A stretch of DNA of 64,000 nucleotides from Staphylococcus muscae (lineage in GTDB: Bacteria; Bacillota; Bacilli; Staphylococcales; Staphylococcaceae), in contig NZ_CP027848.1 of NCBI RefSeq assembly GCF_003019275.1, forward strand, positions 2,031,132 to 2,095,131, given 5' to 3'. Shown here in pieces: positions 1-64,000 of the stretch; position 1 is the first letter of the stretch; the number at the start of each line of letters is the position of its first letter. The position numbers and the translations under genes are program-made. Under the pieces are notes generated by a model. The model did no database searches. It saw only the letters and a program-made list of their open reading frames with translations, and was not told where the DNA came from.

Positions 1-1
1 A

Positions 2-220
2 TTAACAGGTGGCGTTATTTCTAACAATAGAATGAAGTTAGAACAGGCACGTCGTGATTTCATGGTAGGTAACTTATACTTTAACCGTGGTTGCACAGGT
101 GCTGTCGTAGGCTACCAACCATTCGGTGGATTCAAAATGTCAGGTACAGACTCAAAAGCGGGTGGACCAGACTACTTAGTACTTCATATGCAAGGTCGCA
201 CAGTTTCTGAACATTTATAA
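2..220 (+). CDS. rocA: 1-pyrroline-5-carboxylate dehydrogenase, C-terminal end (partial)
   Basis: This is the last 72 codons of an aldehyde-dehydrogenase-family gene whose start lies outside the window. The reading frame is open from base 2. The tail contains the family's C-terminal signature ([20 protein letters not shown], then [13 protein letters not shown]), which is characteristic of delta-1-pyrroline-5-carboxylate dehydrogenase. The enzyme oxidises P5C/glutamate semialdehyde to glutamate with NAD+. The catalytic Cys domain is upstream and not visible. It is followed by rocD and gudB on the same strand, so the three enzymes would take ornithine or proline to 2-oxoglutarate. No clear terminator is seen in the roughly 215 bases before rocD. 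Confidence 0.88.
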
Positions 221-436
221 AAAAGTCAACGGTCTGAAATAAAGTGATTAGTGTTTTGAATGCTGTTCATTCAGATGTGTGTTTCAAGCAACACTGACAA
301 TTGTTTTCAACCGATGTTGATGATATGAAATGAGGGTATGTCTTTACAGAGTATTTAAAACGAATGAGGACGTTTTTGAGCTGTGAATGATATACCCTAC
401 ATTTATATAGATTTAGAAGTAAAGGGGAGAATACAC

Positions 437-1639
437 GTGACAAACAAATCAGAGTCAATTATTGAGTTAACAAATCATTACGGTGCACACAACTATTTAC
501 CATTGCCAATCGTCATTTCAGAAGCAGAGGGTGTATGGGTAAAAGATCCAGAAGGTAAAAAATATATGGATATGTTAGCTGCTTATTCTGCGGTTAACCA
601 AGGACACCGTCATCCGAAAATTGTACAAGCACTCAAAGATCAAGCTGACAAAGTAACACTTGTGTCTCGTGCATTTCATAGTGATAACTTAGGGGAATGG
701 TACGAAAAAATTTGTAAACTTTCAGGTAAAGAAAAAGCACTTCCTATGAACACGGGTGCAGAAGCTGTTGAAACAGCATTAAAAGCGGCACGTCGTTGGG
801 CGTATGAAGTGAAGGGTATTAAGCCGAATGAAGCGGAAATCATTGCGATGGTGGGGAACTTCCATGGTCGTACGATGGCACCAGTATCAATTTCATCAGA
901 AAAAGAATATCAACGTGGCTATGGCCCATTGTTAGAAGGGTTTCAAAATGTGCCATTCGGTGACATTGAAGCTTTAAAAGAAACAATTAATGAAAATACT
1001 GCAGCAGTATTAATTGAACCGATTCAAGGTGAAGCAGGGATTAATATCCCACCTGAAGGTTATTTAAAGCAAGTGCGTGAGTTGTGTGATGAACACAATG
1101 TCCTATTTATTGCGGATGAAATTCAAGCTGGTTTAGGACGTACGGGTAAGTTGTTTGCCACTGATTGGGATAATGTGAAGCCAGATGTGTATATTTTAGG
1201 TAAAGCACTTGGTGGCGGTGTATTCCCGATTTCTGTTGTATTAGCGGATAAGGAAGTACTTGATGTTTTCACACCAGGTTCTCACGGTTCTACATTTGGT
1301 GGAAACCCACTCGCATGTGCTGCTTCAATTGCAGCACTAGATGTCATTGTGGATGAAGACTTGCCAGGACGTTCACAAGAACTTGGTGAATATTTCAAAA
1401 ATGCGCTGCTTGAAATTGATCATCCTTCAATTAAGGAAGTTCGTGGTCGTGGTTTATTTATCGGTGTTGAGTTACATGAAAATGCACGTCCATACTGTGA
1501 ACGCTTGAAAGAAGAAGGTATTTTATGTAAAGAAACTCATGATACAGTGATTCGTTTTGCACCACCATTGATCATCACTAAAGAAGAGTTAGATTATGCG
1601 ATTGAAAAAGTGAAAAAGGTCTTTTCACAATCTAAGTAA
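437..1639 (+). CDS. rocD: Ornithine aminotransferase
   Basis: A PLP-dependent class III aminotransferase that converts ornithine plus 2-oxoglutarate to glutamate semialdehyde plus glutamate in the cytoplasm. The frame is open from an ATG at 383, but the GTG at 437 is preferred: AAGGGGAG lies about 8 bases upstream, and it gives a 400-residue protein beginning [12 protein letters not shown], close to the usual staphylococcal length. Visible motifs are [12 protein letters not shown], the substrate-pocket region around [10 protein letters not shown], the cofactor Asp in [14 protein letters not shown], and the Schiff-base Lys in [10 protein letters not shown]. It lies between rocA and gudB, which together form an arginine/proline catabolic route to 2-oxoglutarate. 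A RocD role is well supported by sequence and context. Confidence 0.95.
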
Positions 1640-1699
1640 TTAACAAGAATCATTATAAATAAAAGACTTTAAAAAAGATTGGCATATGTTACAATACTC

Positions 1700-1714
1700 A
1701 TGTAAGCGAAAACA
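1700..1714 (+). promoter_or_regulatory. cre site (CcpA operator) upstream of gudB
   Basis: The sequence ATGTAAGCGAAAACA fits the catabolite-responsive element consensus WTGNAARCGNWWWCA at every position. It starts 5 bases downstream of a likely -10 (TACAAT, 1690-1695) and 29 bases before the gudB start codon. A roadblock or promoter-occluding position would let CcpA repress gudB when a preferred carbon source is present. Catabolite repression of glutamate and proline catabolism is known in staphylococci; binding here is inferred. Confidence 0.75.
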
Positions 1715-1742
1715 AAAGTAGGAAAAAGAGGCGAGATGGATC

Positions 1743-2987
1743 ATGTCTGAAAAAAATAATCTAGTGACGTCAACGCAAGGTATCATTAAGGAAGCGATGC
1801 ACAAATTGGGCTTTGATGATGGAATGTATGAGTTGATCAAAGAACCTTTAAGATTTTTAACAGTACGTATTCCAGTAAGAATGGATGATGGAACTGTTAA
1901 AACTTTCACAGGGTATCGTGCACAACATAATGATGCTGTTGGACCAACTAAAGGTGGCGTTCGTTTCCACCCGGATGTAGATGAAGAAGAAGTAAAAGCA
2001 TTGTCTATGTGGATGACGTTAAAATGTGGTATCGTTGACCTTCCATATGGTGGAGGTAAAGGGGGCATTATCTGTGACCCACGTCAAATGAGCATCCATG
2101 AAGTGGAACGCTTATCACGTGGTTACGTACGTGCGATTTCACAAATTGTAGGACCAACAAAAGATATCCCAGCACCAGATGTTTTCACAAACTCTCAAAT
2201 CATGGCTTGGATGATGGATGAATACAGCCAAATGGATGCATTTAACTCTCCAGGATTTATCACAGGTAAACCAATCGTGTTAGGTGGTTCACAAGGTCGT
2301 GACCGCTCAACAGCATTAGGTGTTGTTATTGCGATTGAAGAAGCTGCGAAACGCCGTGGTAAAACAATTAAAGATTCACGTATTGTGATTCAAGGATTTG
2401 GTAATGCAGGTAGTTTCTTAGCTAAGTTCTTAAATGATGCAGGTGCTAAGATTGTAGGTATCTCTGATGCTTACGGTGCGTTACACGATCCTGAAGGTTT
2501 GGATATTGACTACTTATTAGACCGTCGCGATAGTTTCGGTACAGTAACAAACTTATTCGAAGAGACAATTACAAACAAAGAATTGTTTGAATTAGATTGT
2601 GACATTTTAGTACCGGCAGCGATTGCTAATCAAATCACAGCGGATAACGCTGGTGACATTAAAGCAGACATCGTTGTAGAAGCAGCAAACGGACCAACAA
2701 CACCAGAAGCAACAAAAATCTTAACTGAACGTGGTATTTTATTAGTACCAGACGTACTTGCGAGTGCGGGTGGTGTAACAGTATCATACTTCGAGTGGGT
2801 TCAAAACAACACAGGTTATTACTGGTCTGAAGAAGAAGTGAACGAAAAGTTACGTGAAAAACTTGTAACGGCATTTGATACAATTTACAGCTTAGCAGAA
2901 AACCGTAAAATCGATATGCGTCTTGCCGCATACATTGTAGGTATTAAACGCACAGCTGAAGCAGCAAGATATCGTGGTTGGGCATAA
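1743..2987 (+). CDS. gudB: NAD-specific glutamate dehydrogenase
   Basis: A 414-residue catabolic glutamate dehydrogenase that deaminates glutamate to 2-oxoglutarate and ammonia. Visible motifs are the substrate-binding block KGGVRFHPDVDEEEVKALS, the catalytic-region glycine-rich LPYGGGKGGI, and the Rossmann motif GFGNAGSF around residue 220. The length matches the hexameric Gram-positive enzymes. The RBS is GAGGCGAG, about 7 bases before the ATG. It sits directly after rocD, completing ornithine to 2-oxoglutarate. A perfect cre site lies between its -10 and the start, and a strong terminator follows the stop, so it can be transcribed as its own unit. Confidence 0.96.
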   Translation: MSEKNNLVTSTQGIIKEAMHKLGFDDGMYELIKEPLRFLTVRIPVRMDDGTVKTFTGYRAQHNDAVGPTKGGVRFHPDVDEEEVKALSMWMTLKCGIVDLPYGGGKGGIICDPRQMSIHEVERLSRGYVRAISQIVGPTKDIPAPDVFTNSQIMAWMMDEYSQMDAFNSPGFITGKPIVLGGSQGRDRSTALGVVIAIEEAAKRRGKTIKDSRIVIQGFGNAGSFLAKFLNDAGAKIVGISDAYGALHDPEGLDIDYLLDRRDSFGTVTNLFEETITNKELFELDCDILVPAAIANQITADNAGDIKADIVVEAANGPTTPEATKILTERGILLVPDVLASAGGVTVSYFEWVQNNTGYYWSEEEVNEKLREKLVTAFDTIYSLAENRKIDMRLAAYIVGIKRTAEAARYRGWA

Positions 2988-2999
2988 AATAATAAATTT

Positions 3000-3041
3000 T
3001 TAAAACAGGAGCTGAGCGCTATGTGGCAGCTCCTGTTTTAA
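3000..3041 (+). terminator. Rho-independent terminator after gudB
   Basis: A perfect 15-bp inverted repeat (TTAAAACAGGAGCTG and its complement) with a 12-base loop. The 3' arm ends in TTTTAA. It lies 12 bases after the gudB stop. Confidence 0.85.
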
Positions 3042-3105
3042 GTTGTAGAAATAAGTATAATCTCAGTAGATGTCTGAAGTGAAAATGCGTTTTTAAAATC
3101 ATGCC

Positions 3106-3148
3106 AGTGGGACATAATTTTTTATAGAGAAAAAGTTTATGTCCCACT
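3106..3148. terminator. GTGGGACATAA inverted repeat, likely terminator of glpQ
   Basis: A perfect 12-bp inverted repeat, AGTGGGACATAA and TTATGTCCCACT, separated by 19 bases. It starts 9 bases beyond the glpQ stop on the minus strand. The plus-strand side is followed by a T-rich run (CTATTTTTTA), so it may also end leftover gudB transcription. Motifs of the type TGGGACATAA/TTATGTCCCA recur in staphylococcal intergenic regions; only one copy is present in this window. Confidence 0.65.
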
Positions 3149-3157
3149 CTCTATTTT

Positions 3158-4102
3158 TTAGGATTCATTGATGATGTTGCTGTAAATATCGGGATAGTTT
3201 GTAAAAAGACCTGTTACACCATAATCATTTAAGCGTTTCATTGATTCGGCATCATTAACGGTATATGGATGAATATGAAAACCGTGACGACGTAATAGTT
3301 GTGTATTTTGTGCTGTTAAGTCTTTATAGTCGGGTCCGACACCAATCGCATAGCTACTAATGTATGCAAGGTCATTATCACTGTATTGTTGCAATTCACC
3401 AACATCCATTAATTGAACGAGCGGAATGTTAGGATACAAATTGTGTAATTTCAATAAACTCTCTTGAGAAAATGATTGAATGACGACCTTACCTTTACTC
3501 AGATGATTTTTCTTATCTAATCCATGCTTTTTAAGTGCTGACAATAGTTTTTCTTCCATTCCTGGATAGACATCAGGGGACTTCGTTTCGATATAATAGT
3601 TCGTTTGTGTGCCATATCGGGAAAAGATTTCATCTAAAGTCGGTACTTGTTGACCAACGTAATCTTGATTTTGCTGATCCGGGTATGCTGTATTAAACCA
3701 CGAACCGGCATCCAGTTGTTTTAATTCATCAAGTGTATAATCAGACACACGGCCTGTTCCGTTTGTCGTACGGTCAACTGTTTCATCGTGCATCGCAACT
3801 AAATGCCCATCTTTCGTCATTTGTAGGTCAATTTCTAAATAGTCTGCACCCATTTCACGCAAGCTTTTATCATATGCTGTAAATGTATGTTCTGGTGCAT
3901 AACCACTTGCACCACGATGTCCAATATTCACATGTGATTTGTTAAGTACATTTTGATGACTTGGAGAAAGATAAGAAGCTTGCTGATTGTTATGGCTATT
4001 TTTCATTACGTTTGCATGAGCAAAATTTGAAGTAATGAGTGGTGATACTAATAGTGAAGCAGTTAATCCAGCTGATACAAGAACTTTTGAAGTATATTTC
4101 AT
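3158..4102 (-). CDS. glpQ: Secreted glycerophosphodiester phosphodiesterase
   Basis: A 314-residue exported GDPD-family enzyme that hydrolyses glycerophosphodiesters to glycerol-3-phosphate and an alcohol. The N-terminus is a signal peptide: a basic start (MKYTSK), a hydrophobic core, and an AHA cleavage motif near residue 30. The mature part has the family signatures HRGASGYAPEHT, the metal-binding EIDLQMTKDG, the catalytic HDETVDRTTNGTG, and a TIM-barrel end with GVTGLFTNYPD. The RBS AAGGAGG lies 8 bases before the ATG. It is monocistronic, convergent with gudB, and likely scavenges phosphate and glycerol from phospholipid or teichoic acid breakdown products. Confidence 0.94.
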   Translation of the reverse strand: MKYTSKVLVSAGLTASLLVSPLITSNFAHANVMKNSHNNQQASYLSPSHQNVLNKSHVNIGHRGASGYAPEHTFTAYDKSLREMGADYLEIDLQMTKDGHLVAMHDETVDRTTNGTGRVSDYTLDELKQLDAGSWFNTAYPDQQNQDYVGQQVPTLDEIFSRYGTQTNYYIETKSPDVYPGMEEKLLSALKKHGLDKKNHLSKGKVVIQSFSQESLLKLHNLYPNIPLVQLMDVGELQQYSDNDLAYISSYAIGVGPDYKDLTAQNTQLLRRHGFHIHPYTVNDAESMKRLNDYGVTGLFTNYPDIYSNIINES

Positions 4103-4262
4103 TAAAATGCCTCCTTAAAATGGAATATACTACTAAGTTAAAAATTTATATTATTAACTGCAAGTGAATTAATTGAAAATTTATAATATTTACAAAGACT
4201 TAAAAAAGGACAGCTGCCGATTGAACTAAAACTGCGATCGTATTTGCTAGTTTGTTTTTCTT

Positions 4263-5261
4263 CTATTCTCCTAGCGTTGCTACCATGACAGCTTTAATTG
4301 TATGGAGTCTATTTTCTGCTTCTTGAAAGACAACGGATTGATTACTTTCAAATACTTCGTTTGTAACTTCCATTTCAGTGAGTCCATATTTTTCATAAAT
4401 TTGTTTGCCGATGATTGATTCCGTATTATGAAATGATGGTAGGCAATGTTCAAAAATAGTATTTGGATTCTCGGTTTTATTCATTAACGCTTGAGTCACA
4501 CGATAGGGCTCTAACAATTTGATACGCTTTTCCCAAACTTCTTCAGGTTCTCCCATAGATACCCAAACATCTGTATAAATGACATCAGAACCTTTTACAC
4601 CTTTATCGATATCATCTATTACAAGAATTTTACCACCATTTTTTTCAGCAATATTTTTGCATTGTCTTAATCGATCGTCTGTGGGATTTAAAGCTTTAGG
4701 ACATACAAGGTGAAATGTCATGCCCATAATTGCAGCCCCTTGCATTAATGCATTTGCTACATTGTTACGTCCGTCGCCAACGTAGGTGAAGTGCATTTGA
4801 TTGTATGGTTTTTTTAAAACTTCTTTAGCTGTCAAAAAGTCAGCAAGTACTTGTGTAGGGTGATCGTCATCTGTTAAACCATTCCATACGGGAACACCAG
4901 AATATTTTGCTATGTCTTCCACCACTTGTTGTGAAAAGCCACGATATTCAATGCCATCATACATGCTCCCCAATACACGAGCGGTGTCTTTGATAGATTC
5001 TTTTATGTCCATTTGTGAGCCTGTTGGTCCAAGATAAGTGACATGTGCACCTTGATCATATGCTGCTATTTCGAATGCACAGCGTGTACGGGTTGAGTCT
5101 TTTTCAAAAATAAGCGCAATATTTTTACCTTTTAATTTTTGTTGCTCTATTCCTGTATATTTTGCATATTTCAGCTCTGCAGATAAATCAAGCAAAAATT
5201 GTATATCATCTTGTGAGAAGTCTAGTAATGTTAAAAAGTCTTTATTTTTTAAGTGTTTCAT
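4263..5261 (-). CDS. argF: Ornithine carbamoyltransferase
   Basis: A 332-residue transcarbamylase that makes citrulline from ornithine and carbamoyl phosphate. Diagnostic motifs are present: FEKDSTRTR (carbamoyl-phosphate loop), [11 protein letters not shown], the ornithine loop [11 protein letters not shown], and [11 protein letters not shown] with the active-site Cys. The RBS is GGAGATACACC immediately before the ATG. It is divided from argGH by a terminator and has its own promoter. Catabolic ArcB has the same fold; the biosynthetic label rests on adjacency to argGH and the absence of other arc genes here. Having argF, argG and argH side by side suggests a local citrulline-to-arginine module. 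Confidence 0.88.
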
Positions 5262-5289
5262 GGTGTATCTCCTTTCCTGATGTTACAAT

Positions 5290-5318
5290 ATTATATTTAG
5301 AATATTCTGAAATGAGAA
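5290..5318 (-). promoter_or_regulatory. Predicted argF promoter with internal palindrome
   Basis: On the minus strand, TTCTCA and TATAAT are separated by 17 bases, 29 bases before the argF ATG. The spacer carries a perfect 10-bp palindrome, AGAATATTCT (5299-5308), which could be an operator. It resembles part of an ARG box, but the match is too short to assign to ArgR. Confidence 0.5.
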
Positions 5319-5450
5319 GGTATATTTAAATTAAAAAGAAATCTTTATTTCGCTTGGTAAAAAGGGATGAGGATTTTTTAGGATGATTTATTTTTACCAT
5401 GTTTATTAATGAGTGTGATGTGTGTCAAATTGAGACTTCAAAAATATATA

Positions 5451-5520
5451 AAAAGGGGATAAGTATATTGAATATAAAGAAGCCTTTAGATGTGCTGCTT
5501 TATATACTTATCTTATCCCT
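5451..5520 (-). terminator. Terminator after argH
   Basis: A long inverted repeat with arms AGGGATAAGATAAGTATATAA and its near-complement, ending on the minus strand in CCCCTTTTTATAT. It starts 10 bases after the argH stop and separates the argGH transcript from argF. Confidence 0.6.
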
Positions 5521-5530
5521 GTTCAATTAA

Positions 5531-6904
5531 TTATAAATGTTGTTTTGCAACTTCGATTTGGTGTTTAACCGCATCTTGACCTGTTGCACCATAGCTTTTA
5601 CGACGTTTAACTGCTTCATCTGGTTGGAGATATGTGTAAATATCTTCATCAATTTCTGGTGCTTGTGCTTGATAGACATCTAACGGTACATCAAGAAGAT
5701 ATAAATTATTTTGAATAGACCAGAGTACGAGTTTACCAACAATTTCATGTGCGTCTCTGAATGGAATGCCTTTCATCACGAGGTAGTCAGCTAACTCAGT
5801 TGCATTTGAAAAATCTTGTCTGATCGTTGTAGCCAATCTGTCTGTATTGACGGACATACTTGCTACCATACCTTCAAAGATTTTCAATGAACCTTTCAGT
5901 GTATGAACAGCATCAAATAGTCCTTCTTTATCTTCTTGCATATCTTTGTTATATGCTAATGGTAAACCTTTTAGTGTCATGAGCATACTCATCAAATGTC
6001 CTGTTGTACGGCCTACTTTACCTCGAATGAGTTCAGCCATGTCTGGGTTTTTCTTCTGTGGCATAATAGATGAACCTGTTGAAAACGCATCTGATAGCGT
6101 GACAAACTTCGCTTCTTCAGATGACCAAAAAATAATTTCTTCTGCAAAACGTGAAAGGTGGACCATGGTTAAGCTAATGTTGTGTAATGTTTCTACGATG
6201 TAATCACGATCACTAACGGCATCCAAACTATTTTCATAAATACCACCAAACCCAAGTAAGGATTGTGTTTCATGTCGATCGATTGGATATGTTGTACCAC
6301 TTAACGCAGCAGCACCCAATGGAGATAAGTCAATACGTTTTAATGCATCTGTAAATCTCGATTTATCACGCTCTAACATCCAAAAATAAGTCATGATATG
6401 ATGTGCAAATGAGATAGGCTGGGCACGTTGTAAATGTGTATAGCCAGGCATAATCGTATCAATATGTTGTTCTGCTAATGTAACAATTGTTTGTTGGAAA
6501 GAAGTGATACCTGTGATGATATTTTGAACTTCTTTTTTTGTATATAAATGCATATCTGTTGCAACTTGATCATTACGGCTTCGTCCTGTATGCAATTTAC
6601 CACCGACAGAGCCAACACGTTGAATGAGTTCATGTTCGATGTTGAGATGGATATCTTCGAGAGACTCTTGTAAAGGAACTTTGTCGTCATGGATATCTTG
6701 TTGAATAACTTTAAGCTCTGAGATGATCGTGGAAGCCTCGTCCTGCGTTAAAATGCCTTGATTTGCGAGCATTGTAGCATGGGCGATACTTCCTTGAATA
6801 TCCTCATCTACTAAGTTTTTATCAAAATGGATAGATGCATTAAACGCATCTACCCAATCTTCTGGTTTTTCTTCAAATCTACCGCCCCATGCTTTTTTAC
6901 TCAT
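5531..6904 (-). CDS. argH: Argininosuccinate lyase
   Basis: A 457-residue member of the fumarase/aspartase superfamily that cleaves argininosuccinate to arginine and fumarate, the last step of arginine synthesis. The signature loop [12 protein letters not shown] is present around residue 280, along with [13 protein letters not shown] and the N-terminal WGGRF. The frame extends upstream to 6931, but the ATG at 6904 is chosen: GGAGG lies 8 bases before it and the protein then begins [10 protein letters not shown]. The start overlaps the argG stop by 8 bases (ATGAGTAA), indicating translational coupling. The order argG-argH is the standard staphylococcal operon. Confidence 0.96.
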
Positions 6905-8099
6905 CTGCATAACCTCCGTGTAACATTGCATTTACTTGTGTTGGTAAACCGAAAATATCGATAAAGCCAACAGCTGATTGTTGATTGAATGCATCTTCTT
7001 TTGTATAAGTTGCTAATTTTTCATTATAAAGTGTATAGTCTGACTTTCTACCATTAACAACAGCATGGCCTTTGAAAAGTTTAACTCTGACATCACCCGT
7101 TACAAATTTTTGTGTATGATCAATAAATGCTTTTAGGGCATCTGTAAGTGGAGAGAACCATAAACCGTTATAGACCATTTCGGATAATTGTTTCTCAACA
7201 ACTGGTTTAAAATGTGCGACGTCTTTAGAAAGTGTGATTGTTTCTAAACCTTTATGTGCTTTTAAGATCACTTCAGCACCAGGTACTTCATAGACTTCTC
7301 TTGATTTGATACCTACAAGTCTATTTTCAATGTGGTCAATTCTTCCAATACCATGTTTTCCTGCGACATCATTTAAATGTAGAATCATATCATCTAATTC
7401 ATAAGCCTTACCATCGATGTGTGTAGGTAGCCCTTCAGTGAACGTAATGATTATTTCATCCGCTTCATCAGGCGTATCTTCTAATTCATTTGTTAAATCA
7501 TAGGCATCGGCAGGGGGGGCAACGTAAGGGTCTTCTAACACACCACATTCATTGGCACGGCCCCATAAGTTTTGGTCAATTGAGTATGGAGAATCTTTGC
7601 CAACTGGTACTGGAATGTTATGTTTTTTGGCATATTCTAACTCTTCTTCACGGCTCCAACCCCATTCTCTAACTGGTGCAATTACTTTTAAGCTAGGGTC
7701 TAATGCTTTAATTGCTACTTCGAAACGCACTTGGTCATTTCCTTTACCTGTACATCCGTGTGCAATCGCAACCGCATCTGTTTTATGTGCAATTTCGACG
7801 AGTTTTTTTGAAATTAAAGGTCGTGACAATGCAGATACGAGTGGGTACGTCTGTTCATACATTAAGTTACCTTTAATGGCATAACCCACGTATTCTTCTG
7901 CAAATTCTTTCGTTGCATCAATGATGTGAGACTCAATGGCCCCCATATCTAAAGCTTTTTGATATACAACGTCTAAATCTTTTCCTTCACCAACGTCTAG
8001 GCAACATGCAACAACATCGTATCCTTGTTCAATCAGCCATTGCACGGCCACACTTGTATCTAAACCACCTGAATATGCTAATACTACCTTCTGTTTCAT
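6897..8099 (-). CDS. argG: Argininosuccinate synthase
   Basis: A 400-residue ATP-dependent synthase that joins citrulline and aspartate to give argininosuccinate. The PP-loop [10 protein letters not shown] is at residues 8-17, followed by the conserved [15 protein letters not shown] and the [12 protein letters not shown] region. The frame extends 30 codons further upstream, but those codons are not conserved in character. The ATG at 8099 has GAGGTGA 7 bases upstream and starts [12 protein letters not shown] as in other ArgG proteins. It is first in the argGH operon and overlaps argH by 8 bases. A good sigma-A promoter lies just upstream. Confidence 0.97.
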
Positions 8100-8140
8100 A
8101 AAACTGTCACCTCGTGTTTTAATGTTTTTGCTTAATATGT

Positions 8141-8169
8141 ATACTAACACGCAATGAGTTATTATGCAA
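8141..8169 (-). promoter_or_regulatory. Predicted argG promoter
   Basis: On the minus strand, TTGCAT (8169-8164) and TAGTAT (8146-8141) are spaced 17 bases apart, about 40 bases before the argG ATG. I could not identify a convincing ArgR box. Confidence 0.55.
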
Positions 8170-8226
8170 GTATTTAAATAAATATACATAATTGATTTGT
8201 ATTATTTTTCGAACTATTCACCTTAA

Positions 8227-8255
8227 TTGAATTTCACAATATATGTTAGTAAAAT
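8227..8255 (+). promoter_or_regulatory. Predicted pgi promoter
   Basis: TTGAAT, a 17-base spacer and TAAAAT, 35 bases upstream of the pgi start. Divergent from the argG promoter. Confidence 0.55.
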
Positions 8256-8290
8256 AAAGATGAGTTCAGTTAAATTAGGAGGCAAAGTGC

Positions 8291-9622
8291 ATGACACATA
8301 TCCAGTTTGATTACAAAAAGGCACTACAATTTTTCGGGCAGCATGAATTAGAACAACAGCAAGATCAAGTGAAGCTGATTCATCGCACAATCCATGAAGG
8401 AACAGGCGCTGGCAATGATTTTTTAGGATGGGTTGATTTACCGGTTGACTATGATAAAGAAGAATTTGATCGCATTTTAAAAGCGGCAGAAGAGATTAAG
8501 TCACATTCAGATGTACTCGTTGTCATTGGTATTGGTGGCTCATATTTAGGTGCACGTTCAGCGATTGAAATGTTGACACCCGCATTTAAAAAGAATAATG
8601 ATTTACCAGAAATTGTTTTTGCAGGTCATCATCTTTCTTCATCTTATACACAAGAATTAATTGATTATTTAGAGGGCAAAGATTTCTCTGTGAATGTTAT
8701 TTCAAAATCAGGAACAACGACAGAACCAGCTGTGGCCTTCCGTTTATTTAAACAATTATTAGAAGAAAAATATGGTAAAGAAGAAGCGGTAAAACGTATT
8801 TTTGCGACAACAGATAAAGAAAAAGGTGCTTTAAAACAACTTGCGACAAATGAAGGTTATGCATCATTCGTAGTACCTGATGATGTCGGTGGACGTTTCT
8901 CTGTATTAACAGCAGTAGGTCTATTACCAATTGCAGTCGCTGGTATTGATATTCAAGCTATGATGTCAGGTGCAGCAAAAGCGCGTGAAGAATTGTCATC
9001 AGATGATTTATCACAAAACATTGCTTATCAATATGCATCAATTCGTAATGTGTTATACAACAAAGGTTATACAACTGAAATGTTAATTAACTACGAGCCA
9101 TCATTACAATATTTCAATGAATGGTGGAAACAACTGTTTGGTGAGTCAGAAGGTAAAGACTTGAAAGGTATCTATCCATCAAGTGCAAACTTTACAACAG
9201 ACTTACATTCATTAGGTCAATACGTTCAAGAAGGACGTCGTTTCCTATTTGAAACAGTTTTAAAAGTCGATACACCAAAGCATAATATTACAATTGAAGA
9301 AGACGCAGACGATTTAGATGGTCTTAACTATTTAGCTGGTAAAACAGTTGATGAAGTGAATACCAAAGCATTTGAAGGAACGTTATTAGCGCATACAGAT
9401 GGTGGCGTACCGAACTTGGTTATTACATTACCAAAATTGGATGCTGAAACATACGGCTATCTGGTTTACTTCTTTGAATTGGCTGTTGCGATGAGCGGTT
9501 ACCAATTAGGTGTGAATCCATTCAACCAACCTGGTGTAGAAGCATATAAACAAAATATGTTTGCATTGCTTGGTAAACCAGGCTTTGAAGATAAGAAAAA
9601 AGATTTAGAAGCACGTTTATAA
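8291..9622 (+). CDS. pgi: Glucose-6-phosphate isomerase
   Basis: A 443-residue isomerase interconverting glucose-6-phosphate and fructose-6-phosphate in glycolysis. It shows [15 protein letters not shown] (sugar-phosphate pocket), [16 protein letters not shown], and the C-terminal pattern [15 protein letters not shown] with the catalytic Lys region. The length equals the short Gram-positive form. The RBS AGGAGG lies 7 bases before the ATG. It is transcribed alone: a promoter precedes it, and the next coding feature on the same strand is spsB about 900 bases away. Confidence 0.97.
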
Positions 9623-9662
9623 TTGTATAAAAAATTTATAAGCAGTAGGAGATAGTCAATTC

Positions 9663-9794
9663 TATTGATATAGAACATAATGATATCTGTACAAAAACTC
9701 TCACAGTCGGTGGGGGTTTTTGTGTTATCATATGCATTTGAATTTATCATACAATCCATGTGTAATGATACTAGTGAGTTCTGGGTAAATAAAA
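9663..9794. pseudogene. Decayed tandem copy of the type I toxin-antitoxin locus
   Basis: This block repeats the intact locus that lies about 264 bases downstream. Shared parts in order are TATTGATATAGAACA, ATCTGTACAAAAAC, a terminator-like hairpin (9692-9722), TTATCATATGCATTTGAA, then a degenerate toxin region. On the minus strand the last codons (LYDKFKCI then stop) are intact. Upstream, the hydrophobic segment is altered (YPELTSIITHG), the frame runs into a stop (TGA) without a start codon, and no SD is seen. The hairpin pairs on the plus strand only by G-U wobbles and fails on the minus strand. The antitoxin -10 is also changed. I infer a duplication followed by toxin loss. Confidence 0.6.
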
Positions 9795-9897
9795 TTGGGA
9801 GCGAAAAGCCCTTTTTTTGTTCAGTATTTAACGGTTTTTCAGGATACAAACTCCTTGTATTTCAGCTATTTTTAACTAAATATAAGTTATGAATGGT

Positions 9898-9926
9898 TTG
9901 ATAAATAGTAGAAGTTAGAATATTAT
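9898..9926 (+). promoter_or_regulatory. Predicted promoter of the antitoxin RNA
   Basis: TTGATA, a 17-base spacer and TATTAT. Initiation would fall near 9933, just upstream of the repeat that pairs with the toxin start region. Confidence 0.6.
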
Positions 9927-9932
9927 ATTGAT

Positions 9933-9998
9933 ATAGAACACAACTACATCTGTACAAAAACCCCCACAGCCGTCTAAAGCAATGTGGGGGTTTTCTTG
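9933..9998 (+). ncRNA. Predicted antitoxin RNA of a Fst/PepA1-like type I system
   Basis: A short RNA of about 65 bases is predicted from the promoter at 9898-9926 to a strong hairpin (AAAACCCCCACA, 9957-9968, and TGTGGGGGTTTT, 9983-9994). Its 5' part carries CATCTGTAC (9947-9955). The same nine bases occur on the plus strand at 10097-10105, so the RNA is complementary to GTACAGATG on the toxin mRNA, which includes the toxin start codon. The RNA is also antisense to the 3' end of the toxin transcript through the shared terminator. Convergent RNAs with a shared terminator and direct repeats are the plan of the enterococcal par/Fst system. Expression is inferred. Confidence 0.6.
9957..9994. terminator. 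Bidirectional terminator shared by toxin mRNA and antitoxin RNA
   Basis: A perfect 12-bp stem, AAAACCCCCACA/TGTGGGGGTTTT, with a 14-base loop. It is followed by T-rich sequence in both directions (TTTTCTT on plus, TTTTTGT on minus). Confidence 0.8.
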
Positions 9999-10003
9999 TG
10001 CTA

Positions 10004-10099
10004 TCATATGCATTTGAATTTATCATACAAATAATTTGCAATGATACCAGTAATGACTGGGCAAATGATAGTTGTTGTTACTACAAATACAACCATCAT
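10004..10099 (-). CDS. Small membrane toxin, Fst/PepA1-like (type I toxin-antitoxin)
   Basis: A 31-residue ORF starting MMVVFVVTTT, with one hydrophobic span, the family-like core IICPVITGII, and a charged tail (YDKFKCI). Known Fst, PepA1 and related peptides share an I-x-x-P-V-I-x-G-like core in a single membrane helix with a short polar C-terminus. AAGGAGG lies 9 bases before the ATG, one of the strongest SDs in the window. The stop is followed on the same strand by a perfect terminator at 9994-9957. The start codon lies inside the nine-base element complementary to the predicted antitoxin RNA. Such peptides insert into and depolarise the membrane. I am confident that it is a gene, and fairly confident of the family from pattern only. 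Confidence 0.72.
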   Translation of the reverse strand: MMVVFVVTTTIICPVITGIIANYLYDKFKCI

Positions 10100-10119
10100 C
10101 TGTACGCACCTCCTTTCAA

Positions 10120-10510
10120 GTGGAAGTGTTATTTTAATATAACGTATAGTCATATATTTGGAAGTGGTTAATTTACAGTTTCAACTATATTTATTGCATA
10201 CTTATTTAAGTGTTTTTACAGAATGTTCATTGCTTTTCATACATTTTTAAACAATTTCTATCAAATAATTAGATATTAAAAATGGTGGAAGAAACACTGT
10301 GAATTATTGAAATATAGTAATGGGATGTAGTTTAGTGTGTGTTTTGCTGTCACTGTTTTGAAATGTGTGTGATATAGAAAACATTAACCCTTTGATTTAG
10401 TTATATGATATGATGAAAAGTACAGTTCAGACGAATTAATAAAGGCGTATCAATGATGTAGAATGAGATAGCTTATTTTTACATCTTGCGTCAGATATTT
10501 TTATCTTTAA
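10120..10510. other. AT-rich spacer before spsB
   Basis: I see no further ORF or strong hairpin here. A weak minus-strand pair, TTAACC and TATACG with 17 bases between, could be the toxin promoter near 10146-10174. TATGAT around 10408 may be part of the spsB promoter, but no good -35 accompanies it. Confidence 0.35.
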
Positions 10511-10522
10511 GAGGTGTCAATA

Positions 10523-11101
10523 GTGAAAAAAGAAACGATAGAATGGATTATTTCGATAGGACTAGCCCTCCTTATCGTTGGATTACTCTATACATTTGTA
10601 ATTAAACCATATAACGTACAAGGGGATTCAATGCATCCTACATTAAAAGACGGAGACCGTTTAATTGTGAATAAAATTGGTAAGACGTTAGGTCATCTGG
10701 ATAATGGGAATGTTATTGTATTCCATGCTGACGAATCAGCAGACTATGTAAAACGTATTATCGGAAAACCCGGTGATCATGTAGAATACAAAAACGATCA
10801 ATTGTATTTAAATGGTAAGAAAGTACATGAACCTTATCTTGACTATAACTTAAAACATAAGTCATACGATGAAATTACTGGACCTGTTAACTCTCAAGAT
10901 TTACAAGGGAGCAATGGAAAATATCAAATACCAAAAGATAAATATTTGGTGTTAGGGGATAATCGTGAAGTTAGCAAAGATAGTCGTACGATTGGCTTGA
11001 TTGATAAAGACCAAATCGTCGGTAAGGTTTCATTAAGATATTGGCCGGTAAGTGAATTCAAAGTCAACTTCAACCCAGATCATACAGAAGAAACACCATA
11101 A
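10523..11101 (+). CDS. spsB: Type I signal peptidase SpsB
   Basis: A 192-residue membrane protease that removes signal peptides from exported proteins. An N-terminal membrane anchor (residues about 7-28) is followed by the catalytic Ser36 in GDSMHPT and Lys77 in DYVKRIIGKPGD, then the GDNREVSKDSR box. The frame is open from a GTG at 10514, but that codon lies within the SD (AAGAGGTG). The GTG at 10523 gives the expected MKKETIEW start and 6-base spacing. In S. aureus an inactive paralogue, spsA, precedes spsB; none is present here, and the toxin-antitoxin locus occupies the interval. It also provides the processing enzyme for the secreted GlpQ and phosphatase of this window. Confidence 0.95.
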   Translation: MKKETIEWIISIGLALLIVGLLYTFVIKPYNVQGDSMHPTLKDGDRLIVNKIGKTLGHLDNGNVIVFHADESADYVKRIIGKPGDHVEYKNDQLYLNGKKVHEPYLDYNLKHKSYDEITGPVNSQDLQGSNGKYQIPKDKYLVLGDNREVSKDSRTIGLIDKDQIVGKVSLRYWPVSEFKVNFNPDHTEETP

Positions 11102-11111
11102 TATGAATATC

Positions 11112-11152
11112 AGTCTAGTGAGTAGTAGATGCTACTTGCTAGACTTTTTTTG
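11112..11152 (+). terminator. Terminator after spsB
   Basis: AGTCTAGTGAGTAG pairs with CTACTTGCTAGACT (one internal mismatch region), followed by a run of seven Ts. It lies 10 bases after the spsB stop. Confidence 0.82.
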
Positions 11153-11253
11153 ACAGTTTATTTCAGCACAATAAATATAAATAAAACATTTTAGTTATTT
11201 TTATGAAGCATATATAATGGAAATAACGCTATTCAACAGTGAGGGGGAGTTGT

Positions 11254-14200
11254 ATGTTTCGCGCTTATATAGGAAAAGCAGGCACTGGTAAGAGTACAGC
11301 GATGATGAATGAGATTAAACATAAGATACAAGAAGCACCTTTAGGAGATCCGATTGTCGTTGTAACACCGATGCAAGGAACGTATTTATATGAACAAGCT
11401 TTTGTCAGTGATTCATCATTACAAGGTAGTTTGCGAGCGGAAGTGCTACACTTCGACAGGCTCAGTCATCGTGTGTTTCAAGAAGTAGGGGGTGTACATG
11501 AAACACGTCTATCAACTTCATCAATTGAAATGATGATTTATCATATTTTAGAAGATGTTCGCACAAAGCTGAAGCTGTATCAATCACAAGTGAAGTATTT
11601 AGGGTTTAGTACAAAAGTACGTGAACAAATTCAAGATTTTGAAAAATATGCAGTGACACCAGAAGTGGTTGTGAACAGTGCAAAAAACACACAATTATCT
11701 AAAAGAACACAAGATAAGTTACATGATATGGGATTGGTTTATGAAACTTTGCAAGCACGTATGGGCTCTGATTATCTAACGGGAGAAGGTTTGATGCAGC
11801 GCTTCATATCGGTGATTCCGAAGTCTGAGTGGCTCTGTAAAGCAGATATATATATCGATGGGTTTCACAACTTTTCGACACAAGAATATCAAGTGATAGA
11901 AGTACTCGTACAACATGCGAAATCCGTTACAGTCTTGCTAACAACAAATGGAGATATGGATCCATTAAGTATGTTTCGTAAGCCGTCGGAATCACTCACA
12001 CATCTTCACGAAATTGCAGAAAATCTAAATGAAACGTTAGAGATTAAACATTTTAATGATGTGTATCGTTTTAAACAGATAAGTATAAAAGTGTTAGCAT
12101 CAGAGTTCGATGCTTTACAACCAACACCGACACAGTCGGATGATGGTGCAGTGAGAATATTCGAAGCGACATCAACACGTGAAGAAGTGAATGAAGTTGC
12201 ACGACAAATTTTGGCAGATGTCAGAGATAATCGATATCGGTATCATGATATTGCTGTTTTATATCGTGATCCACATTACGCATATTTATTAGAATCAATT
12301 TTTGCACAGTACGATATTCCATATAACATAGATGTGAAGCGTTCAATGGCACATCATCCGATTATGGAAATGTTTGTTAGTATGATTGAATCTTTAAAAA
12401 CAGGCTGGAAATTTGAACCGATGATGCGCTTGTTTAAAACAAATGTACTCACACAAAACATTGAAAACAGTCGTTACTTAATAGATTTACTGGAAAACTA
12501 TGCGCTGGAACGTGGGATTCAGGGGGCAAATTGGTTTGACGACAGCAAATTCCAACTTGATAGCTTTAAAAAAATGGGGATTAAACGTCATCGTACACGA
12601 ACTGAAGACGAAGAAGAAACATTTCGACGTGTCATATCTATGAAGGATTCGGTGTTACAAAAGCTTGAACGATTAGGAAACAAGCTAAAAGAAGGCAAAC
12701 ATGCAGTTGATTATGCGACAGCGTTATATGGAGTGTTGGAATCATTTGAACTACCGTCTCAACTTATGAGTTACCGCGATGCATTAGAATCGAATGAGAA
12801 ACATGAAAAAGCGGAAGAATTAGACCAAATCTGGAAAGGATTTATTCGCATATTAGATGAAATTGTTTCAGTGTTTGGACAAAAAGAAATGACCTATACA
12901 CATTTTCTAGAATTACTAGATGTTGGTTTAAAAGGTTTAGAATTTTCAATGATTCCACAAACAATGGATCAAGTGACAATTGGTTCTATGGATTTAGCAA
13001 AAGTTGATAATAAATGTCATGTTTATTTAATCGGTATGAATGATGGTGTGCTACCACAACCTATCAGTGGAAAGAGCTTGATGTCTGATGAAGAGAAAAA
13101 GCAATTCGAAGCACATACAGGTATGCAGTTAAGCCCAACAGCAGATATTTTACAAATGGATGAAGCCTTTGTTGGATATTTTGCAATGACACGTGCGTGT
13201 GAACGATTGACGATGACATATAGTTTAATGGATAGTAGTGGATCAGAAAAAGAAGGCAGTCCTTATTTAAATGATGTAAAAAATATTTTACCATCAGTAG
13301 AAATTCAAAATATTGCACAACGCAACGGAGAAGAAGCAATGCGCCGTATCGTTCATCCACACCAAACGAAAGTTCATTTATTTGAATCACTCCGCACGTG
13401 GATAGATGGGCAACCGGTTTCAGACACATGGTTTACAGCATATGAAGTAATGTCAAAAGTCCCGTCGTTGCAGACAGGCATGACACACTTAACGACAGCG
13501 CTAGATTATCGTAATGAAACGATGCAATTAGATCAAGATTTAACATTTGCATTGTATGGAAAAACAATTAACGCAAGTGTGTCACGTTTTGAAGGTTACA
13601 ACAATTGTCCGTTTAAACACTATGTATCACACGGCTTGAAATTGAATGAGCGCACAAAGTATGAGTTGCAGAATTTTGAACTTGGAACGATATTCCATGA
13701 TGTTTTACGATATATTGCAGAACAAATTGAGGGTAGTTTCCAAACATTAACATCCGACGAGATTCAAAATTTAACAAAACAAGCGCTAAATGAATATTTA
13801 CCAAAAGTACAGTTTAATCTTCTAAATGCTACGTCATACTATCAGTATCTATCACAACGGATTGGTGAAATTGTTCAAACAACACTTGAAGCTTTACGTT
13901 ATCAAGCAGAGTATTCCAAGTTCCGGCCGATTGCATTTGAAAAATCTTTTCGAAAGAAGCCACACTCTGATGAAGAGTTAATTGCGTCAACTCTGACAAC
14001 AACACAAGGCGTGCCGATTAATATACGTGGGCAAATCGATCGAATTGATGCTTACCATAATCATGGTAAAAGTTTCATTAATATTATTGATTATAAATCT
14101 TCTGAATCAAGTTCAGAGCTGGACTTGGTAAAAGTGTATTACGGATTACAAATGCAAATGATGACATATATGGATATTGCATTACAAAATAAAGTGCGCT

Positions 14201-14724
14201 TAGGATTGAAAGATGATGTAAAACCGGGTGGCTTTTTATATATGCATGTGCATAAATTCAAAGATAAGAAACGGGCATGGGATAAAGTAAATCCAGACGA
14301 TTATGAAGCTAAATTTTTGAAATCATATAAACTGAATGGTTTCTTAAATAGTGATCCAGATGTGATAGAAGGCTATGACCGTCGCTTAGAAAACGGAGTA
14401 GGTTCAGATATTGTTCCCGTAGCACTCACTAAAAAAGGTGATTTTAATAAAAGAGACAGCAAAGTTATCGATGAAGAAATGATATACAAACTGATAGAGC
14501 GAAACAAAGAAAACTTTGTGTATACTGCTTCACAAATTATGGATGGGCATACTGAAGTAGCCCCGTTGAAGTATAAAGATGTTCTACCATGCAGTTATTG
14601 TCAATACAAATCAGTATGTCATGTGGATAGCTTGATTGATAGTGCGAAATATCGTCAAGTGGATGAAAAGATTAAACCATTAGATATTCTTGCGTCAAGT
14701 GAGGAAGGGGAGGAGACACGATGA
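11254..14724 (+). CDS. addB: ATP-dependent helicase/nuclease subunit B (RexB/AddB)
   Basis: A 1156-residue subunit of the AddAB (RexAB) double-strand-break processing enzyme. It carries an N-terminal Walker A (GKAGTGKST, residues 7-15), degenerate helicase domains, and a C-terminal RecB-type nuclease domain (GTIFHDVLR, RGQIDRID, IIDYKSS). Cys in NCPFKHY and the C-terminal CSYCQYKSVC form the expected four-Cys iron-sulfur site. The ATG at 11254 follows GAGGGGGAG; the frame extends 5 codons upstream without reason to use them. It overlaps addA by four bases (ATGA), the usual coupled arrangement. It acts at DNA ends in recombinational repair. Confidence 0.95.
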   Translation: MFRAYIGKAGTGKSTAMMNEIKHKIQEAPLGDPIVVVTPMQGTYLYEQAFVSDSSLQGSLRAEVLHFDRLSHRVFQEVGGVHETRLSTSSIEMMIYHILEDVRTKLKLYQSQVKYLGFSTKVREQIQDFEKYAVTPEVVVNSAKNTQLSKRTQDKLHDMGLVYETLQARMGSDYLTGEGLMQRFISVIPKSEWLCKADIYIDGFHNFSTQEYQVIEVLVQHAKSVTVLLTTNGDMDPLSMFRKPSESLTHLHEIAENLNETLEIKHFNDVYRFKQISIKVLASEFDALQPTPTQSDDGAVRIFEATSTREEVNEVARQILADVRDNRYRYHDIAVLYRDPHYAYLLESIFAQYDIPYNIDVKRSMAHHPIMEMFVSMIESLKTGWKFEPMMRLFKTNVLTQNIENSRYLIDLLENYALERGIQGANWFDDSKFQLDSFKKMGIKRHRTRTEDEEETFRRVISMKDSVLQKLERLGNKLKEGKHAVDYATALYGVLESFELPSQLMSYRDALESNEKHEKAEELDQIWKGFIRILDEIVSVFGQKEMTYTHFLELLDVGLKGLEFSMIPQTMDQVTIGSMDLAKVDNKCHVYLIGMNDGVLPQPISGKSLMSDEEKKQFEAHTGMQLSPTADILQMDEAFVGYFAMTRACERLTMTYSLMDSSGSEKEGSPYLNDVKNILPSVEIQNIAQRNGEEAMRRIVHPHQTKVHLFESLRTWIDGQPVSDTWFTAYEVMSKVPSLQTGMTHLTTALDYRNETMQLDQDLTFALYGKTINASVSRFEGYNNCPFKHYVSHGLKLNERTKYELQNFELGTIFHDVLRYIAEQIEGSFQTLTSDEIQNLTKQALNEYLPKVQFNLLNATSYYQYLSQRIGEIVQTTLEALRYQAEYSKFRPIAFEKSFRKKPHSDEELIASTLTTTQGVPINIRGQIDRIDAYHNHGKSFINIIDYKSSESSSELDLVKVYYGLQMQMMTYMDIALQNKVRLGLKDDVKPGGFLYMHVHKFKDKKRAWDKVNPDDYEAKFLKSYKLNGFLNSDPDVIEGYDRRLENGVGSDIVPVALTKKGDFNKRDSKVIDEEMIYKLIERNKENFVYTASQIMDGHTEVAPLKYKDVLPCSYCQYKSVCHVDSLIDSAKYRQVDEKIKPLDILASSEEGEETR

Positions 14725-17700
14725 TTCCAACAAAGCCAAAAGATGTACAGTGGACGGATGCGCAATGGGAAAGTATTTATGCTAAAGACCAAGATATTCT
14801 AGTAGCAGCTGCAGCTGGATCTGGGAAAACTGCGGTCTTAGTCGAGCGAATCATTCAACGTATATTACGAGATGATATCGATGTTGATCGCCTACTGGTT
14901 GTAACTTTTACGAATGCAAGTGCACGAGAAATGAGACATCGTATTGAAGCAAGTATTCAAAAGGCTTCAATAGAGAATCCGACGAATCAACATTTGAAAA
15001 ATCAGCGTGCTAAAATTCACCAAGCACATATATCAACATTGCATAGTTTTTGTTTGAAGTTGATTCAACAGCATTATGATCAAATTGAATTGGACCCAAA
15101 CTTCCGAACTGCAAGTGAAGTAGAAAATGTATTGTTGCTCAATCAAGCGATTGATGACGTATTTGAGGATCATTATAAACGTTTGGATCCTCAGTTTATT
15201 ACATTGACAGAGCATTTATCATCAGATAGAAGTGATGAAAGCTTGAGAGAGATTGTTAAAAAGATGTATTACTTTAGTATTGCCAATCCACAACCCTTTG
15301 TGTGGTTAAATGCTTTAGACAAACCGTATCGTGATAATAATGCACAACAACATTATATTGAGATATTAGATGAATATATTCAATTATATCTAGAAGCAGC
15401 ACAAGATACTTTGGATCAGTTGTATGAACAATTGGAATTGATAGGTTTTTGTGAGGAACATATTGATCTGATCAATAAACATCGTGACTTTTTCCGTCAA
15501 CTTTTGTCTGAAGCTATCATTGATCAAGACAAAATCAGATCATTTAAGTACGGAAGAATGCCTAACAGACCCGCTGAAGTGAAAGAAGATCCACAGCTTG
15601 CAGATGCTTATAAATTTTTCGAAAAAACATTCAAACGTTATAAATCATATGTAGAGAGAGTTAAACAGTTTGTTGGACGTGATCGTCAAACGTTACAACA
15701 AGAATTGACAGACTTAGCACCACGTGTTGCATACCTTGCAGAGTTGACGAAAGATGTCATACAAAAGTTTGAATTGGAAAAGCGTGCACGTAATATTGTT
15801 GATTTTGCCGATTATGAACATATGGCATTGCGTATTTTATTAAATGAAGATGGCACGCCTTCTGAAATTGCGGACGCATATCGTGAGCAATTTGATGAAA
15901 TATTAGTTGATGAATATCAAGATACGAACCGTGTACAAGAGGCGATTATTTCAAGTATTAAGCGTGGCAATGAGTCGAATGGTAACTTGTTTATGGTTGG
16001 TGATGTGAAGCAATCGATTTATAAATTCCGTCAAGCCGATCCCAGCCTTTTTATTGAGAAGTATGAGCGATTTAATCAACCTGAACAATCGAGTGGGAAG
16101 CGCATTGATTTGTCTCAAAACTTCCGTTCTCGTAAAGAAGTATTAGCAACGACAAACTATTTATTCAAACATATGATGGACCCAGCAATCGGTGAAATAG
16201 ATTACGATGAAGCGGCGAGTTTATATGATGGTGCATCATTTGATGATATGACACATCCTGTTCATTTAACAACTTTACTGAAAGATAGTTCGCTTGATTT
16301 GAATAAAGGTGAACAAGAGGCAGCGCTCATTGCGCAACAAGTAGAGAGAATTCTTGAAACACAAAAAGTATATGATTTTGATTCAAAAGATTATCGTCCA
16401 GCGACTTATAAAGATATCGTCGTTTTAGAATCAAACACGTCTAATCTCAGAAACATTCAACAAGTGTTCAAAGATAGAAACATTCCATTTTATGCGAAAA
16501 GTAAAGATGGTTATTTTGAACAAACAGAAGTACGCTTGATGTTGTCATTTTTAAGAACGATAGACAATCCGTTACAAGATATTTATCTTGTCGGGTTAAT
16601 GCGTTCAGTGATTTATCAATTTACTGAAGCTGAGTTAGCACAGATTCGAGTTGTTGCACCAAATGAAGATTATTTCTATCAAACAATGCAACAATATTTG
16701 GAAGCAGATGATGTATCATCTGAATTGCAACAAAAGGTGAGACGCTTTTTACAAGATTTAAATGTTTATCGCCGTTACAGTCAATCGCATCCTGTCTATC
16801 AATTGATTGATAAACTCTTTAATGATCATTATATTCCACAATATTTTAGTGGTTTAGTCGGTGGAGAAGGTCGCCGTGCAAACTTACATGGTCTATTCAA
16901 TAAGGCGATTGAGTTTGATAATTCAAGCTATCGTGGGTTGTTTCAATTTATTCGCTTCATTGATGAAATGATAGACCGCGATCAAGATTTTGGAGAAGAA
17001 AATGTGATTGGTCCAAATGATGATGTGGTGAGATGGATGACAGTACACAGCAGTAAAGGTTTAGAATTTCCATTTGTCATCTATTCAGGACTTAGTAGAG
17101 AATTCAATAAGACAGATTTGCAAAAACCCGTCATGTTGAATCAATATGAAGGTTTAGGTCTTCAATACTATGATACAGAGCATAGTCTGTTCTATCCATC
17201 ATTAATATCGATGAGTATTGAATTAATCAATCAGAAGGAACTTATTTCGGAAAGAATGCGTTTAATCTATGTAGCGTTAACTCGTGCAAAAGAACAGTTA
17301 TATCTAATTGGAACAGTGGATGATACAGATGTATTAGAGCAATTGACAGCTTGGTCAGTGACTGACAATCGACTTGGAACGATTCAACGTTTTACAGCGA
17401 AAAGTGCTTTTGAACTCATATACAGTGTACTGAGTAAGCATAAGGCAACACATTTATTACCAAAACAACGATTTTCCCAAACAATCGATGAGTTACCGAA
17501 TTATCTACAACCAACTGTCAAGATTCAGCATGTGGAAGCGCAAGATATTATCTCAATAGATGATGAGATATCTGATGCCAAAACACCATCTGTGACATTG
17601 TTAAATGAACGTCTGAAAAATGCAGATATGACATCAAAAGAAGCGGAAGAGATAAAAGAACGATTGTTGTTTGAATATCCACATCAAGTAGCTGTGACAC

Positions 17701-18356
17701 ATCCGTCAAAACAATCTGTTTCTGAACTGAAACGTCAATTAGAAACGGAACAAGCAGATACGAATTATGAACGTGTCCGTCAATATCGTCTTGGCGCTGT
17801 CACATATGAACGTCCTATTTTTATGCAGGAGCAACAGCGAAATGCTGCTGAAGTAGGAACGTTAATGCATACGGTGATGCAGCATTTGCCGTTTAAGGAA
17901 GAGCGACTGACAGAGCCAGAATTGTATGCTTACATTGATCGGTTAGTGGCACAAGCAATTATTGATGAAGAAGCAATTCAAGATATTAATATTGAAGAAG
18001 TGAAGCGATTTGTAGATAGTGACTTGTACTTGCGAATAGCGAAAAGTGATTCGATTTATCGTGAGTTACCATTTATCGTGAATCAAAATGCTGTTGAGTC
18101 AAAAGACAGAGAAGATGCGATTATTCAAGGGATGATTGATCTTGTTTTTGAAGAAGACGGTCATTATTATTTCGTTGACTATAAAACAGATGTTTTCGTT
18201 CGACGAAGAGGCATGACGGATGAAGAACTCGGTCTGCAATTGAAAGAGAAGTATCGCATTCAAATGAAATATTATCAACAAGCGTTAGAAGTGATATTAA
18301 AGCAAAAAGTATCCGGTTCGTTATATTTCTTTAAATTTGGTGAGATTACAATTTAA
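14721..18356 (+). CDS. addA: ATP-dependent helicase/nuclease subunit A (RexA/AddA)
   Basis: A 1211-residue UvrD-family helicase plus nuclease. Walker A (AAAGSGKT) is at residues about 30-37, Walker B (DEYQDT) near residue 396, motif IV-VI elements (VGDVKQSIYKFRQADP; VHSSKGLEFP; RLIYVALTRAKEQL) follow, and a C-terminal nuclease block is visible (MIDLVFEEDGHYYFVDYKTD). With AddB it unwinds and degrades DNA ends until a Chi site and then loads RecA. The start overlaps the addB stop by 4 bases with GGGGAGGAG just upstream. The length is close to that of S. aureus RexA. No intact terminator directly follows; a new promoter serves the next gene. Confidence 0.96.
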   Translation: MIPTKPKDVQWTDAQWESIYAKDQDILVAAAAGSGKTAVLVERIIQRILRDDIDVDRLLVVTFTNASAREMRHRIEASIQKASIENPTNQHLKNQRAKIHQAHISTLHSFCLKLIQQHYDQIELDPNFRTASEVENVLLLNQAIDDVFEDHYKRLDPQFITLTEHLSSDRSDESLREIVKKMYYFSIANPQPFVWLNALDKPYRDNNAQQHYIEILDEYIQLYLEAAQDTLDQLYEQLELIGFCEEHIDLINKHRDFFRQLLSEAIIDQDKIRSFKYGRMPNRPAEVKEDPQLADAYKFFEKTFKRYKSYVERVKQFVGRDRQTLQQELTDLAPRVAYLAELTKDVIQKFELEKRARNIVDFADYEHMALRILLNEDGTPSEIADAYREQFDEILVDEYQDTNRVQEAIISSIKRGNESNGNLFMVGDVKQSIYKFRQADPSLFIEKYERFNQPEQSSGKRIDLSQNFRSRKEVLATTNYLFKHMMDPAIGEIDYDEAASLYDGASFDDMTHPVHLTTLLKDSSLDLNKGEQEAALIAQQVERILETQKVYDFDSKDYRPATYKDIVVLESNTSNLRNIQQVFKDRNIPFYAKSKDGYFEQTEVRLMLSFLRTIDNPLQDIYLVGLMRSVIYQFTEAELAQIRVVAPNEDYFYQTMQQYLEADDVSSELQQKVRRFLQDLNVYRRYSQSHPVYQLIDKLFNDHYIPQYFSGLVGGEGRRANLHGLFNKAIEFDNSSYRGLFQFIRFIDEMIDRDQDFGEENVIGPNDDVVRWMTVHSSKGLEFPFVIYSGLSREFNKTDLQKPVMLNQYEGLGLQYYDTEHSLFYPSLISMSIELINQKELISERMRLIYVALTRAKEQLYLIGTVDDTDVLEQLTAWSVTDNRLGTIQRFTAKSAFELIYSVLSKHKATHLLPKQRFSQTIDELPNYLQPTVKIQHVEAQDIISIDDEISDAKTPSVTLLNERLKNADMTSKEAEEIKERLLFEYPHQVAVTHPSKQSVSELKRQLETEQADTNYERVRQYRLGAVTYERPIFMQEQQRNAAEVGTLMHTVMQHLPFKEERLTEPELYAYIDRLVAQAIIDEEAIQDINIEEVKRFVDSDLYLRIAKSDSIYRELPFIVNQNAVESKDREDAIIQGMIDLVFEEDGHYYFVDYKTDVFVRRRGMTDEELGLQLKEKYRIQMKYYQQALEVILKQKVSGSLYFFKFGEITI

Positions 18357-18375
18357 ATCAGAGAATGATAAAAAT

Positions 18376-18405
18376 TTGTGATTTATCTAAAATTTTCGTT
18401 ATAAT
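18376..18405 (+). promoter_or_regulatory. Predicted promoter of the FAH-family gene
   Basis: TTGTGA, 18 bases, TATAAT, lying 33 bases before the start codon. Confidence 0.55.
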
Positions 18406-18438
18406 GGCTATAAGATATACGTTAGGAGCTGATAGTGA

Positions 18439-19341
18439 ATGAAATTCTTATCATTCAAACACAATGATGAAACATCATACGGTGTTAAAGTTAAGCGAGA
18501 AGAAGCGGCTTGGGATTTACGAAAAGTATTTGCTGATTTTGGCGAAGCAGAATTCCAACCGAAAACATTGTTAGAAGGATTGCAACACAATCAAACATTA
18601 GAATTTCAAGAGCAAGTAAGAAAGGCAGTTGTAGCAGCAGAAGAAAGTGGCAACTCAGCTGACTATAAAGTGCAATATACAGATATTGAATTTTTACCGC
18701 CAGTCACACCACCAAATAATGTGATTGCATTTGGTCGTAACTACAAAGCACATGCTGAAGAGTTAAATCATGGTGTTGATCGCTTATATGTTTTTACAAA
18801 AGCGGCATCTTCATTAACAGGTGATGAAGCAACAATTCCAAATCACAAAGATATTACAGATGAATTAGATTATGAAGGTGAGTTAGGCGTTGTAATTGGT
18901 AAATCAGGTGAGAAGATTCCTAAAGGCTTAGCGCTTGACTATGTATATGGTTACACAATCATCAATGATATTACAGACCGTGCAGCACAAAAAGGACACG
19001 ATCAAGCATTCTTGTCTAAAAGTTTAACAGGTGGCTGCCCAATGGGACCTTATATCGTTACAAAAGATGAATTACCAACACCTGAAAATGTAAATATCGT
19101 AACAAAGGTAAATAACGAAATTCGTCAAGACGGTAATACGTCACAAATGGTCTTAAAAATTGACGAATTAATTGAAGAAATTTCAAAATATGTTGCATTA
19201 CATCCAGGTGACATTATTGCGACAGGTACACCAGCTGGCGTAGGTGCAGGTATGAATCCACCGAAGTTCTTACAACCGGGAGACGAAGTAAAAGTAACAA
19301 TCGATAATATCGGTACATTAACGACATTTATCGAAGACTAA
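18439..19341 (+). CDS. Fumarylacetoacetate hydrolase family protein
   Basis: A 300-residue FAH-domain protein. The C-terminal two thirds carry the fold's metal-binding pattern ([12 protein letters not shown], then ITDRAAQ and [11 protein letters not shown]) and the closing [12 protein letters not shown] box. Members hydrolyse or decarboxylate acylpyruvates, oxaloacetate or related diketo acids; the substrate cannot be read from sequence. The RBS AGGAG lies 9 bases before the ATG. It follows addA in the same place as in S. aureus and has its own promoter and terminator. Confidence 0.88.
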
Positions 19342-19354
19342 TATACTTGTTTAT

Positions 19355-19388
19355 AAAAATAGGGCAAAGGGATTTTGCCCTATTTTTT
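19355..19388 (+). terminator. Terminator after the FAH-family gene
   Basis: AAAATAGGGCAAA and TTTGCCCTATTTT around a 4-5 base loop, ending in TTTTTT. It starts 13 bases after the stop. Confidence 0.88.
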
Positions 19389-19413
19389 GTACCACAAAAG
19401 AAGGGCTGATTAT

Positions 19414-19575
19414 ATGTTGTATATCAAATACAAAGGTTTATTTTTGGTTGGTATTCTACTATTTATTGCAATGTTTTATTTCAAAGTTGGATTGGGAGAT
19501 TCTATCTTTAGACCATTAGGATATCTGGCAGCAGGGTTAATCATAGGGCGTGCTTTAGCATATAAAGAAAAGTAA
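19414..19575 (+). CDS. Small membrane protein, two predicted helices
   Basis: A 53-residue ORF beginning MLYIKYKGLFLVGILLFIA, with two hydrophobic stretches (about residues 8-23 and 32-45) and a basic tail (RALAYKEK). The ATG at 19414 is chosen over an upstream extension, because the upstream codons are part of the preceding terminator. The RBS (AAGAAGGG) is weak and 11 or more bases away. A small gene occupies this position in other staphylococci. The function is unknown, and I recognise no family. Confidence 0.6.
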   Translation: MLYIKYKGLFLVGILLFIAMFYFKVGLGDSIFRPLGYLAAGLIIGRALAYKEK

Positions 19576-19685
19576 ATGAATTTGTTAAATTCTTAATAAA
19601 TCATCATATTTCAAGCATTCCGATGTTTGTCGTAAAAAGGATATGTTATGATATCTAAGTCGATTTATAATAGGAGGATATATTT

Positions 19686-20075
19686 ATGGTACTAATTAAC
19701 TTGCACATTATTAGTTTTATTATGCTATTGATACTATTTTATGCAACATATGAAAACTTTTCTAACAAACAAGGACCGACACCATTATTTAAATCATTGC
19801 ATATGACAATGCGTTTATTTATGGTTTTCGTGTTGATTACAGGTTTTTGGCTTATCGCTAAAGCATTTACAAGTGCAGATGCAAGTCACATGCTATTGAC
19901 ATTGAAAATGGTCGGTGGTCTGAGCATCATCGGTTTGATGGAAGTAACGATTGCACGTAAGAAGAAACAAGTTTCAAACCGTTCATTATTTATTTGGACG
20001 TGGGTTATTGTTGTGATAACAGCAATCTTGGGTACAATTTTACCTTGGGGACCAATTACTGCATTGTTCCACTAA
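19686..20075 (+). CDS. YisL-family (UPF0344) membrane protein
   Basis: A 129-residue protein with four predicted membrane helices: LINLHIISFIMLLILFYAT, MRLFMVFVLITGFWLIAKAF, LLTLKMVGGLSIIGLMEVTIA and LFIWTWVIVVITAILGTILPWG. The pattern, length and the GGxxIIGLMEVTIARKKK region fit the YisL/UPF0344 family of unknown role. The RBS AGGAGG lies 9 bases upstream. It stands between a small membrane protein and the convergent cdr gene, separated from the latter by a shared terminator. Confidence 0.82.
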   Translation: MVLINLHIISFIMLLILFYATYENFSNKQGPTPLFKSLHMTMRLFMVFVLITGFWLIAKAFTSADASHMLLTLKMVGGLSIIGLMEVTIARKKKQVSNRSLFIWTWVIVVITAILGTILPWGPITALFH

Positions 20076-20080
20076 AAAGT

Positions 20081-20135
20081 AAAACGTCATTTAGTCGCTC
20101 TTGTTGAAAGAACGAACTAAATGACGTTTTTTTTT
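20081..20135. terminator. Bidirectional terminator between the yisL-like gene and cdr
   Basis: A perfect 15-bp stem, AAAACGTCATTTAGT/ACTAAATGACGTTTT, with a 20-base loop. The plus strand continues in Ts, and the minus strand reads ...GTTTTACTTTTT. Confidence 0.88.
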
Positions 20136-20140
20136 AATGT

Positions 20141-21466
20141 TTATTGTCGTGCTTTATAACCAAGCATGTTGATTAAATCTTTTGGATGGCTGTATGGAGG
20201 AGCGTATGCAACTTCAAAAGCAGTGAGATCATCAATTGTTGCTCGATGCATCATCGCCATCGATAAAACGTCAATTCGTTTATCAACGCCGGTTATTCCA
20301 ACAGCTGCAGCACGTAAGAGACGACGTGATGTTTTATCATAATATGCACGTAAATGGACTGATGTATTGTTCGGATAATAGCCGGCGTGTGTACCGTTTT
20401 TCACCTCAACCATGTCATAGTCAAACTGTTCTAGGTCTTTCAGGGATACGCCAGAACTCGCTAATGTATAGTCAAAGAACTTTACAATACTTGCACCGAC
20501 AAAACCTTGAAAAACAACATCTTTGTTACCTGCAATTTGTTCAGCGATAATACTTGCACCACGATGTGCTCCCCAAGCGAGTGGTACGTGTGCGGGAAGG
20601 TCGACATGGCGATAATGGTTGGTCGCTATATCCCCCACAGCGTATACATTTGGGATATTCGTTTGAAAACGATTGTTGACGGGAACATAGCCCTTATCAT
20701 CTATTTCAATACCCGATGATTGTATGAACTCTGAATTAGGTAATACACCGACACCGGCAATAATCATATCATAATCTTCTACTGCACCAGATTTGAATGT
20801 CACTGTATGATCATTGATTGAAACGACTTCTTCATTCAAACGATAAGGAATATTACGTTTATCGAGTTCAGATAATATCACTGCGTTCATATCTTGATCC
20901 ATTAACTTATTGATCGCTTCAGAACGGTGAATGAGCGTAGGTGATAAGCCACGTTCATACATATTTTCGAGTAGTTCCAAACTTACATAACCTGCACCGA
21001 TGAGTAAGACGTTTTTCACTTGGTTTGTAGTGATATAGTCTTCAATTGCATCTGTATCCTCCATATTACGCAATGTGAAAAGATGTGGGACATCGAAGTC
21101 AAGATGTCGTGCTCGGGCACCTGGACTTAACACTAAAATATCATAATTATCTTTAACCAATTTGCCAGTTGTATGGTCTTTAATTTCGATGGTTTGGGAT
21201 TTCGTGTTAACACTAACAACTTCATGTTGTAGTTTCACAGTAATATTTTTCTTTTGTTTAAATTTTTCAGGCGTCATCGGCAAGAGTTGTTCACGTGATT
21301 CGACAACATTCCCAAGGTAATACGGTAAACCGCAATTAACAAAGCTCATATATCGATCCTTCTCATAGACAGTGATATCACTGTCTGGGTCTAAACGACG
21401 AATTTGACTAGCGCTTGTTGCACCACCGGCAACTGCGCCGACAACGATAATTTTTTGTTTCGACAT
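20141..21466 (-). CDS. cdr: CoA-disulfide reductase
   Basis: A 441-residue FAD- and NADPH-dependent enzyme of the single-cysteine pyridine-nucleotide disulfide oxidoreductase group. It reduces CoA disulfide and keeps coenzyme A, a main staphylococcal thiol, in reduced form. The FAD motif [17 protein letters not shown] is N-terminal. The single catalytic Cys is Cys45 in [10 protein letters not shown], a second Rossmann motif is [10 protein letters not shown], and the C-terminal dimerisation block ends [20 protein letters not shown]. The RBS AAGGAGG lies 8 bases from the ATG. It follows the HAD gene by 22 bases on the same strand, so the two are likely co-transcribed. Confidence 0.93.
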
Positions 21467-21488
21467 CTGTTCATCCTCCTTATATATC

Positions 21489-22307
21489 TTATTTAGGAAT
21501 ATTTAATTGGAAAAAATTATTCAAATAAATACCAATACCTTCTTCGTTGTTCGAAAGCGTTGTGTCATTGGCAATGATTTTCAGGTCGTAGATGGCATTA
21601 CCCATTGCTATGCCATGTTTTGCATATTTAATCATCTCAAGATCGTTATCTTCATCTCCAAATGCGATGATTTCATTACGCTCAATCCCGAGATGCTTGC
21701 GTACGATATCGATACCGACTGCCTTACTAATACCGCGTTTAACAATTTCAATGACTGGAAAAGGGGCTCCCCAACGTCTGTGTTCAATATTTTCGGCGTA
21801 AAAACGTGTTAAAACTTGCTTCACACGAGGAATCATATGTTCTTCAGCTTCAATTAAGAGACTGGTTGGGTCTTCGTGTAATAATGTTTCGAGATCACCT
21901 ACTTTGATATTCGGATTCCCCATACTAAAGCCATCGAATAAGCGATTGTCAGGGCGATCAATATAGACTTGATCACCTACTTCAGCAATCATATTCTGAA
22001 TGTCCATTTTTTTTAAAGTTTCAATAATACTTGTTGCGATGCCTTCATCTAAGCGTTCATGATAAGTTGGAAAGTTGTGATCACCTGGATGATGGATATA
22101 TGCCCCATTAAAGTTGACGATAGGGGTGTCTAGTTCTAACTGGTCGTAGTAGAGCTTGCTTGCACGATAAGGACGACCTGTCGCAATCATTAAGGCATGA
22201 CCTTGTGCTTGTAAGGTTTTTAATACGCGAAATGTATATGGTGGAATTTCTTTACTGTCATTTAATAAAGTTCCATCTAAATCTAAACAAATTAAGTGTT
22301 TTTTCAT
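21489..22307 (-). CDS. Cof-type HAD-superfamily phosphatase
   Basis: A 272-residue HAD IIB hydrolase. Motif I is [11 protein letters not shown] at the N-terminus, motif II is MIATGRP, the C2B cap lies in the middle, motif III Lys is within [10 protein letters not shown], and motif IV is [25 protein letters not shown]. Enzymes of this type dephosphorylate small sugar phosphates, flavin or PLP; the substrate here is not predictable. The RBS (TTAGGAG) lies before the ATG. It is upstream of cdr by 22 bases on the minus strand and divergent from sufT. Confidence 0.88.
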
Positions 22308-22418
22308 GTTATGCTCCTAAATTCTAAAGTTCAGTTTATGAATATCATAGCATTTTATTGTAGAAATGTAATGATTTTGATATATTGATAGTAATGATAA
22401 AAAAAGAGGTGAATAGGC

Positions 22419-22727
22419 ATGGAAGAAGCATTACAAGATAGTATTTTAGGCGCATTGGAAAACGTTATTGACCCAGAGCTTGGTATCGATATCGTAAACC
22501 TTGGCCTTGTTTATAAAGTTGACTTAAACGATGATGGATTATGTACAGTTGAAATGACATTGACATCAATCGGTTGCCCAATGGGACCACAAATCGTGGA
22601 TCAAGTTAAAACAGCGTTAGGTGAGTTACCTGAGATTAAGGAAACAGAAGTTAACATCGTATGGAATCCACCATGGAACAAAGATATGATGTCTCGTTAC
22701 GCTAAAATTGCATTAGGTGTTAGCTAA
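22419..22727 (+). CDS. sufT: Iron-sulfur cluster assembly factor SufT (MIP18/DUF59 family)
   Basis: A 102-residue single-domain DUF59 protein. It has the family signatures ENVIDPELGIDIVNLGLVY and TLTSIGCPMGPQIVDQV, the latter with the conserved Cys, and ends near WNPPWNKDMMS. In S. aureus the homologous SufT aids maturation of iron-sulfur proteins such as aconitase. The RBS AGAGGTG lies 8 bases before the ATG. It is a single-gene unit with a terminator 40 bases downstream. Confidence 0.87.
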   Translation: MEEALQDSILGALENVIDPELGIDIVNLGLVYKVDLNDDGLCTVEMTLTSIGCPMGPQIVDQVKTALGELPEIKETEVNIVWNPPWNKDMMSRYAKIALGVS

Positions 22728-22770
22728 TTAATAGTTAATATAACTCAATCATTCATAACAATCTTGGCGA

Positions 22771-22808
22771 AGAACTGAACTTAAACAAAAGTTTCAGTTC
22801 TTTTTTTA
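22771..22808 (+). terminator. Terminator after sufT
   Basis: AGAACTGAAC and GTTTCAGTTCT pair with one bulge around an A-rich loop, followed by TTTTTTT. Confidence 0.78.
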
Positions 22809-22909
22809 GGAATAGTGCCGTCTCTTATTCATGACCTTAATCATCATCAATTGCAAGATTGTATAAAGTATGAATAGATTAAAATTATAATTAAGAAAGA
22901 ATGATCAAC

Positions 22910-24727
22910 ATGTGGAATTTTTCCAAAATGCCTCAAAAACAACTCTCAACACGTTATATGCCGGGTCTTGATGGCTTGCGTGCAATTGCAGTAGTCGCAG
23001 TCATTATCTACCATTTCAACCCGCAATGGTTACCGGGTGGTTTTTTAGGTGTAGACACTTTCTTTGTCATTTCAGGATATTTAATCACGAGTCTGTTGTT
23101 GACAGAGTATCATAATACACAACGTATTGATCTTATATCTTTTTGGATGAGACGTTTAAAAAGATTGTTACCAGCAGTTATTTTCTTAATAATGTCTGTA
23201 CTCATACTGACTTTAATGATAGTACCTTCCGAAATTAAAGCTGTGCGTGGAGATGCATTTGCGGCACTTTTTTACGTCAGTAACTGGTGGTATATCTTCC
23301 AAGATGTTGACTATTTTGCCCAATTTGAAGTCGCACCGCTCAAACATTTGTGGTCTTTAGCGATTGAAGAACAATTCTATTTGTTCTTCCCAATACTACT
23401 CTTCATGTTACTTCGTTATGTAAAACGTCTAAAACCCATCCTATACACTATGATTGGATTTATCGTAATGTCAATCATCACAATGGGTATTTTATACGAA
23501 CCACATGGCAATGTTGCACGTGTTTATTTTGGAACAGATACACGCTTACAAACAATGTTACTTGGTGTTATACTGGCATTCGTTTGGCCCGCATTTAAAC
23601 TGCGTATGCAAACAGCAAGACAACCTCGAATGATCATAGACGGACTAGGTGTCTTGTCATTAGTCGGTTTGTTTCTTTGTTTTCGATTCGTGAATGAATC
23701 ACAAAACGCATTATACTTTGGTGGATTTGGGCTGATTAGTTTACTGACGCTTTTCATAATTGCAAGTGCAGTCATGCCAAGTGGCCTTTTTGCAAAAGGA
23801 TTAGCAAATCCATTATTTTTATACATTGGTTCAAGGTCATATAGTTTATATCTTTGGCATTATCCTGTTATTGTCTTAATGCATCATCATTTTGTGCAAG
23901 GACAAATTCCTATGTTTGTATATGTCATTGATGCACTATTAATCGTGATAATGGCAGAGTTTTCTTATCGATATGTCGAAACACCTTTCCGTCGTTCAGG
24001 GTTCAAGATATTTGATTTCCGTCATTTGAAACAATGGCGTTTGCTGAACGTGAAACGTGCATGGCTTATGATTATTTTACTCGTACCATCAGTGGTAATT
24101 TTATCAGGTGTGTTCAATGGACTTGCTAAAGACAACACACACACGACTGCGATTAATACAGAAGACATGAAACAATATATGACAGTCCCGATTCCTTTAG
24201 GTGATATGAAAATAGATGGATTAGAAGTGAAAGGGCAGACTTCACCATATGCCAACTGGAAACCACTACTCATCGGTGATTCTGTTATGGTAGATATCGG
24301 TGATGCTTTTAAGGAAAAGGTAGCGAATGCGAGCATCAATGGGCTGATAGGGCGTCAACTGGTACAAGCGATTCCACTCATTCGAGAAGATTACCCTGAT
24401 TATCGAGAAAAAGATGATATGGTCGTCCTGCAACTCGGAACGAATGGAGACTTTACTGATGAGCAACTCGATACACTGTTAGATCTTTTAGGGGAGTCTC
24501 AAATATATTTAGTAAATACAAGTGTGCCCCGTGATTATCAAGCGCATGTGAACGAATTGCTTAAACAAGCTGCGAAAAATCGTGATAATGTTCATCTTGT
24601 TGATTGGCATGCGAGGTCACAAGAGCATACAGAATATTTTGCGCCAGATGGTATTCATTTGGAAGCAGAGGGTGTAAAAGCATTAATTGATGAAATCATT
24701 CAAACAATAAAAGCACATCAAAAATAA
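22910..24727 (+). CDS. OatA-like membrane acyltransferase with SGNH domain
   Basis: A protein of about 605 residues with an N-terminal acyltransferase-3 membrane domain and an extracellular SGNH-hydrolase domain. The membrane part opens with YMPGLDGLRAIAVVAVIIYHF and contains GVDTFFVISGYLI and the RYVETPFRR end box. The C-terminal part has LIGDSVMVDIGDAF (nucleophile Ser), QLGTNG and PDGIHL. This architecture O-acetylates extracytoplasmic glycans, as OatA does for muramic acid. Staphylococci commonly carry two such proteins, and this position matches the less-studied one, so I do not assign the name oatA. An ATG at 22901 is equally possible; the SD is weak for both. Confidence 0.85.
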   Translation: MWNFSKMPQKQLSTRYMPGLDGLRAIAVVAVIIYHFNPQWLPGGFLGVDTFFVISGYLITSLLLTEYHNTQRIDLISFWMRRLKRLLPAVIFLIMSVLILTLMIVPSEIKAVRGDAFAALFYVSNWWYIFQDVDYFAQFEVAPLKHLWSLAIEEQFYLFFPILLFMLLRYVKRLKPILYTMIGFIVMSIITMGILYEPHGNVARVYFGTDTRLQTMLLGVILAFVWPAFKLRMQTARQPRMIIDGLGVLSLVGLFLCFRFVNESQNALYFGGFGLISLLTLFIIASAVMPSGLFAKGLANPLFLYIGSRSYSLYLWHYPVIVLMHHHFVQGQIPMFVYVIDALLIVIMAEFSYRYVETPFRRSGFKIFDFRHLKQWRLLNVKRAWLMIILLVPSVVILSGVFNGLAKDNTHTTAINTEDMKQYMTVPIPLGDMKIDGLEVKGQTSPYANWKPLLIGDSVMVDIGDAFKEKVANASINGLIGRQLVQAIPLIREDYPDYREKDDMVVLQLGTNGDFTDEQLDTLLDLLGESQIYLVNTSVPRDYQAHVNELLKQAAKNRDNVHLVDWHARSQEHTEYFAPDGIHLEAEGVKALIDEIIQTIKAHQK

Positions 24728-24735
24728 GCATTGAG

Positions 24736-24783
24736 AAGGATAGATATCAGGTGGATTTTCCATTTTAATATCTATCCTTTTTT
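24736..24783 (+). terminator. Terminator after the acyltransferase gene
   Basis: AAGGATAGATAT and ATATCTATCCTT form a 12-bp stem with a 20-base loop, followed by TTTT. Confidence 0.83.
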
Positions 24784-24784
24784 G

Positions 24785-24813
24785 TTGATTTTTAAAAATA
24801 TCGGGCGTATAAT
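24785..24813 (+). promoter_or_regulatory. Predicted clpB promoter
   Basis: TTGATT, 17 bases, TATAAT: a near-consensus sigma-A promoter 65 bases before the clpB start. Confidence 0.75.
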
Positions 24814-24821
24814 ATAGTTAA

Positions 24822-24850
24822 GGTCAAAGAAAGTCAAAGTCAAATTGACC
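24822..24850 (+). promoter_or_regulatory. CtsR operator of clpB
   Basis: GGTCAAAGAAAGTCAAA (24822-24838) matches the CtsR heptad-repeat consensus, GGTCAAA N3 GGTCAAA, with one change. It is directly followed by GTCAAATTGACC, which adds a third direct and one inverted half-site. The cluster starts 8 bases after the -10, over the transcription start, as expected for repression of a class III heat-shock gene. Confidence 0.88.
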
Positions 24851-24877
24851 TATTTTGAAATAAAGGAGTGACGCATT

Positions 24878-27490
24878 TTGGATATTAATCAGATGACGCA
24901 TTCTATACAAAATGCTTTACAAAAAGCGATTGAATCAACACAAACTTATCAATTAACAAATATTGAAACAGAAGCTGTACTGAAAGCAGTTCTTGAAGCA
25001 GATGAGAGTTTATACAAAACAATTTTAGAACGTGCAGAAATAGATACAGAGGCACTTGCCAAAGCGTATGATAAAAAATTAACACAATATCCTAAGGTAA
25101 CAGGTGATAATGTTCAGTATGGGCAATATTTATCGCCAAAGACAAATACATTATTTAATAAAGCAGAAGAACAGATGAAAGCATATGATGATCAATTCAT
25201 CTCTATGGAACACATGTTGTTAGCTGCGATGGAAGTAGACGAAACAACCGCATCGTTTGTTGAATATAAAGAACAAGTGATTAAAGAAATTATAAAAAAA
25301 GTCAGAGGGGGAAACCATGTGACAACACAAAATCCTGAAGTGAACTATGAAGCATTATCAAAATATGGACGTGATTTAGTAGAAGAAGTACGTAAGGGCA
25401 ACATGGATCCGGTTATTGGTCGTGACGAAGAAATTCGTAACACAATTCGTATTTTAAGCAGAAAAACAAAAAACAACCCAGTTTTAATCGGTGAACCGGG
25501 TGTAGGTAAAACAGCAATCGTTGAAGGATTGGCACAACGTATTGTAAAAAAAGACGTACCAGATTCATTACTCGACAAAACTGTTTTTGAACTCGATTTA
25601 AGTGCATTAGTTGCGGGTGCAAAATATCGTGGTGAATTTGAAGAACGATTGAAAGCCGTTTTGAAAGAAGTAAAAGACTCAGATGGCCGTATCTTATTAT
25701 TTATTGATGAAATTCATATGCTCGTTGGTGCAGGGAAAACTGACGGTGCAATGGATGCCGGGAATATGTTGAAGCCAATGCTTGCACGTGGAGAATTGCA
25801 TTGCATTGGTGCGACAACGTTAAACGAATATCGTGAATATATTGAAAAAGATTCTGCCTTAGAGCGTCGTTTCCAAAAAGTGAATGTGAAAGAGCCAAAC
25901 ATTGATGATACGATATCAATATTACGTGGCTTGAAAGAACGCTATGAAGTCCATCATGGGGTTCGCATTCAAGACCGTGCATTGGTTGCAGCTGCAGAAT
26001 TATCTGATCGCTATATTACCGACCGCTTTTTACCAGACAAGGCGATTGACTTAGTAGACCAAGCTTCGGCGACGATTCGTACAGAAATGGGATCTAATCC
26101 AACAGAACTCGACCAAGCAAATCGTCGTGTGATGCAGCTGGAAATAGAAGAAAATGCATTGAAGAAAGAGTCGGATGAAGCGAGCCGTGTACGTCTCCAA
26201 GAACTACAAGAAGAACTCGCTGAAGAGAAAGAAAAACAAGCACAATTACAAGCACGTGTAGAACAAGAGAAAGAAAAAATTGCGAAAGTCCAAGAAAAAC
26301 GTGCAGAATTAGATGAAAGTCGTAAAGCATTGGAAGATGCAGAAAATAATTATGACTTGGAAAAAGCAGCTGTGTTACAACATGGTAAAATCCCACAATT
26401 AGAAAAAGAATTAAAAGAACTGGAAGCCGCCTTCCAAGAAGCACAAGGTGAAGACAATGATCGTATTATCCGAGAAGTCGTAACAGATGAAGAAATTGGA
26501 GAAATTGTCAGTCAATGGACAGGTATTCCAGTATCCAAATTAGTAGAAACAGAACGAGAAAAACTATTGAACTTATCGGATATTTTACATCAACGTGTGG
26601 TTGGTCAAGATCGTGCTGTTGATCTAGTATCAGATGCGGTTGTACGTGCCAGAGCAGGTATTAAAGATCCAAGTCGTCCAATCGGTTCATTCTTATTCTT
26701 AGGGCCAACAGGTGTCGGTAAAACAGAACTTGCCAAATCACTTGCATCAACGTTATTTGATTCTGAAAAACATATGATTCGTATTGACATGAGTGAATAT
26801 ATGGAGAAACATGCCGTATCTCGATTGATTGGAGCACCTCCAGGATACGTTGGTCATGACGAAGGCGGTCAATTAACTGAAGCAGTTAGACGCAATCCAT
26901 ATTCAGTCATCTTATTAGATGAAGTTGAAAAAGCACATACAGATGTTTTCAACGTTCTATTACAAATATTAGATGAAGGTCGCTTAACTGACTCTAAAGG
27001 ACGCAGTGTAGACTTTAAAAACACCATTATCATTATGACAAGTAATATTGGTTCACAGATTCTGCTTGAAAATGTCAAAAATGAAGGAGCCATTACGGAA
27101 GAAACAGAAAAAGCAGTGATGCAAAGTTTAAATGCTTACTTCAAACCAGAAATTTTAAATCGTATGGATGATATCGTATTATTCCGACCATTATCTGTTG
27201 ATGATATGCAAATGATTGTTGATAAAATCCTAACAAACTTAAATATGCGTTTAATGGATCAACGCATTACCTTAGACTTAACGGATGAAGCGAAAAAATG
27301 GATGGGTGAAACAGCTTATGAACCAGAATATGGTGCACGTCCATTGAAACGTTTCGTACAACGTCATGTGGAAACACCATTAGCACGCCTAATTATTAAA
27401 GACAACTTGCAAGAAGGTACACATGTGCATGGTTATTTACAAGATAGTGCTATTTATTTTGACATAGAGAAACCATCTGAAATTGAATAA
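24878..27490 (+). CDS. clpB: ATP-dependent disaggregase ClpB
   Basis: An 870-residue Hsp100 chaperone that, with DnaK, resolubilises aggregated proteins. It has an N domain, AAA-1 with Walker A GEPGVGKT (about residue 206), a long coiled-coil middle domain rich in Glu/Lys (about 400-530), and AAA-2 with GPTGVGKT (about residue 609) and the Walker [12 protein letters not shown]. There is no ClpP-binding IGF loop seen in ClpC/ClpX. The start is TTG at 24878, fixed by AAAGGAGTG 7 bases upstream and by the lack of a better ATG. The CtsR boxes show heat-shock control, and a terminator follows. Confidence 0.96.
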
Positions 27491-27497
27491 TAGAATA

Positions 27498-27529
27498 AAG
27501 GCGTATGCGTATATCGTGTACGTCTTTTT
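27498..27529 (+). terminator. Terminator after clpB
   Basis: GGCGTATGCG and CGTGTACGTC form a 10-bp stem including three G-U pairs with a 5-base loop, then TTTTT. It lies 9 bases after the stop. Confidence 0.7.
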
Positions 27530-27817
27530 ACTGTCATGAAATCATTAAATTTGAGCAGTGTTTGTAAGTAAGAATAGTATTGTTTAAGAAATGAGTTATT
27601 ATTTTAATTTATACATAATGTTTAAAGTGATGATATGAAATCGAATGTTTCCGAACTTTATTCTTATTCTAGTATATAAATTTTTATTAAACTCGTTATG
27701 TTATAATAACAAGCAGGGTTAAATATAAATATATTTTTATCAGGACAATAACTTATTAGTGATGTTCTAAAATAATATTTTGACTCAACCCAAAATATAC
27801 ATATAAGGGTGATGTAG
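27530..27817. other. AT-rich spacer before the acid phosphatase gene
   Basis: A long AT-rich leader. A TATAAT at 27712-27717 lacks a good -35. No further ORF with an SD, no strong hairpin and no recognisable operator is visible. Confidence 0.3.
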
Positions 27818-28705
27818 ATGAATCAATGGACAAAAACTTCAGCGGTACTTTTGGCGTTAGGTCTTGTGACAACATCTGTACCACATGATGCACAAGCTGG
27901 AAGTGATGTCGCCGTACAACAGCAGCAAATGACTGAGGAAGATGCAACAGCACAATTAGCTTCACAAAATATGATGGGCGTGGCTTGGTATCAAAATTCT
28001 GCTGAAGCTAAGGCACTATATGCACAAGGTTACAATTCAGCGAAAGAAGCACTAGATGAACAAATTAAAAAACATAAAGGCGGGAAAAAGCTAGCCATTG
28101 CTTTAGATATTGATGAAACGGTATTAGATAACTCACCATATCAAGCATATAATACATTGCAAGGTGCATCATTCCCTGATGGTTGGCATGAATGGGTACA
28201 ATCAGCGCAAGCAAAACCTGTTTATGGGGCAAAAGATTTCTTGAAATATGCAGATGAGCACGATGTAGAAATTTTTTATGTCTCAGATCGTTCTCATGAA
28301 GAAGACCTTCAAGCAACGATTAAAAACTTAAAACAACAAGGTTTACCACAATCTGATGAAGCACATGTATTGCTTAAAAAAGAAGGGGAACATGGCAAAA
28401 CAGAACGCCGTGATCGCATTAAAACAGAATATCGCCTTGTACAATTATTCGGTGACAACTTGTTAGATTTTGATGAGCCGAAAGTAGCGACACTTGAAGG
28501 ACGTGAAACATTCGTAAAACAACATGAAGATGATTTTGGTAGCAGATATATCATCTTCCCGAATCCAATGTACGGTAGTTGGGAAGCCACTTTATACAAC
28601 AACGACTACAGCATCAGCGCTGAGCAAAAATCTGAATTACGTCAATCATCCATTACTTACTTTGACCCAGAAACACAACAGTTGAAACAAGGTGCAGTTA
28701 AATAA
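27818..28705 (+). CDS. Secreted acid phosphatase, 5'-nucleotidase e(P4)-like
   Basis: A 295-residue HAD class III acid phosphatase. Residues 1-27 form a signal peptide ending DAQAG; there is no lipobox Cys, so unlike Haemophilus e(P4) the protein would be cut by signal peptidase I and released. The catalytic motif ALDIDETVLDN is near residue 97, a second acidic motif is FYVSDRS, and the DxxxD-type motif is LFGDNLLDFDE. Such enzymes release phosphate from nucleotides and other monoesters at the cell surface. The SD is AAGGGTGATG close to the ATG. It lies between clpB and yjzD, each separated by terminators, and is an independent cistron. Confidence 0.88.
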   Translation: MNQWTKTSAVLLALGLVTTSVPHDAQAGSDVAVQQQQMTEEDATAQLASQNMMGVAWYQNSAEAKALYAQGYNSAKEALDEQIKKHKGGKKLAIALDIDETVLDNSPYQAYNTLQGASFPDGWHEWVQSAQAKPVYGAKDFLKYADEHDVEIFYVSDRSHEEDLQATIKNLKQQGLPQSDEAHVLLKKEGEHGKTERRDRIKTEYRLVQLFGDNLLDFDEPKVATLEGRETFVKQHEDDFGSRYIIFPNPMYGSWEATLYNNDYSISAEQKSELRQSSITYFDPETQQLKQGAVK

Positions 28706-28713
28706 TTTATTAA

Positions 28714-28749
28714 AAAAGCCATTGCGTTGAGAAAAACGCAATGGCTTTT
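28714..28749. terminator. Bidirectional terminator between the acid phosphatase gene and yjzD
   Basis: A perfect 15-bp stem, AAAAGCCATTGCGTT/AACGCAATGGCTTTT, with a 6-base loop. The convergent yjzD-like gene stops 5 bases beyond it. Confidence 0.88.
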
Positions 28750-28753
28750 AACA

Positions 28754-28948
28754 TTAATGTGAGTCGGTTACTTGATTCGTTGGTGTTGATCCGACTGTAT
28801 CTAAGATTAAGATAATGACAAAAACAAAAGCTGCTAATGCGATAGGTGTGACTACATTAAGTGGTCCGCCACCGCCTAAGCTATTTAGTACGAAGTTCAC
28901 CATCTCAAATAATACAACAGCCCAGATAAACGTAATGATATATTTCAT
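28754..28948 (-). CDS. YjzD-like (DUF2929) small membrane protein
   Basis: A 64-residue protein with two hydrophobic helices (MKYIITFIWAVVLFEMVNFVL and VVTPIALAAFVFVIILILDTV) split by a glycine-rich turn (SLGGGGPLN). This matches the DUF2929/YjzD family found beside fabH-fabF in Bacillus and Staphylococcus. The ATG at 28948 has GGAGGCG 8 bases upstream; a longer frame reaching 29020 lacks an SD. It is divergent from fabH. Co-location with fatty acid synthesis genes is conserved, but the function is unknown. Confidence 0.82.
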   Translation of the reverse strand: MKYIITFIWAVVLFEMVNFVLNSLGGGGPLNVVTPIALAAFVFVIILILDTVGSTPTNQVTDSH

Positions 28949-29029
28949 TATGTACACGCCTCCATTTTTGCTGATAGTGTTATTATAAAGCTCTTTTGTG
29001 CAATTGTATAGTGTCGCCATGTGTATCGC

Positions 29030-29074
29030 TTGTCAACTTTTAGTACCTTGTGTTAAATTAATACCTGGTATTAA
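29030..29074 (+). promoter_or_regulatory. fabH promoter with two FapR boxes
   Basis: The promoter is TTGTCA (29030-29035), 17 bases, TTAAAT (29053-29058). One FapR-like box, TTAGTACCTTGTGTTAA (29040-29056), lies in the spacer. A second, TTAATACCTGGTATTAA (29058-29074), is a near-perfect palindrome fitting the known FapR operator and overlaps the -10 and start. This predicts repression by FapR relieved by malonyl-CoA/malonyl-ACP. Confidence 0.88.
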
Positions 29075-29098
29075 AAAATAAAAGAAGGTGTTCAAACC

Positions 29099-30040
29099 AT
29101 GAATGTAGGAATTAAAGGATTTGGCGCTTATGTTCCAGAACGTGTGGTTGATAATCGTTATTTTGAAGCATATCTTGATACATCAGATGAATGGATTTCA
29201 CAAATGACTGGTATTAAAGAACGTCGCTGGGCGGATAAAGAACAAGATACATCAGATCTCGCATATGAAGCGAGTGTGAGGGCAATAAAAGATGCAGGTA
29301 TACAACCGGAAGATGTGGACATGGTTATTGTTGCAACATCAACGGGGGATCATCGCTTTCCAACAGTTGCAAATAAGTTACAAGAACGCTTAGGATTATC
29401 TAAAGTAGCGTCTATGGACCAACTTGCTGCGTGTACAGGCTTTATGTATAGCATTGTGACTGCAAGAGCGTTTATACTATCAGGAGATTATAAAAATATT
29501 TTAGTTGTAGGTGCAGAAAAGTTATCTAAAATTACAGATTTGAATGATCGTGGCACTGCCATTTTATTTGGAGATGGTGCAGGGGCTGCTATTATTGGCG
29601 AAGTGTCTGGAAATCGTGGTATTCTAAGCTATGAAGTGGGTTCAGATGGTATTGGCGGAAAGTACTTATATCAAGAACAAGAAACAGACATGATTCGTAT
29701 GAATGGACGTGAAGTTTTTAAATTTGCTGTACGTGTGATGGGAGAGTCTTCAGCACGAGTAGTAGAAAAGGCAGAACTTACTGCGGACGATATTGATATG
29801 TTTATTCCACATCAAGCGAATATTCGTATTATGGAATCAGCACGTCAACGATTAGGTTTACCAAAAGAAAAAATGAGCGTATCAGTGGATAAATATGGAA
29901 ATACCTCTGCTGCATCAATTCCACTTAGCATTGATTTAGAATTAAAGAATAATCGTATTAAAGACGATGATATTTTAGTTCTAGTTGGATTTGGTGGCGG
30001 ACTTACATGGGGTTCAATGGTTATTCGCTGGGGGAAATAA
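29099..30040 (+). CDS. fabH: 3-oxoacyl-ACP synthase III (FabH)
   Basis: A 313-residue condensing enzyme that starts fatty acid synthesis by joining an acyl-CoA primer with malonyl-ACP. The triad is visible: Cys112 in LAACTGF, His in [10 protein letters not shown] and Asn in [10 protein letters not shown]. In staphylococci the enzyme favours branched primers. The RBS (AAGAAGGTG) lies before the ATG. It is the first gene of fabH-fabF, separated by 16 bases from fabF, under a promoter with two FapR boxes. Confidence 0.97.
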
Positions 30041-30056
30041 ATGAGGAGGAAACGCA

Positions 30057-31301
30057 ATGACAAAGAAACAACGAGTGGTAATCACAGGACTTGGTGCGTT
30101 ATCACCTATCGGAAATGATGTTCCTACAATGTGGCAAAATGCATTAAATGGTATGAACGGTATTGATAAGATTACACGTATTGATACTGAACCATTTCAA
30201 GTTCATATCGGTGGGGAACTGAAAGATTTTAACATTGAAGACCATATTCCTAAAAAAGAAGCACGCAAAATGTCTCGCTTTACACAATATGCAGTTGTGG
30301 CAGCACGACAAGCTGTGGCGGATGCACAGCTAGACATTAATGAGTCAAACGCTGACCGTATTGGTGTTTGGATTGGTTCAGGTATCGGTGGTATGGAGAC
30401 GTTCGAAGAGTCATATGAACAGTTGAAAAAACGTGGGCCAAGACGTGTTAGCCCGTTTTTTGTACCGATGTTAATTCCTGATATGGCAACAGGGCAAGTG
30501 TCGATTGATTTAGGTGCTAAAGGGCCGAATGGTTCTACTGTAACAGCATGTGCCACAGCGACAAACTCTATTGGAGAGGCATTTAAATTCATCGAACGTG
30601 GTGATGCAGATGCAATGATTGCAGGAGGTACGGAGGCACCGATTACGAATATGTCCATTGCTGGCTTCAGTGCGAGCCGTGCGTTATCAACAAATAACGA
30701 TCCAGAAACTGCATGTCGTCCATTCCAAGAAGGACGTGATGGCTTTATTATGAGTGAAGGTGCGGGTATCGTTGTATTGGAATCATTAGAGTCGGCACAA
30801 GCACGTGGTGCACAAATTTATGCTGAAGTTGTTGGTTATGGTTCAACGGGTGATGCACATCACATTACAGCACCGGGTCCAGACGGTGAAGGTGGCGCTC
30901 GTGCGATGAAAATGGCATTGGATGATGCAAACATCACACCGGATCAAGTGCAGTATTTAAATGCACATGGTACAAGTACGCCGATTGGTGATTTATTTGA
31001 AATTAAAGCGATTAAATCGACTTTCGGTGATGCAGCGTATCAGTTGAAAATTAGTTCTACGAAATCAATGACGGGTCATTTACTAGGTGCGACAGGAGGG
31101 ATTGAAACAATCTTTTCTGTGTTGTCTATACGTGATGGCAAGATTGCACCAACGATTCATGCAGATGCGATGGATCCAGAGATTGACTTAGATATTACAC
31201 CGAATGAAGCGGTAGACCATGACATTACTTATGCGATGAGTAATAGTTTAGGATTTGGCGGTCATAATGCAGTATTAGTATTTAAAAAGTTTGAACAATA
31301 A
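30057..31301 (+). CDS. fabF: 3-oxoacyl-ACP synthase II (FabF)
   Basis: A 414-residue elongation condensing enzyme. The catalytic Cys165 lies in VTACATATN, and the two His residues lie in [13 protein letters not shown] and [11 protein letters not shown]. It extends acyl-ACP by two carbons with malonyl-ACP. The RBS GAGGAGG lies 7 bases before the ATG. It is the second gene of the FapR-controlled fabHF unit and ends at a strong terminator. It is the known target of platensimycin and cerulenin in S. aureus; target residues appear intact at the level I can check. Confidence 0.97.
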
Positions 31302-31310
31302 GTAATATAC

Positions 31311-31366
31311 AAAGCGCGTACTCTCGTAAACATGTTTGAATGTTTATGAAAGTACGCGCTTTTTTA
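31311..31366. terminator. Terminator between fabF and the DUF3899 gene
   Basis: AAAGCGCGTACT and AGTACGCGCTTT form a 12-bp stem, with an inner GTAAACAT/ATGTTTAT pairing, followed by TTTTTT. The T-run overlaps the stop of the convergent gene. Confidence 0.85.
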
Positions 31367-31744
31367 TGCTGCGATAAATGCAAATATAAAGGAAATAATA
31401 AGATATATAACGTTGATAAGTAATGATGGTTTAATCCACGGTTGAACGAAATAACTATCACGTTTTGGAGTTTTAGGGTTGTAAAATTCATCTTCTTCAT
31501 ACATTTCGCGGTTCTTTTTACGCATTAATTGATAACGAAACTTCCTAAAACCGTAACTTGTCACATCAAATATGCCTTCTTGAACGAGTAATAACATAAA
31601 GAGCATGATGATCATAATAATGGATACTGTAAAAAAGATATTGATGAAATTAATCCATGAGTGAGCGCCTGCTAGCCAAACAAAAAAAGTGATGATAGGC
31701 GTCAGAAAAATATATATTATCGTGTTCAAATTAATACGATTCAT
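31364..31744 (-). CDS. DUF3899 membrane protein
   Basis: A 126-residue protein with three membrane segments: LNTIIYIFLTPIITFFVWLAG, IFFTVSIIMIIMLFMLLLV and LLINVIYLIISFIFAFIAA. A basic and acidic cytoplasmic loop (FRKFRYQLMRKKNREMYEEDE) lies between the last two. The pattern and the position beside fabF/opp match the DUF3899 proteins of staphylococci. GGAGG lies before the ATG. The function is unknown. Confidence 0.75.
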   Translation of the reverse strand: MNRINLNTIIYIFLTPIITFFVWLAGAHSWINFINIFFTVSIIMIIMLFMLLLVQEGIFDVTSYGFRKFRYQLMRKKNREMYEEDEFYNPKTPKRDSYFVQPWIKPSLLINVIYLIISFIFAFIAA

Positions 31745-31907
31745 TGGTTTCCTCCATCGTTAGAATGTCAATCTAATTATACAATATTTTAAGCTAACTT
31801 TTTATAATCATCAACAATTCAAAAGTTTTATGTTAAAAATAAATTGCTTGAAATGTTGCTACAATAACATTCTTTATACTTCAAAATATTTATATTAAAA
31901 AAACTTA

Positions 31908-31936
31908 TTGAATATAAAATATTGAAAGATTATAAT
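31908..31936 (+). promoter_or_regulatory. Predicted opp3 operon promoter
   Basis: TTGAAT, 17 bases, TATAAT: near-consensus, 62 bases before the oppB start. Confidence 0.72.
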
Positions 31937-31943
31937 AACATTA

Positions 31944-31958
31944 ATATTTCTGAAAATT
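31944..31958 (+). promoter_or_regulatory. CodY-like box at the opp3 promoter
   Basis: ATATTTCTGAAAATT matches the CodY consensus AATTTTCWGAAAATT at 13 of 15 positions. It starts 7 bases after the -10, across the expected start of transcription. Nutrient-dependent CodY repression of opp-3 is known in S. aureus; occupancy here is inferred. Confidence 0.75.
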
Positions 31959-31997
31959 TAGAAGGGAATGTTAATTGAACAAAGGGGGAAGCTACAT

Positions 31998-32924
31998 ATG
32001 CTTAAATACACACTTAAGCGTTTGCTGTACATGGTTATTTCATTAGTGATTATTATTTCCATAACTTTTTTCCTAATGAAATTAATGCCAGGTTCTCCAT
32101 TCAATGATGAAAAGTTGAGTGAAGAGCAAAAAATTGTCCTTAATGAAAAATATGGACTGAATGATCCATTACCAGTGCAATATATTAACTACATGACAAA
32201 TGTTGTGAAGGGAGATTTCGGAAACTCTTTCCAATATGATGGGCAACCTGTTTGGGAATTGATTCAACCGAGATTGATTCCATCATTTCAAATGGGACTT
32301 ATTGCGATGGCTATTGGAGTTGTACTTGGTGTGATATTGGGAGTGATTGCTGCAACAAAGCAGAACACATGGGTCGACTATTTAGCTACGCTTATCTCAG
32401 TCATTGCGATATCTGTCCCATCATTCGTATTGGCAGTCTTATTGCAATATGTATTTGCAGTGAAGTTGCAATGGTTTCCTGTTGCAGGATGGGAAGGTCT
32501 ATCTACAACGGTATTACCGTCACTCGCATTGTCAGCCGTTGTTCTGGCAACAGTGGCACGTTATATTCGAGCAGAGATGATTGAAGTGTTGAGTTCAGAT
32601 TACATATTATTAGCACGCGCAAAGGGGAATTCAACTTATACAGTTTTGTTTAGACATGCATTGAGAAATGCCTTGATTCCAGTGATTACAATTCTTGTTC
32701 CTATGTTGGCAAGTATCTTAACAGGTACATTAACAATCGAAAATATTTTCGGTGTGCCAGGATTAGGGGATCAATTCGTACGATCAATCACAACAAATGA
32801 CTTCTCTGTCATTATGGCGATTACATTATTGTTTAGTACATTGTTCATTGTATCGATATTCCTTGTCGATGTACTGTATGGATTGATTGATCCACGTATT
32901 CGTGTACAAGGGGGTAAAAAATAA
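31998..32924 (+). CDS. opp3B: Oligopeptide ABC transporter permease OppB
   Basis: A 308-residue inner-membrane permease of the Opp-3 system. An N-terminal helix (LYMVISLVIIISITFFLM) is followed by the DppB/OppB signature region. The EAA-like loop facing the ATPases reads DYILLARAKGNSTYTVLFRHALRNALIP. The ATG at 31998 has AAAGGGGGAAG upstream and gives the usual MLKYTLKRLLYM start; a longer frame from 31968 is not needed. It is the first gene of opp3BCDFA and ends by overlapping oppC (TAATG). Opp-3 imports peptides of roughly 3-8 residues in S. aureus. Confidence 0.94.
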   Translation: MLKYTLKRLLYMVISLVIIISITFFLMKLMPGSPFNDEKLSEEQKIVLNEKYGLNDPLPVQYINYMTNVVKGDFGNSFQYDGQPVWELIQPRLIPSFQMGLIAMAIGVVLGVILGVIAATKQNTWVDYLATLISVIAISVPSFVLAVLLQYVFAVKLQWFPVAGWEGLSTTVLPSLALSAVVLATVARYIRAEMIEVLSSDYILLARAKGNSTYTVLFRHALRNALIPVITILVPMLASILTGTLTIENIFGVPGLGDQFVRSITTNDFSVIMAITLLFSTLFIVSIFLVDVLYGLIDPRIRVQGGKK

Positions 32925-33985
32925 TGACGAAAGACTTACACCGTTTACCAAAAGACGATCCGTCAGGTGCAACAATGGCTCAAACGACGGGCGTTATGCA
33001 CGAAGACTTTGTTCGCACAGGAAGACCGGATCTTGACCAACAAGCATTACAGCGGGAAGGACGTACATTTTGGCAAGATGCATGGACGCAACTGACACAT
33101 AATAAACTGGCAGTTGTTGGTTTGGTTGGGTTACTACTTATTTTATTTCTCGCATTAGTTGGGCCTCTTATGAATAGTTATACGTATGCTGAACAAGATG
33201 TAGAACGTCGTAATTTACCACCAAAAGTAGCAGTACTCGATAAAGTACCGTTCTTACCATTTGACGGTGCCGGAGTTGAAGGGAATGCTTACGAGAAAGC
33301 AAATGTAAAAGAAAACTTCTGGTTCGGGACAGACCAATTGGGTCGAGATTTATGGACACGTACATGGAAAGGTGCACAAGTGTCATTATTTATCGGTTTT
33401 GTAGCAGCAGTACTTGATATTTTTATTGGTGTAATTTACGGGGCGATTTCGGGATATTTCGGTGGGCGTGTAGATAATGTCATGCAACGTATTATCGAAA
33501 TTATTTCATCTATTCCGACATTGATTGTCGTCATTCTCTTTGTATTAATTTTCGAACCGTCAATTTGGACAATTATTTTGGCGATGACGATTACTGGATG
33601 GATTGGTATGAGTCGTGTTGTTCGTGGAGAATTTTTGAAATTGAAAAACCAAGAATTTGTATTAGCATCACGCACACTTGGAACATCAGACTTAAAATTG
33701 ATTTTCAAACACATTTTACCGAATACATTAGGAGCGATTATCGTAACATCAATGTTCACAGTACCCAATGCGATCTTCTTCGAGGCATTCTTGAGCTTTA
33801 TCGGTATTGGGGTACCGGCACCGCAATCTTCACTAGGTTCATTAGTAAATGAAGGTCGTGCGATGTTATTGATTCACCCTCATGAATTATTTATTCCAGC
33901 ACTTGTTTTAAGCTTATTAATTTTATTTTTCTATTTATTCAGTGACGGTCTACGCGATGCATTCGACCCTAAAATGCGTAAATAA
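32924..33985 (+). CDS. opp3C: Oligopeptide ABC transporter permease OppC
   Basis: A 353-residue permease partner of OppB. It has a hydrophilic N-terminal extension (about 60 residues), a first helix LAVVGLVGLLLILFLALVGPLM, the OppC-type loop FGTDQLGRDLWTR, and the ATPase-contact loop EFVLASRTLGTSDLKLIFKHILPN. The start shares one base with the oppB stop. The C-terminus ends GLRDAFDPKMRK as usual. A 136-base gap without a clear hairpin separates it from oppD. Confidence 0.94.
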   Translation: MTKDLHRLPKDDPSGATMAQTTGVMHEDFVRTGRPDLDQQALQREGRTFWQDAWTQLTHNKLAVVGLVGLLLILFLALVGPLMNSYTYAEQDVERRNLPPKVAVLDKVPFLPFDGAGVEGNAYEKANVKENFWFGTDQLGRDLWTRTWKGAQVSLFIGFVAAVLDIFIGVIYGAISGYFGGRVDNVMQRIIEIISSIPTLIVVILFVLIFEPSIWTIILAMTITGWIGMSRVVRGEFLKLKNQEFVLASRTLGTSDLKLIFKHILPNTLGAIIVTSMFTVPNAIFFEAFLSFIGIGVPAPQSSLGSLVNEGRAMLLIHPHELFIPALVLSLLILFFYLFSDGLRDAFDPKMRK

Positions 33986-34121
33986 ACGAAGGTATGAAGG
34001 GAACGTTTAGGGATTGAGCAGAATGTAAGCAATGAACAAAGTTGATTTTCAAATTTTGGAAAGCTGAGAAATTCTGTCGAAAGCCCTGCTCCCAGAACAC
34101 TGACAAGAGGAGGATGATACC

Positions 34122-35195
34122 ATGTCTGAACATATTTTAGAAGTGAAGGACTTGCATGTTTCCTTTGATATTACGGCAGGGGAAGTGCAAGCGGTTCGTG
34201 GTGTGGATTTTTATTTAAATAAAGGGGAAACGCTAGCCATTGTAGGTGAATCTGGCTCAGGTAAGTCAGTGACAACAAAAGCAATTACAAAGCTATTTCA
34301 AGGGCCAACTGGCAAAATTAAAAAAGGACAAATTATTTTTGATGGGGAAGATTTAACGCAGAAATCAGAAAAAGAACTGATGAAATTACGTGGTAAAGAA
34401 ATTTCGATGATTTTCCAAGATCCGATGACGTCATTAAACCCTACAATGAAAATTGGCAAACAAGTGATGGAGCCGATTGTTAAGCATATTGGTCTCAGTA
34501 AAGCAGACGCTAAAAAACGTGCAATTGAATTGTTGAAGTTAGTAGGTTTAAAAAATGTTGAAAAACGATTCAATGCATATCCACATCAATTTTCGGGTGG
34601 ACAACGTCAACGTATTGTTATTGCTTTAGCATTAGCATGTGAGCCTAAGGTTTTAATTGCAGATGAGCCGACAACAGCACTTGACGTAACGATGCAGGCT
34701 CAAATTTTAGATTTGATGAAAGAGTTACAGCAAAAAATTGATACAGCGATTATATTCATCACGCATGACTTAGGTGTCGTTGCGAATGTAGCCGATCGTG
34801 TCGCTGTCATGTATGGTGGACAAATGATTGAAACAGGTAATGTGGATGAGGTTTTCTATGATCCACGTCATCCATACACTTGGGGTTTATTATCATCGAT
34901 GCCTGATTTAGAAACAGAAGGGGACACGGAATTATTAGCGATTCCTGGGACGCCGCCTGACTTAGTGCATCCACCTAAGGGAGACGCATTCGCAGCGAGA
35001 AGTGAATACGCATTAGCGATTGACTTTAAAGAGGCGCCACCATGGTTTAGTGTTTCTCCAACACATTTTGTACGTTCATGGTTGCTGGATGAGCGCGCAC
35101 CAGTCGTTGATCCACCACCGATTGTAAAACGAAAACAGCGTGAGATGCCGAATAATTTCGACAAACCAGAACGTGTAGAAAGGGTGTCGTTTTAA
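34122..35195 (+). CDS. opp3D: Oligopeptide ABC transporter ATPase OppD
   Basis: A 357-residue ABC ATPase with Walker A GESGSGKS (residues about 43-50), Q-loop MIFQDPMTSLNP, signature FSGGQRQRIVIAL, Walker B VLIADEPTTALD and switch His (FITHDLG). The C-terminal oligopeptide extension (HPYTWGLLSSMPDLE) carries the region where many OppD proteins have Cys residues of an iron-sulfur site. None are seen here: the tail around GDAFAARSEYALAIDFKEAPPWF lacks the Cys cluster. GAGGAGG lies before the ATG. It pairs with OppF. Confidence 0.94.
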   Translation: MSEHILEVKDLHVSFDITAGEVQAVRGVDFYLNKGETLAIVGESGSGKSVTTKAITKLFQGPTGKIKKGQIIFDGEDLTQKSEKELMKLRGKEISMIFQDPMTSLNPTMKIGKQVMEPIVKHIGLSKADAKKRAIELLKLVGLKNVEKRFNAYPHQFSGGQRQRIVIALALACEPKVLIADEPTTALDVTMQAQILDLMKELQQKIDTAIIFITHDLGVVANVADRVAVMYGGQMIETGNVDEVFYDPRHPYTWGLLSSMPDLETEGDTELLAIPGTPPDLVHPPKGDAFAARSEYALAIDFKEAPPWFSVSPTHFVRSWLLDERAPVVDPPPIVKRKQREMPNNFDKPERVERVSF

Positions 35196-36137
35196 ATGGG
35201 AAACAGGGAGAAACTTGTAGAAGTACAAAACTTGAAACAATACTTTAATGTTGGTAAGTCGAATGAAGTACGTGCGATTGACGATATTTCATTTGATATT
35301 TATAAAGGAGAAACGTTTGGCCTTGTTGGCGAATCAGGCTCGGGGAAATCAACAACAGGAAAAGCAATTATTAAATTAAACGTTGTGACAGATGGTAAGG
35401 TGCTTTACGAAGGGGTTAATATACAAGAAATCAAAAACCGCAAAGAGTTATTGAAGTTTAATAAAAAGATTCAAATGATTTTCCAAGATCCATACGCATC
35501 ATTGAATCCACGTTTAAAAGTAATGGATATTGTTGCAGAAGGAATTGATATACACGGACTTGCATCTGATCGTCGAGACCGAAAAAAGCGTGTGTATGAC
35601 TTATTAGAAACGGTAGGATTACGAAAAAGTCACGCCAACCGTTATCCACATGAGTTCTCAGGAGGACAACGTCAACGTATCGGTATTGCGCGTGCCCTTG
35701 CTGTTGAACCAGAGTTTATCATTGCCGATGAACCCATTTCTGCACTAGACGTATCGATTCAAGCACAAGTTGTCAATTTGATGCAGAAGTTAAAACGTGA
35801 ACGCAATATTACGTTTTTATTCATCGCACATGATCTCTCAATGGTGAAGTACATATCAGATCGTATTGCGGTTATGCACCTTGGCCGTATTGTTGAGATT
35901 GGTACCGCAGATCAAATCTACAACAATCCAGTGCATCCATATACACAATCATTGTTATCAGCCGTACCACAGCCTGATCCAGAAACAGAGCGAACAAGAA
36001 AGCGTATTGCCTATAAGCATGATCCAAGCAAAAATGATGCGCGTAAGTTACATGAAGTGGCGCCTGATCATTTAGTGTTTGCGACTGAAGAGGAACTCGA
36101 AAAGTTTCAGGCAGATTATCAAAAAGAACGTGTATAA
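35196..36137 (+). CDS. opp3F: Oligopeptide ABC transporter ATPase OppF
   Basis: A 313-residue ATPase with Walker A GESGSGKS, MIFQDPYASLNP, signature FSGGQRQRIGIARAL, Walker B FIIADEPISALDVSIQ and FIAHDLS. It starts immediately after the oppD stop, so the two ATPases are translationally linked. AAAGGGTGTCG lies 13 to 6 bases before its ATG, within the oppD end. Its C-terminal tail (HPYTQSLLSAVPQPDPE) is typical of OppF. Confidence 0.94.
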   Translation: MGNREKLVEVQNLKQYFNVGKSNEVRAIDDISFDIYKGETFGLVGESGSGKSTTGKAIIKLNVVTDGKVLYEGVNIQEIKNRKELLKFNKKIQMIFQDPYASLNPRLKVMDIVAEGIDIHGLASDRRDRKKRVYDLLETVGLRKSHANRYPHEFSGGQRQRIGIARALAVEPEFIIADEPISALDVSIQAQVVNLMQKLKRERNITFLFIAHDLSMVKYISDRIAVMHLGRIVEIGTADQIYNNPVHPYTQSLLSAVPQPDPETERTRKRIAYKHDPSKNDARKLHEVAPDHLVFATEEELEKFQADYQKERV

Positions 36138-36158
36138 TTTTTGAAAGGGGAATGTCAA

Positions 36159-37823
36159 GTGAAGACACGGAGAACATTGAAAATATTTGCGCCACTTTTA
36201 GCTGCCGTACTTGTCCTGTCAGCATGTGGAAGTGGCGAAGGGATTTATGATGATAAAGGACAAGTCTTTCGTAAAGTAATTCCACAAGATATGTCATCAC
36301 TAGATACGGCGAAAGTAACAGATGCTGTTAGCTTTGACACGTTCAACCAAGTGTATGAAGGATTGTATGTCTTGGATGGAAATGATAAAGCACAGCCAGG
36401 TGTAGCCAAAGGGAAACCGAAAATTTCTGAAGATGGTAAGACATGGACTGTGAAGTTAAGAGAAGATGCGAAATGGTCAAACGGTGACCCAGTAACGGCA
36501 CATGACTTTGAATTCGCATGGAAACGTGTTGTCGATCCAGATACAGCTTCAGAGTATGCTTATATTATGTATGACTTAAAAAATGCAGAAGACATTAACA
36601 TAGGTGAAAAGAAACCAAACGAACTTGGTGTGAAAGCGTTAGATGATCATACGTTACAATTTGAATTAACGAAACCATTGCCATACTTTAAAGAGATGCT
36701 CGCTTTTGGAACATTTATGCCACAAAATGAAAAAGTCGTGAAAAAATATGGCGAACGCTATGGTACAAATGAAGATAAAGCAGTATACAATGGACCATTT
36801 AAAGTAAAAGAATGGGCAGTAGAAGATAAAATTTTATTAGTTAAAAATGATAAATATTGGGATAAAGATGTTGTGAAGTTAGACAAGATTAACTACAAAG
36901 TCTTGAAAGATCAACAAGCTGGTGCGTCATTGTATGATACGAAGTCTGTTGATGATACATTAATTACGGCAGAACAAGTTGAAAAATATAAAGATGATCC
37001 AGCTTTAAAGAAACGTCTTCTTGCGGCAACATTTTTCTTGAAGTTGAATCAAGGGACTGTGCCTGCATTTAAAGATAAGCATATGCGATTGGCTTTAGGT
37101 CAAGCTGTTGATAAGGAAGCTTACGTGAATGCCGTGTTAAACAACGGTTCGGAACCGAGTGATGGTTTTACATCAAAAGCAACTGCCAAAGCACCGGATG
37201 ATTCAGACTTTGCGGATCAAATCGATTCACCACTAGTTTATAATCCTGAAAAAGCGAAAGAAAACTATGAAAAAGCGAAGGAAGCATTAGGTGAAGATAC
37301 ATTTACATTTAAGTTAAATACTGAAGATACACCTGCATCAAAAGTATCAGCCGAATTTATTAAAGCACAAATTGAGAAAAACTTACCGGGTGTAACGATT
37401 AAAATTCAACAGTTACCATTCAAACAGCGTATTGCACGAGAACAAAGTGAAAACTATGATATTTCACTTTCTGGTTGGGGTCCAGACTATCCTGACCCAT
37501 TAACATTCTTAAACATCATGACAACTGGTAACTCATCAAACAATACTGGTTGGGGCAACAAAGAGTACGATAAGATGTTGAAAGATTCTAATGGCGCATT
37601 ACTACAAAAAGAAGAAGAGCGCAATCAAACATTAATTGATGCGGAAGAACTTCTATTGAACAATGCACCAATCACGCCGATTTATCAAAAAGGGGAAGCC
37701 CATTTGACAAACCCACAAGTGAAAAACTTGCAGTATCATAATATCGGTGGCGATACGACATTGAAATATGTGTATATTGATAAAAGTATTGATCGAGAAA
37801 CAGGTAAAAAGAAAGAGAAATAA
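36159..37823 (+). CDS. opp3A: Oligopeptide-binding lipoprotein OppA
   Basis: A 554-residue extracellular solute-binding protein of the SBP_bac_5 family. The signal has basic residues VKTRRTLK, a hydrophobic core, and the lipobox LSAC with Cys at residue 23, so the mature protein is membrane-anchored by lipid. It shows WTVKLREDAKWSNGDPVTAHDFEFAWKR, the classic family signature. The GTG at 36159 is chosen, with AAAGGGG 8 bases upstream; a TTG extension at 36141 would include the SD itself. It is the last gene of opp3BCDFA and captures peptides for OppBCDF. Confidence 0.95.
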   Translation: MKTRRTLKIFAPLLAAVLVLSACGSGEGIYDDKGQVFRKVIPQDMSSLDTAKVTDAVSFDTFNQVYEGLYVLDGNDKAQPGVAKGKPKISEDGKTWTVKLREDAKWSNGDPVTAHDFEFAWKRVVDPDTASEYAYIMYDLKNAEDINIGEKKPNELGVKALDDHTLQFELTKPLPYFKEMLAFGTFMPQNEKVVKKYGERYGTNEDKAVYNGPFKVKEWAVEDKILLVKNDKYWDKDVVKLDKINYKVLKDQQAGASLYDTKSVDDTLITAEQVEKYKDDPALKKRLLAATFFLKLNQGTVPAFKDKHMRLALGQAVDKEAYVNAVLNNGSEPSDGFTSKATAKAPDDSDFADQIDSPLVYNPEKAKENYEKAKEALGEDTFTFKLNTEDTPASKVSAEFIKAQIEKNLPGVTIKIQQLPFKQRIAREQSENYDISLSGWGPDYPDPLTFLNIMTTGNSSNNTGWGNKEYDKMLKDSNGALLQKEEERNQTLIDAEELLLNNAPITPIYQKGEAHLTNPQVKNLQYHNIGGDTTLKYVYIDKSIDRETGKKKEK

Positions 37824-37833
37824 CAATTGAGAA

Positions 37834-37866
37834 CAGAGTCCTTTGAGATATAAGGGCTCTGCTTTA
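37834..37866 (+). terminator. Likely terminator of the opp3 operon
   Basis: CAGAGTCC and GGGCTCTG (one G-U) around a 12-base loop, then CTTTAAT. The stem is short and the T-run weak. Confidence 0.55.
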
Positions 37867-37929
37867 ATGTGTCGCCATTTGAAGGAAGACTTGTTATCAT
37901 ATGAATATCATTGTTTAAGGAGAAACTAA

Positions 37930-38478
37930 ATGACTAAAATAACAGAAACAGAGAAAGAAGCTTTATTAGTTATATTAAAAACACGTTTTGAAAAATATCC
38001 AGAACGTCATGAAGCAATCACTTGGGATGAGGTAGAACAAAAATTGTTGGCATCTGACACAAAGTTATGGTCAGTGAGTGAAATGGAACGTACTGAAGGA
38101 GAACCAGATGTTATTGTGCTAGAAGATGGTCAGTACGCATTTGTAGATTGCTCAGCAGAAAGTCCTAAAGGGCGTAGAAGTGTTTGCTATGATCAAGCTG
38201 CATGGGAATCACGTAAGAAGTATAAACCTGAAACAAGTGCTATCGCAATGGCAGAAGAGATGGGGGTTGAGATGTTAACAGAATCTCAATATCGACATCT
38301 TCAGACATTTGGTATCTTTGATAAGAAAACATCGAGTTGGATTGTGACACCTGATCATATTCGTGACTTAGGTGGGGCATTGTTCTGTGATTACAGATAC
38401 GGTACTGTGTTCACATATCATAATGGTGCAGAATCTTATTATGGGGCCAGAGGATTTCGAAGTATGGTTAAAATATAA
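37930..38478 (+). CDS. DUF4256 family protein
   Basis: A 182-residue soluble protein. It contains WSVSEMERTEGEPDVI, CSAESPKGRRSVCYDQAAWESRKKYKP and SYYGARGFRS, which are recurring blocks of the DUF4256 family. Many conserved aromatic and Arg residues suggest a folded enzyme or binding protein, but no known catalytic motif is clear. AAGGAGAA lies 7 bases before the ATG. It is monocistronic with a strong terminator. The function is unknown. Confidence 0.8.
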   Translation: MTKITETEKEALLVILKTRFEKYPERHEAITWDEVEQKLLASDTKLWSVSEMERTEGEPDVIVLEDGQYAFVDCSAESPKGRRSVCYDQAAWESRKKYKPETSAIAMAEEMGVEMLTESQYRHLQTFGIFDKKTSSWIVTPDHIRDLGGALFCDYRYGTVFTYHNGAESYYGARGFRSMVKI

Positions 38479-38522
38479 AAAGAGAGGTTGACTGTCGAAA
38501 TGTGACAGTTAACCTCTCTTTT
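38477..38522. terminator. Bidirectional terminator between the DUF4256 gene and trpS
   Basis: AAAAGAGAGGTTGACTGTC and GACAGTTAACCTCTCTTTT form a long stem with one mismatch and a 7-base loop. trpS ends 12 bases beyond on the minus strand. Confidence 0.88.
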
Positions 38523-38533
38523 ATGATTATTTT

Positions 38534-39544
<1,011 letters not shown>

Positions 39545-39567
39545 CTATCATGTATATTCTTTTTCCT

Positions 39568-39595
39568 ATTATAACAGTATTTTAATTGTTTGTAA
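39568..39595 (-). promoter_or_regulatory. Predicted trpS promoter
   Basis: On the minus strand, TTACAA, 16 bases, TATAAT. Divergent from spx. Confidence 0.55.
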
Positions 39596-39599
39596 TTTG

Positions 39600-39841
39600 T
39601 GATAAGGTATAAATATCAATTGGTTAGACAAGTTCATACGACTAAAGTCTGATTATTTGAATAAAAATATTTTAATTGCATTTTCTCATTTAATTTTAAT
39701 GTTGACCACATATAATAAAATCATAACGTTAGAAGACAAGGGCTAAAGTTTTAAAACGTTTTGACATATATTGTGCAGTCAAACATGAAACGTTAAAAAT
39801 GATGATGAATGTAAATTCATTAAACTAGGAGAGTGAGATGT
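39600..39841 (+). promoter_or_regulatory. Upstream region of spx
   Basis: Two possible starts are visible: TTTAAT, 16 bases, TATAAT (39689-39716), and TTGACA at 39761 with a weak -10 (CATGAA) 17 bases on. spx commonly has more than one promoter. No hairpin or ORF with an SD is seen otherwise. Confidence 0.4.
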
Positions 39842-40237
39842 ATGGTAACATTATTTACTTCACCAAGTTGCACATCTTGCCGTAAAGCGAAAGCATGGTT
39901 ACAAGAACATGACATTCCGTATACGGAGCGAAATATTTTCTCTGAGCATTTAACATTAGATGAAATCAAAGAGATTCTAAAAATGACTGAAGATGGAACA
40001 GATGAGATTATCTCAACACGTTCAAAAACTTATCAAAAGTTGAATGTGGATATCGATTCATTACCACTTCAAGATTTATACACAATCATTCAAGATAACC
40101 CAGGTATCTTACGTCGTCCAATCATCCTAGACGAGAAGAGATTACAAGTTGGTTACAACGAAGATGAAATTCGCCGATTCCTACCACGCAAAGTGCGTAC
40201 GTTCCAATTGCTTGAAGCACAACGTATGGTAGACTAA
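39842..40237 (+). CDS. spxA: Redox-responsive RNA polymerase-binding regulator Spx
   Basis: A 131-residue ArsC-like protein that binds the RNA polymerase alpha subunit and redirects transcription under thiol stress. The redox switch CTSC is at residues 10-13 in [17 protein letters not shown], and the alpha-contact region follows, with [26 protein letters not shown]. The ATG at 39842 gives the standard [10 protein letters not shown] start; a GTG/ATG extension 9 bases upstream is unnecessary. Its degradation adaptor SpxH is encoded 4 kb away in this window, and the MecA-family adaptor gene lies directly downstream. Confidence 0.96.
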
Positions 40238-40310
40238 TTCAATTTTGAAGACACTTTTTTAATTTAAATATTTGACTGTTCATGGTTGATTGCGTCCGTG
40301 AATAGACACG

Positions 40311-40341
40311 AAACAGTGCGTCGCATGCGTGCTGTTTTTTT
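40311..40341 (+). terminator. Likely terminator after spx
   Basis: AAACAG and CTGTTT with a wobble-rich inner stem (TGCGT/GCGTG), followed by TTTTTT. It lies 73 bases after the stop. Confidence 0.65.
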
Positions 40342-40492
40342 GTATCTTCTTTTATAAAATCACGTGTTGAGACTCGTTTTAGAGCGATGTTTCTAAGGTT
40401 GAACACGCAAGCATTATCATTTAGAAAAAAATACAATATGTTATAATAAAGATGTAAAAATGAGTATCATAAATAAGTAGTAAACAAAAAAA

Positions 40493-40521
40493 TTGTATTT
40501 TTGAAGTTGATTTCATACAAT
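40493..40521 (+). promoter_or_regulatory. Predicted promoter of the mecA adaptor gene
   Basis: TTGTAT, 17 bases, TACAAT, 38 bases before the start codon. Confidence 0.55.
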
Positions 40522-40559
40522 AGGGATACTATTCATCAACTGTAAGGGAGTGTGATGAT

Positions 40560-41267
40560 ATGAGAATAGAGCGCATTGATGATATGACTGTTAAATTATT
40601 TATCACATATACGGATATTGAGGCACGTGGCTTCAGAAGAGAAGATTTGTGGACGAATCGTAAACGTGGAGAAGAGTTCTTCTGGTCAGTTATGGAAGAA
40701 GTCAATGAAGAAGAAGACTTCGTTGTCGAAGGTCCGTTATGGATCCAAGTTCATGCTTTTGAAAAAGGTGTGGAAGTGACGATTTCAAAATCTAAAAATG
40801 AATCAGAAATGGGTATGTCAGAGGACATGAACGCCTTTGAGGAAATCGACAACCATTTAAGTGATCTTTTATCTCAGTCATTCAAAGAGCATGACGAAGC
40901 TGAACCACAAAATCATGCGACAAAGAAAGAACAAAAAGCACAAAGAAGTGTATCAAGTGGTAATGTACCATTAACACCAACAGCTATTTTCAAATTTGAC
41001 GACTTAGAGTCAGTCATTGCATATGCACATCGTCATAATCAGCAATTGACGCAGTTTGAAGATTTACTGTACATGTTAGACCAACAATATTATTACGTTG
41101 TTCATTTTGATGCACGTGTGACAGAAGATGAAATTCATGACTTTTACAGCCAAATGTTAGAATTTGCATCATTGAGTGACAAAACAGAATTATATCTTAA
41201 TGATTACGGTAAGATTGTAATGAGCTATAACGTGACAGAACAAGTCAAACGTTATTTCACATTATAA
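40560..41267 (+). CDS. mecA: ClpC adaptor protein MecA (not PBP2a)
   Basis: A 235-residue MecA/YpbH-family adaptor that delivers substrates to ClpC and promotes its assembly. It has the N-terminal substrate domain (MRIERIDDMTVKLFITYTDIEARGF), an acidic and Ser/Gln-rich linker (about 95-130) and the C-terminal ClpC-binding domain with FDDLESVIAYAHR. The name collides with the unrelated beta-lactam-resistance gene mecA; this protein has nothing in common with PBP2a. In S. aureus the equivalent gene is also called trfA and affects glycopeptide resistance. The SD is AAGGGAG about 10 bases upstream. It is followed by a terminator. Confidence 0.9.
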   Translation: MRIERIDDMTVKLFITYTDIEARGFRREDLWTNRKRGEEFFWSVMEEVNEEEDFVVEGPLWIQVHAFEKGVEVTISKSKNESEMGMSEDMNAFEEIDNHLSDLLSQSFKEHDEAEPQNHATKKEQKAQRSVSSGNVPLTPTAIFKFDDLESVIAYAHRHNQQLTQFEDLLYMLDQQYYYVVHFDARVTEDEIHDFYSQMLEFASLSDKTELYLNDYGKIVMSYNVTEQVKRYFTL

Positions 41268-41275
41268 GTATCTTA

Positions 41276-41326
41276 AAAAGTAGCACATTGCAACCCGCTT
41301 TTTTATCAAAGTGGAGCAGTGTGCTT
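41276..41326 (+). terminator. Terminator after the mecA adaptor gene
   Basis: AAAAGTAGCACATTGC and GCAGTGTGCTTTTT pair with one bulge and a long loop, ending in TTTTT. Confidence 0.7.
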
Positions 41327-41393
41327 TTTATTTGTTAAAAAGTGTGATGAGTAAATAACGGAATCTATGCGTGTTATAAGTTGAGGTGATTGG

Positions 41394-42353
41394 ATGTTAA
41401 CAGCTTATAACGAAAAACAAGAACGTGTGCTTGCACGTAATGCGCATAAAGATGCATCGTATTACTGTCCTGTATGTCATGAACAACTGATTCTCAAGCA
41501 AGGCAATAAAAATATTGCACATTTTGCGCATGGACGTCAGTGTGCGCATCATGCCAATGGCGAGACTTTATTACATTGTAAGTTAAAATTATTGCTATTT
41601 CATATAATGTCAAATTATGATAATGATGTACAACTCGAACCTTACTTATCGGATATTCAACAAATACCGGATATTGTTGTAGGTAAATATGCGATTGAAG
41701 TCCAATTGAGTCCATTGCCTATCCAACAAATGCATAAAAGAACGGAAGGGTTGGTGCGTGCTGGTTATCGTGTTATCTGGTTGACAACATTACCAAGATA
41801 TCGACATGGTGTTTACTATTTAAACCAGCTACAACAAAATTGTATTGATCCATTGCACTGTGAGATGTACGGGATTCATCCAATTAACTATCAATTATAT
41901 CGTTTGAACAATATGGTGAGTCTTACCGCACGTCAATTTCATGCAGATTGTGAGCCAATTGCATATGAACAGTTGCTTTCAGATGACATACGAAATAGTG
42001 TAGGGATGATAACAGTGCGCAAACTCGCAACGGCACGTATTATGCAATATTTAGTACAATGTCGACGTAAAAGAAGTGTCCATGACCCAGTGTTGTCACT
42101 GGTCTATCAGATGAAATTGACCGAAGCACAAGTTATTCAACTGACAGGGTTTATATTTCCAGAACAAATTCATGTGTATACGCATCCAGTGTTATGGCAG
42201 TTGAAAGTTTTTGAAGCTCTGAGATATCAACGTGATCCATGCCATGTACTAGCGCGTTGTATTAAGCTGCGTCAATTTGCAATAGGAAACTATTCATCGC
42301 TCGAAATCATTACACAATTAGTAGAGCGATATAGAAAGATTATAAAATTATAA
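41394..42353 (+). CDS. coiA: Competence protein CoiA family
   Basis: A 319-residue CoiA-like protein. Near the N-terminus is a zinc-ribbon-like pair (YYCPVCHEQLILKQG) followed by HFAH, and then a restriction-endonuclease-like core with D and E-x-Q (IPDIVVGKYAIEVQLSPL), the CoiA nuclease-like motif. CoiA takes part in processing or recombination of incoming DNA in competent streptococci; its role in staphylococci is less clear. TTGAGGTG lies before the ATG. It precedes pepF, a conserved neighbourhood in Firmicutes. Confidence 0.85.
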   Translation: MLTAYNEKQERVLARNAHKDASYYCPVCHEQLILKQGNKNIAHFAHGRQCAHHANGETLLHCKLKLLLFHIMSNYDNDVQLEPYLSDIQQIPDIVVGKYAIEVQLSPLPIQQMHKRTEGLVRAGYRVIWLTTLPRYRHGVYYLNQLQQNCIDPLHCEMYGIHPINYQLYRLNNMVSLTARQFHADCEPIAYEQLLSDDIRNSVGMITVRKLATARIMQYLVQCRRKRSVHDPVLSLVYQMKLTEAQVIQLTGFIFPEQIHVYTHPVLWQLKVFEALRYQRDPCHVLARCIKLRQFAIGNYSSLEIITQLVERYRKIIKL

Positions 42354-42436
42354 GAAAATTATGTCTATTTTTTGACAAAAATAAACTTAAAATGAGAAAA
42401 TAGTATAACTCATCTCATAAATCAAGGAGGAAAAGT

Positions 42437-44248
42437 ATGACGAACCAAAGAACACGTACAGAACAAGAACAAAAATTTCCACAGCACACATGGGACTTAA
42501 CAACGATTTTTAAAGATGATGCGGCTTGGGAAGTAGCCTATGATCAAGTAGCAAACCGTATCGGTGAAGAAGAACAATTCAAAGGACATCTCGGTGATGA
42601 TGCGGAAACACTTTATGCGGCACTGAGATTACAAGATGAAATTGAAGTGGATTTGGAAGCTGTCTATGTTTATGCACATTTAAAACAAGACCAAGATACA
42701 GGGAATGATCACTATACTGGATTAGAATCACGTGCGCACCAATTAATCATCCGATTCAGTTCGGCGTGGAGTTTCTTAGTTCCTGAGTTGTTACAAATTG
42801 AAGAAGAGAAGATTCAATCATTTTTAGCATCACATGAAGGATTAAAACATTATGCCTTTGCACTAGAAATGATTAATCATAAACGTCCACATGTCTTAGA
42901 TGCGGATAAAGAAAAATTATTGACGGAAGCACAAGATGCGCTATCAACACCAAGCAATGTATACAGTATGTTCGATAATGCAGACTTAACATTTGAAGAT
43001 GTAACAGACAAAGATGGAAACAAACACTCATTAACTCAAGGAACATTCATTAAATATCTAGAGTCAGATGACCGCCAATTACGTCAGTCAGCATATGAAA
43101 ACGTCTATAAAGCATATGGAGCATATAATAATACTTTAAGTGCAACATTAGCTGGAGAAGTGAAAAAGCATGTTTTCAATGCACGTGCTCATAACTATAA
43201 AACAGCCCGTGAACAGGCACTTAGCAACAATTACATACCAGAAGAAGTATACGATAATCTTGTAAAAACTGTACACAAATACTTGCCATTACTTCACAGA
43301 TATACTGAGTTGCGCAAAAAGTTATTAGGTATTGATGACTTGAAAATGTACGATATGTATACACCACTTGTGAAGGATATTAAGTTTGATATGCCCTATG
43401 AAGAAGCAGTTGAGTGGATGTTAAAAGGATTAGCACCAATGGGTGAAAACTACTTAAAAGTCATCAAAGAAGGTTTGGATAACGGCTGGGTAGATGTGTA
43501 TGAAAATAAAGGGAAGCGTTCAGGTGCATACTCTTCAGGGTCTCATCAAACAAACCCGTTTATCTTATTAAACTGGTCAGATACAGTTTCGGATTTATTT
43601 ACATTGGTACATGAATTTGGTCACTCAGCGCATAGCTATTTCAGTAGAGAAAACCAATCTTCAACATATAGTGGCTATTCAATCTTTGTTGCTGAAGTTG
43701 CTTCTACTTGTAACGAAGCATTATTAAGTCATTATATGGAACAGCATCTTGACGACAAACGTCGCTTATTGTTACTAAACCAAGAGTTAGAACGCTTCAG
43801 AGCAACGTTATTCCGTCAAACAATGTTTGCGGAGTTTGAACATAAAATTCATACGATTGAAGAAGCAGGAGAGCCTTTAACTGCACACCGTATGAATCAA
43901 GAATATGCACAATTAAATCGTCAATATTTTGGTGATGTAGTAGAAACAGATGACTTTATCAGCAAAGAGTGGTCACGTATTCCACACTTCTACATGAACT
44001 ATTATGTTTACCAATATGCGACAGGGTATAGTGCAGCGCAAAGTTTAAGCCATCAAATCTTAACAGAAGGTGAGCCAGCAGTAGAAAGATATGTCAATGA
44101 GTTCTTGAAAAAAGGTAGCTCAAACTATCCAATCGAACTATTGAAAAATGCAGGTGTGGATATGACAACACCACAGCCAATTGAAGATGCATTGCACGTA
44201 TTTGAACAAAAATTAGATGCCTTTGAAGCATTGATGGAATCATTATAA
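42437..44248 (+). CDS. pepF: Oligoendopeptidase F
   Basis: A 603-residue M3-family zinc metallopeptidase that cuts short peptides in the cytoplasm. The zinc motif HEFGHSAH lies near residue 392, with the third ligand Glu further on (FVAEVASTCNE). The N-terminal helical domain begins PQHTWDLTTIF, typical of PepF. AAGGAGG lies 7 bases before the ATG. Working with Opp-3 imported peptides is plausible. Promoter sequence for RsaE begins just after its stop. Confidence 0.95.
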   Translation: MTNQRTRTEQEQKFPQHTWDLTTIFKDDAAWEVAYDQVANRIGEEEQFKGHLGDDAETLYAALRLQDEIEVDLEAVYVYAHLKQDQDTGNDHYTGLESRAHQLIIRFSSAWSFLVPELLQIEEEKIQSFLASHEGLKHYAFALEMINHKRPHVLDADKEKLLTEAQDALSTPSNVYSMFDNADLTFEDVTDKDGNKHSLTQGTFIKYLESDDRQLRQSAYENVYKAYGAYNNTLSATLAGEVKKHVFNARAHNYKTAREQALSNNYIPEEVYDNLVKTVHKYLPLLHRYTELRKKLLGIDDLKMYDMYTPLVKDIKFDMPYEEAVEWMLKGLAPMGENYLKVIKEGLDNGWVDVYENKGKRSGAYSSGSHQTNPFILLNWSDTVSDLFTLVHEFGHSAHSYFSRENQSSTYSGYSIFVAEVASTCNEALLSHYMEQHLDDKRRLLLLNQELERFRATLFRQTMFAEFEHKIHTIEEAGEPLTAHRMNQEYAQLNRQYFGDVVETDDFISKEWSRIPHFYMNYYVYQYATGYSAAQSLSHQILTEGEPAVERYVNEFLKKGSSNYPIELLKNAGVDMTTPQPIEDALHVFEQKLDAFEALMESL

Positions 44249-44274
44249 AATGAATTCGTTTACAATTTGACGGA

Positions 44275-44337
44275 TTTGTGAAAAGTTTAATTTTTGCAAG
44301 TTAAAGGGTTGAAACCTTGGTATGAGCATGATATATT
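44275..44337 (+). promoter_or_regulatory. rsaE promoter with SrrA/ResD-like site
   Basis: TTGAAA (44309-44314), 17 bases, TATATT (44332-44337). Upstream, TTTGTGAAAA (44275-44284) resembles the ResD/SrrA binding element TTTGTGAA known to act on roxS/rsaE. Binding is inferred. Confidence 0.65.
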
Positions 44338-44344
44338 ATGAACA

Positions 44345-44442
44345 TGAAATTAATCACATAACAAACATACCCCTTTGTTTGAAGTGAAAAATTTCTCCCA
44401 TCCCCTTTGTTTAGCGCCGTGTTAGAGCACGGCGTTTTTTTT
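44345..44442 (+). ncRNA. rsaE: Small regulatory RNA RsaE (RoxS)
   Basis: The block starting GAAATTAATCACATAAC, with C-rich single-stranded motifs ACCCCTTTG and CTCCCATCCCC, ends in the terminator hairpin GCGCCGTG/CACGGCG plus Ts. This is the known RsaE/RoxS sequence pattern of Staphylococcus and Bacillus, and the place between pepF and spxH is the S. aureus location. The length of about 98 bases fits. RsaE represses central-metabolism and amino-acid-catabolism mRNAs by pairing UCCC motifs with their SD sequences. Recognition is from memory of the conserved sequence; no search was run. Confidence 0.92.
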
Positions 44443-44461
44443 ATGCTTTTTTAACGCTTAA

Positions 44462-44504
44462 AAAACCTCACCACAATCAGTTTTAAAGATTGTGGTGAGG
44501 TTTT
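44462..44504. terminator. Terminator after spxH
   Basis: A perfect 17-bp stem, AAAACCTCACCACAATC/GATTGTGGTGAGGTTTT, with a 9-base loop, flanked by A/T runs. It ends spxH transcription on the minus strand and backs up RsaE termination on the plus strand. Confidence 0.88.
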
Positions 44505-44521
44505 AATCATAACGAGCGTGT

Positions 44522-45316
44522 TTATATACGAGACTTCCAGTATTCACCCTCAGGATATTTAAGTTTTTCTATTTTGCGTTGTAAAGCAAGCTTTTTCAGT
44601 TCTTTACGTAAAGTACGTTCAGGCCATTCATAGATCGTTAAAAGTTCTTCTTCTGTTACTAACTGCTTTTGCTGAATGTAATCAGCAAGTGTGGGGGGTA
44701 AACTTTTTTCAATCGTTGTCCCAATCATTTCATTAATGATGTACGTGTAAATATGATATGGATATAACCCTTCAACTTTCAAACCTTCTTCGTGAACATC
44801 TTCATTAAAAAAGACGAGTGATGGTGCCATATCAATATCCATTTCACGAGCGATGTGTAAGTCTACTTTCAAACTATCACGCAACTTACCATTGTTGATA
44901 TCTTCTTGGAAAACATCATAATCAAGACCAGCATTAACGATACATTTCGCAATCATATCTTCAGTGACAATGTCACAATTCGGTATAATCTCATTTTGTA
45001 ACAAATGCATAAAACGATGTGCACGTGAGCGACCTTGTAATTCGGCTGCTTTGAAGACGAGTGCAATATTATCTCGGTCTGATGTGCTTTGTGCTTGGCA
45101 CTTAGTCAGTACGCGTAAAGATGGGTTCAAAATATGACGAATAGAGATATATTGATGATATTCAATTCTTAATTTAGCTAAGATAGCGGATAATTTAAAG
45201 CTGTCTTTACAAAAAGGATCAAAAAAGGAATAGATCTCAATTTTGCTTACAGGAGTAAGGTCTGAATTGTTTTGATAATCCTTATTACTCGCTATAACCT
45301 TTAATTCTTCCGTCAT
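44522..45316 (-). CDS. spxH: ClpXP adaptor SpxH (YjbH)
   Basis: A 264-residue DsbA-like thioredoxin-fold protein that presents Spx to ClpXP for degradation. The motif IYSFFDPFCKDSFKLSAIL is at the active-site position. The usual second Cys of a CxxC is Ser here (CKDS, codon AGC). Also present are the family blocks RHILNPSLRVLTKCQAQST, IAREMDIDMAPSLVFFNED and GLYPYHIYTYIINEM. The ATG at 45316 has AGGTGA just upstream; the frame extends to a GTG at 45325. It follows the truncated haemoglobin gene by 15 bases on the minus strand, a conserved YjbI-YjbH pairing. Confidence 0.92.
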   Translation of the reverse strand: MTEELKVIASNKDYQNNSDLTPVSKIEIYSFFDPFCKDSFKLSAILAKLRIEYHQYISIRHILNPSLRVLTKCQAQSTSDRDNIALVFKAAELQGRSRAHRFMHLLQNEIIPNCDIVTEDMIAKCIVNAGLDYDVFQEDINNGKLRDSLKVDLHIAREMDIDMAPSLVFFNEDVHEEGLKVEGLYPYHIYTYIINEMIGTTIEKSLPPTLADYIQQKQLVTEEELLTIYEWPERTLRKELKKLALQRKIEKLKYPEGEYWKSRI

Positions 45317-45331
45317 TTTGTTCACCTACAA

Positions 45332-45703
45332 TTAGTTTTCTGTGTTAACCATATAGTTTGCAGTTAATCGAAGTCTTTCGTACAAATAATCGCCAACACC
45401 GTCTGGAAATTGAGCTGTCTCAATGGCTGTGTGCATATTTTCTAACCATGCATCTTTGGCATGATGATCAATGACAAATGGCATATGTCGTTTTTTTAAC
45501 ATTGGATGACCATGTTCTTGCGTGTATAAGTCAGGGCCACCTAGAAATTGTGTTAAAAATTGTTTTTGTTTACGTGCTGTTTCAGCAAAATCGCCTGGGA
45601 ACAAGTGGTTAATACGATCGTCATTTTCAACAAGTGTATAAAAATGATCAATCATACGATAAAGTGCTTCTTGTCCAATGATTTCGTAAGGCGTTTGTTT
45701 CAT
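45332..45703 (-). CDS. Group II truncated haemoglobin
   Basis: A 123-residue 2-on-2 globin, YjbI type. It has the B-helix FYTLV (Tyr B10 region), the CD region HLFPGDFAETARKQKQFLTQFLGGP, the conserved GHPMLKKRHMPF with the likely proximal His, and a W in AWLENM. It probably binds oxygen or NO or supports redox chemistry. The ATG at 45703 follows AAAAGGTG; a GTG extension 3 codons upstream is less likely. It lies immediately upstream of spxH, a gene pair kept in Bacillus and Staphylococcus and likely co-transcribed. Confidence 0.9.
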   Translation of the reverse strand: MKQTPYEIIGQEALYRMIDHFYTLVENDDRINHLFPGDFAETARKQKQFLTQFLGGPDLYTQEHGHPMLKKRHMPFVIDHHAKDAWLENMHTAIETAQFPDGVGDYLYERLRLTANYMVNTEN

Positions 45704-45870
45704 GCGTATCACCTTTTAGTTTTGTTATATATATAAATAATAACACGAAATTTTCCATTTCAAAGTAAAAACACTTATAACAACAAGGTTATGAAATAAG
45801 TTGTTAAAAACTGGGGAAAATATACGAAGTTGCATCGAAATGAATGGTGCTAAGTTAAAAAATATATAGA

Positions 45871-45917
45871 AAAAGGAAAGACAGAAATCTACATGTAAAA
45901 ATAGCTTCTGTCTTTCC
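45871..45917 (-). terminator. Terminator after the CYTH gene
   Basis: On the minus strand, GGAAAGACAGAA and TTCTGTCTTTCC (12 bp) with an 18-19 base loop, followed by TTTTTC. It starts 5 bases after the stop. Confidence 0.82.
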
Positions 45918-45922
45918 AAGAT

Positions 45923-46504
45923 TTATTCCATACTTTGACGTCTTTTGAAGAAACGCTGCACCTTATTTAAAGGTGTCTTGTGAGTTAAGTGATAAGTATC
46001 TAATATTTGAGTGAATGCTTCATAACCATCATGATAATCATCGACTTCAAATTCTAATTCAAAATCTTCAGTACCTAAATATTCGCTATAATCTAAGACA
46101 ACTAAACCAGAAGGCGTAGTTGTTTCAAGTCGATGTGTTGTAAGATATCCTAATATTGTAAGTTGTGATGCATCAATATGAAACTGATCCAAAACATTAC
46201 GAATATCGTTTGGGATGATGTGTTCTGGTAGCTGTGCACTCGTTTTAGGCTGATATGACGTTGGATAATTATATTCTGTAAGCCCAACTTCTCCGGGAAC
46301 TTTCAATGTTAATTCATTCGATTTATCTGATCGCACACGAATGCGTAATGCCATTTTATGTGACATCAATTGGAAGTCAGGTGTGTCGATATAAAAGTTT
46401 GTTTGGGTAAAAGGTGGGGTATCAGAAAAGTAAGCAGTTTTCATCGTTCTATAAGTATTTTCATCTAATAGTTGCTTGAATTCAATCTCTTGCTCAATCG
46501 CCAT
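45923..46504 (-). CDS. CYTH domain (triphosphate tunnel metalloenzyme) protein
   Basis: A 193-residue YjbK-like protein. It begins with the CYTH signature E-x-E-x-K (MAIEQEIEFK), followed by alternating basic and acidic strands: MALRIRVRSD, ELTLKVPG, and ELEFEVDDYHDG. Such proteins hydrolyse triphosphates such as inorganic triphosphate or ThTP in a beta-barrel tunnel. It faces away from the UPF0738-relQ operon, just as YjbK neighbours YjbL-YjbM in Bacillus. A short SD (AAAAAGGAGTG) precedes the ATG. The substrate is not determined. Confidence 0.87.
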   Translation of the reverse strand: MAIEQEIEFKQLLDENTYRTMKTAYFSDTPPFTQTNFYIDTPDFQLMSHKMALRIRVRSDKSNELTLKVPGEVGLTEYNYPTSYQPKTSAQLPEHIIPNDIRNVLDQFHIDASQLTILGYLTTHRLETTTPSGLVVLDYSEYLGTEDFELEFEVDDYHDGYEAFTQILDTYHLTHKTPLNKVQRFFKRRQSME

Positions 46505-46635
46505 AGTGTGTCACTCCTTTTTGTTTATTATGCAGCAGTTTTTATAGGATGAAAAGGATTTTACAAATGCAATAATTGACCGATGAGCCGATGGGGAAAT
46601 TGTGTTAAACTATAACATGATAAGGAGGAGTACCA

Positions 46636-46983
46636 ATGCGTATTTATGTCAATGAAATTAAAATTAAAGATGATCGTATTTTATGTTATACAGAACAATC
46701 AACAGAAGGATTCACTGATGCAGGCCAAATGATAGTCGATAGTGATAATTATGCATTTGTGCACCTTTTGGATGATGGGTCAGCATTTTCTTATTTAATA
46801 TTTGTGCAAGAAACATGGTCCATGTTACACGAACATCGTGACAAAAAGGTAATAATCAATGACACATTGGAGTTACCAAGCTTTAAGAATGAATTAGAGT
46901 ACTTATTAGACAATATTGTTGGCAACTCTAATTATGGTAAGTCATTCGTTGAGGCGGTAGAGCAAACGTTTGAACTAGTATGA
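46636..46983 (+). CDS. UPF0738 family protein
   Basis: A 115-residue soluble protein starting [18 protein letters not shown], with [31 protein letters not shown], matching the UPF0738 family seen before relQ in staphylococci. AAGGAGGAG lies before the ATG. It is the first gene of the cluster UPF0738-relQ-nadK-rluD-like-mgtE-cpaA with gaps of 16 bases or less, so it is likely co-transcribed. The function is unknown. Confidence 0.82.
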
Positions 46984-46999
46984 AGCGGAGTGAAGCATT

Positions 47000-47641
47000 A
47001 TGAATCAATGGGATATTTTTCTAGCACCTTATCGTCAAGCAATTGATGAGTTGAAAATTAAACTCAAAGGTTTGAGAAAGCAATATGAAGTTACGGAACA
47101 TCACTCACCGATTGAGTTTGTGACAGGCCGTGTCAAACCGATTACGAGTATTATCGATAAGGCAAACAAAAGGGGCATTCCTTTTGACCACTTAGCAGAA
47201 GAGATGTATGACATTGCAGGGTTACGCATGATGTGTCAATTTGTAGAAGATATTGATAAAGTCGTAGAACTGTTGCGTCAACGTGAAGACTTCAAAGTGG
47301 TAGAGGAACGTGATTATATCAGCAATACAAAGCAAAGTGGATATCGTTCATATCATGTCATTATTGCGTATCCAATCGAAACATTGAATGGGAAAACAAC
47401 AATACTTGCAGAAATTCAAATTCGTACGTTAGCGATGAATTTTTGGGCAACGATTGAACATACATTGCGCTACAAGTATGACGGTGATTATCCACCAGAA
47501 ATTCAAAATCGACTTGAACGTGCAGCAGAAGCAGCCTTTTCTTTAGATGAAGAAATGTCTGAGATTAAGGATGAAATTCAAGAAGCACAGAAATATTATT
47601 CAAAAAAACGTGCACATAAGCATGAGGACAGTGAGGTGTAA
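47000..47641 (+). CDS. relQ: Small alarmone synthetase RelQ
   Basis: A 213-residue (p)ppGpp synthetase without hydrolase or regulatory domains. Synthetase motifs are visible: [29 protein letters not shown], and [27 protein letters not shown]. Small alarmone synthetases form tetramers and respond to cell-wall stress in S. aureus. The SD AAGCGGAGTG lies before the ATG. It is second in the operon and is separated by two bases from nadK. Confidence 0.95.
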
Positions 47642-47643
47642 CG

Positions 47644-48453
47644 ATGCGCTATGTGATCCTTTCTAAGGGGGATGCTAAGTCAGAAGCACTGAAACATAAG
47701 ATGATGCGGCATATGCAAGATTTCAAAATGATAGAAGACAAAGAAAATCCTGAAATTGTCATCTCTGTCGGAGGAGATGGAACCTTATTGCAGGCTTTCC
47801 ATCAATATAGTCATATGTTATCTCGATGTGCATTTGTAGGTATACATACTGGCCATTTAGGGTTCTATGCTGACTGGTTACCGCATGAAGTAGAAAAGCT
47901 TATCATTGAAATACACAACTCAGAATTCCAAGTGATTGAATATCCATTGTTAGAAATCATTGTCCGCTATAATGACGATGGTTATGAAACGCGGTATTTG
48001 GCACTCAACGAAGCAACGATGAAAACTGAGAATGGCACAACGCTTGTAGTGGATCTAGATATTCGAGGTCAACATTTTGAACGCTTTCGTGGGGACGGTC
48101 TCTGCGTGTCAACACCATCAGGTTCAACAGCATACAATAAGGCGCTAGGTGGGGCACTTATACATCCGTCTTTAGAAGCGATTCAAATTGCGGAAATTGC
48201 ATCAATTAATAACCGTGTGTTCCGTACAGTAGGATCACCGCTTGTGTTACCTAAACATCACACATGTCATATTAAGCCTGTTAATCATGATGTCATTTTG
48301 ACAACGATTGATCATGTCAGTGTGAAGCATAAAAATGTGAATGCCATTCAATATCGTGTAGCGAATGAAAAGATTCGTTTTGCACGTTTCCGTCCATTCC
48401 CATTCTGGAAACGTGTGCATGATTCATTCATTTCAAGTGGTGAAGATGTGTGA
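47644..48453 (+). CDS. nadK: NAD kinase
   Basis: A 269-residue kinase that phosphorylates NAD+ to NADP+. The ATP/active-site motif [10 protein letters not shown] places the catalytic Asp at residue 45, with ALNEATMK and the conserved [26 protein letters not shown] following. GTGAGGTG lies before the ATG. It is linked to relQ by two bases and overlaps the next gene by four. In S. aureus this gene is also called ppnK. Confidence 0.96.
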
Positions 48454-49304
48454 TTTTTACGTATCGTGTCACAGAGGTTCAGACGCTTAAAACTTTTTTA
48501 TATCAACAACGTTTTTCGAAAAAGACGATTAGCGCCATAAAACAAAATGGCGCTTTACTTGTGAATCAACATCCAAGAACAGTTCGACACCTGTTACAAG
48601 TTGGAGATGAAGTGATTGTACAGTTGCCTGATGAGATTCCGAGTACATCTCTGATTCCTTTCAATCAGCCACTCCATGTTTTATATGAAGATACGTGGCT
48701 GTTAATCATTGCCAAGCCGGCACATCAGAATAGTGCACCTTCACGTGAACATCCACATGAAAGTCTTGTTGAGCAGGCGTTGGCGCATATGCAGTGGCGA
48801 AAAGAAACGGGGATCCCGCATATTGTGACACGTTTAGATCGTCATACAATGGGAATTGTAGTGATAGCAAAATCACGCCATGTCCATCATTTGATGTCAT
48901 TGACTGAGATTGAGAAAATTTATGAATGTTTGTGTGTTGGAAGGTTAACAGCATCGGATGTGATTGAAGCACCGATTGGTCGTGCGTCAGACAGTATTAT
49001 TAATCGTATCGTGACAAAAGATGGAAAATACGCAAAAACATTATACACACCCATACAAACAACGGGCGATTATACTTGGTGTCGTGTCACACTATTGACC
49101 GGAAGAACGCATCAAATACGTGTGCATTTTCAACATATCGGACACGGTATTGTAGGTGATGGACTATATGGTATGTTACATCACCGTTATGATACACAAT
49201 TGTTAAAGTGTGCAGAAATAAAATTTGTACATCCCATCACAGATGATATCGTTCATATAAAATCGCAAACACCTGATTTTGGACAAATACTTACAACACT
49301 ATAA
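48450..49304 (+). CDS. RluA-family 23S rRNA/tRNA pseudouridine synthase
   Basis: A 284-residue RluA-type synthase. The catalytic Asp is in [17 protein letters not shown], with an N-terminal S4-like region ([18 protein letters not shown]) and the C-terminal [24 protein letters not shown] motif. The start is GTG at 48450, overlapping the nadK stop by four bases (GTGA). The substrate (23S rRNA versus other RNAs) cannot be told from sequence; the neighbourhood matches YjbO of Bacillus. Confidence 0.9.
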
Positions 49305-49328
49305 ATTTACATATTGGAGGTGACGCAT

Positions 49329-50714
49329 ATGTCAGTTGAAAATGAAATGTTAATCCAAGATGATGAAGAACAATACAATAAGCCACTGTTAGATGATCTG
49401 ATTCAAAAAGATGATATTGATGGCTTCAGAGAAGAATTCTTATCAATGCATGCGTACGATCAAAGCGAATACTTTGAAGAAAGTGATGCAGAGATACGTC
49501 AGAAAATGTATCAGTACTTATCACCAGAAGAAGTCGCTGATTTCTTTGAACACTTAGAAATTGATGAGTCTGATTATGAAGATTTATTTGAAGAGATGAA
49601 TGCGACATATGCCAGTCACATTTTAGAACACATGTCATACGATAACGCAGTAGACATTTTAAATGAATTGTCGAAGCGTAAAGTGGCAAGTCTTTTAATG
49701 TTAATGGATCGTGAAGAAGCTAAAGAGATTAAAGCATTGCTCCATTACGATGAAGATACTGCCGGCGGTATTATGACAACAGAATATATTTCGTTAACAA
49801 TTAATACGCCAGTTCACGAGGCATTGATGCATGTTAAGGCACAAGCACCCGATGCCGAAACAATCTACATCATTTTTGTCGTGGATGAACAGAAAAAACT
49901 TGTTGGTGTCTTATCGCTCAGAGATTTGATTATTGCTGAAAATGACGCATATATTGAAGATATTATGAGCGAGCGTATCATCAGCGCAAATGTTGCGGAT
50001 GACCAAGAAGATGTTGCGCAAATGATGAGAGACTATGACTTTATCGCTATGCCAGTAGTCGATTATCAAAATCATCTACTCGGTATTATCACAATCGATG
50101 ATATCGTCGATGTTATCGATGAAGAAGCGAGTGAAGACTACTCACGTTTAGCCGGGGTATCAGACATCGACTCTACGGATGATACAATCTTTCAAACTGC
50201 GCTTAAGCGTTTACCATGGTTATTGATCTTAACTGTACTTGGTATGATTACGGCATCCATACTTGGATCATTTGAAGAAACGTTAGAGAAGGTTGCATTA
50301 TTGGCTGCTTTTATTCCAATTATTAGCGGGATGTCAGGGAACTCTGGAACACAATCATTAGCCGTTTCAGTCCGTAATATTTCAACGGGTGAAATCAATG
50401 AAAAGAGTAAGTTTAAGTTGGCATTGCGTGAATCTGGAAGTGGCTTTTTAACGGGTATCACATGTGCCGTGTCACTTTGTTTAATTATCATTATTATTTA
50501 TCAACAGCCGTTTCTTGCGTTGATTGTAGGAACGAGCTTAACAATTGCAATGACAGTAGGGACAACTATTGGTTCAGTCATTCCGCTTTTTATGAACAAA
50601 TTAGGGATTGACCCGGCCGTAGCGAGTGGACCATTTATTACAACAATTAATGATATCGTGAGTATGTTGATTTACTTTGGTTTAGCAACATCATTCATGA
50701 ACTATCTTATCTGA
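49329..50714 (+). CDS. mgtE: Magnesium transporter MgtE
   Basis: A 461-residue Mg2+ channel. A cytosolic N domain rich in Asp/Glu is followed by a tandem CBS pair (from YISLTINTPVHEAL to IVDVIDEEASEDYSRLAG) and five C-terminal membrane helices from LPWLLILTVLGMITASIL onward, with PIISGMSGNSGTQSLA, the pore-associated motif. The ATG at 49329 has GGAGGTGACG just upstream; a TTG extension is not needed. It lies between the RluA-type gene and cpaA, 11 bases from the latter. No Mg2+-sensing leader is seen, as it is within the operon. Confidence 0.94.
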   Translation: MSVENEMLIQDDEEQYNKPLLDDLIQKDDIDGFREEFLSMHAYDQSEYFEESDAEIRQKMYQYLSPEEVADFFEHLEIDESDYEDLFEEMNATYASHILEHMSYDNAVDILNELSKRKVASLLMLMDREEAKEIKALLHYDEDTAGGIMTTEYISLTINTPVHEALMHVKAQAPDAETIYIIFVVDEQKKLVGVLSLRDLIIAENDAYIEDIMSERIISANVADDQEDVAQMMRDYDFIAMPVVDYQNHLLGIITIDDIVDVIDEEASEDYSRLAGVSDIDSTDDTIFQTALKRLPWLLILTVLGMITASILGSFEETLEKVALLAAFIPIISGMSGNSGTQSLAVSVRNISTGEINEKSKFKLALRESGSGFLTGITCAVSLCLIIIIIYQQPFLALIVGTSLTIAMTVGTTIGSVIPLFMNKLGIDPAVASGPFITTINDIVSMLIYFGLATSFMNYLI

Positions 50715-50725
50715 GGGGGACATCT

Positions 50726-52558
50726 ATGGAATTTGTGTCACTTGTCGTCGTCATAATTGCGGCGTTATTAACACCTATTTTGCTCAGTAAGTTAAAAATC
50801 GCATTTTTACCAGTCGTTGTTGCTGAGATATTAATGGGAATAGTGATTGGTAATTCTTTTTTAAACCTTGTGCATCGAGATGAAGTGTTAAATATTCTAT
50901 CGACACTTGGTTTTATCTTTTTAATGTTTTTGAGTGGTCTTGAAATTGACTTCAATGCCTTTAAAAAAGATAAATCGAAAAAGAATCAAGAAGTGAGTAA
51001 AGAACCAAGTCATTTGAAGTTAGCAATGTATGTTTTCATGCTTATCATGATTGTATCGATTATTCTTGCTTATGGATTTAAATGGGTAGGTCTTATTGAT
51101 GATGTATTGTTAATGGTGATTATTATCTCAACCATATCACTCGGTGTTGTCGTTCCAACATTGAAAGAAATGAATTTAATGCGTACAACGATTGGTCAGT
51201 TTATTCTGTTAGTCGCTGTTCTAGCTGACTTAGGAACAATGTTGTTACTAACACTTTATGGTGCGATTAACGCATCTGGTGGTGGAACAATTTGGCTTAT
51301 CGGTATTCTTGTCGTTTTTACCATTTTATTCTATTTTCTTGGCGGCCTATTTAAAGGTGCGCCATTGATTAATAAATTGATGGATGGTACAACACAAATA
51401 GGCATTCGTGCAGTCTTCGCGCTTATTATTTTGTTAGTTGCACTCGCAGAAGGTGTGGGAGCAGAGAACATTCTAGGTGCATTTTTGGCAGGTGTCGTAG
51501 TATCTTTACTTGGCCCAGAACAAGACTTAGTGGAAAAGTTAGATTCATTTGGTTATGGCTTCTTCATTCCAATCTTCTTCATTATGGTCGGCGTTGATTT
51601 AGACATCCCATCATTAATCAAAGAGCCAATGCTCTTAATTATCATTCCGATATTAATTATTACTTTTGTGGTATCTAAGCTTATTCCAGTTATGGTGATA
51701 CGACGTTGGTTTGATATGAAAACGACGATTGCATCCGGGTTTTTATTAACATCGACTTTATCACTTGTTATCGCAGCAGCCAAAATCGCTGAAAGTCTTG
51801 GGACAATCAGTGAAGAAATATCTGGTATTATGATTTTAAGTGCAGTTATCACATGTGTCTTTGTGCCGATTGTGTTTAAACGTCTCATTCCTATTCCAGA
51901 CGAGATGCAGCGAACAATCAAAGTGGCGATGATTGGGAAAAACCAACTGTCTATTCCAATTGCTCAGAACTTGAGTTCACAGCTATATGATGTGACGTTG
52001 TATTATCGTAAGGATTTAACAGATCATCGCACGCTTTCGAATGATATTACGATGGTTGAGATTTCGGATTATGAATCTGAGATGTTGAAACGACTGGGCT
52101 TATTTGATAGTGACATCGTTGTATGTTCAACGAATGATGATGAGATTAACCGCAAAGTAGCGTTAATGGCGAAAGATTATGGCGTAGAACGTGTCATCTG
52201 TCGTCTTGAAACGAACGACGAGGATCAGGCATTGCGCAGTAAAAATATTGAGCTATTCAGTAACTTCCAAAGCAACCAAATTTTACTTAAAGGTATGATT
52301 GAGACACCGAATATGTTAAATCTATTAAGTAATGTGGAGACATCATTATATGAAATTGGGATGTACAATTACGCATTTGATCAAATGCAATTACGTAACT
52401 TCCCGTTCGGTGGAGACATTATTTTCGTACGTATTATTCGAAATAACGAATCAATCGTGCCACATGGTGATACGCAGTTACAATATGGTGACCGCCTCAT
52501 TGTGACAGGTACGAAAGAATATGTAGATCAACTGAAAATTGAATTAGAAATGTTTTAG
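50726..52558 (+). CDS. cpaA: CPA2-type cation/proton antiporter CpaA with RCK domains
   Basis: A 610-residue protein with 12 or so membrane helices of the monovalent cation:proton antiporter-2 fold, then RCK_N (KVAMIGKNQLSIPIAQNLSS, about 395-510) and RCK_C (FPFGGDIIFVRIIRNNESIVPHGDTQLQYGDRLIVTGT) domains. In S. aureus the RCK_C domain of CpaA binds c-di-AMP, linking K+/Na+ efflux to that second messenger; the same domain layout is present here. GAGGGGG lies before the ATG. It is the last gene of the operon and ends in a terminator. Confidence 0.9.
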   Translation: MEFVSLVVVIIAALLTPILLSKLKIAFLPVVVAEILMGIVIGNSFLNLVHRDEVLNILSTLGFIFLMFLSGLEIDFNAFKKDKSKKNQEVSKEPSHLKLAMYVFMLIMIVSIILAYGFKWVGLIDDVLLMVIIISTISLGVVVPTLKEMNLMRTTIGQFILLVAVLADLGTMLLLTLYGAINASGGGTIWLIGILVVFTILFYFLGGLFKGAPLINKLMDGTTQIGIRAVFALIILLVALAEGVGAENILGAFLAGVVVSLLGPEQDLVEKLDSFGYGFFIPIFFIMVGVDLDIPSLIKEPMLLIIIPILIITFVVSKLIPVMVIRRWFDMKTTIASGFLLTSTLSLVIAAAKIAESLGTISEEISGIMILSAVITCVFVPIVFKRLIPIPDEMQRTIKVAMIGKNQLSIPIAQNLSSQLYDVTLYYRKDLTDHRTLSNDITMVEISDYESEMLKRLGLFDSDIVVCSTNDDEINRKVALMAKDYGVERVICRLETNDEDQALRSKNIELFSNFQSNQILLKGMIETPNMLNLLSNVETSLYEIGMYNYAFDQMQLRNFPFGGDIIFVRIIRNNESIVPHGDTQLQYGDRLIVTGTKEYVDQLKIELEMF

Positions 52559-52560
52559 CA

Positions 52561-52598
52561 AAAAGGACTGACAGTATAGATACTGCCAGTCCTTTTTT
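52561..52598 (+). terminator. Terminator after cpaA
   Basis: AAAAGGACTGACAGTAT and ATACTGCCAGTCCTTTT form a long stem with one A-C mismatch and a 2-base loop, then TT. It is very close to the stop. Confidence 0.86.
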
Positions 52599-52608
52599 GA
52601 CAAATAGA

Positions 52609-52636
52609 AACAGGTTATGACGATGCATAACCTGTC
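52609..52636 (-). terminator. Hairpin at the fabI 3' end
   Basis: ACAGGTTATG and CATAACCTGT (10 bp) with a 6-base loop. On the minus strand it is followed by TTCTATTT. Likely fabI terminator. Confidence 0.65.
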
Positions 52637-52646
52637 ACAATATAGA

Positions 52647-53417
52647 TTATCGAATAGCATGGAAACCTGCGTCGACATGGATATTTTCACCTGTCACACC
52701 TGATGAGAAGTCGCTAAGTAAATAAGCAGCTGTTTTACCCACTTCTTCTTGATCCACATTACGCTTCAATGGGGCACGTTCTTCAATCATTTTTAAAATC
52801 GTATTGAAATCGCCAACACCACGTGCGCTCAATGTGCGAATTGGACCAGCAGAGATGGCGTTAACACGAATATTGTCTTGACCTAGATCGGCAGCTAAAT
52901 ATTTTACAGAAGCTTCTAAACTCGCTTTTGCGACACCCATCACGTTGTAGTTAGGGACAGCGAATTCGCCACCGATGTAGCTTGATGTAACGATACTGCC
53001 ACCATCATTCATAATTTTACGTGCTTCACGCGCAACAATTGTGAGTGAATAAGAACTGATATCTTGTGCGAGTAAAAATCCTTCACGTGATGTATCTGAA
53101 TAGCGACCACGAAGGTCTTCAACGTTTGCAAAAGCGATTGAATGAAAGACGCCATCGATATGACCAATATCTTTGCCGATTTGTTCAAAGCCGTTAATAA
53201 CGTCGTCGTCACTTTGAACATCGATTTGATAAACGTGTTTTTCTGATTGATTGAGTTGGTCAATCAACTTGTCTAATTCTTTGAAACTTCTTTCTTTACG
53301 GTATGTAAAAACGAGATTGGCACCGAGTTGGTCTAATACTTTTGCGACACCGAAAGCGATGCTACGTTTATTCGCAATGCCCATGATTACAAATGTTTTA
53401 TTGTCTAAATTCATCAC
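52647..53417 (-). CDS. fabI: Enoyl-ACP reductase (FabI)
   Basis: A 256-residue short-chain dehydrogenase/reductase that performs the last step of each fatty acid elongation cycle. It has GIANKRSIAFGVAK (NADPH-binding), catalytic Tyr147, Tyr157 and Lys164 (in SSYIGGEFAVPNYNVMGVAK), and GPIRTLSARGVGDFN. The GTG start gives the same length as S. aureus FabI and AAAGGAG at 9 bases; an ATG follows directly. Residue 99 is Val where S. aureus has Met (FANVEDLRG versus FANMEDLRG). FabI is the target of triclosan and AFN-1252. The promoter carries a FapR box. Confidence 0.96.
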   Translation of the reverse strand: MMNLDNKTFVIMGIANKRSIAFGVAKVLDQLGANLVFTYRKERSFKELDKLIDQLNQSEKHVYQIDVQSDDDVINGFEQIGKDIGHIDGVFHSIAFANVEDLRGRYSDTSREGFLLAQDISSYSLTIVAREARKIMNDGGSIVTSSYIGGEFAVPNYNVMGVAKASLEASVKYLAADLGQDNIRVNAISAGPIRTLSARGVGDFNTILKMIEERAPLKRNVDQEEVGKTAAYLLSDFSSGVTGENIHVDAGFHAIR

Positions 53418-53458
53418 TATAAAAAGCTCCTTTTCAAATTATCGATCGATTAGCTTAA

Positions 53459-53487
53459 TTTTAACATCTGGTACTAAAATATGACAA
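53459..53487 (-). promoter_or_regulatory. fabI promoter with FapR box
   Basis: On the minus strand, TTGTCA, 17 bases, TTAAAA. The spacer and -10 contain TTAGTACCAGATGTTAA (53477-53461), which resembles the FapR operator. The arrangement is the same as at fabH. Confidence 0.82.
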
Positions 53488-53523
53488 CGATAAACCATTG
53501 TATGTGAGACATAAGAGTATTAG

Positions 53524-53556
53524 AAAAACCATTGGCCGAAACGGCGCAATGGCTTA
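53524..53556 (-). terminator. Terminator after the AI-2E-family permease gene
   Basis: On the minus strand, CCATTG and GCC pair with GGC and CAATGG, loop GTTTC, then TTTTT. It lies just after the stop. Confidence 0.8.
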
Positions 53557-53560
53557 AAAA

Positions 53561-54649
53561 TCAATGGTCATTAACATTTCTTTGTGCTGCGTGAATAATT
53601 TGATGACGATATTTGTAGATATTACGTGCAATTGATTTCAATACAGCATACAGCGGTACAGCAACTAAGATAAGCACAAAGCCACCGAGACTACCAGAAG
53701 CTAAAATAACGACGATAATTGTTAATGGGTGAATGTTCAGTGATTTACCCATGACATTCGGTGTAATGACATTTCCTTCTAATTGTTGAGCGATTAATGT
53801 CACGATACACACCCAAATGAATGTTGTTGGACTTTGGATAATTCCAAGAATACCGGCAGGCAAGAATGCCATCCACGGTCCAAGAAACGGGATCATGTTT
53901 GCGAAAATAGCAAACATCACAAGTAATAATGTATATTCCAAGCCGATAATTGTGTAGCCAGCATATAAGATAGCTCCTAAAATCAAGCTGACAGTTACTT
54001 GTCCTTGAATATATGACATTAATGTTTGGTTTAAGTCTTTTAATAAGTTCACAACAAAAATTTTGCGTTCACCATTAAAAAATCTTGCAACAGCAGGAAT
54101 AAAGCGTTCGTGATCTTTTAACATATAAATTAAGAAGAATGGTACTAAAATCAATAAGAACAGAGTCGAGATAACGCTTGTTACGATATTTAATGAATTT
54201 GATAATATTTCTGATGTCATCGCACCAAATTTAGAGATCATCTCATTTATCTTCTCTGTAATCTCATTAGGTAACTTATCACGTTGATCTAATGCAAAGT
54301 TGATCAGATTTTGTGTTTCTCTTTGTAAATATGGTAATTGATGAATTAAGTTTTCAATTTGTGTTGCGATAACCGGGCCTACAACGCCAAAAATGGCACC
54401 ACTAATTGCAGTTAAGGCTAATAAAATAATTGTAATACTTGCCCATCTTGGTACACGGCGTTTCTCCATCATTTTTTGGAATGGCAAACAGATATAAAAT
54501 AAAAATCCACTAATGAGCAGTGGTAGTAAAATCGATTGAACGATAATAATAATTGGTTTGAATATAAAATGAACTTCTATAAATAGTTTTATGATTAAAA
54601 ATAGTAGTAAAACAGCTATACCAGTTCGAAACCAGGCTTTATTAGTCAT
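53561..54649 (-). CDS. AI-2E/PerM family membrane transporter
   Basis: A 362-residue protein with about eight membrane helices. Visible features are the N-terminal pair (LLLFLIIKLFIEVHFIF; LLPLLISGFLFYICLPF), a central soluble stretch (about 80-150) and the family motif FANMIPFLGPWMAFLPAGI near residue 240, then QQLEGNVITPNVMGKSLNIHPL. The family was named after AI-2 export, but members also act as Na+/H+ antiporters; the substrate is unclear. AAGGAGG lies 8 bases before the ATG. It is convergent to nothing and divergent from the AGCS symporter. Confidence 0.85.
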   Translation of the reverse strand: MTNKAWFRTGIAVLLLFLIIKLFIEVHFIFKPIIIIVQSILLPLLISGFLFYICLPFQKMMEKRRVPRWASITIILLALTAISGAIFGVVGPVIATQIENLIHQLPYLQRETQNLINFALDQRDKLPNEITEKINEMISKFGAMTSEILSNSLNIVTSVISTLFLLILVPFFLIYMLKDHERFIPAVARFFNGERKIFVVNLLKDLNQTLMSYIQGQVTVSLILGAILYAGYTIIGLEYTLLLVMFAIFANMIPFLGPWMAFLPAGILGIIQSPTTFIWVCIVTLIAQQLEGNVITPNVMGKSLNIHPLTIIVVILASGSLGGFVLILVAVPLYAVLKSIARNIYKYRHQIIHAAQRNVNDH

Positions 54650-54681
54650 TCTTGAACCTCCTTTAAAAATAGAATATAACC

Positions 54682-54709
54682 ATTATAATCTAAAAGTAAC
54701 CAGTGTAAA
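54682..54709 (-). promoter_or_regulatory. Predicted promoter of the AI-2E-family gene
   Basis: On the minus strand, TTTACA, 16 bases, TATAAT, 33 bases before the ATG. Confidence 0.6.
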
Positions 54710-54901
54710 AGATAGAATACAACATAAATAAAGAAAGTTAAGACCATAGTAAAATTATGGGATAAAAAATGATGGATGCACAAAATTTTTATGGCGGATT
54801 CAAGAACTATGAAATTATGAAATGCGTTTATTTTTAGGGGATTGCATAGATAATGATGTAAAAAAATGAATGTTATTTTATATGCTGCAAAAAATTTTAA
54901 G

Positions 54902-54954
54902 TTGCACGGAACCGAATTTTATGGGTATACTTGTGTCAGATTTATCAGAAAATT
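54902..54954 (+). promoter_or_regulatory. Promoter and CodY-like box upstream of the AGCS symporter
   Basis: TTGCAC, 18 bases, TATACT (54926-54931), then ATTTATCAGAAAATT (54940-54954). The latter matches the CodY consensus AATTTTCWGAAAATT at 13 of 15 positions and lies over the expected transcript start. Confidence 0.68.
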
Positions 54955-54985
54955 GAATAGAGTGAAAATCAACGGGGGTATGTGT

Positions 54986-56566
54986 ATGGTAGAAACAATT
55001 GTGGGATGGCTGAATACAGTTGTTTGGAGTAAACCACTTGTATTCGGATTGTTATTTACAGGTATTTCGTTTAGCTTAATGACACGCTTTTTGCAATTAC
55101 GACATTTTAAAGAAATGATTCGGTTAATGTTCCAAGGGGAGAAGTCACCGACCGGAATTTCAAGTTTCCAAGCCATAGCCTTATCATTGGCAGGTCGTGT
55201 CGGAACAGGTAATATCGTTGGGGTTTCAACAGCGATATTCATCGGGGGCCCTGGTGCAGTATTCTGGATGTGGATTACGGCATTTTTAGGTGCAGGTACA
55301 GCATATGTTGAATCGGCACTCGGTCAAATATTTAAGCGAGAAGAAGAAGGCGAGTACCGCGGGGGACCCGCTTATTACATTGAACAAGGGATTCAAGGGA
55401 AGTTCGGTAAGATTTACGGGTTGTTATTCGCACTCGTGACGATTGTATCAGTAGGACTTTTACTGCCAGGTGTACAATCGAATGCAATCGCAAGTTCAAT
55501 GCACAATGCTTTTGGTATTCCGACATGGATTATTGCAGTGTTACTCATCATCATTTTGTCACTCATTATTTTTGGTGGTGTTAAATGGATTGCCACAGTT
55601 GCAACAGCAGTTGTGCCTTTCATGGCAATCATTTATATTTTGATGGCCGTCATCATTATCGTATTAAATATTCAACAAGTACCAGCATTATTCGCGCTTA
55701 TTTTCAAATCAGCATTCGGTATGGAAGCGGCATTTGGTGGTATCATCGGTGCCATGATTGAAATCGGTGTAAAACGAGGTTTATACTCAAACGAAGCTGG
55801 TCAAGGGACGGGTCCACATGCAGCTGCAGCAGCAGAGGTATCTCACCCAGCAAAACAAGGTCTTGTACAAGCATTTTCAGTGTATGTAGATACATTATTT
55901 GTTTGTACAGCAACAGCATTAATTATTTTAATTTCAGGTACATACAATACAACAGATGGAACAACAGCGGCAGATGGTTCGCCACGTCTGATACATGACG
56001 CAGGTGTGTATGTTCAAAGTGCAGACGGTAGTAAGGACTACTCGGGAACTGCTATGTATGCACAAGCAGGTATCGACAAGGCACTTCAAGGGTCTCATTA
56101 TCATTTTGATCCTATGTTCTCAGGCTTCGGTTCTTATTTCATTGCGGTTGCACTGTTCTTCTTCGCTTTTACAACAATATTGGCATACTACTATATCGCT
56201 GAAACGAATGTGAGTTTCATTACCAATCGTTTGGCAAAAAATCAAAACAAGTTATGGCGTAATGTCATTCGTGTCGTTTTAATTGGTGCAACAGGATATG
56301 GTGCAATCAAAACTGCCGATGTGGCATGGGCGATGGGTGATCTTGGTGTAGGTATGATGGCGTGGCTCAACATTATCGCAATTTGGCTATTGCTCAAACC
56401 AGCGATGCACTCATTGAAAGATTTTGAAGCACATAAAAAACAGCATGGTACGGGTAAAACAGCAATCTATCAACCAGATCCAAAAGATGTACCAAATGCA
56501 ACATTCTGGTTAGAAGACTACCCAAAACGCTTGCGTGAAGAAGGCATTGAATTGCCGAAAAAATAA
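54986..56566 (+). CDS. Sodium:alanine/glycine symporter (AGCS) family transporter
   Basis: A 526-residue transporter with about ten membrane helices. The AGCS hallmark is GRVGTGNIVGVSTAIFIGGPGAVFWMW, followed by YRGGPAYYIEQG, and GIKRG-like GVKRGLYSNEAGQGTGPHAAAAAE. Members import alanine, glycine or glutamine with sodium; AlsT of S. aureus imports glutamine, but this gene's substrate is not fixed by sequence. The ATG at 54986 (MVETIVGW) has GGGGG at 7 bases; a longer frame from 54866 starts before the promoter elements and is rejected. A CodY-like box suggests nutrient control. Confidence 0.88.
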   Translation: MVETIVGWLNTVVWSKPLVFGLLFTGISFSLMTRFLQLRHFKEMIRLMFQGEKSPTGISSFQAIALSLAGRVGTGNIVGVSTAIFIGGPGAVFWMWITAFLGAGTAYVESALGQIFKREEEGEYRGGPAYYIEQGIQGKFGKIYGLLFALVTIVSVGLLLPGVQSNAIASSMHNAFGIPTWIIAVLLIIILSLIIFGGVKWIATVATAVVPFMAIIYILMAVIIIVLNIQQVPALFALIFKSAFGMEAAFGGIIGAMIEIGVKRGLYSNEAGQGTGPHAAAAAEVSHPAKQGLVQAFSVYVDTLFVCTATALIILISGTYNTTDGTTAADGSPRLIHDAGVYVQSADGSKDYSGTAMYAQAGIDKALQGSHYHFDPMFSGFGSYFIAVALFFFAFTTILAYYYIAETNVSFITNRLAKNQNKLWRNVIRVVLIGATGYGAIKTADVAWAMGDLGVGMMAWLNIIAIWLLLKPAMHSLKDFEAHKKQHGTGKTAIYQPDPKDVPNATFWLEDYPKRLREEGIELPKK

Positions 56567-56604
56567 TTGCATGATTGAAAATGCAACATAAGTGTATATC
56601 AGTG

Positions 56605-56651
56605 GCGTCTCCTGTTACAATTGAAGTAATTTGTAAGGGGAGGCGCTTTTT
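56605..56651 (+). terminator. Hairpin overlapping the SD of the next gene
   Basis: GCGTCTCC and GGAGGCGC form an 8-bp stem with an inner TTACAA/TTGTAA pairing, followed by TTTTTA. It can act as terminator of the symporter gene. Its 3' arm contains GGGGAGG, the SD of the esterase gene. Confidence 0.7.
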
Positions 56652-56653
56652 AT

Positions 56654-57391
56654 ATGTCAGAATTTCAAGTGGGCGTCGTCAATAAGACGCAGTTTACGAG
56701 TCAATATTTGGCACGTGACATCACTTTATCTATTTATTTACCAGAAGATTATTCAGAACAGGATCAAGCCAATATTATTTTTTGTTTTGATGGCAGGGAC
56801 TTTTTGCAGTTTGGTCAAATTCATCGTGTGTACGAACGATTGAGACAACGAAATGAAGTTTCACGCGCAATATTTGTCGGTTTTCACTATGAAGATGTCG
56901 ACAATCGTCGCATAGAGTTTCATCCACAAGGTAATAAAGCGGCAGCAACTGTTCAAACAACGGTACAAGAAATCATCCCGTGGATTGAGCAAACATTTGC
57001 AACATATGCACAGCCTGAAGGACGTATTCTTCTCGGAGATAGCTTGGCGGGTAGCATTGCATTGTTAAGTGCGCTTTCATTTCCACGTGTCGTCAATCAA
57101 GTCGGTTTGCTTAGCCCACACAGTGACGAAGTCGTTCTACAATTATTTGAGCGCTGTCAGTTTCAGGAGTTATTGAATATTTGGCATGTGATTGGTAAAG
57201 AAGAGATAGACTTTCAGTTGCCAACAAATGGAAAACGTGCTGACTTTTTAACGCCGAATCGGACGTTAAGTACACGCATTGAAAATTCAGCCGCACAGTA
57301 TTTTTATAACGAATTGGATGGGGGACATAACTGGAAAACATGGAAAACTGTACTCCCTGAGATGTTAAAATACTTTTTGAGTAACCAATAA
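56654..57391 (+). CDS. Alpha/beta-hydrolase, putative esterase
   Basis: A 245-residue Esterase-D-like (PF00756-type) hydrolase. An N-terminal beta domain (TLSIYLPEDYSEQDQANIIFCFDGRDF) leads to the nucleophile elbow LLGDSLAGS, and the catalytic His lies in DGGHNWKTWK near the end. A likely acid residue is in the region around IGKEEIDF. Members include enterochelin esterase-like proteins; the substrate is unknown. The SD GGGGAGG is buried in the upstream hairpin, 10 bases from the ATG. A YjcG-like gene follows about 50 bases later. Confidence 0.85.
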   Translation: MSEFQVGVVNKTQFTSQYLARDITLSIYLPEDYSEQDQANIIFCFDGRDFLQFGQIHRVYERLRQRNEVSRAIFVGFHYEDVDNRRIEFHPQGNKAAATVQTTVQEIIPWIEQTFATYAQPEGRILLGDSLAGSIALLSALSFPRVVNQVGLLSPHSDEVVLQLFERCQFQELLNIWHVIGKEEIDFQLPTNGKRADFLTPNRTLSTRIENSAAQYFYNELDGGHNWKTWKTVLPEMLKYFLSNQ

Positions 57392-57441
57392 CTTAAAATT
57401 TTGCTATAATGGAAACAAACATAAACAAAGGAGGAATTTCC

Positions 57442-57951
57442 ATGATTTTAGGATTAGCGTTAATTCCATCAAAAAGTTTTCAAGATGAGGTCAATGCTTA
57501 TCGTAAGCGTTACGATAAACAATATATTAAAATTCAGCCTCATATCACGATTAAAAGTCATTTTGAAGTGGATAATGCAGAACTAGAAGCGGTGAAAGCA
57601 GATATTAAAACACGTTTAGAAGGAACACAACCTGTTGAAATTCATGCAACAAAAGCTTCTAACTTTGCACCTACAACGAATGTGATTTATTTCAAAGTAG
57701 AAAAAACAGATGCGTTAGATGATTTATTCAAGCGCTTTGACGGGGAAGCATTTTACGGTGAAGCAGAGCATCCGTTTGTGCCACACTTCACGATTGCACA
57801 AGGTTTGACAAGTCAAGAGTTTGAAGACATCTACGGTCAAGTTCGTCTGGCTGGTGTTGATCACAAAGAAACAATCGATCAATTATCATTATTACAATTC
57901 GATGAAGCAGCTGATAAGTGGCAAGTCATCGAAACATATCCATTCGCTTAA
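57442..57951 (+). CDS. YjcG-like 2H phosphoesterase (2'-5' RNA ligase superfamily)
   Basis: A 169-residue protein with two H-x-T/S-x motifs, PHITI (about residue 35) and PHFTI (about residue 116), the pair defining the 2H phosphoesterase superfamily. The start [14 protein letters not shown] matches YjcG. The ATG at 57442 has AAAGGAGGAA 6 bases upstream; a 5' extension to 57409 is not supported. Its partner may be the esterase gene just upstream, an arrangement also seen in Bacillus (YjcH-YjcG). The substrate is unknown. Confidence 0.87.
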
Positions 57952-57952
57952 T

Positions 57953-57984
57953 AAAAAAACGCCCAGTATATAGGGCGTTTTTTT
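57953..57984. terminator. Bidirectional terminator between the yjcG-like gene and ltaA
   Basis: AAAAAAACGCCC and GGGCGTTTTTTT (12 bp) with an 8-base loop. It is T-rich on both strands, and the ltaA stop falls within its end. Confidence 0.88.
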
Positions 57985-59173
57985 ATGTGGTACGGTGTAG
58001 TTGTTTCAAAAAATAAAAACCGTAAAAACAAGCTAAAAAGAAGATAAGACATGCAGAAAAGTAAAATGTATAAATTGGACTCCCGAAAAATTGTGACAGT
58101 GGGCCACCGATAATCGGTCCAGCCATCGCTCCAAAACCTTGAATACTGTTAATCACGCCCCATGTTTCTTCTTGTTCGGTAGGGTGAATAAAACCAGCCA
58201 TGAATGTATTCCAGGACGGGAGAAGTAAACCATAAATTAACCCTACAAGTAATGCGATTCCCCATACGATAAAAATATTCGTAATAAATGTGAATGAAAT
58301 CATTGCAATACCATAACAAAGAAAACCGACGAAGATCATGCTGTACATAAAGCGGTGTGCAAAGTGATCAATGAGCTTAGATAGTCCGAGCATTGATATC
58401 GTACAACCGATACCTCCGATAATTATCGCAGCTGTGTATTCAACCGTCGTCACGCCAACAATATTAATCGCATATTGCGGTAAAACCGGAATCAATGCAC
58501 TAATCGCAATCCCTTGCAATAAAATTCCTGGAAATAAAATGATATGACGTCGTGATACACTCACAATTTGTTTGAATTGTTCACGTACATTTTTCGTGTG
58601 ATAGTCGGTGAGTCGAACTTTTACGAAAAAGTAGAGTACAAATGCGATTGCAACAATAAGTGGCATTAAGAAATTGAACGTAATGGGATGACTTTTGAAG
58701 ATGAGATTCATTCCAATCATCCCAACAAGCAAACCAGCTAGCCATGCAAAATACACATAGCCCATCTGTTTTCCACGTGTTCTTTCATCGACGTTTGCCA
58801 ACATAATGACCCATATTGGACATACTGCAATTCCTAACATGAGCGCACTTACGATGAGTACGATAGGAGAAATTGGCATAAAGATGACGAGCATTAAGCT
58901 AAACAATGCTAAGACAAATCCTAACGTGAGTACAATACGTGGACCCCATCGTTTTAGAATAAAACCGATAAAAAAGTTAGAAACTGCATCGGCAATAAAG
59001 TGCACAGAAATAGCAGCAGAAGTAATACCAACAGCTATGGAAGTTGCTGTTGGTAACAAAGGTAAATAACTGAGCACGTACATGCCACGTGCAAACTCCA
59101 TAAGAAATAATATGATAATTAATAAAGAAAAGTTTTTCGTATAGTCTTTATTATTTGACGAGTAATCTTGCAT
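57983..59173 (-). CDS. ltaA: Glycolipid flippase LtaA
   Basis: A 396-residue major-facilitator protein with twelve helices that moves the gentiobiosyl-diacylglycerol anchor of lipoteichoic acid to the outer leaflet. [16 protein letters not shown] opens helix 1. Typical MFS loops are [13 protein letters not shown] (loop 2-3-like) and [35 protein letters not shown]. The ATG at 59173 gives [11 protein letters not shown] as in S. aureus; a longer frame is inside ugtP. It overlaps the end of ugtP by 23 bases, so the two are translationally linked. Confidence 0.93.
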
Positions 59174-60326
59174 ATAAAGGAACCTTTCCATAAACATTTT
59201 GATATGCAGTCGAATCATAAAGTAAGTGAAGTAAGTCGTTACAAAGTTTTTGCGTCGCATGTTCAATGCGTGCATCAGTGATATGCTGCACCATTTGATC
59301 TAATGCATCATTATGTTGCAATAAATGTGTCACGATTTCAATTGCATCGTCAGGTGTATCGGCAATCTTGCCGAAGCCTTTTGATTCGAAATAGTAGGCG
59401 TTTTCAAGTTCTTGACCTGGCGCAGGATTTAAGAAAATCATCGGTGTTCGACGCGCTAATCCTTCCGAAATCGTAATGCCACCCGGCTTCGTAATCATGA
59501 GATGACTGACAGCCATCCATGCATTCATCTCTTTCGTATATCCGAGAATTAAGACGTTATTATTATTTTTGAATGCAGTTGAAAGTTGACGTTTTAAGTC
59601 TTTATTACGCCCACATATCATAACAACTTGTGCACGTGGTGTGTTGGATAAAATGCGTTCTATCATTGTATGGAAGCCTTTTGATACACCAAAAGCACCG
59701 GCTGACATAAGAATTGTAGGTGCAGTTGGATCCAAATGGTTTTGATAGCACCACTCTACACGATCAATAGGCGCTTCAAATTGTGCAGATACTGGAATTC
59801 CAGTCACTTTTGTGTGATCATTCGGAATACCTATGTTTGTTAGTTCTGCCTTCAAATCATCAGTTGCGACATAATAGCGTGATGAGTTCGGAGTGATCCA
59901 GTTTTTGTGCATACGGTAGTCTGTAATCACTGTTGCGATTGGTATATTCATATTAAATTGTTGTGTTAATACCGACATAACAGGCGTTGGAAAAGTTAAC
60001 AAGATTAAATCAGGTTTTTCCTTTAAAAGTAGATTTAATAGTTTGTTCAACCCATAGTATTTATAGAAGCATTTGTCTATTTCATCTGGGCGACTGTAAT
60101 AGAATGCTTGATACATGCGACGGAAATATTTAAAACTATTAATATACCATTGTTTACAAATAGTTGTTATGACAGGGTGTGCTTCTAAAAATAAGTCATG
60201 CTCGATAACCGTAAGATCATCCAGGTGCATCTTATTTAAATGCGACACAATACTGTTCGTGACTTGGATATGGCCATTGCCAAAGGAACCGGTCAGTATT
60301 AATATTTTTTTCTTTTGAGTACTCAT
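59151..60326 (-). CDS. ugtP: Processive diacylglycerol beta-glucosyltransferase UgtP (YpfP)
   Basis: A 391-residue GT28-type glycosyltransferase, transferring two glucose units from UDP-glucose to diacylglycerol to make the lipoteichoic acid anchor. It has the N-terminal [14 protein letters not shown] motif and the C-terminal UDP-sugar site [31 protein letters not shown]. In B. subtilis it also links nutrient state to cell size. The ATG at 60326 has GGAGG 8 bases upstream and lies in a short palindrome (ACTCATATGAGT); a 5-codon upstream extension lacks support. It is first in ugtP-ltaA on the minus strand. Confidence 0.95.
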
Positions 60327-60689
60327 ATGAGTAGCCTCCAATATTATTTAGATGCAAAGGGAGCGCCTGAGCATAGGTGTTTCATTATGAAAGACTGTCT
60401 AGCGCTATCGAAATCAAATTTATATAAGTTGTATCAACGTAAAATAAGGTGAAATCCTTTAACATCTCATCATTTAACCATAGTTTGCCAGTATCCTAAA
60501 AATTGTGAAAAGAAAAAGTCAATTTCAATGAGACGCATATACGTTATAATTTATTCTATTATCTTAATATATTGACGCAATGAGATACAACATGAGAAAT
60601 AATGTCAGATGAAAAAATGATCTACAACTTATATAATTTTATGGTGAAACGTGTATAATGAATGAGTGTATAAAAAAGGAGAGATATGT
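60327..60689. promoter_or_regulatory. Divergent intergenic region between ugtP and murE
   Basis: About 360 bases of AT-rich sequence. Two TATAAT elements (60632-60637 and 60654-60659) precede murE, but neither has a strong -35. No ORF with an SD, operator or strong terminator is visible. Confidence 0.35.
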
Positions 60690-62174
60690 GTGAATGCGCA
60701 AGAACTTTTTCAACATATATTAATGAAACAAGTAGTTGGAACATTAGATAGAGAAATAGATGATATCACGACAGACTCTCGCACTGCTAGAGAAGGAAGT
60801 ATCTTTGTGGCTTCTAAAGGCTATACAGTGGATAGTCATCGCTTTGCGCAAAATGTTGTAGCGCAAGGTTGCCAAGTCGTTGTCGTGAGTCGTGAATTAG
60901 AGTTAACAGGTGATGTAACACAAGTGATTGTGCCTGATACATTGCGAGTGGCGAGTCATCTTGCTCATCGCTTGTATGATTTTCCTAGTAAAAAGATGAC
61001 AACAATCGGTGTGACAGGGACAAATGGTAAAACATCAATCGCTACGATGATACATCATATATTCCGCAAATTGAATAAAGGCAGCGCCTATTTAGGGACA
61101 AATGGCTTTCAAATAAATGAGCACGTCACAAAAGGGCAAAATACGACACCAGAGACGGTATCCCTTACTAAAAAATTGCATGAAGCCGTGCAAGCAGATG
61201 CATCCGCAATGACATTAGAAGTATCATCACACGGATTGAGCTTAGGGAGATTGAGTGGGGTTACATTTGATGTTGCGATATTTTCAAATTTAACACAAGA
61301 TCATTTAGACTTTCATGGGACGATGGAAGCATATGGTCATGCAAAATCGTTGCTATTTAGTCAATTAGGCCAGGATGTGTCGCAATCGAAATATGCGATT
61401 GTGAACAATGATGATGCCTTTTCAGAGTCTTTAAAGGCTGTCACACCATATGAAGTATTCACATATGGAATCGAACAAGATGCGCAGTTTATGGCGAAAA
61501 ATATTGAAGCAACCCTACAAGGTGTTACTTTTGACTTCGTTACTCCTTTTGGGACGTATCCTGTAAAGTCACCTTATGTTGGTGAATTCAATATCGCAAA
61601 CCTTATGGCAGCAATGCTCGGAGTATGGGCGAGTGGCGAAAGTTTAGAGCGAGTGACACAGGTAGTTGAAGCGCTAGAGCCTGTTGAAGGCCGACTAGAA
61701 GTACTTGACCCATCATTGCCGATTGATTTAATTATTGACTATGCACATACAGCAGATGGTATGACAAAGTTAATCGACGCAGTACAACCGTTTGTGAAAC
61801 AGAAGTTAATCTTTTTAATCGGCATGGCAGGTGAACGTGATTTGACGAAGACGCCAGAAATGGGGCGTGTTGCTTCACGTGCAGACTATGTTATATTAAC
61901 GCCTGACAACCCAGCAAATGATGATCCTAAAATGTTGACGGCAGAGTTAGCGAAAGGGATGACTCATGATAACTATGTAGAATTCACAGATCGTGCAGAA
62001 GGTATTCGACACGCCATTGAAATGGCTGAACCGGGCGATACTGTTGTCTTAGCATCAAAAGGACGTGAACCTTTCCAAATTATGGCTGGTCATGTAAAAG
62101 TACCACATCGTGATGATTTGATTGGTTTAGAAGCTGCCTATGAGAAGTTTGGAGGTCGTCCAGATGAAGATTAG
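60690..62174 (+). CDS. murE: UDP-N-acetylmuramoyl-tripeptide synthetase, L-lysine-adding (MurE)
   Basis: A 494-residue Mur ligase that adds L-Lys to UDP-MurNAc-L-Ala-D-Glu. The P-loop [10 protein letters not shown] is near residue 110, with [13 protein letters not shown] and [11 protein letters not shown] following. The specificity motif reads DNPANDDPK; the lysine-type enzymes have DNPA where diaminopimelate enzymes have DNPR, so it builds a Lys-type stem peptide as staphylococci do. The GTG at 60690 is chosen, with AAGGAG 8 bases upstream and the expected total length. It overlaps the following gene by 11 bases. Confidence 0.96.
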
Positions 62175-62403
62175 AGAAAGCCATAGCGAAGGATATTCAG
62201 CGAAAGTGTTTATTTATGAGAATAAAAAGGAAGATTATTTTGTTGTTGCAGTGCCAGACTTACATTGGTCTATCATGATCGATGATACGCTATTTGGTGA
62301 AGCACTGACAGAACACCTCATGATGCACTTATTCAATGTACTTGATGAAGATGAAGCAGAAGTATTAGCGTTACGTATTACACAATGGGTACAAGAAACA
62401 TAG
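62164..62403 (+). CDS. YueH-family small protein
   Basis: A 79-residue acidic protein starting [32 protein letters not shown]. The pattern resembles the short YueH family of Firmicutes. The start is inside the murE end (GGAGGTCG lies 8 bases upstream), giving an 11-base overlap, and prfC follows 18 bases on, so it belongs to a murE-yueH-prfC unit. The function is unknown. A longer frame starting at 62140 would place the start upstream of the SD. Confidence 0.7.
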
Positions 62404-62421
62404 ATTAGAAGGAGTTTTGAG

Positions 62422-63984
62422 ATGAGTATCAAAGATGAAGTATCAGCACGTAAAACCTTTGCGATTATTTCGCATCCGGATGCTGGGAAAACAACATTGA
62501 CGGAAAAGCTATTATATTTTAGTGGTGCGATTCGTGAAGCAGGAACAGTTAAAGGGAAAAAGACAGGTAAATTTGCAACAAGTGACTGGATGAAAGTAGA
62601 GCAAGAACGTGGAATTTCGGTTACAAGTTCTGTCATGCAGTTTGATTATGATGATTACAAAATTAATATTCTGGATACGCCAGGGCACGAAGATTTCTCT
62701 GAGGACACATATCGTACTTTAATGGCGGTCGACAGTGCAGTCATGGTAATTGACTGTGCAAAAGGAATTGAGCCACAAACATTGAAACTTTTCAAAGTTT
62801 GTAAAATGCGTGGTATTCCAATTTTTACGTTTATTAACAAATTAGACCGTGTTGGCAAGGAACCTTTTGAATTGTTAGATGAGATTGAAACAACGTTAGG
62901 AATCGAAACATATCCGATGAACTGGCCAGTCGGCATGGGTCAAAACTTCTTTGGTATTATTGACCGTCACGAGCGTACTATCGAGCCATTTCGTGATGAG
63001 GAAAATATTTTACACATCAATGAAGATTATGAATTGGAAGAGTCACATGAAATAGCAGGTGATAGTGCTTTTACGCAAGCGATTGAAGAATTAATGCTTG
63101 TTGATGAAGCGGGTGAATCATTCGATGAAGAAGCATTAAAAAGTGGTGATTTAACACCAGTATTCTTCGGGTCAGCACTTGCAAACTTCGGTGTCCAGAA
63201 CTTCTTGAACGCTTATGTAGACCATGCACCGATGCCACATTCACGTCAAACGGAAGAAGATATGGAAGTGACGCCATTCGATGAACAGTTTTCTGGATTT
63301 ATTTTCAAGATTCAAGCGAATATGGATCCGAAACATCGTGACCGTATTGCATTTATGCGTATTGTAAGTGGTGCGTTTGAACGAGGTATGGATGTGAAGT
63401 TACAACGTACAGGTAAGAAATCTAAAATTACGCGTTCTACAAGTTTTATGGCGGATGACAAAGAAACGGTAAATCATGCAGTTGCCGGAGATATCATTGG
63501 CTTATATGATACGGGGAACTTCCAAATCGGTGATACACTAGTTGGAGGGAATCAAAAATTCCACTTCAAAGAATTGCCGCAGTTCACACCTGAAATCTTT
63601 ATGAAAGTATCACCGAAAAACGTAATGAAGCAGAAGCATTTCCATAAAGGGATTGAACAACTGGTGCAAGAAGGAGCGATACAGTATTATCAATCATTGC
63701 ATACGAACCAAATTATTCTTGGTGCTGTTGGACAGTTGCAATTTGAAGTGTTTGAGCATCGTATGAACAATGAATACAACGTTGATGTCATTATGGAGCC
63801 AGTCGGCAAGAAAATTGCACGTTGGATTGAAAATGAAGACGATGTGGAAGATAAAATGAACTCAAGCCGTTCAATTCTTGTAAGAGACCGCTATGATCAT
63901 AAAGTCTTCTTATTTGAAAATGACTTTGCGACACGATGGTTTGAGGAGAAATTCCCGAATATCAAATTGTATAGCCTATTATAA
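62422..63984 (+). CDS. prfC: Peptide chain release factor 3
   Basis: A 520-residue translational GTPase that recycles RF1/RF2 after peptide release. The G domain has P-loop SHPDAGKTT, switch [10 protein letters not shown] and NKLD for guanine specificity. An EF-G-like domain II and the RF3 C-terminal domain ending [14 protein letters not shown] follow. AGAAGGAG lies 7 bases before the ATG. The stop falls 16 bases before the window end, so the gene is complete. Confidence 0.96.
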
Positions 63985-64000
63985 GTACCTTATATGTTGA

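Follow-up and report, generated by a model that had tools for sequence, protein, structure and literature searches.

The gap between pgi, which encodes glucose-6-phosphate isomerase, and a downstream type I signal peptidase gene in the Staphylococcus muscae chromosome holds a compact set of features arranged as in par/Fst-type toxin–antitoxin modules (Table 1). The window, as we call the whole stretch of DNA that was analysed, is 64,000 nucleotides long. Matches to NF010697 and TIGR02227 support the flanking genes given in the original prediction, pgi and spsB; the latter name follows staphylococcal usage. By eye, S. canis, S. agnetis and S. simulans (L035–L038) have an apparent second signal-peptidase-like gene between pgi and spsB. 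In the same comparison, the window lacks this gene between 9622 and 10514, and modules occupy the gap instead.

Table 1. Features of the pgi–spsB region in the window
Feature	Position	Strand	Remarks
pgi, glucose-6-phosphate isomerase, upstream neighbour	8291..9622	+	NF010697, 766.8 bits
Degraded tandem copy	9635..9796		antitoxin half and shortened hairpin retained
Hairpin of degraded copy	9689..9725	+	first terminator-like hairpin found after pgi
Toxin C-terminal remnant of degraded copy	9731-9796	-	
Candidate par/Fst-type module	9898-10163		S. muscae chromosomal window
Antitoxin promoter, TTGATA-N17-TATTAT	9898..9926	+	10/12 matches
Predicted antitoxin RNA, ~67 nt	9933..9999	+	ends deduced from promoter position and terminator
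Antitoxin copy of repeat CATCTGTAC	9947..9955	+	core of a longer interrupted repeat
Bidirectional terminator hairpin common to both RNAs	9957..9994		perfect 12-bp arms 9957-9968/9983-9994
Toxin ORF, 31 aa	10004..10099	-	including stop codon
Repeat CATCTGTAC across toxin start codon	10097..10105	+	GTACAGATG on minus strand
Shine-Dalgarno of toxin mRNA, AAAGGAGGTG	10108..10117	-	same place in relatives
5′ stem-loop burying the Shine-Dalgarno, CACTTCC / GGAGGTG	10108..10128	-	RNA folding
Probable toxin promoter, TTCCAA-N16-TATATT	10136..10163	-	8/12 matches, weak -35
Type I signal peptidase, spsB-like, downstream neighbour	10514..11101	+	TIGR02227, 181.3 bits

Putative toxin gene and predicted convergent antisense RNA

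The original prediction placed on the minus strand a 31-codon reading frame preceded by a strong Shine-Dalgarno sequence, and both are found there. The encoded peptide, MMVVFVVTTTIICPVITGIIANYLYDKFKCI, has one hydrophobic stretch, which by its composition should form a helix, and the PxxxG motif lies within it as PVITG. When six toxin ORFs are compared in pairs, divergence is greatest at the third codon position and smallest at the second in 15 of 15 pairs. The toxin mRNA stretch is predicted to fold far more strongly than its shuffles (z = -6.7), with the Shine-Dalgarno sequence buried in a 5′ stem-loop; in longer folds of nine leaders, the partner that pairs with this sequence varies between relatives. 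Within the window ORF the start codon also lies in a hairpin, the chance of an unpaired start being 0.001, a value reached by 3 of 300 synonymous shuffles. Since this hairpin was not conserved among the eight relatives folded, we do not count it as a feature of the family. No upstream helix was seen, as the first 12 nt of the folded stretch are unpaired in both the minimum free energy and the centroid structure, with the caveat that the start of the stretch is not a mapped mRNA 5′ end.

On the plus strand, the proposed convergent promoter and the perfect bidirectional terminator are both present, and together they predict an RNA of about 67 nt, close to the roughly 65 bases first suggested. 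A covariance model of the antitoxin (R1) recovers this RNA at E = 2.5e-9, although the sequence itself is among the 12 that built the model. As had been claimed, the nine-base repeat CATCTGTAC occurs both in this RNA and across the toxin start codon. A third, unrelated occurrence lies at 27873, making three in 64 kb against 0.35 expected, and none of 100 shuffles contained three. The predicted pairing between toxin and antitoxin RNAs extends beyond the nine bases to 22 pairs with interruptions (-24.0 kcal/mol, matched by none of 1000 shuffles), in agreement with the suggestion that the RNA could pair over the toxin start.

The promoters differ in quality: in the test for convergent promoters, that of the antitoxin matches at 10 of 12 positions and that predicted for the toxin at only 8, with a weak -35 element. 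Four promoter-like sites were counted in the 1.1-kb region, below the shuffle mean of 6.9, so that the antitoxin promoter gains weight only from promoters at the same place in relatives. The terminator scan of this region returned zero because its loop limit was 8. These regional scans, which show no excess, and the shortness of the individual features are what could be said for a chance assembly, in which an AT-rich gap with a terminator for pgi happens to contain a short ORF and a nine-base repeat that both arose at random. Such a reading has to account for the relatives of the module, to which we now turn.

Conservation among relatives

The peptide search covered 84 staphylococcal genomes, that of the window and 83 others. 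Similar peptides, which the original prediction had proposed to seek in staphylococci, were found at E ≤ 1e-7 in seven of the 83 (E = 2.2e-10 to 8.5e-8); the window ORF and the peptides of five of these seven genomes made up the peptide alignment. Many matches above E = 0.1 lay inside long frames and were treated as noise, and a match in G065 (L016, E = 0.04) was set aside for want of a terminator. The seven relatives and several weaker ones share the same plan. A leader arm of the GCACTTCC type stands opposite the Shine-Dalgarno sequence and is followed by a peptide either of the ICP-xx-TG...NY-x-YD-K kind or with an S-xxx-G core, then by a C/G-rich terminator and finally by a second copy of the start region.

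In the short leader fold, the Shine-Dalgarno sequence is wholly or mostly paired at all 14 module places measured. An antitoxin promoter with at least 9 of 12 matches lies 29–36 nt from the hairpin in 13 of the 14, S. rostri being the miss. The YUNR motif, which is not universal in par/Fst systems, occurs in the toxin-strand loop at 12 of 14 places and appears as UUUA in the terminator loop of the window toxin RNA. At one place, L006 (G009:C33:27883-28005), the loop part of the terminator hairpin is reversed relative to close relatives, and for this reason the antitoxin model matches both of its strands. A genome from another genus of the same family (L159, G092:C1:1746695-1746757) also gives two matches to the window peptide clade, the better at E = 1.3e-8.

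Conservation of the ORF and the repeat had been set beforehand as a test of the proposal. Start region and post-terminator sequence could be compared at 14 of 16 places, L016 and L024 being dropped because the pattern found no terminator, and in all 14 the shuffle fraction of their match is ≤0.002. Subgroups differ in the repeat, yet at 11 of 14 places no partner matches a start region better than its own; of the three exceptions, L004 lies at a contig edge, and L014 and L017 are narrowly outscored from within their own subgroup. The window repeat has a match score of 14, the lowest of the complete modules (17–24 in the others), with only the contig-edge L004 (11) below it. Cognate matching despite subgroup divergence is what a requirement for pairing predicts. 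Moreover, the conservation of both peptide and layout refutes the chance reading, to which we assign next to no probability.

The par/Fst plan suggested for the locus is thus present in nearly all its parts and conserved in relatives together with cognate-matching repeats. We consider it very likely that the locus is a chromosomal type I toxin–antitoxin module that would act like par of pAD1, and, judging from its sequence, the module is real and probably still working. According to this model, the minus strand would give rise to a toxin mRNA, presumably a stable one, with its Shine-Dalgarno sequence, and here its start codon too, locked in hairpins. The convergent promoter would yield the antisense RNA, which would make first contact with the mRNA at the loop of the shared terminator and then pair over the start codon and the first codons, blocking ribosome initiation. 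Should the supply of antitoxin drop, translation of the mRNA would begin, and the resulting one-helix peptide would insert into the membrane and arrest growth.

Peptide clade, known systems and plasmid relatives

The marks of par/Fst systems described in PMC7472228 are convergent promoters, a bidirectional terminator, repeats over the start, a stem-loop at the Shine-Dalgarno sequence, an upstream helix and PxxxG. By that account, par of pAD1 from Enterococcus faecalis (Fst / RNA II) resembles the window module in its convergent RNAs, its bidirectional terminator with a YUNR loop, the repeats covering the toxin start, the stem-loop burying the Shine-Dalgarno sequence and the one-helix PxxxG peptide. 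It differs in that the window fold has no upstream helix, the window peptide has few C-terminal charges and the window module is chromosomal. This comparison is one of descriptions rather than sequences, and the window peptide is probably related to canonical Fst, at the profile level only.

SprA1/SprA1AS (PepA1) and SprA2/SprA2AS (PepA2) of S. aureus are staphylococcal Fst-type modules, in which the antisense RNA works at ribosome loading according to PMC6393315 and PMC4885055. The Fst family carries a tryptophan, and its staphylococcal members a cysteine after PxxxG, as stated in PMC7472228, and by this description PepA1 and PepA2 stand apart from the window peptide. The window peptide has no tryptophan, whereas the family has a conserved one before the charged C-terminus (valine in the prototype), and its tail reads DKFKCI. 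Nor does a cysteine follow its PxxxG directly, PVITG being followed by I; among the PF13955 matches listed, most also have no cysteine at this position.

Library searches placed the window peptide in no family of Pfam or NCBIfam and gave no match in PDB, and the window place is not among the matches of PF13955 or NF033608. The Rfam covariance search, suggested earlier as a check, did not recognise the module either: Rfam gave no match at E ≤ 1 on 2.5 kb, and fstAT (RF01797) matched at E ≤ 1 neither there nor on the module-containing L001. Among 5.8 billion predicted proteins, the peptide matched only itself, frames of this length being rarely predicted. The relatives gave weak hits in Pfam and NCBIfam (NapE, SBF, Psb35, CcmD and the like), which lay far below cut-off and were dismissed as noise. 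NF033608 and RF01797 do recognise other loci of this genome. At L105 (G000:C1:1359300-1359950), a canonical Fst-type module with an intact toxin frame scores 38.5 bits with NF033608, over the cut-off, and 21.4 of the 36 bits required by PF13955. At L104 (G000:C1:698100-698700), a further par-type locus, the antitoxin matches RF01797 with 78.9 bits, over the cut-off, and the toxin frame, as read, has an early stop codon.

Profile comparison of the window clade with canonical Fst gives an hhalign probability of 89.6%, a score reached by none of 100 column shuffles; an initial run under different settings yielded 18.3%. With the canonical Fst peptide model, 8 of 2000 shuffled peptides scored above the window peptide. 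Through the antitoxin covariance model a third peptide clade came to light, whose core reads ICPIIVG or ICPITVG; it joins the window clade at 95.5% and canonical Fst at 93.3%. Its members (L141, L126, L128, L129, L144 and L147) lie on plasmid-sized contigs and one chromosome, and neither of the two tested reached a Pfam or NCBIfam cut-off. The S-xxx-G clade joins the window clade at 97.0%; it does not join canonical Fst (9.7%, a score equalled by 1 of 100 shuffles) or the third clade (0.5%). On these data the window peptide belongs to a separate clade with a probable tie to Fst, by profile comparison only. Because the tryptophan, the cysteine and the upstream helix are missing and no library matches, we do not rank the module as a member of the curated family; it would work like par/Fst as a probable diverged relative, outside the family in the sense of the curated models. 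The mechanism is known in kind, and the clade is missing from the libraries searched. Searches of open-licence papers brought up no report of this peptide clade or of a pgi–spsB module, though an earlier mention is possible.

In the plasmid and phage records searched, the window peptide itself has no match. Its relative from G038 is found in eight plasmid records, all from Staphylococcus and all mobilizable (E = 0.2–0.8, 79–83% identity over the full length), and the S-xxx-G clade in 68 plasmid records, 66 of them from Staphylococcus (best E = 5e-8). The eight G038-type records and the 30 S-xxx-G records listed have no annotation under the match, two of the 30 being wholly unannotated; this is weak evidence because the PLSDB gene table is incomplete. 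In both plasmid records that were opened the peptide adjoins replication genes: repB in the first, and a replication-associated gene preceding repB in the second. The clade occurs on small mobilizable staphylococcal plasmids, and the module was probably acquired from such an element.

These plasmid relatives bear on the idea of a non-toxic regulatory membrane peptide tuned by the antisense RNA, serving for example protein export or sugar metabolism. The module does adjoin pgi, and PMC7472228 describes chromosomal par loci near sugar genes, one with an antitoxin lacking a preceding terminator. On the other hand, relatives sit on plasmids beside replication genes, and several close species have an empty or decayed pgi–spsB gap. 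Both are expected of a selfish module and not of a housekeeping regulator, and we regard this idea as quite improbable. An addiction module of par type, the reading we prefer, would make the clade one of such modules on staphylococcal plasmids whose tested members are missed by current Pfam, NCBIfam and Rfam models.

Tandem copies, decay and the 3′ end of pgi

The intact module is preceded by a degraded tandem copy, in which the antitoxin half survives along with a hairpin of reduced length. Close species, ordered by the identity of their signal peptidase to that of the window, are G074 (99%, the closest relative), G073 (92%), S. microti (91%), S. americanisciuri (89%) and S. rostri (89%). In S. 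rostri the module occupies the corresponding gap, with one complete copy starting with GTG and a second in which a 30-codon frame is open and, by eye, Shine-Dalgarno sequence and start are lacking. As the two window copies are 76% identical to each other and the first window copy is only 53% identical to either S. rostri copy, a single duplication shared by both tandems is unsupported. In G074 the hairpin remains together with the antitoxin stretch, which the model matches at E = 3.9e-6 and which is 86% identical to the downstream window copy; this genome has lost both the toxin and the toxin promoter here, and by eye the antitoxin -10 seems weak. By eye, the gap of G073 holds at most a Shine-Dalgarno-like remnant, and those of S. 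microti and S. americanisciuri show no module, the peptide search there giving nothing or one long-frame match (E = 0.26).

The module is not essential, given that G074 has no intact copy and that none is seen by eye in S. microti and S. americanisciuri. In this species group it is decaying, toxin first. The stages of decay (a complete copy with a defective second, antitoxin only, nothing) can be compared across related species, so that explanations for the persistence of such modules on chromosomes can be put to the test.

A hairpin with CACACG/CGTGTG arms directly follows pgi in G073, S. microti, S. rostri and S. americanisciuri, and is missing from the window and G074. In these two, the first hairpin found starts 67 nt past the stop codon and is part of a module copy; in the window, this hairpin of the degraded copy separates pgi from the intact module. 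The missing pgi terminator alone is weak evidence, since 7 of 29 sequences gave no hairpin at all in the scan. PMC7472228 reports a missing terminator before the E. faecalis chromosomal antitoxin, and chromosomal par loci near sugar genes. It is a tentative and rather unlikely proposal that pgi has recruited the module as its terminator or 3′ end, with pgi transcription running into or feeding the antisense RNA. If true, it would tie toxin control to sugar metabolism and account for the longer survival of the antitoxin half; whether this half is preserved by a terminator role once the toxin is lost becomes testable.

Another reading holds that the whole locus is a decayed, non-functional remnant, its peptide readable only through recent acquisition and its hairpin retained to end pgi transcription. 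The degraded tandem copy speaks for this, as do the weak toxin promoter and the broken or absent toxin at 16 of 39 antitoxin-like places, G074 included. So does the finding that a module hairpin comes first after pgi in both the window and G074, in contrast to the four relatives with a separate pgi hairpin. Yet in the downstream copy ORF, Shine-Dalgarno sequence, start-codon repeat, terminator loop and antitoxin promoter are all intact together, and differences from relatives fall mostly at third codon positions. We therefore consider a remnant unlikely and a working toxin–antitoxin module the better reading.

The 39 antitoxin-like places derive from 40 of 41 rows at E ≤ 1.5e-4, after the contig-edge row G079:C137:8533-8587 was left out and two G009:C33 rows were merged as one place. 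Twelve of the 39 built the covariance model, and the search starts from the antitoxin side. A toxin ORF is present at 22 places, broken or absent at 16 and unjudged at one (L111, at a contig edge); at L127, an ORF given by the script was set aside by eye as spurious. Some of the 16 may be plain terminators. Retention of a type I antitoxin after toxin loss, as in G074, has a counterpart in zor/orz of E. coli, where antitoxin-only loci occur and expression of the orphan RNA has been shown, according to PMC11264685; the families are unrelated, and the orphan RNA of G074 is a predicted one. Five of the 16 toxin-less places (L132, L133, L134, L145 and L146, in G033, G034, G072, G035 and G079, respectively) have a common upstream sequence and no toxin ORF by script, and these five hairpins possibly represent a conserved antitoxin-only element.
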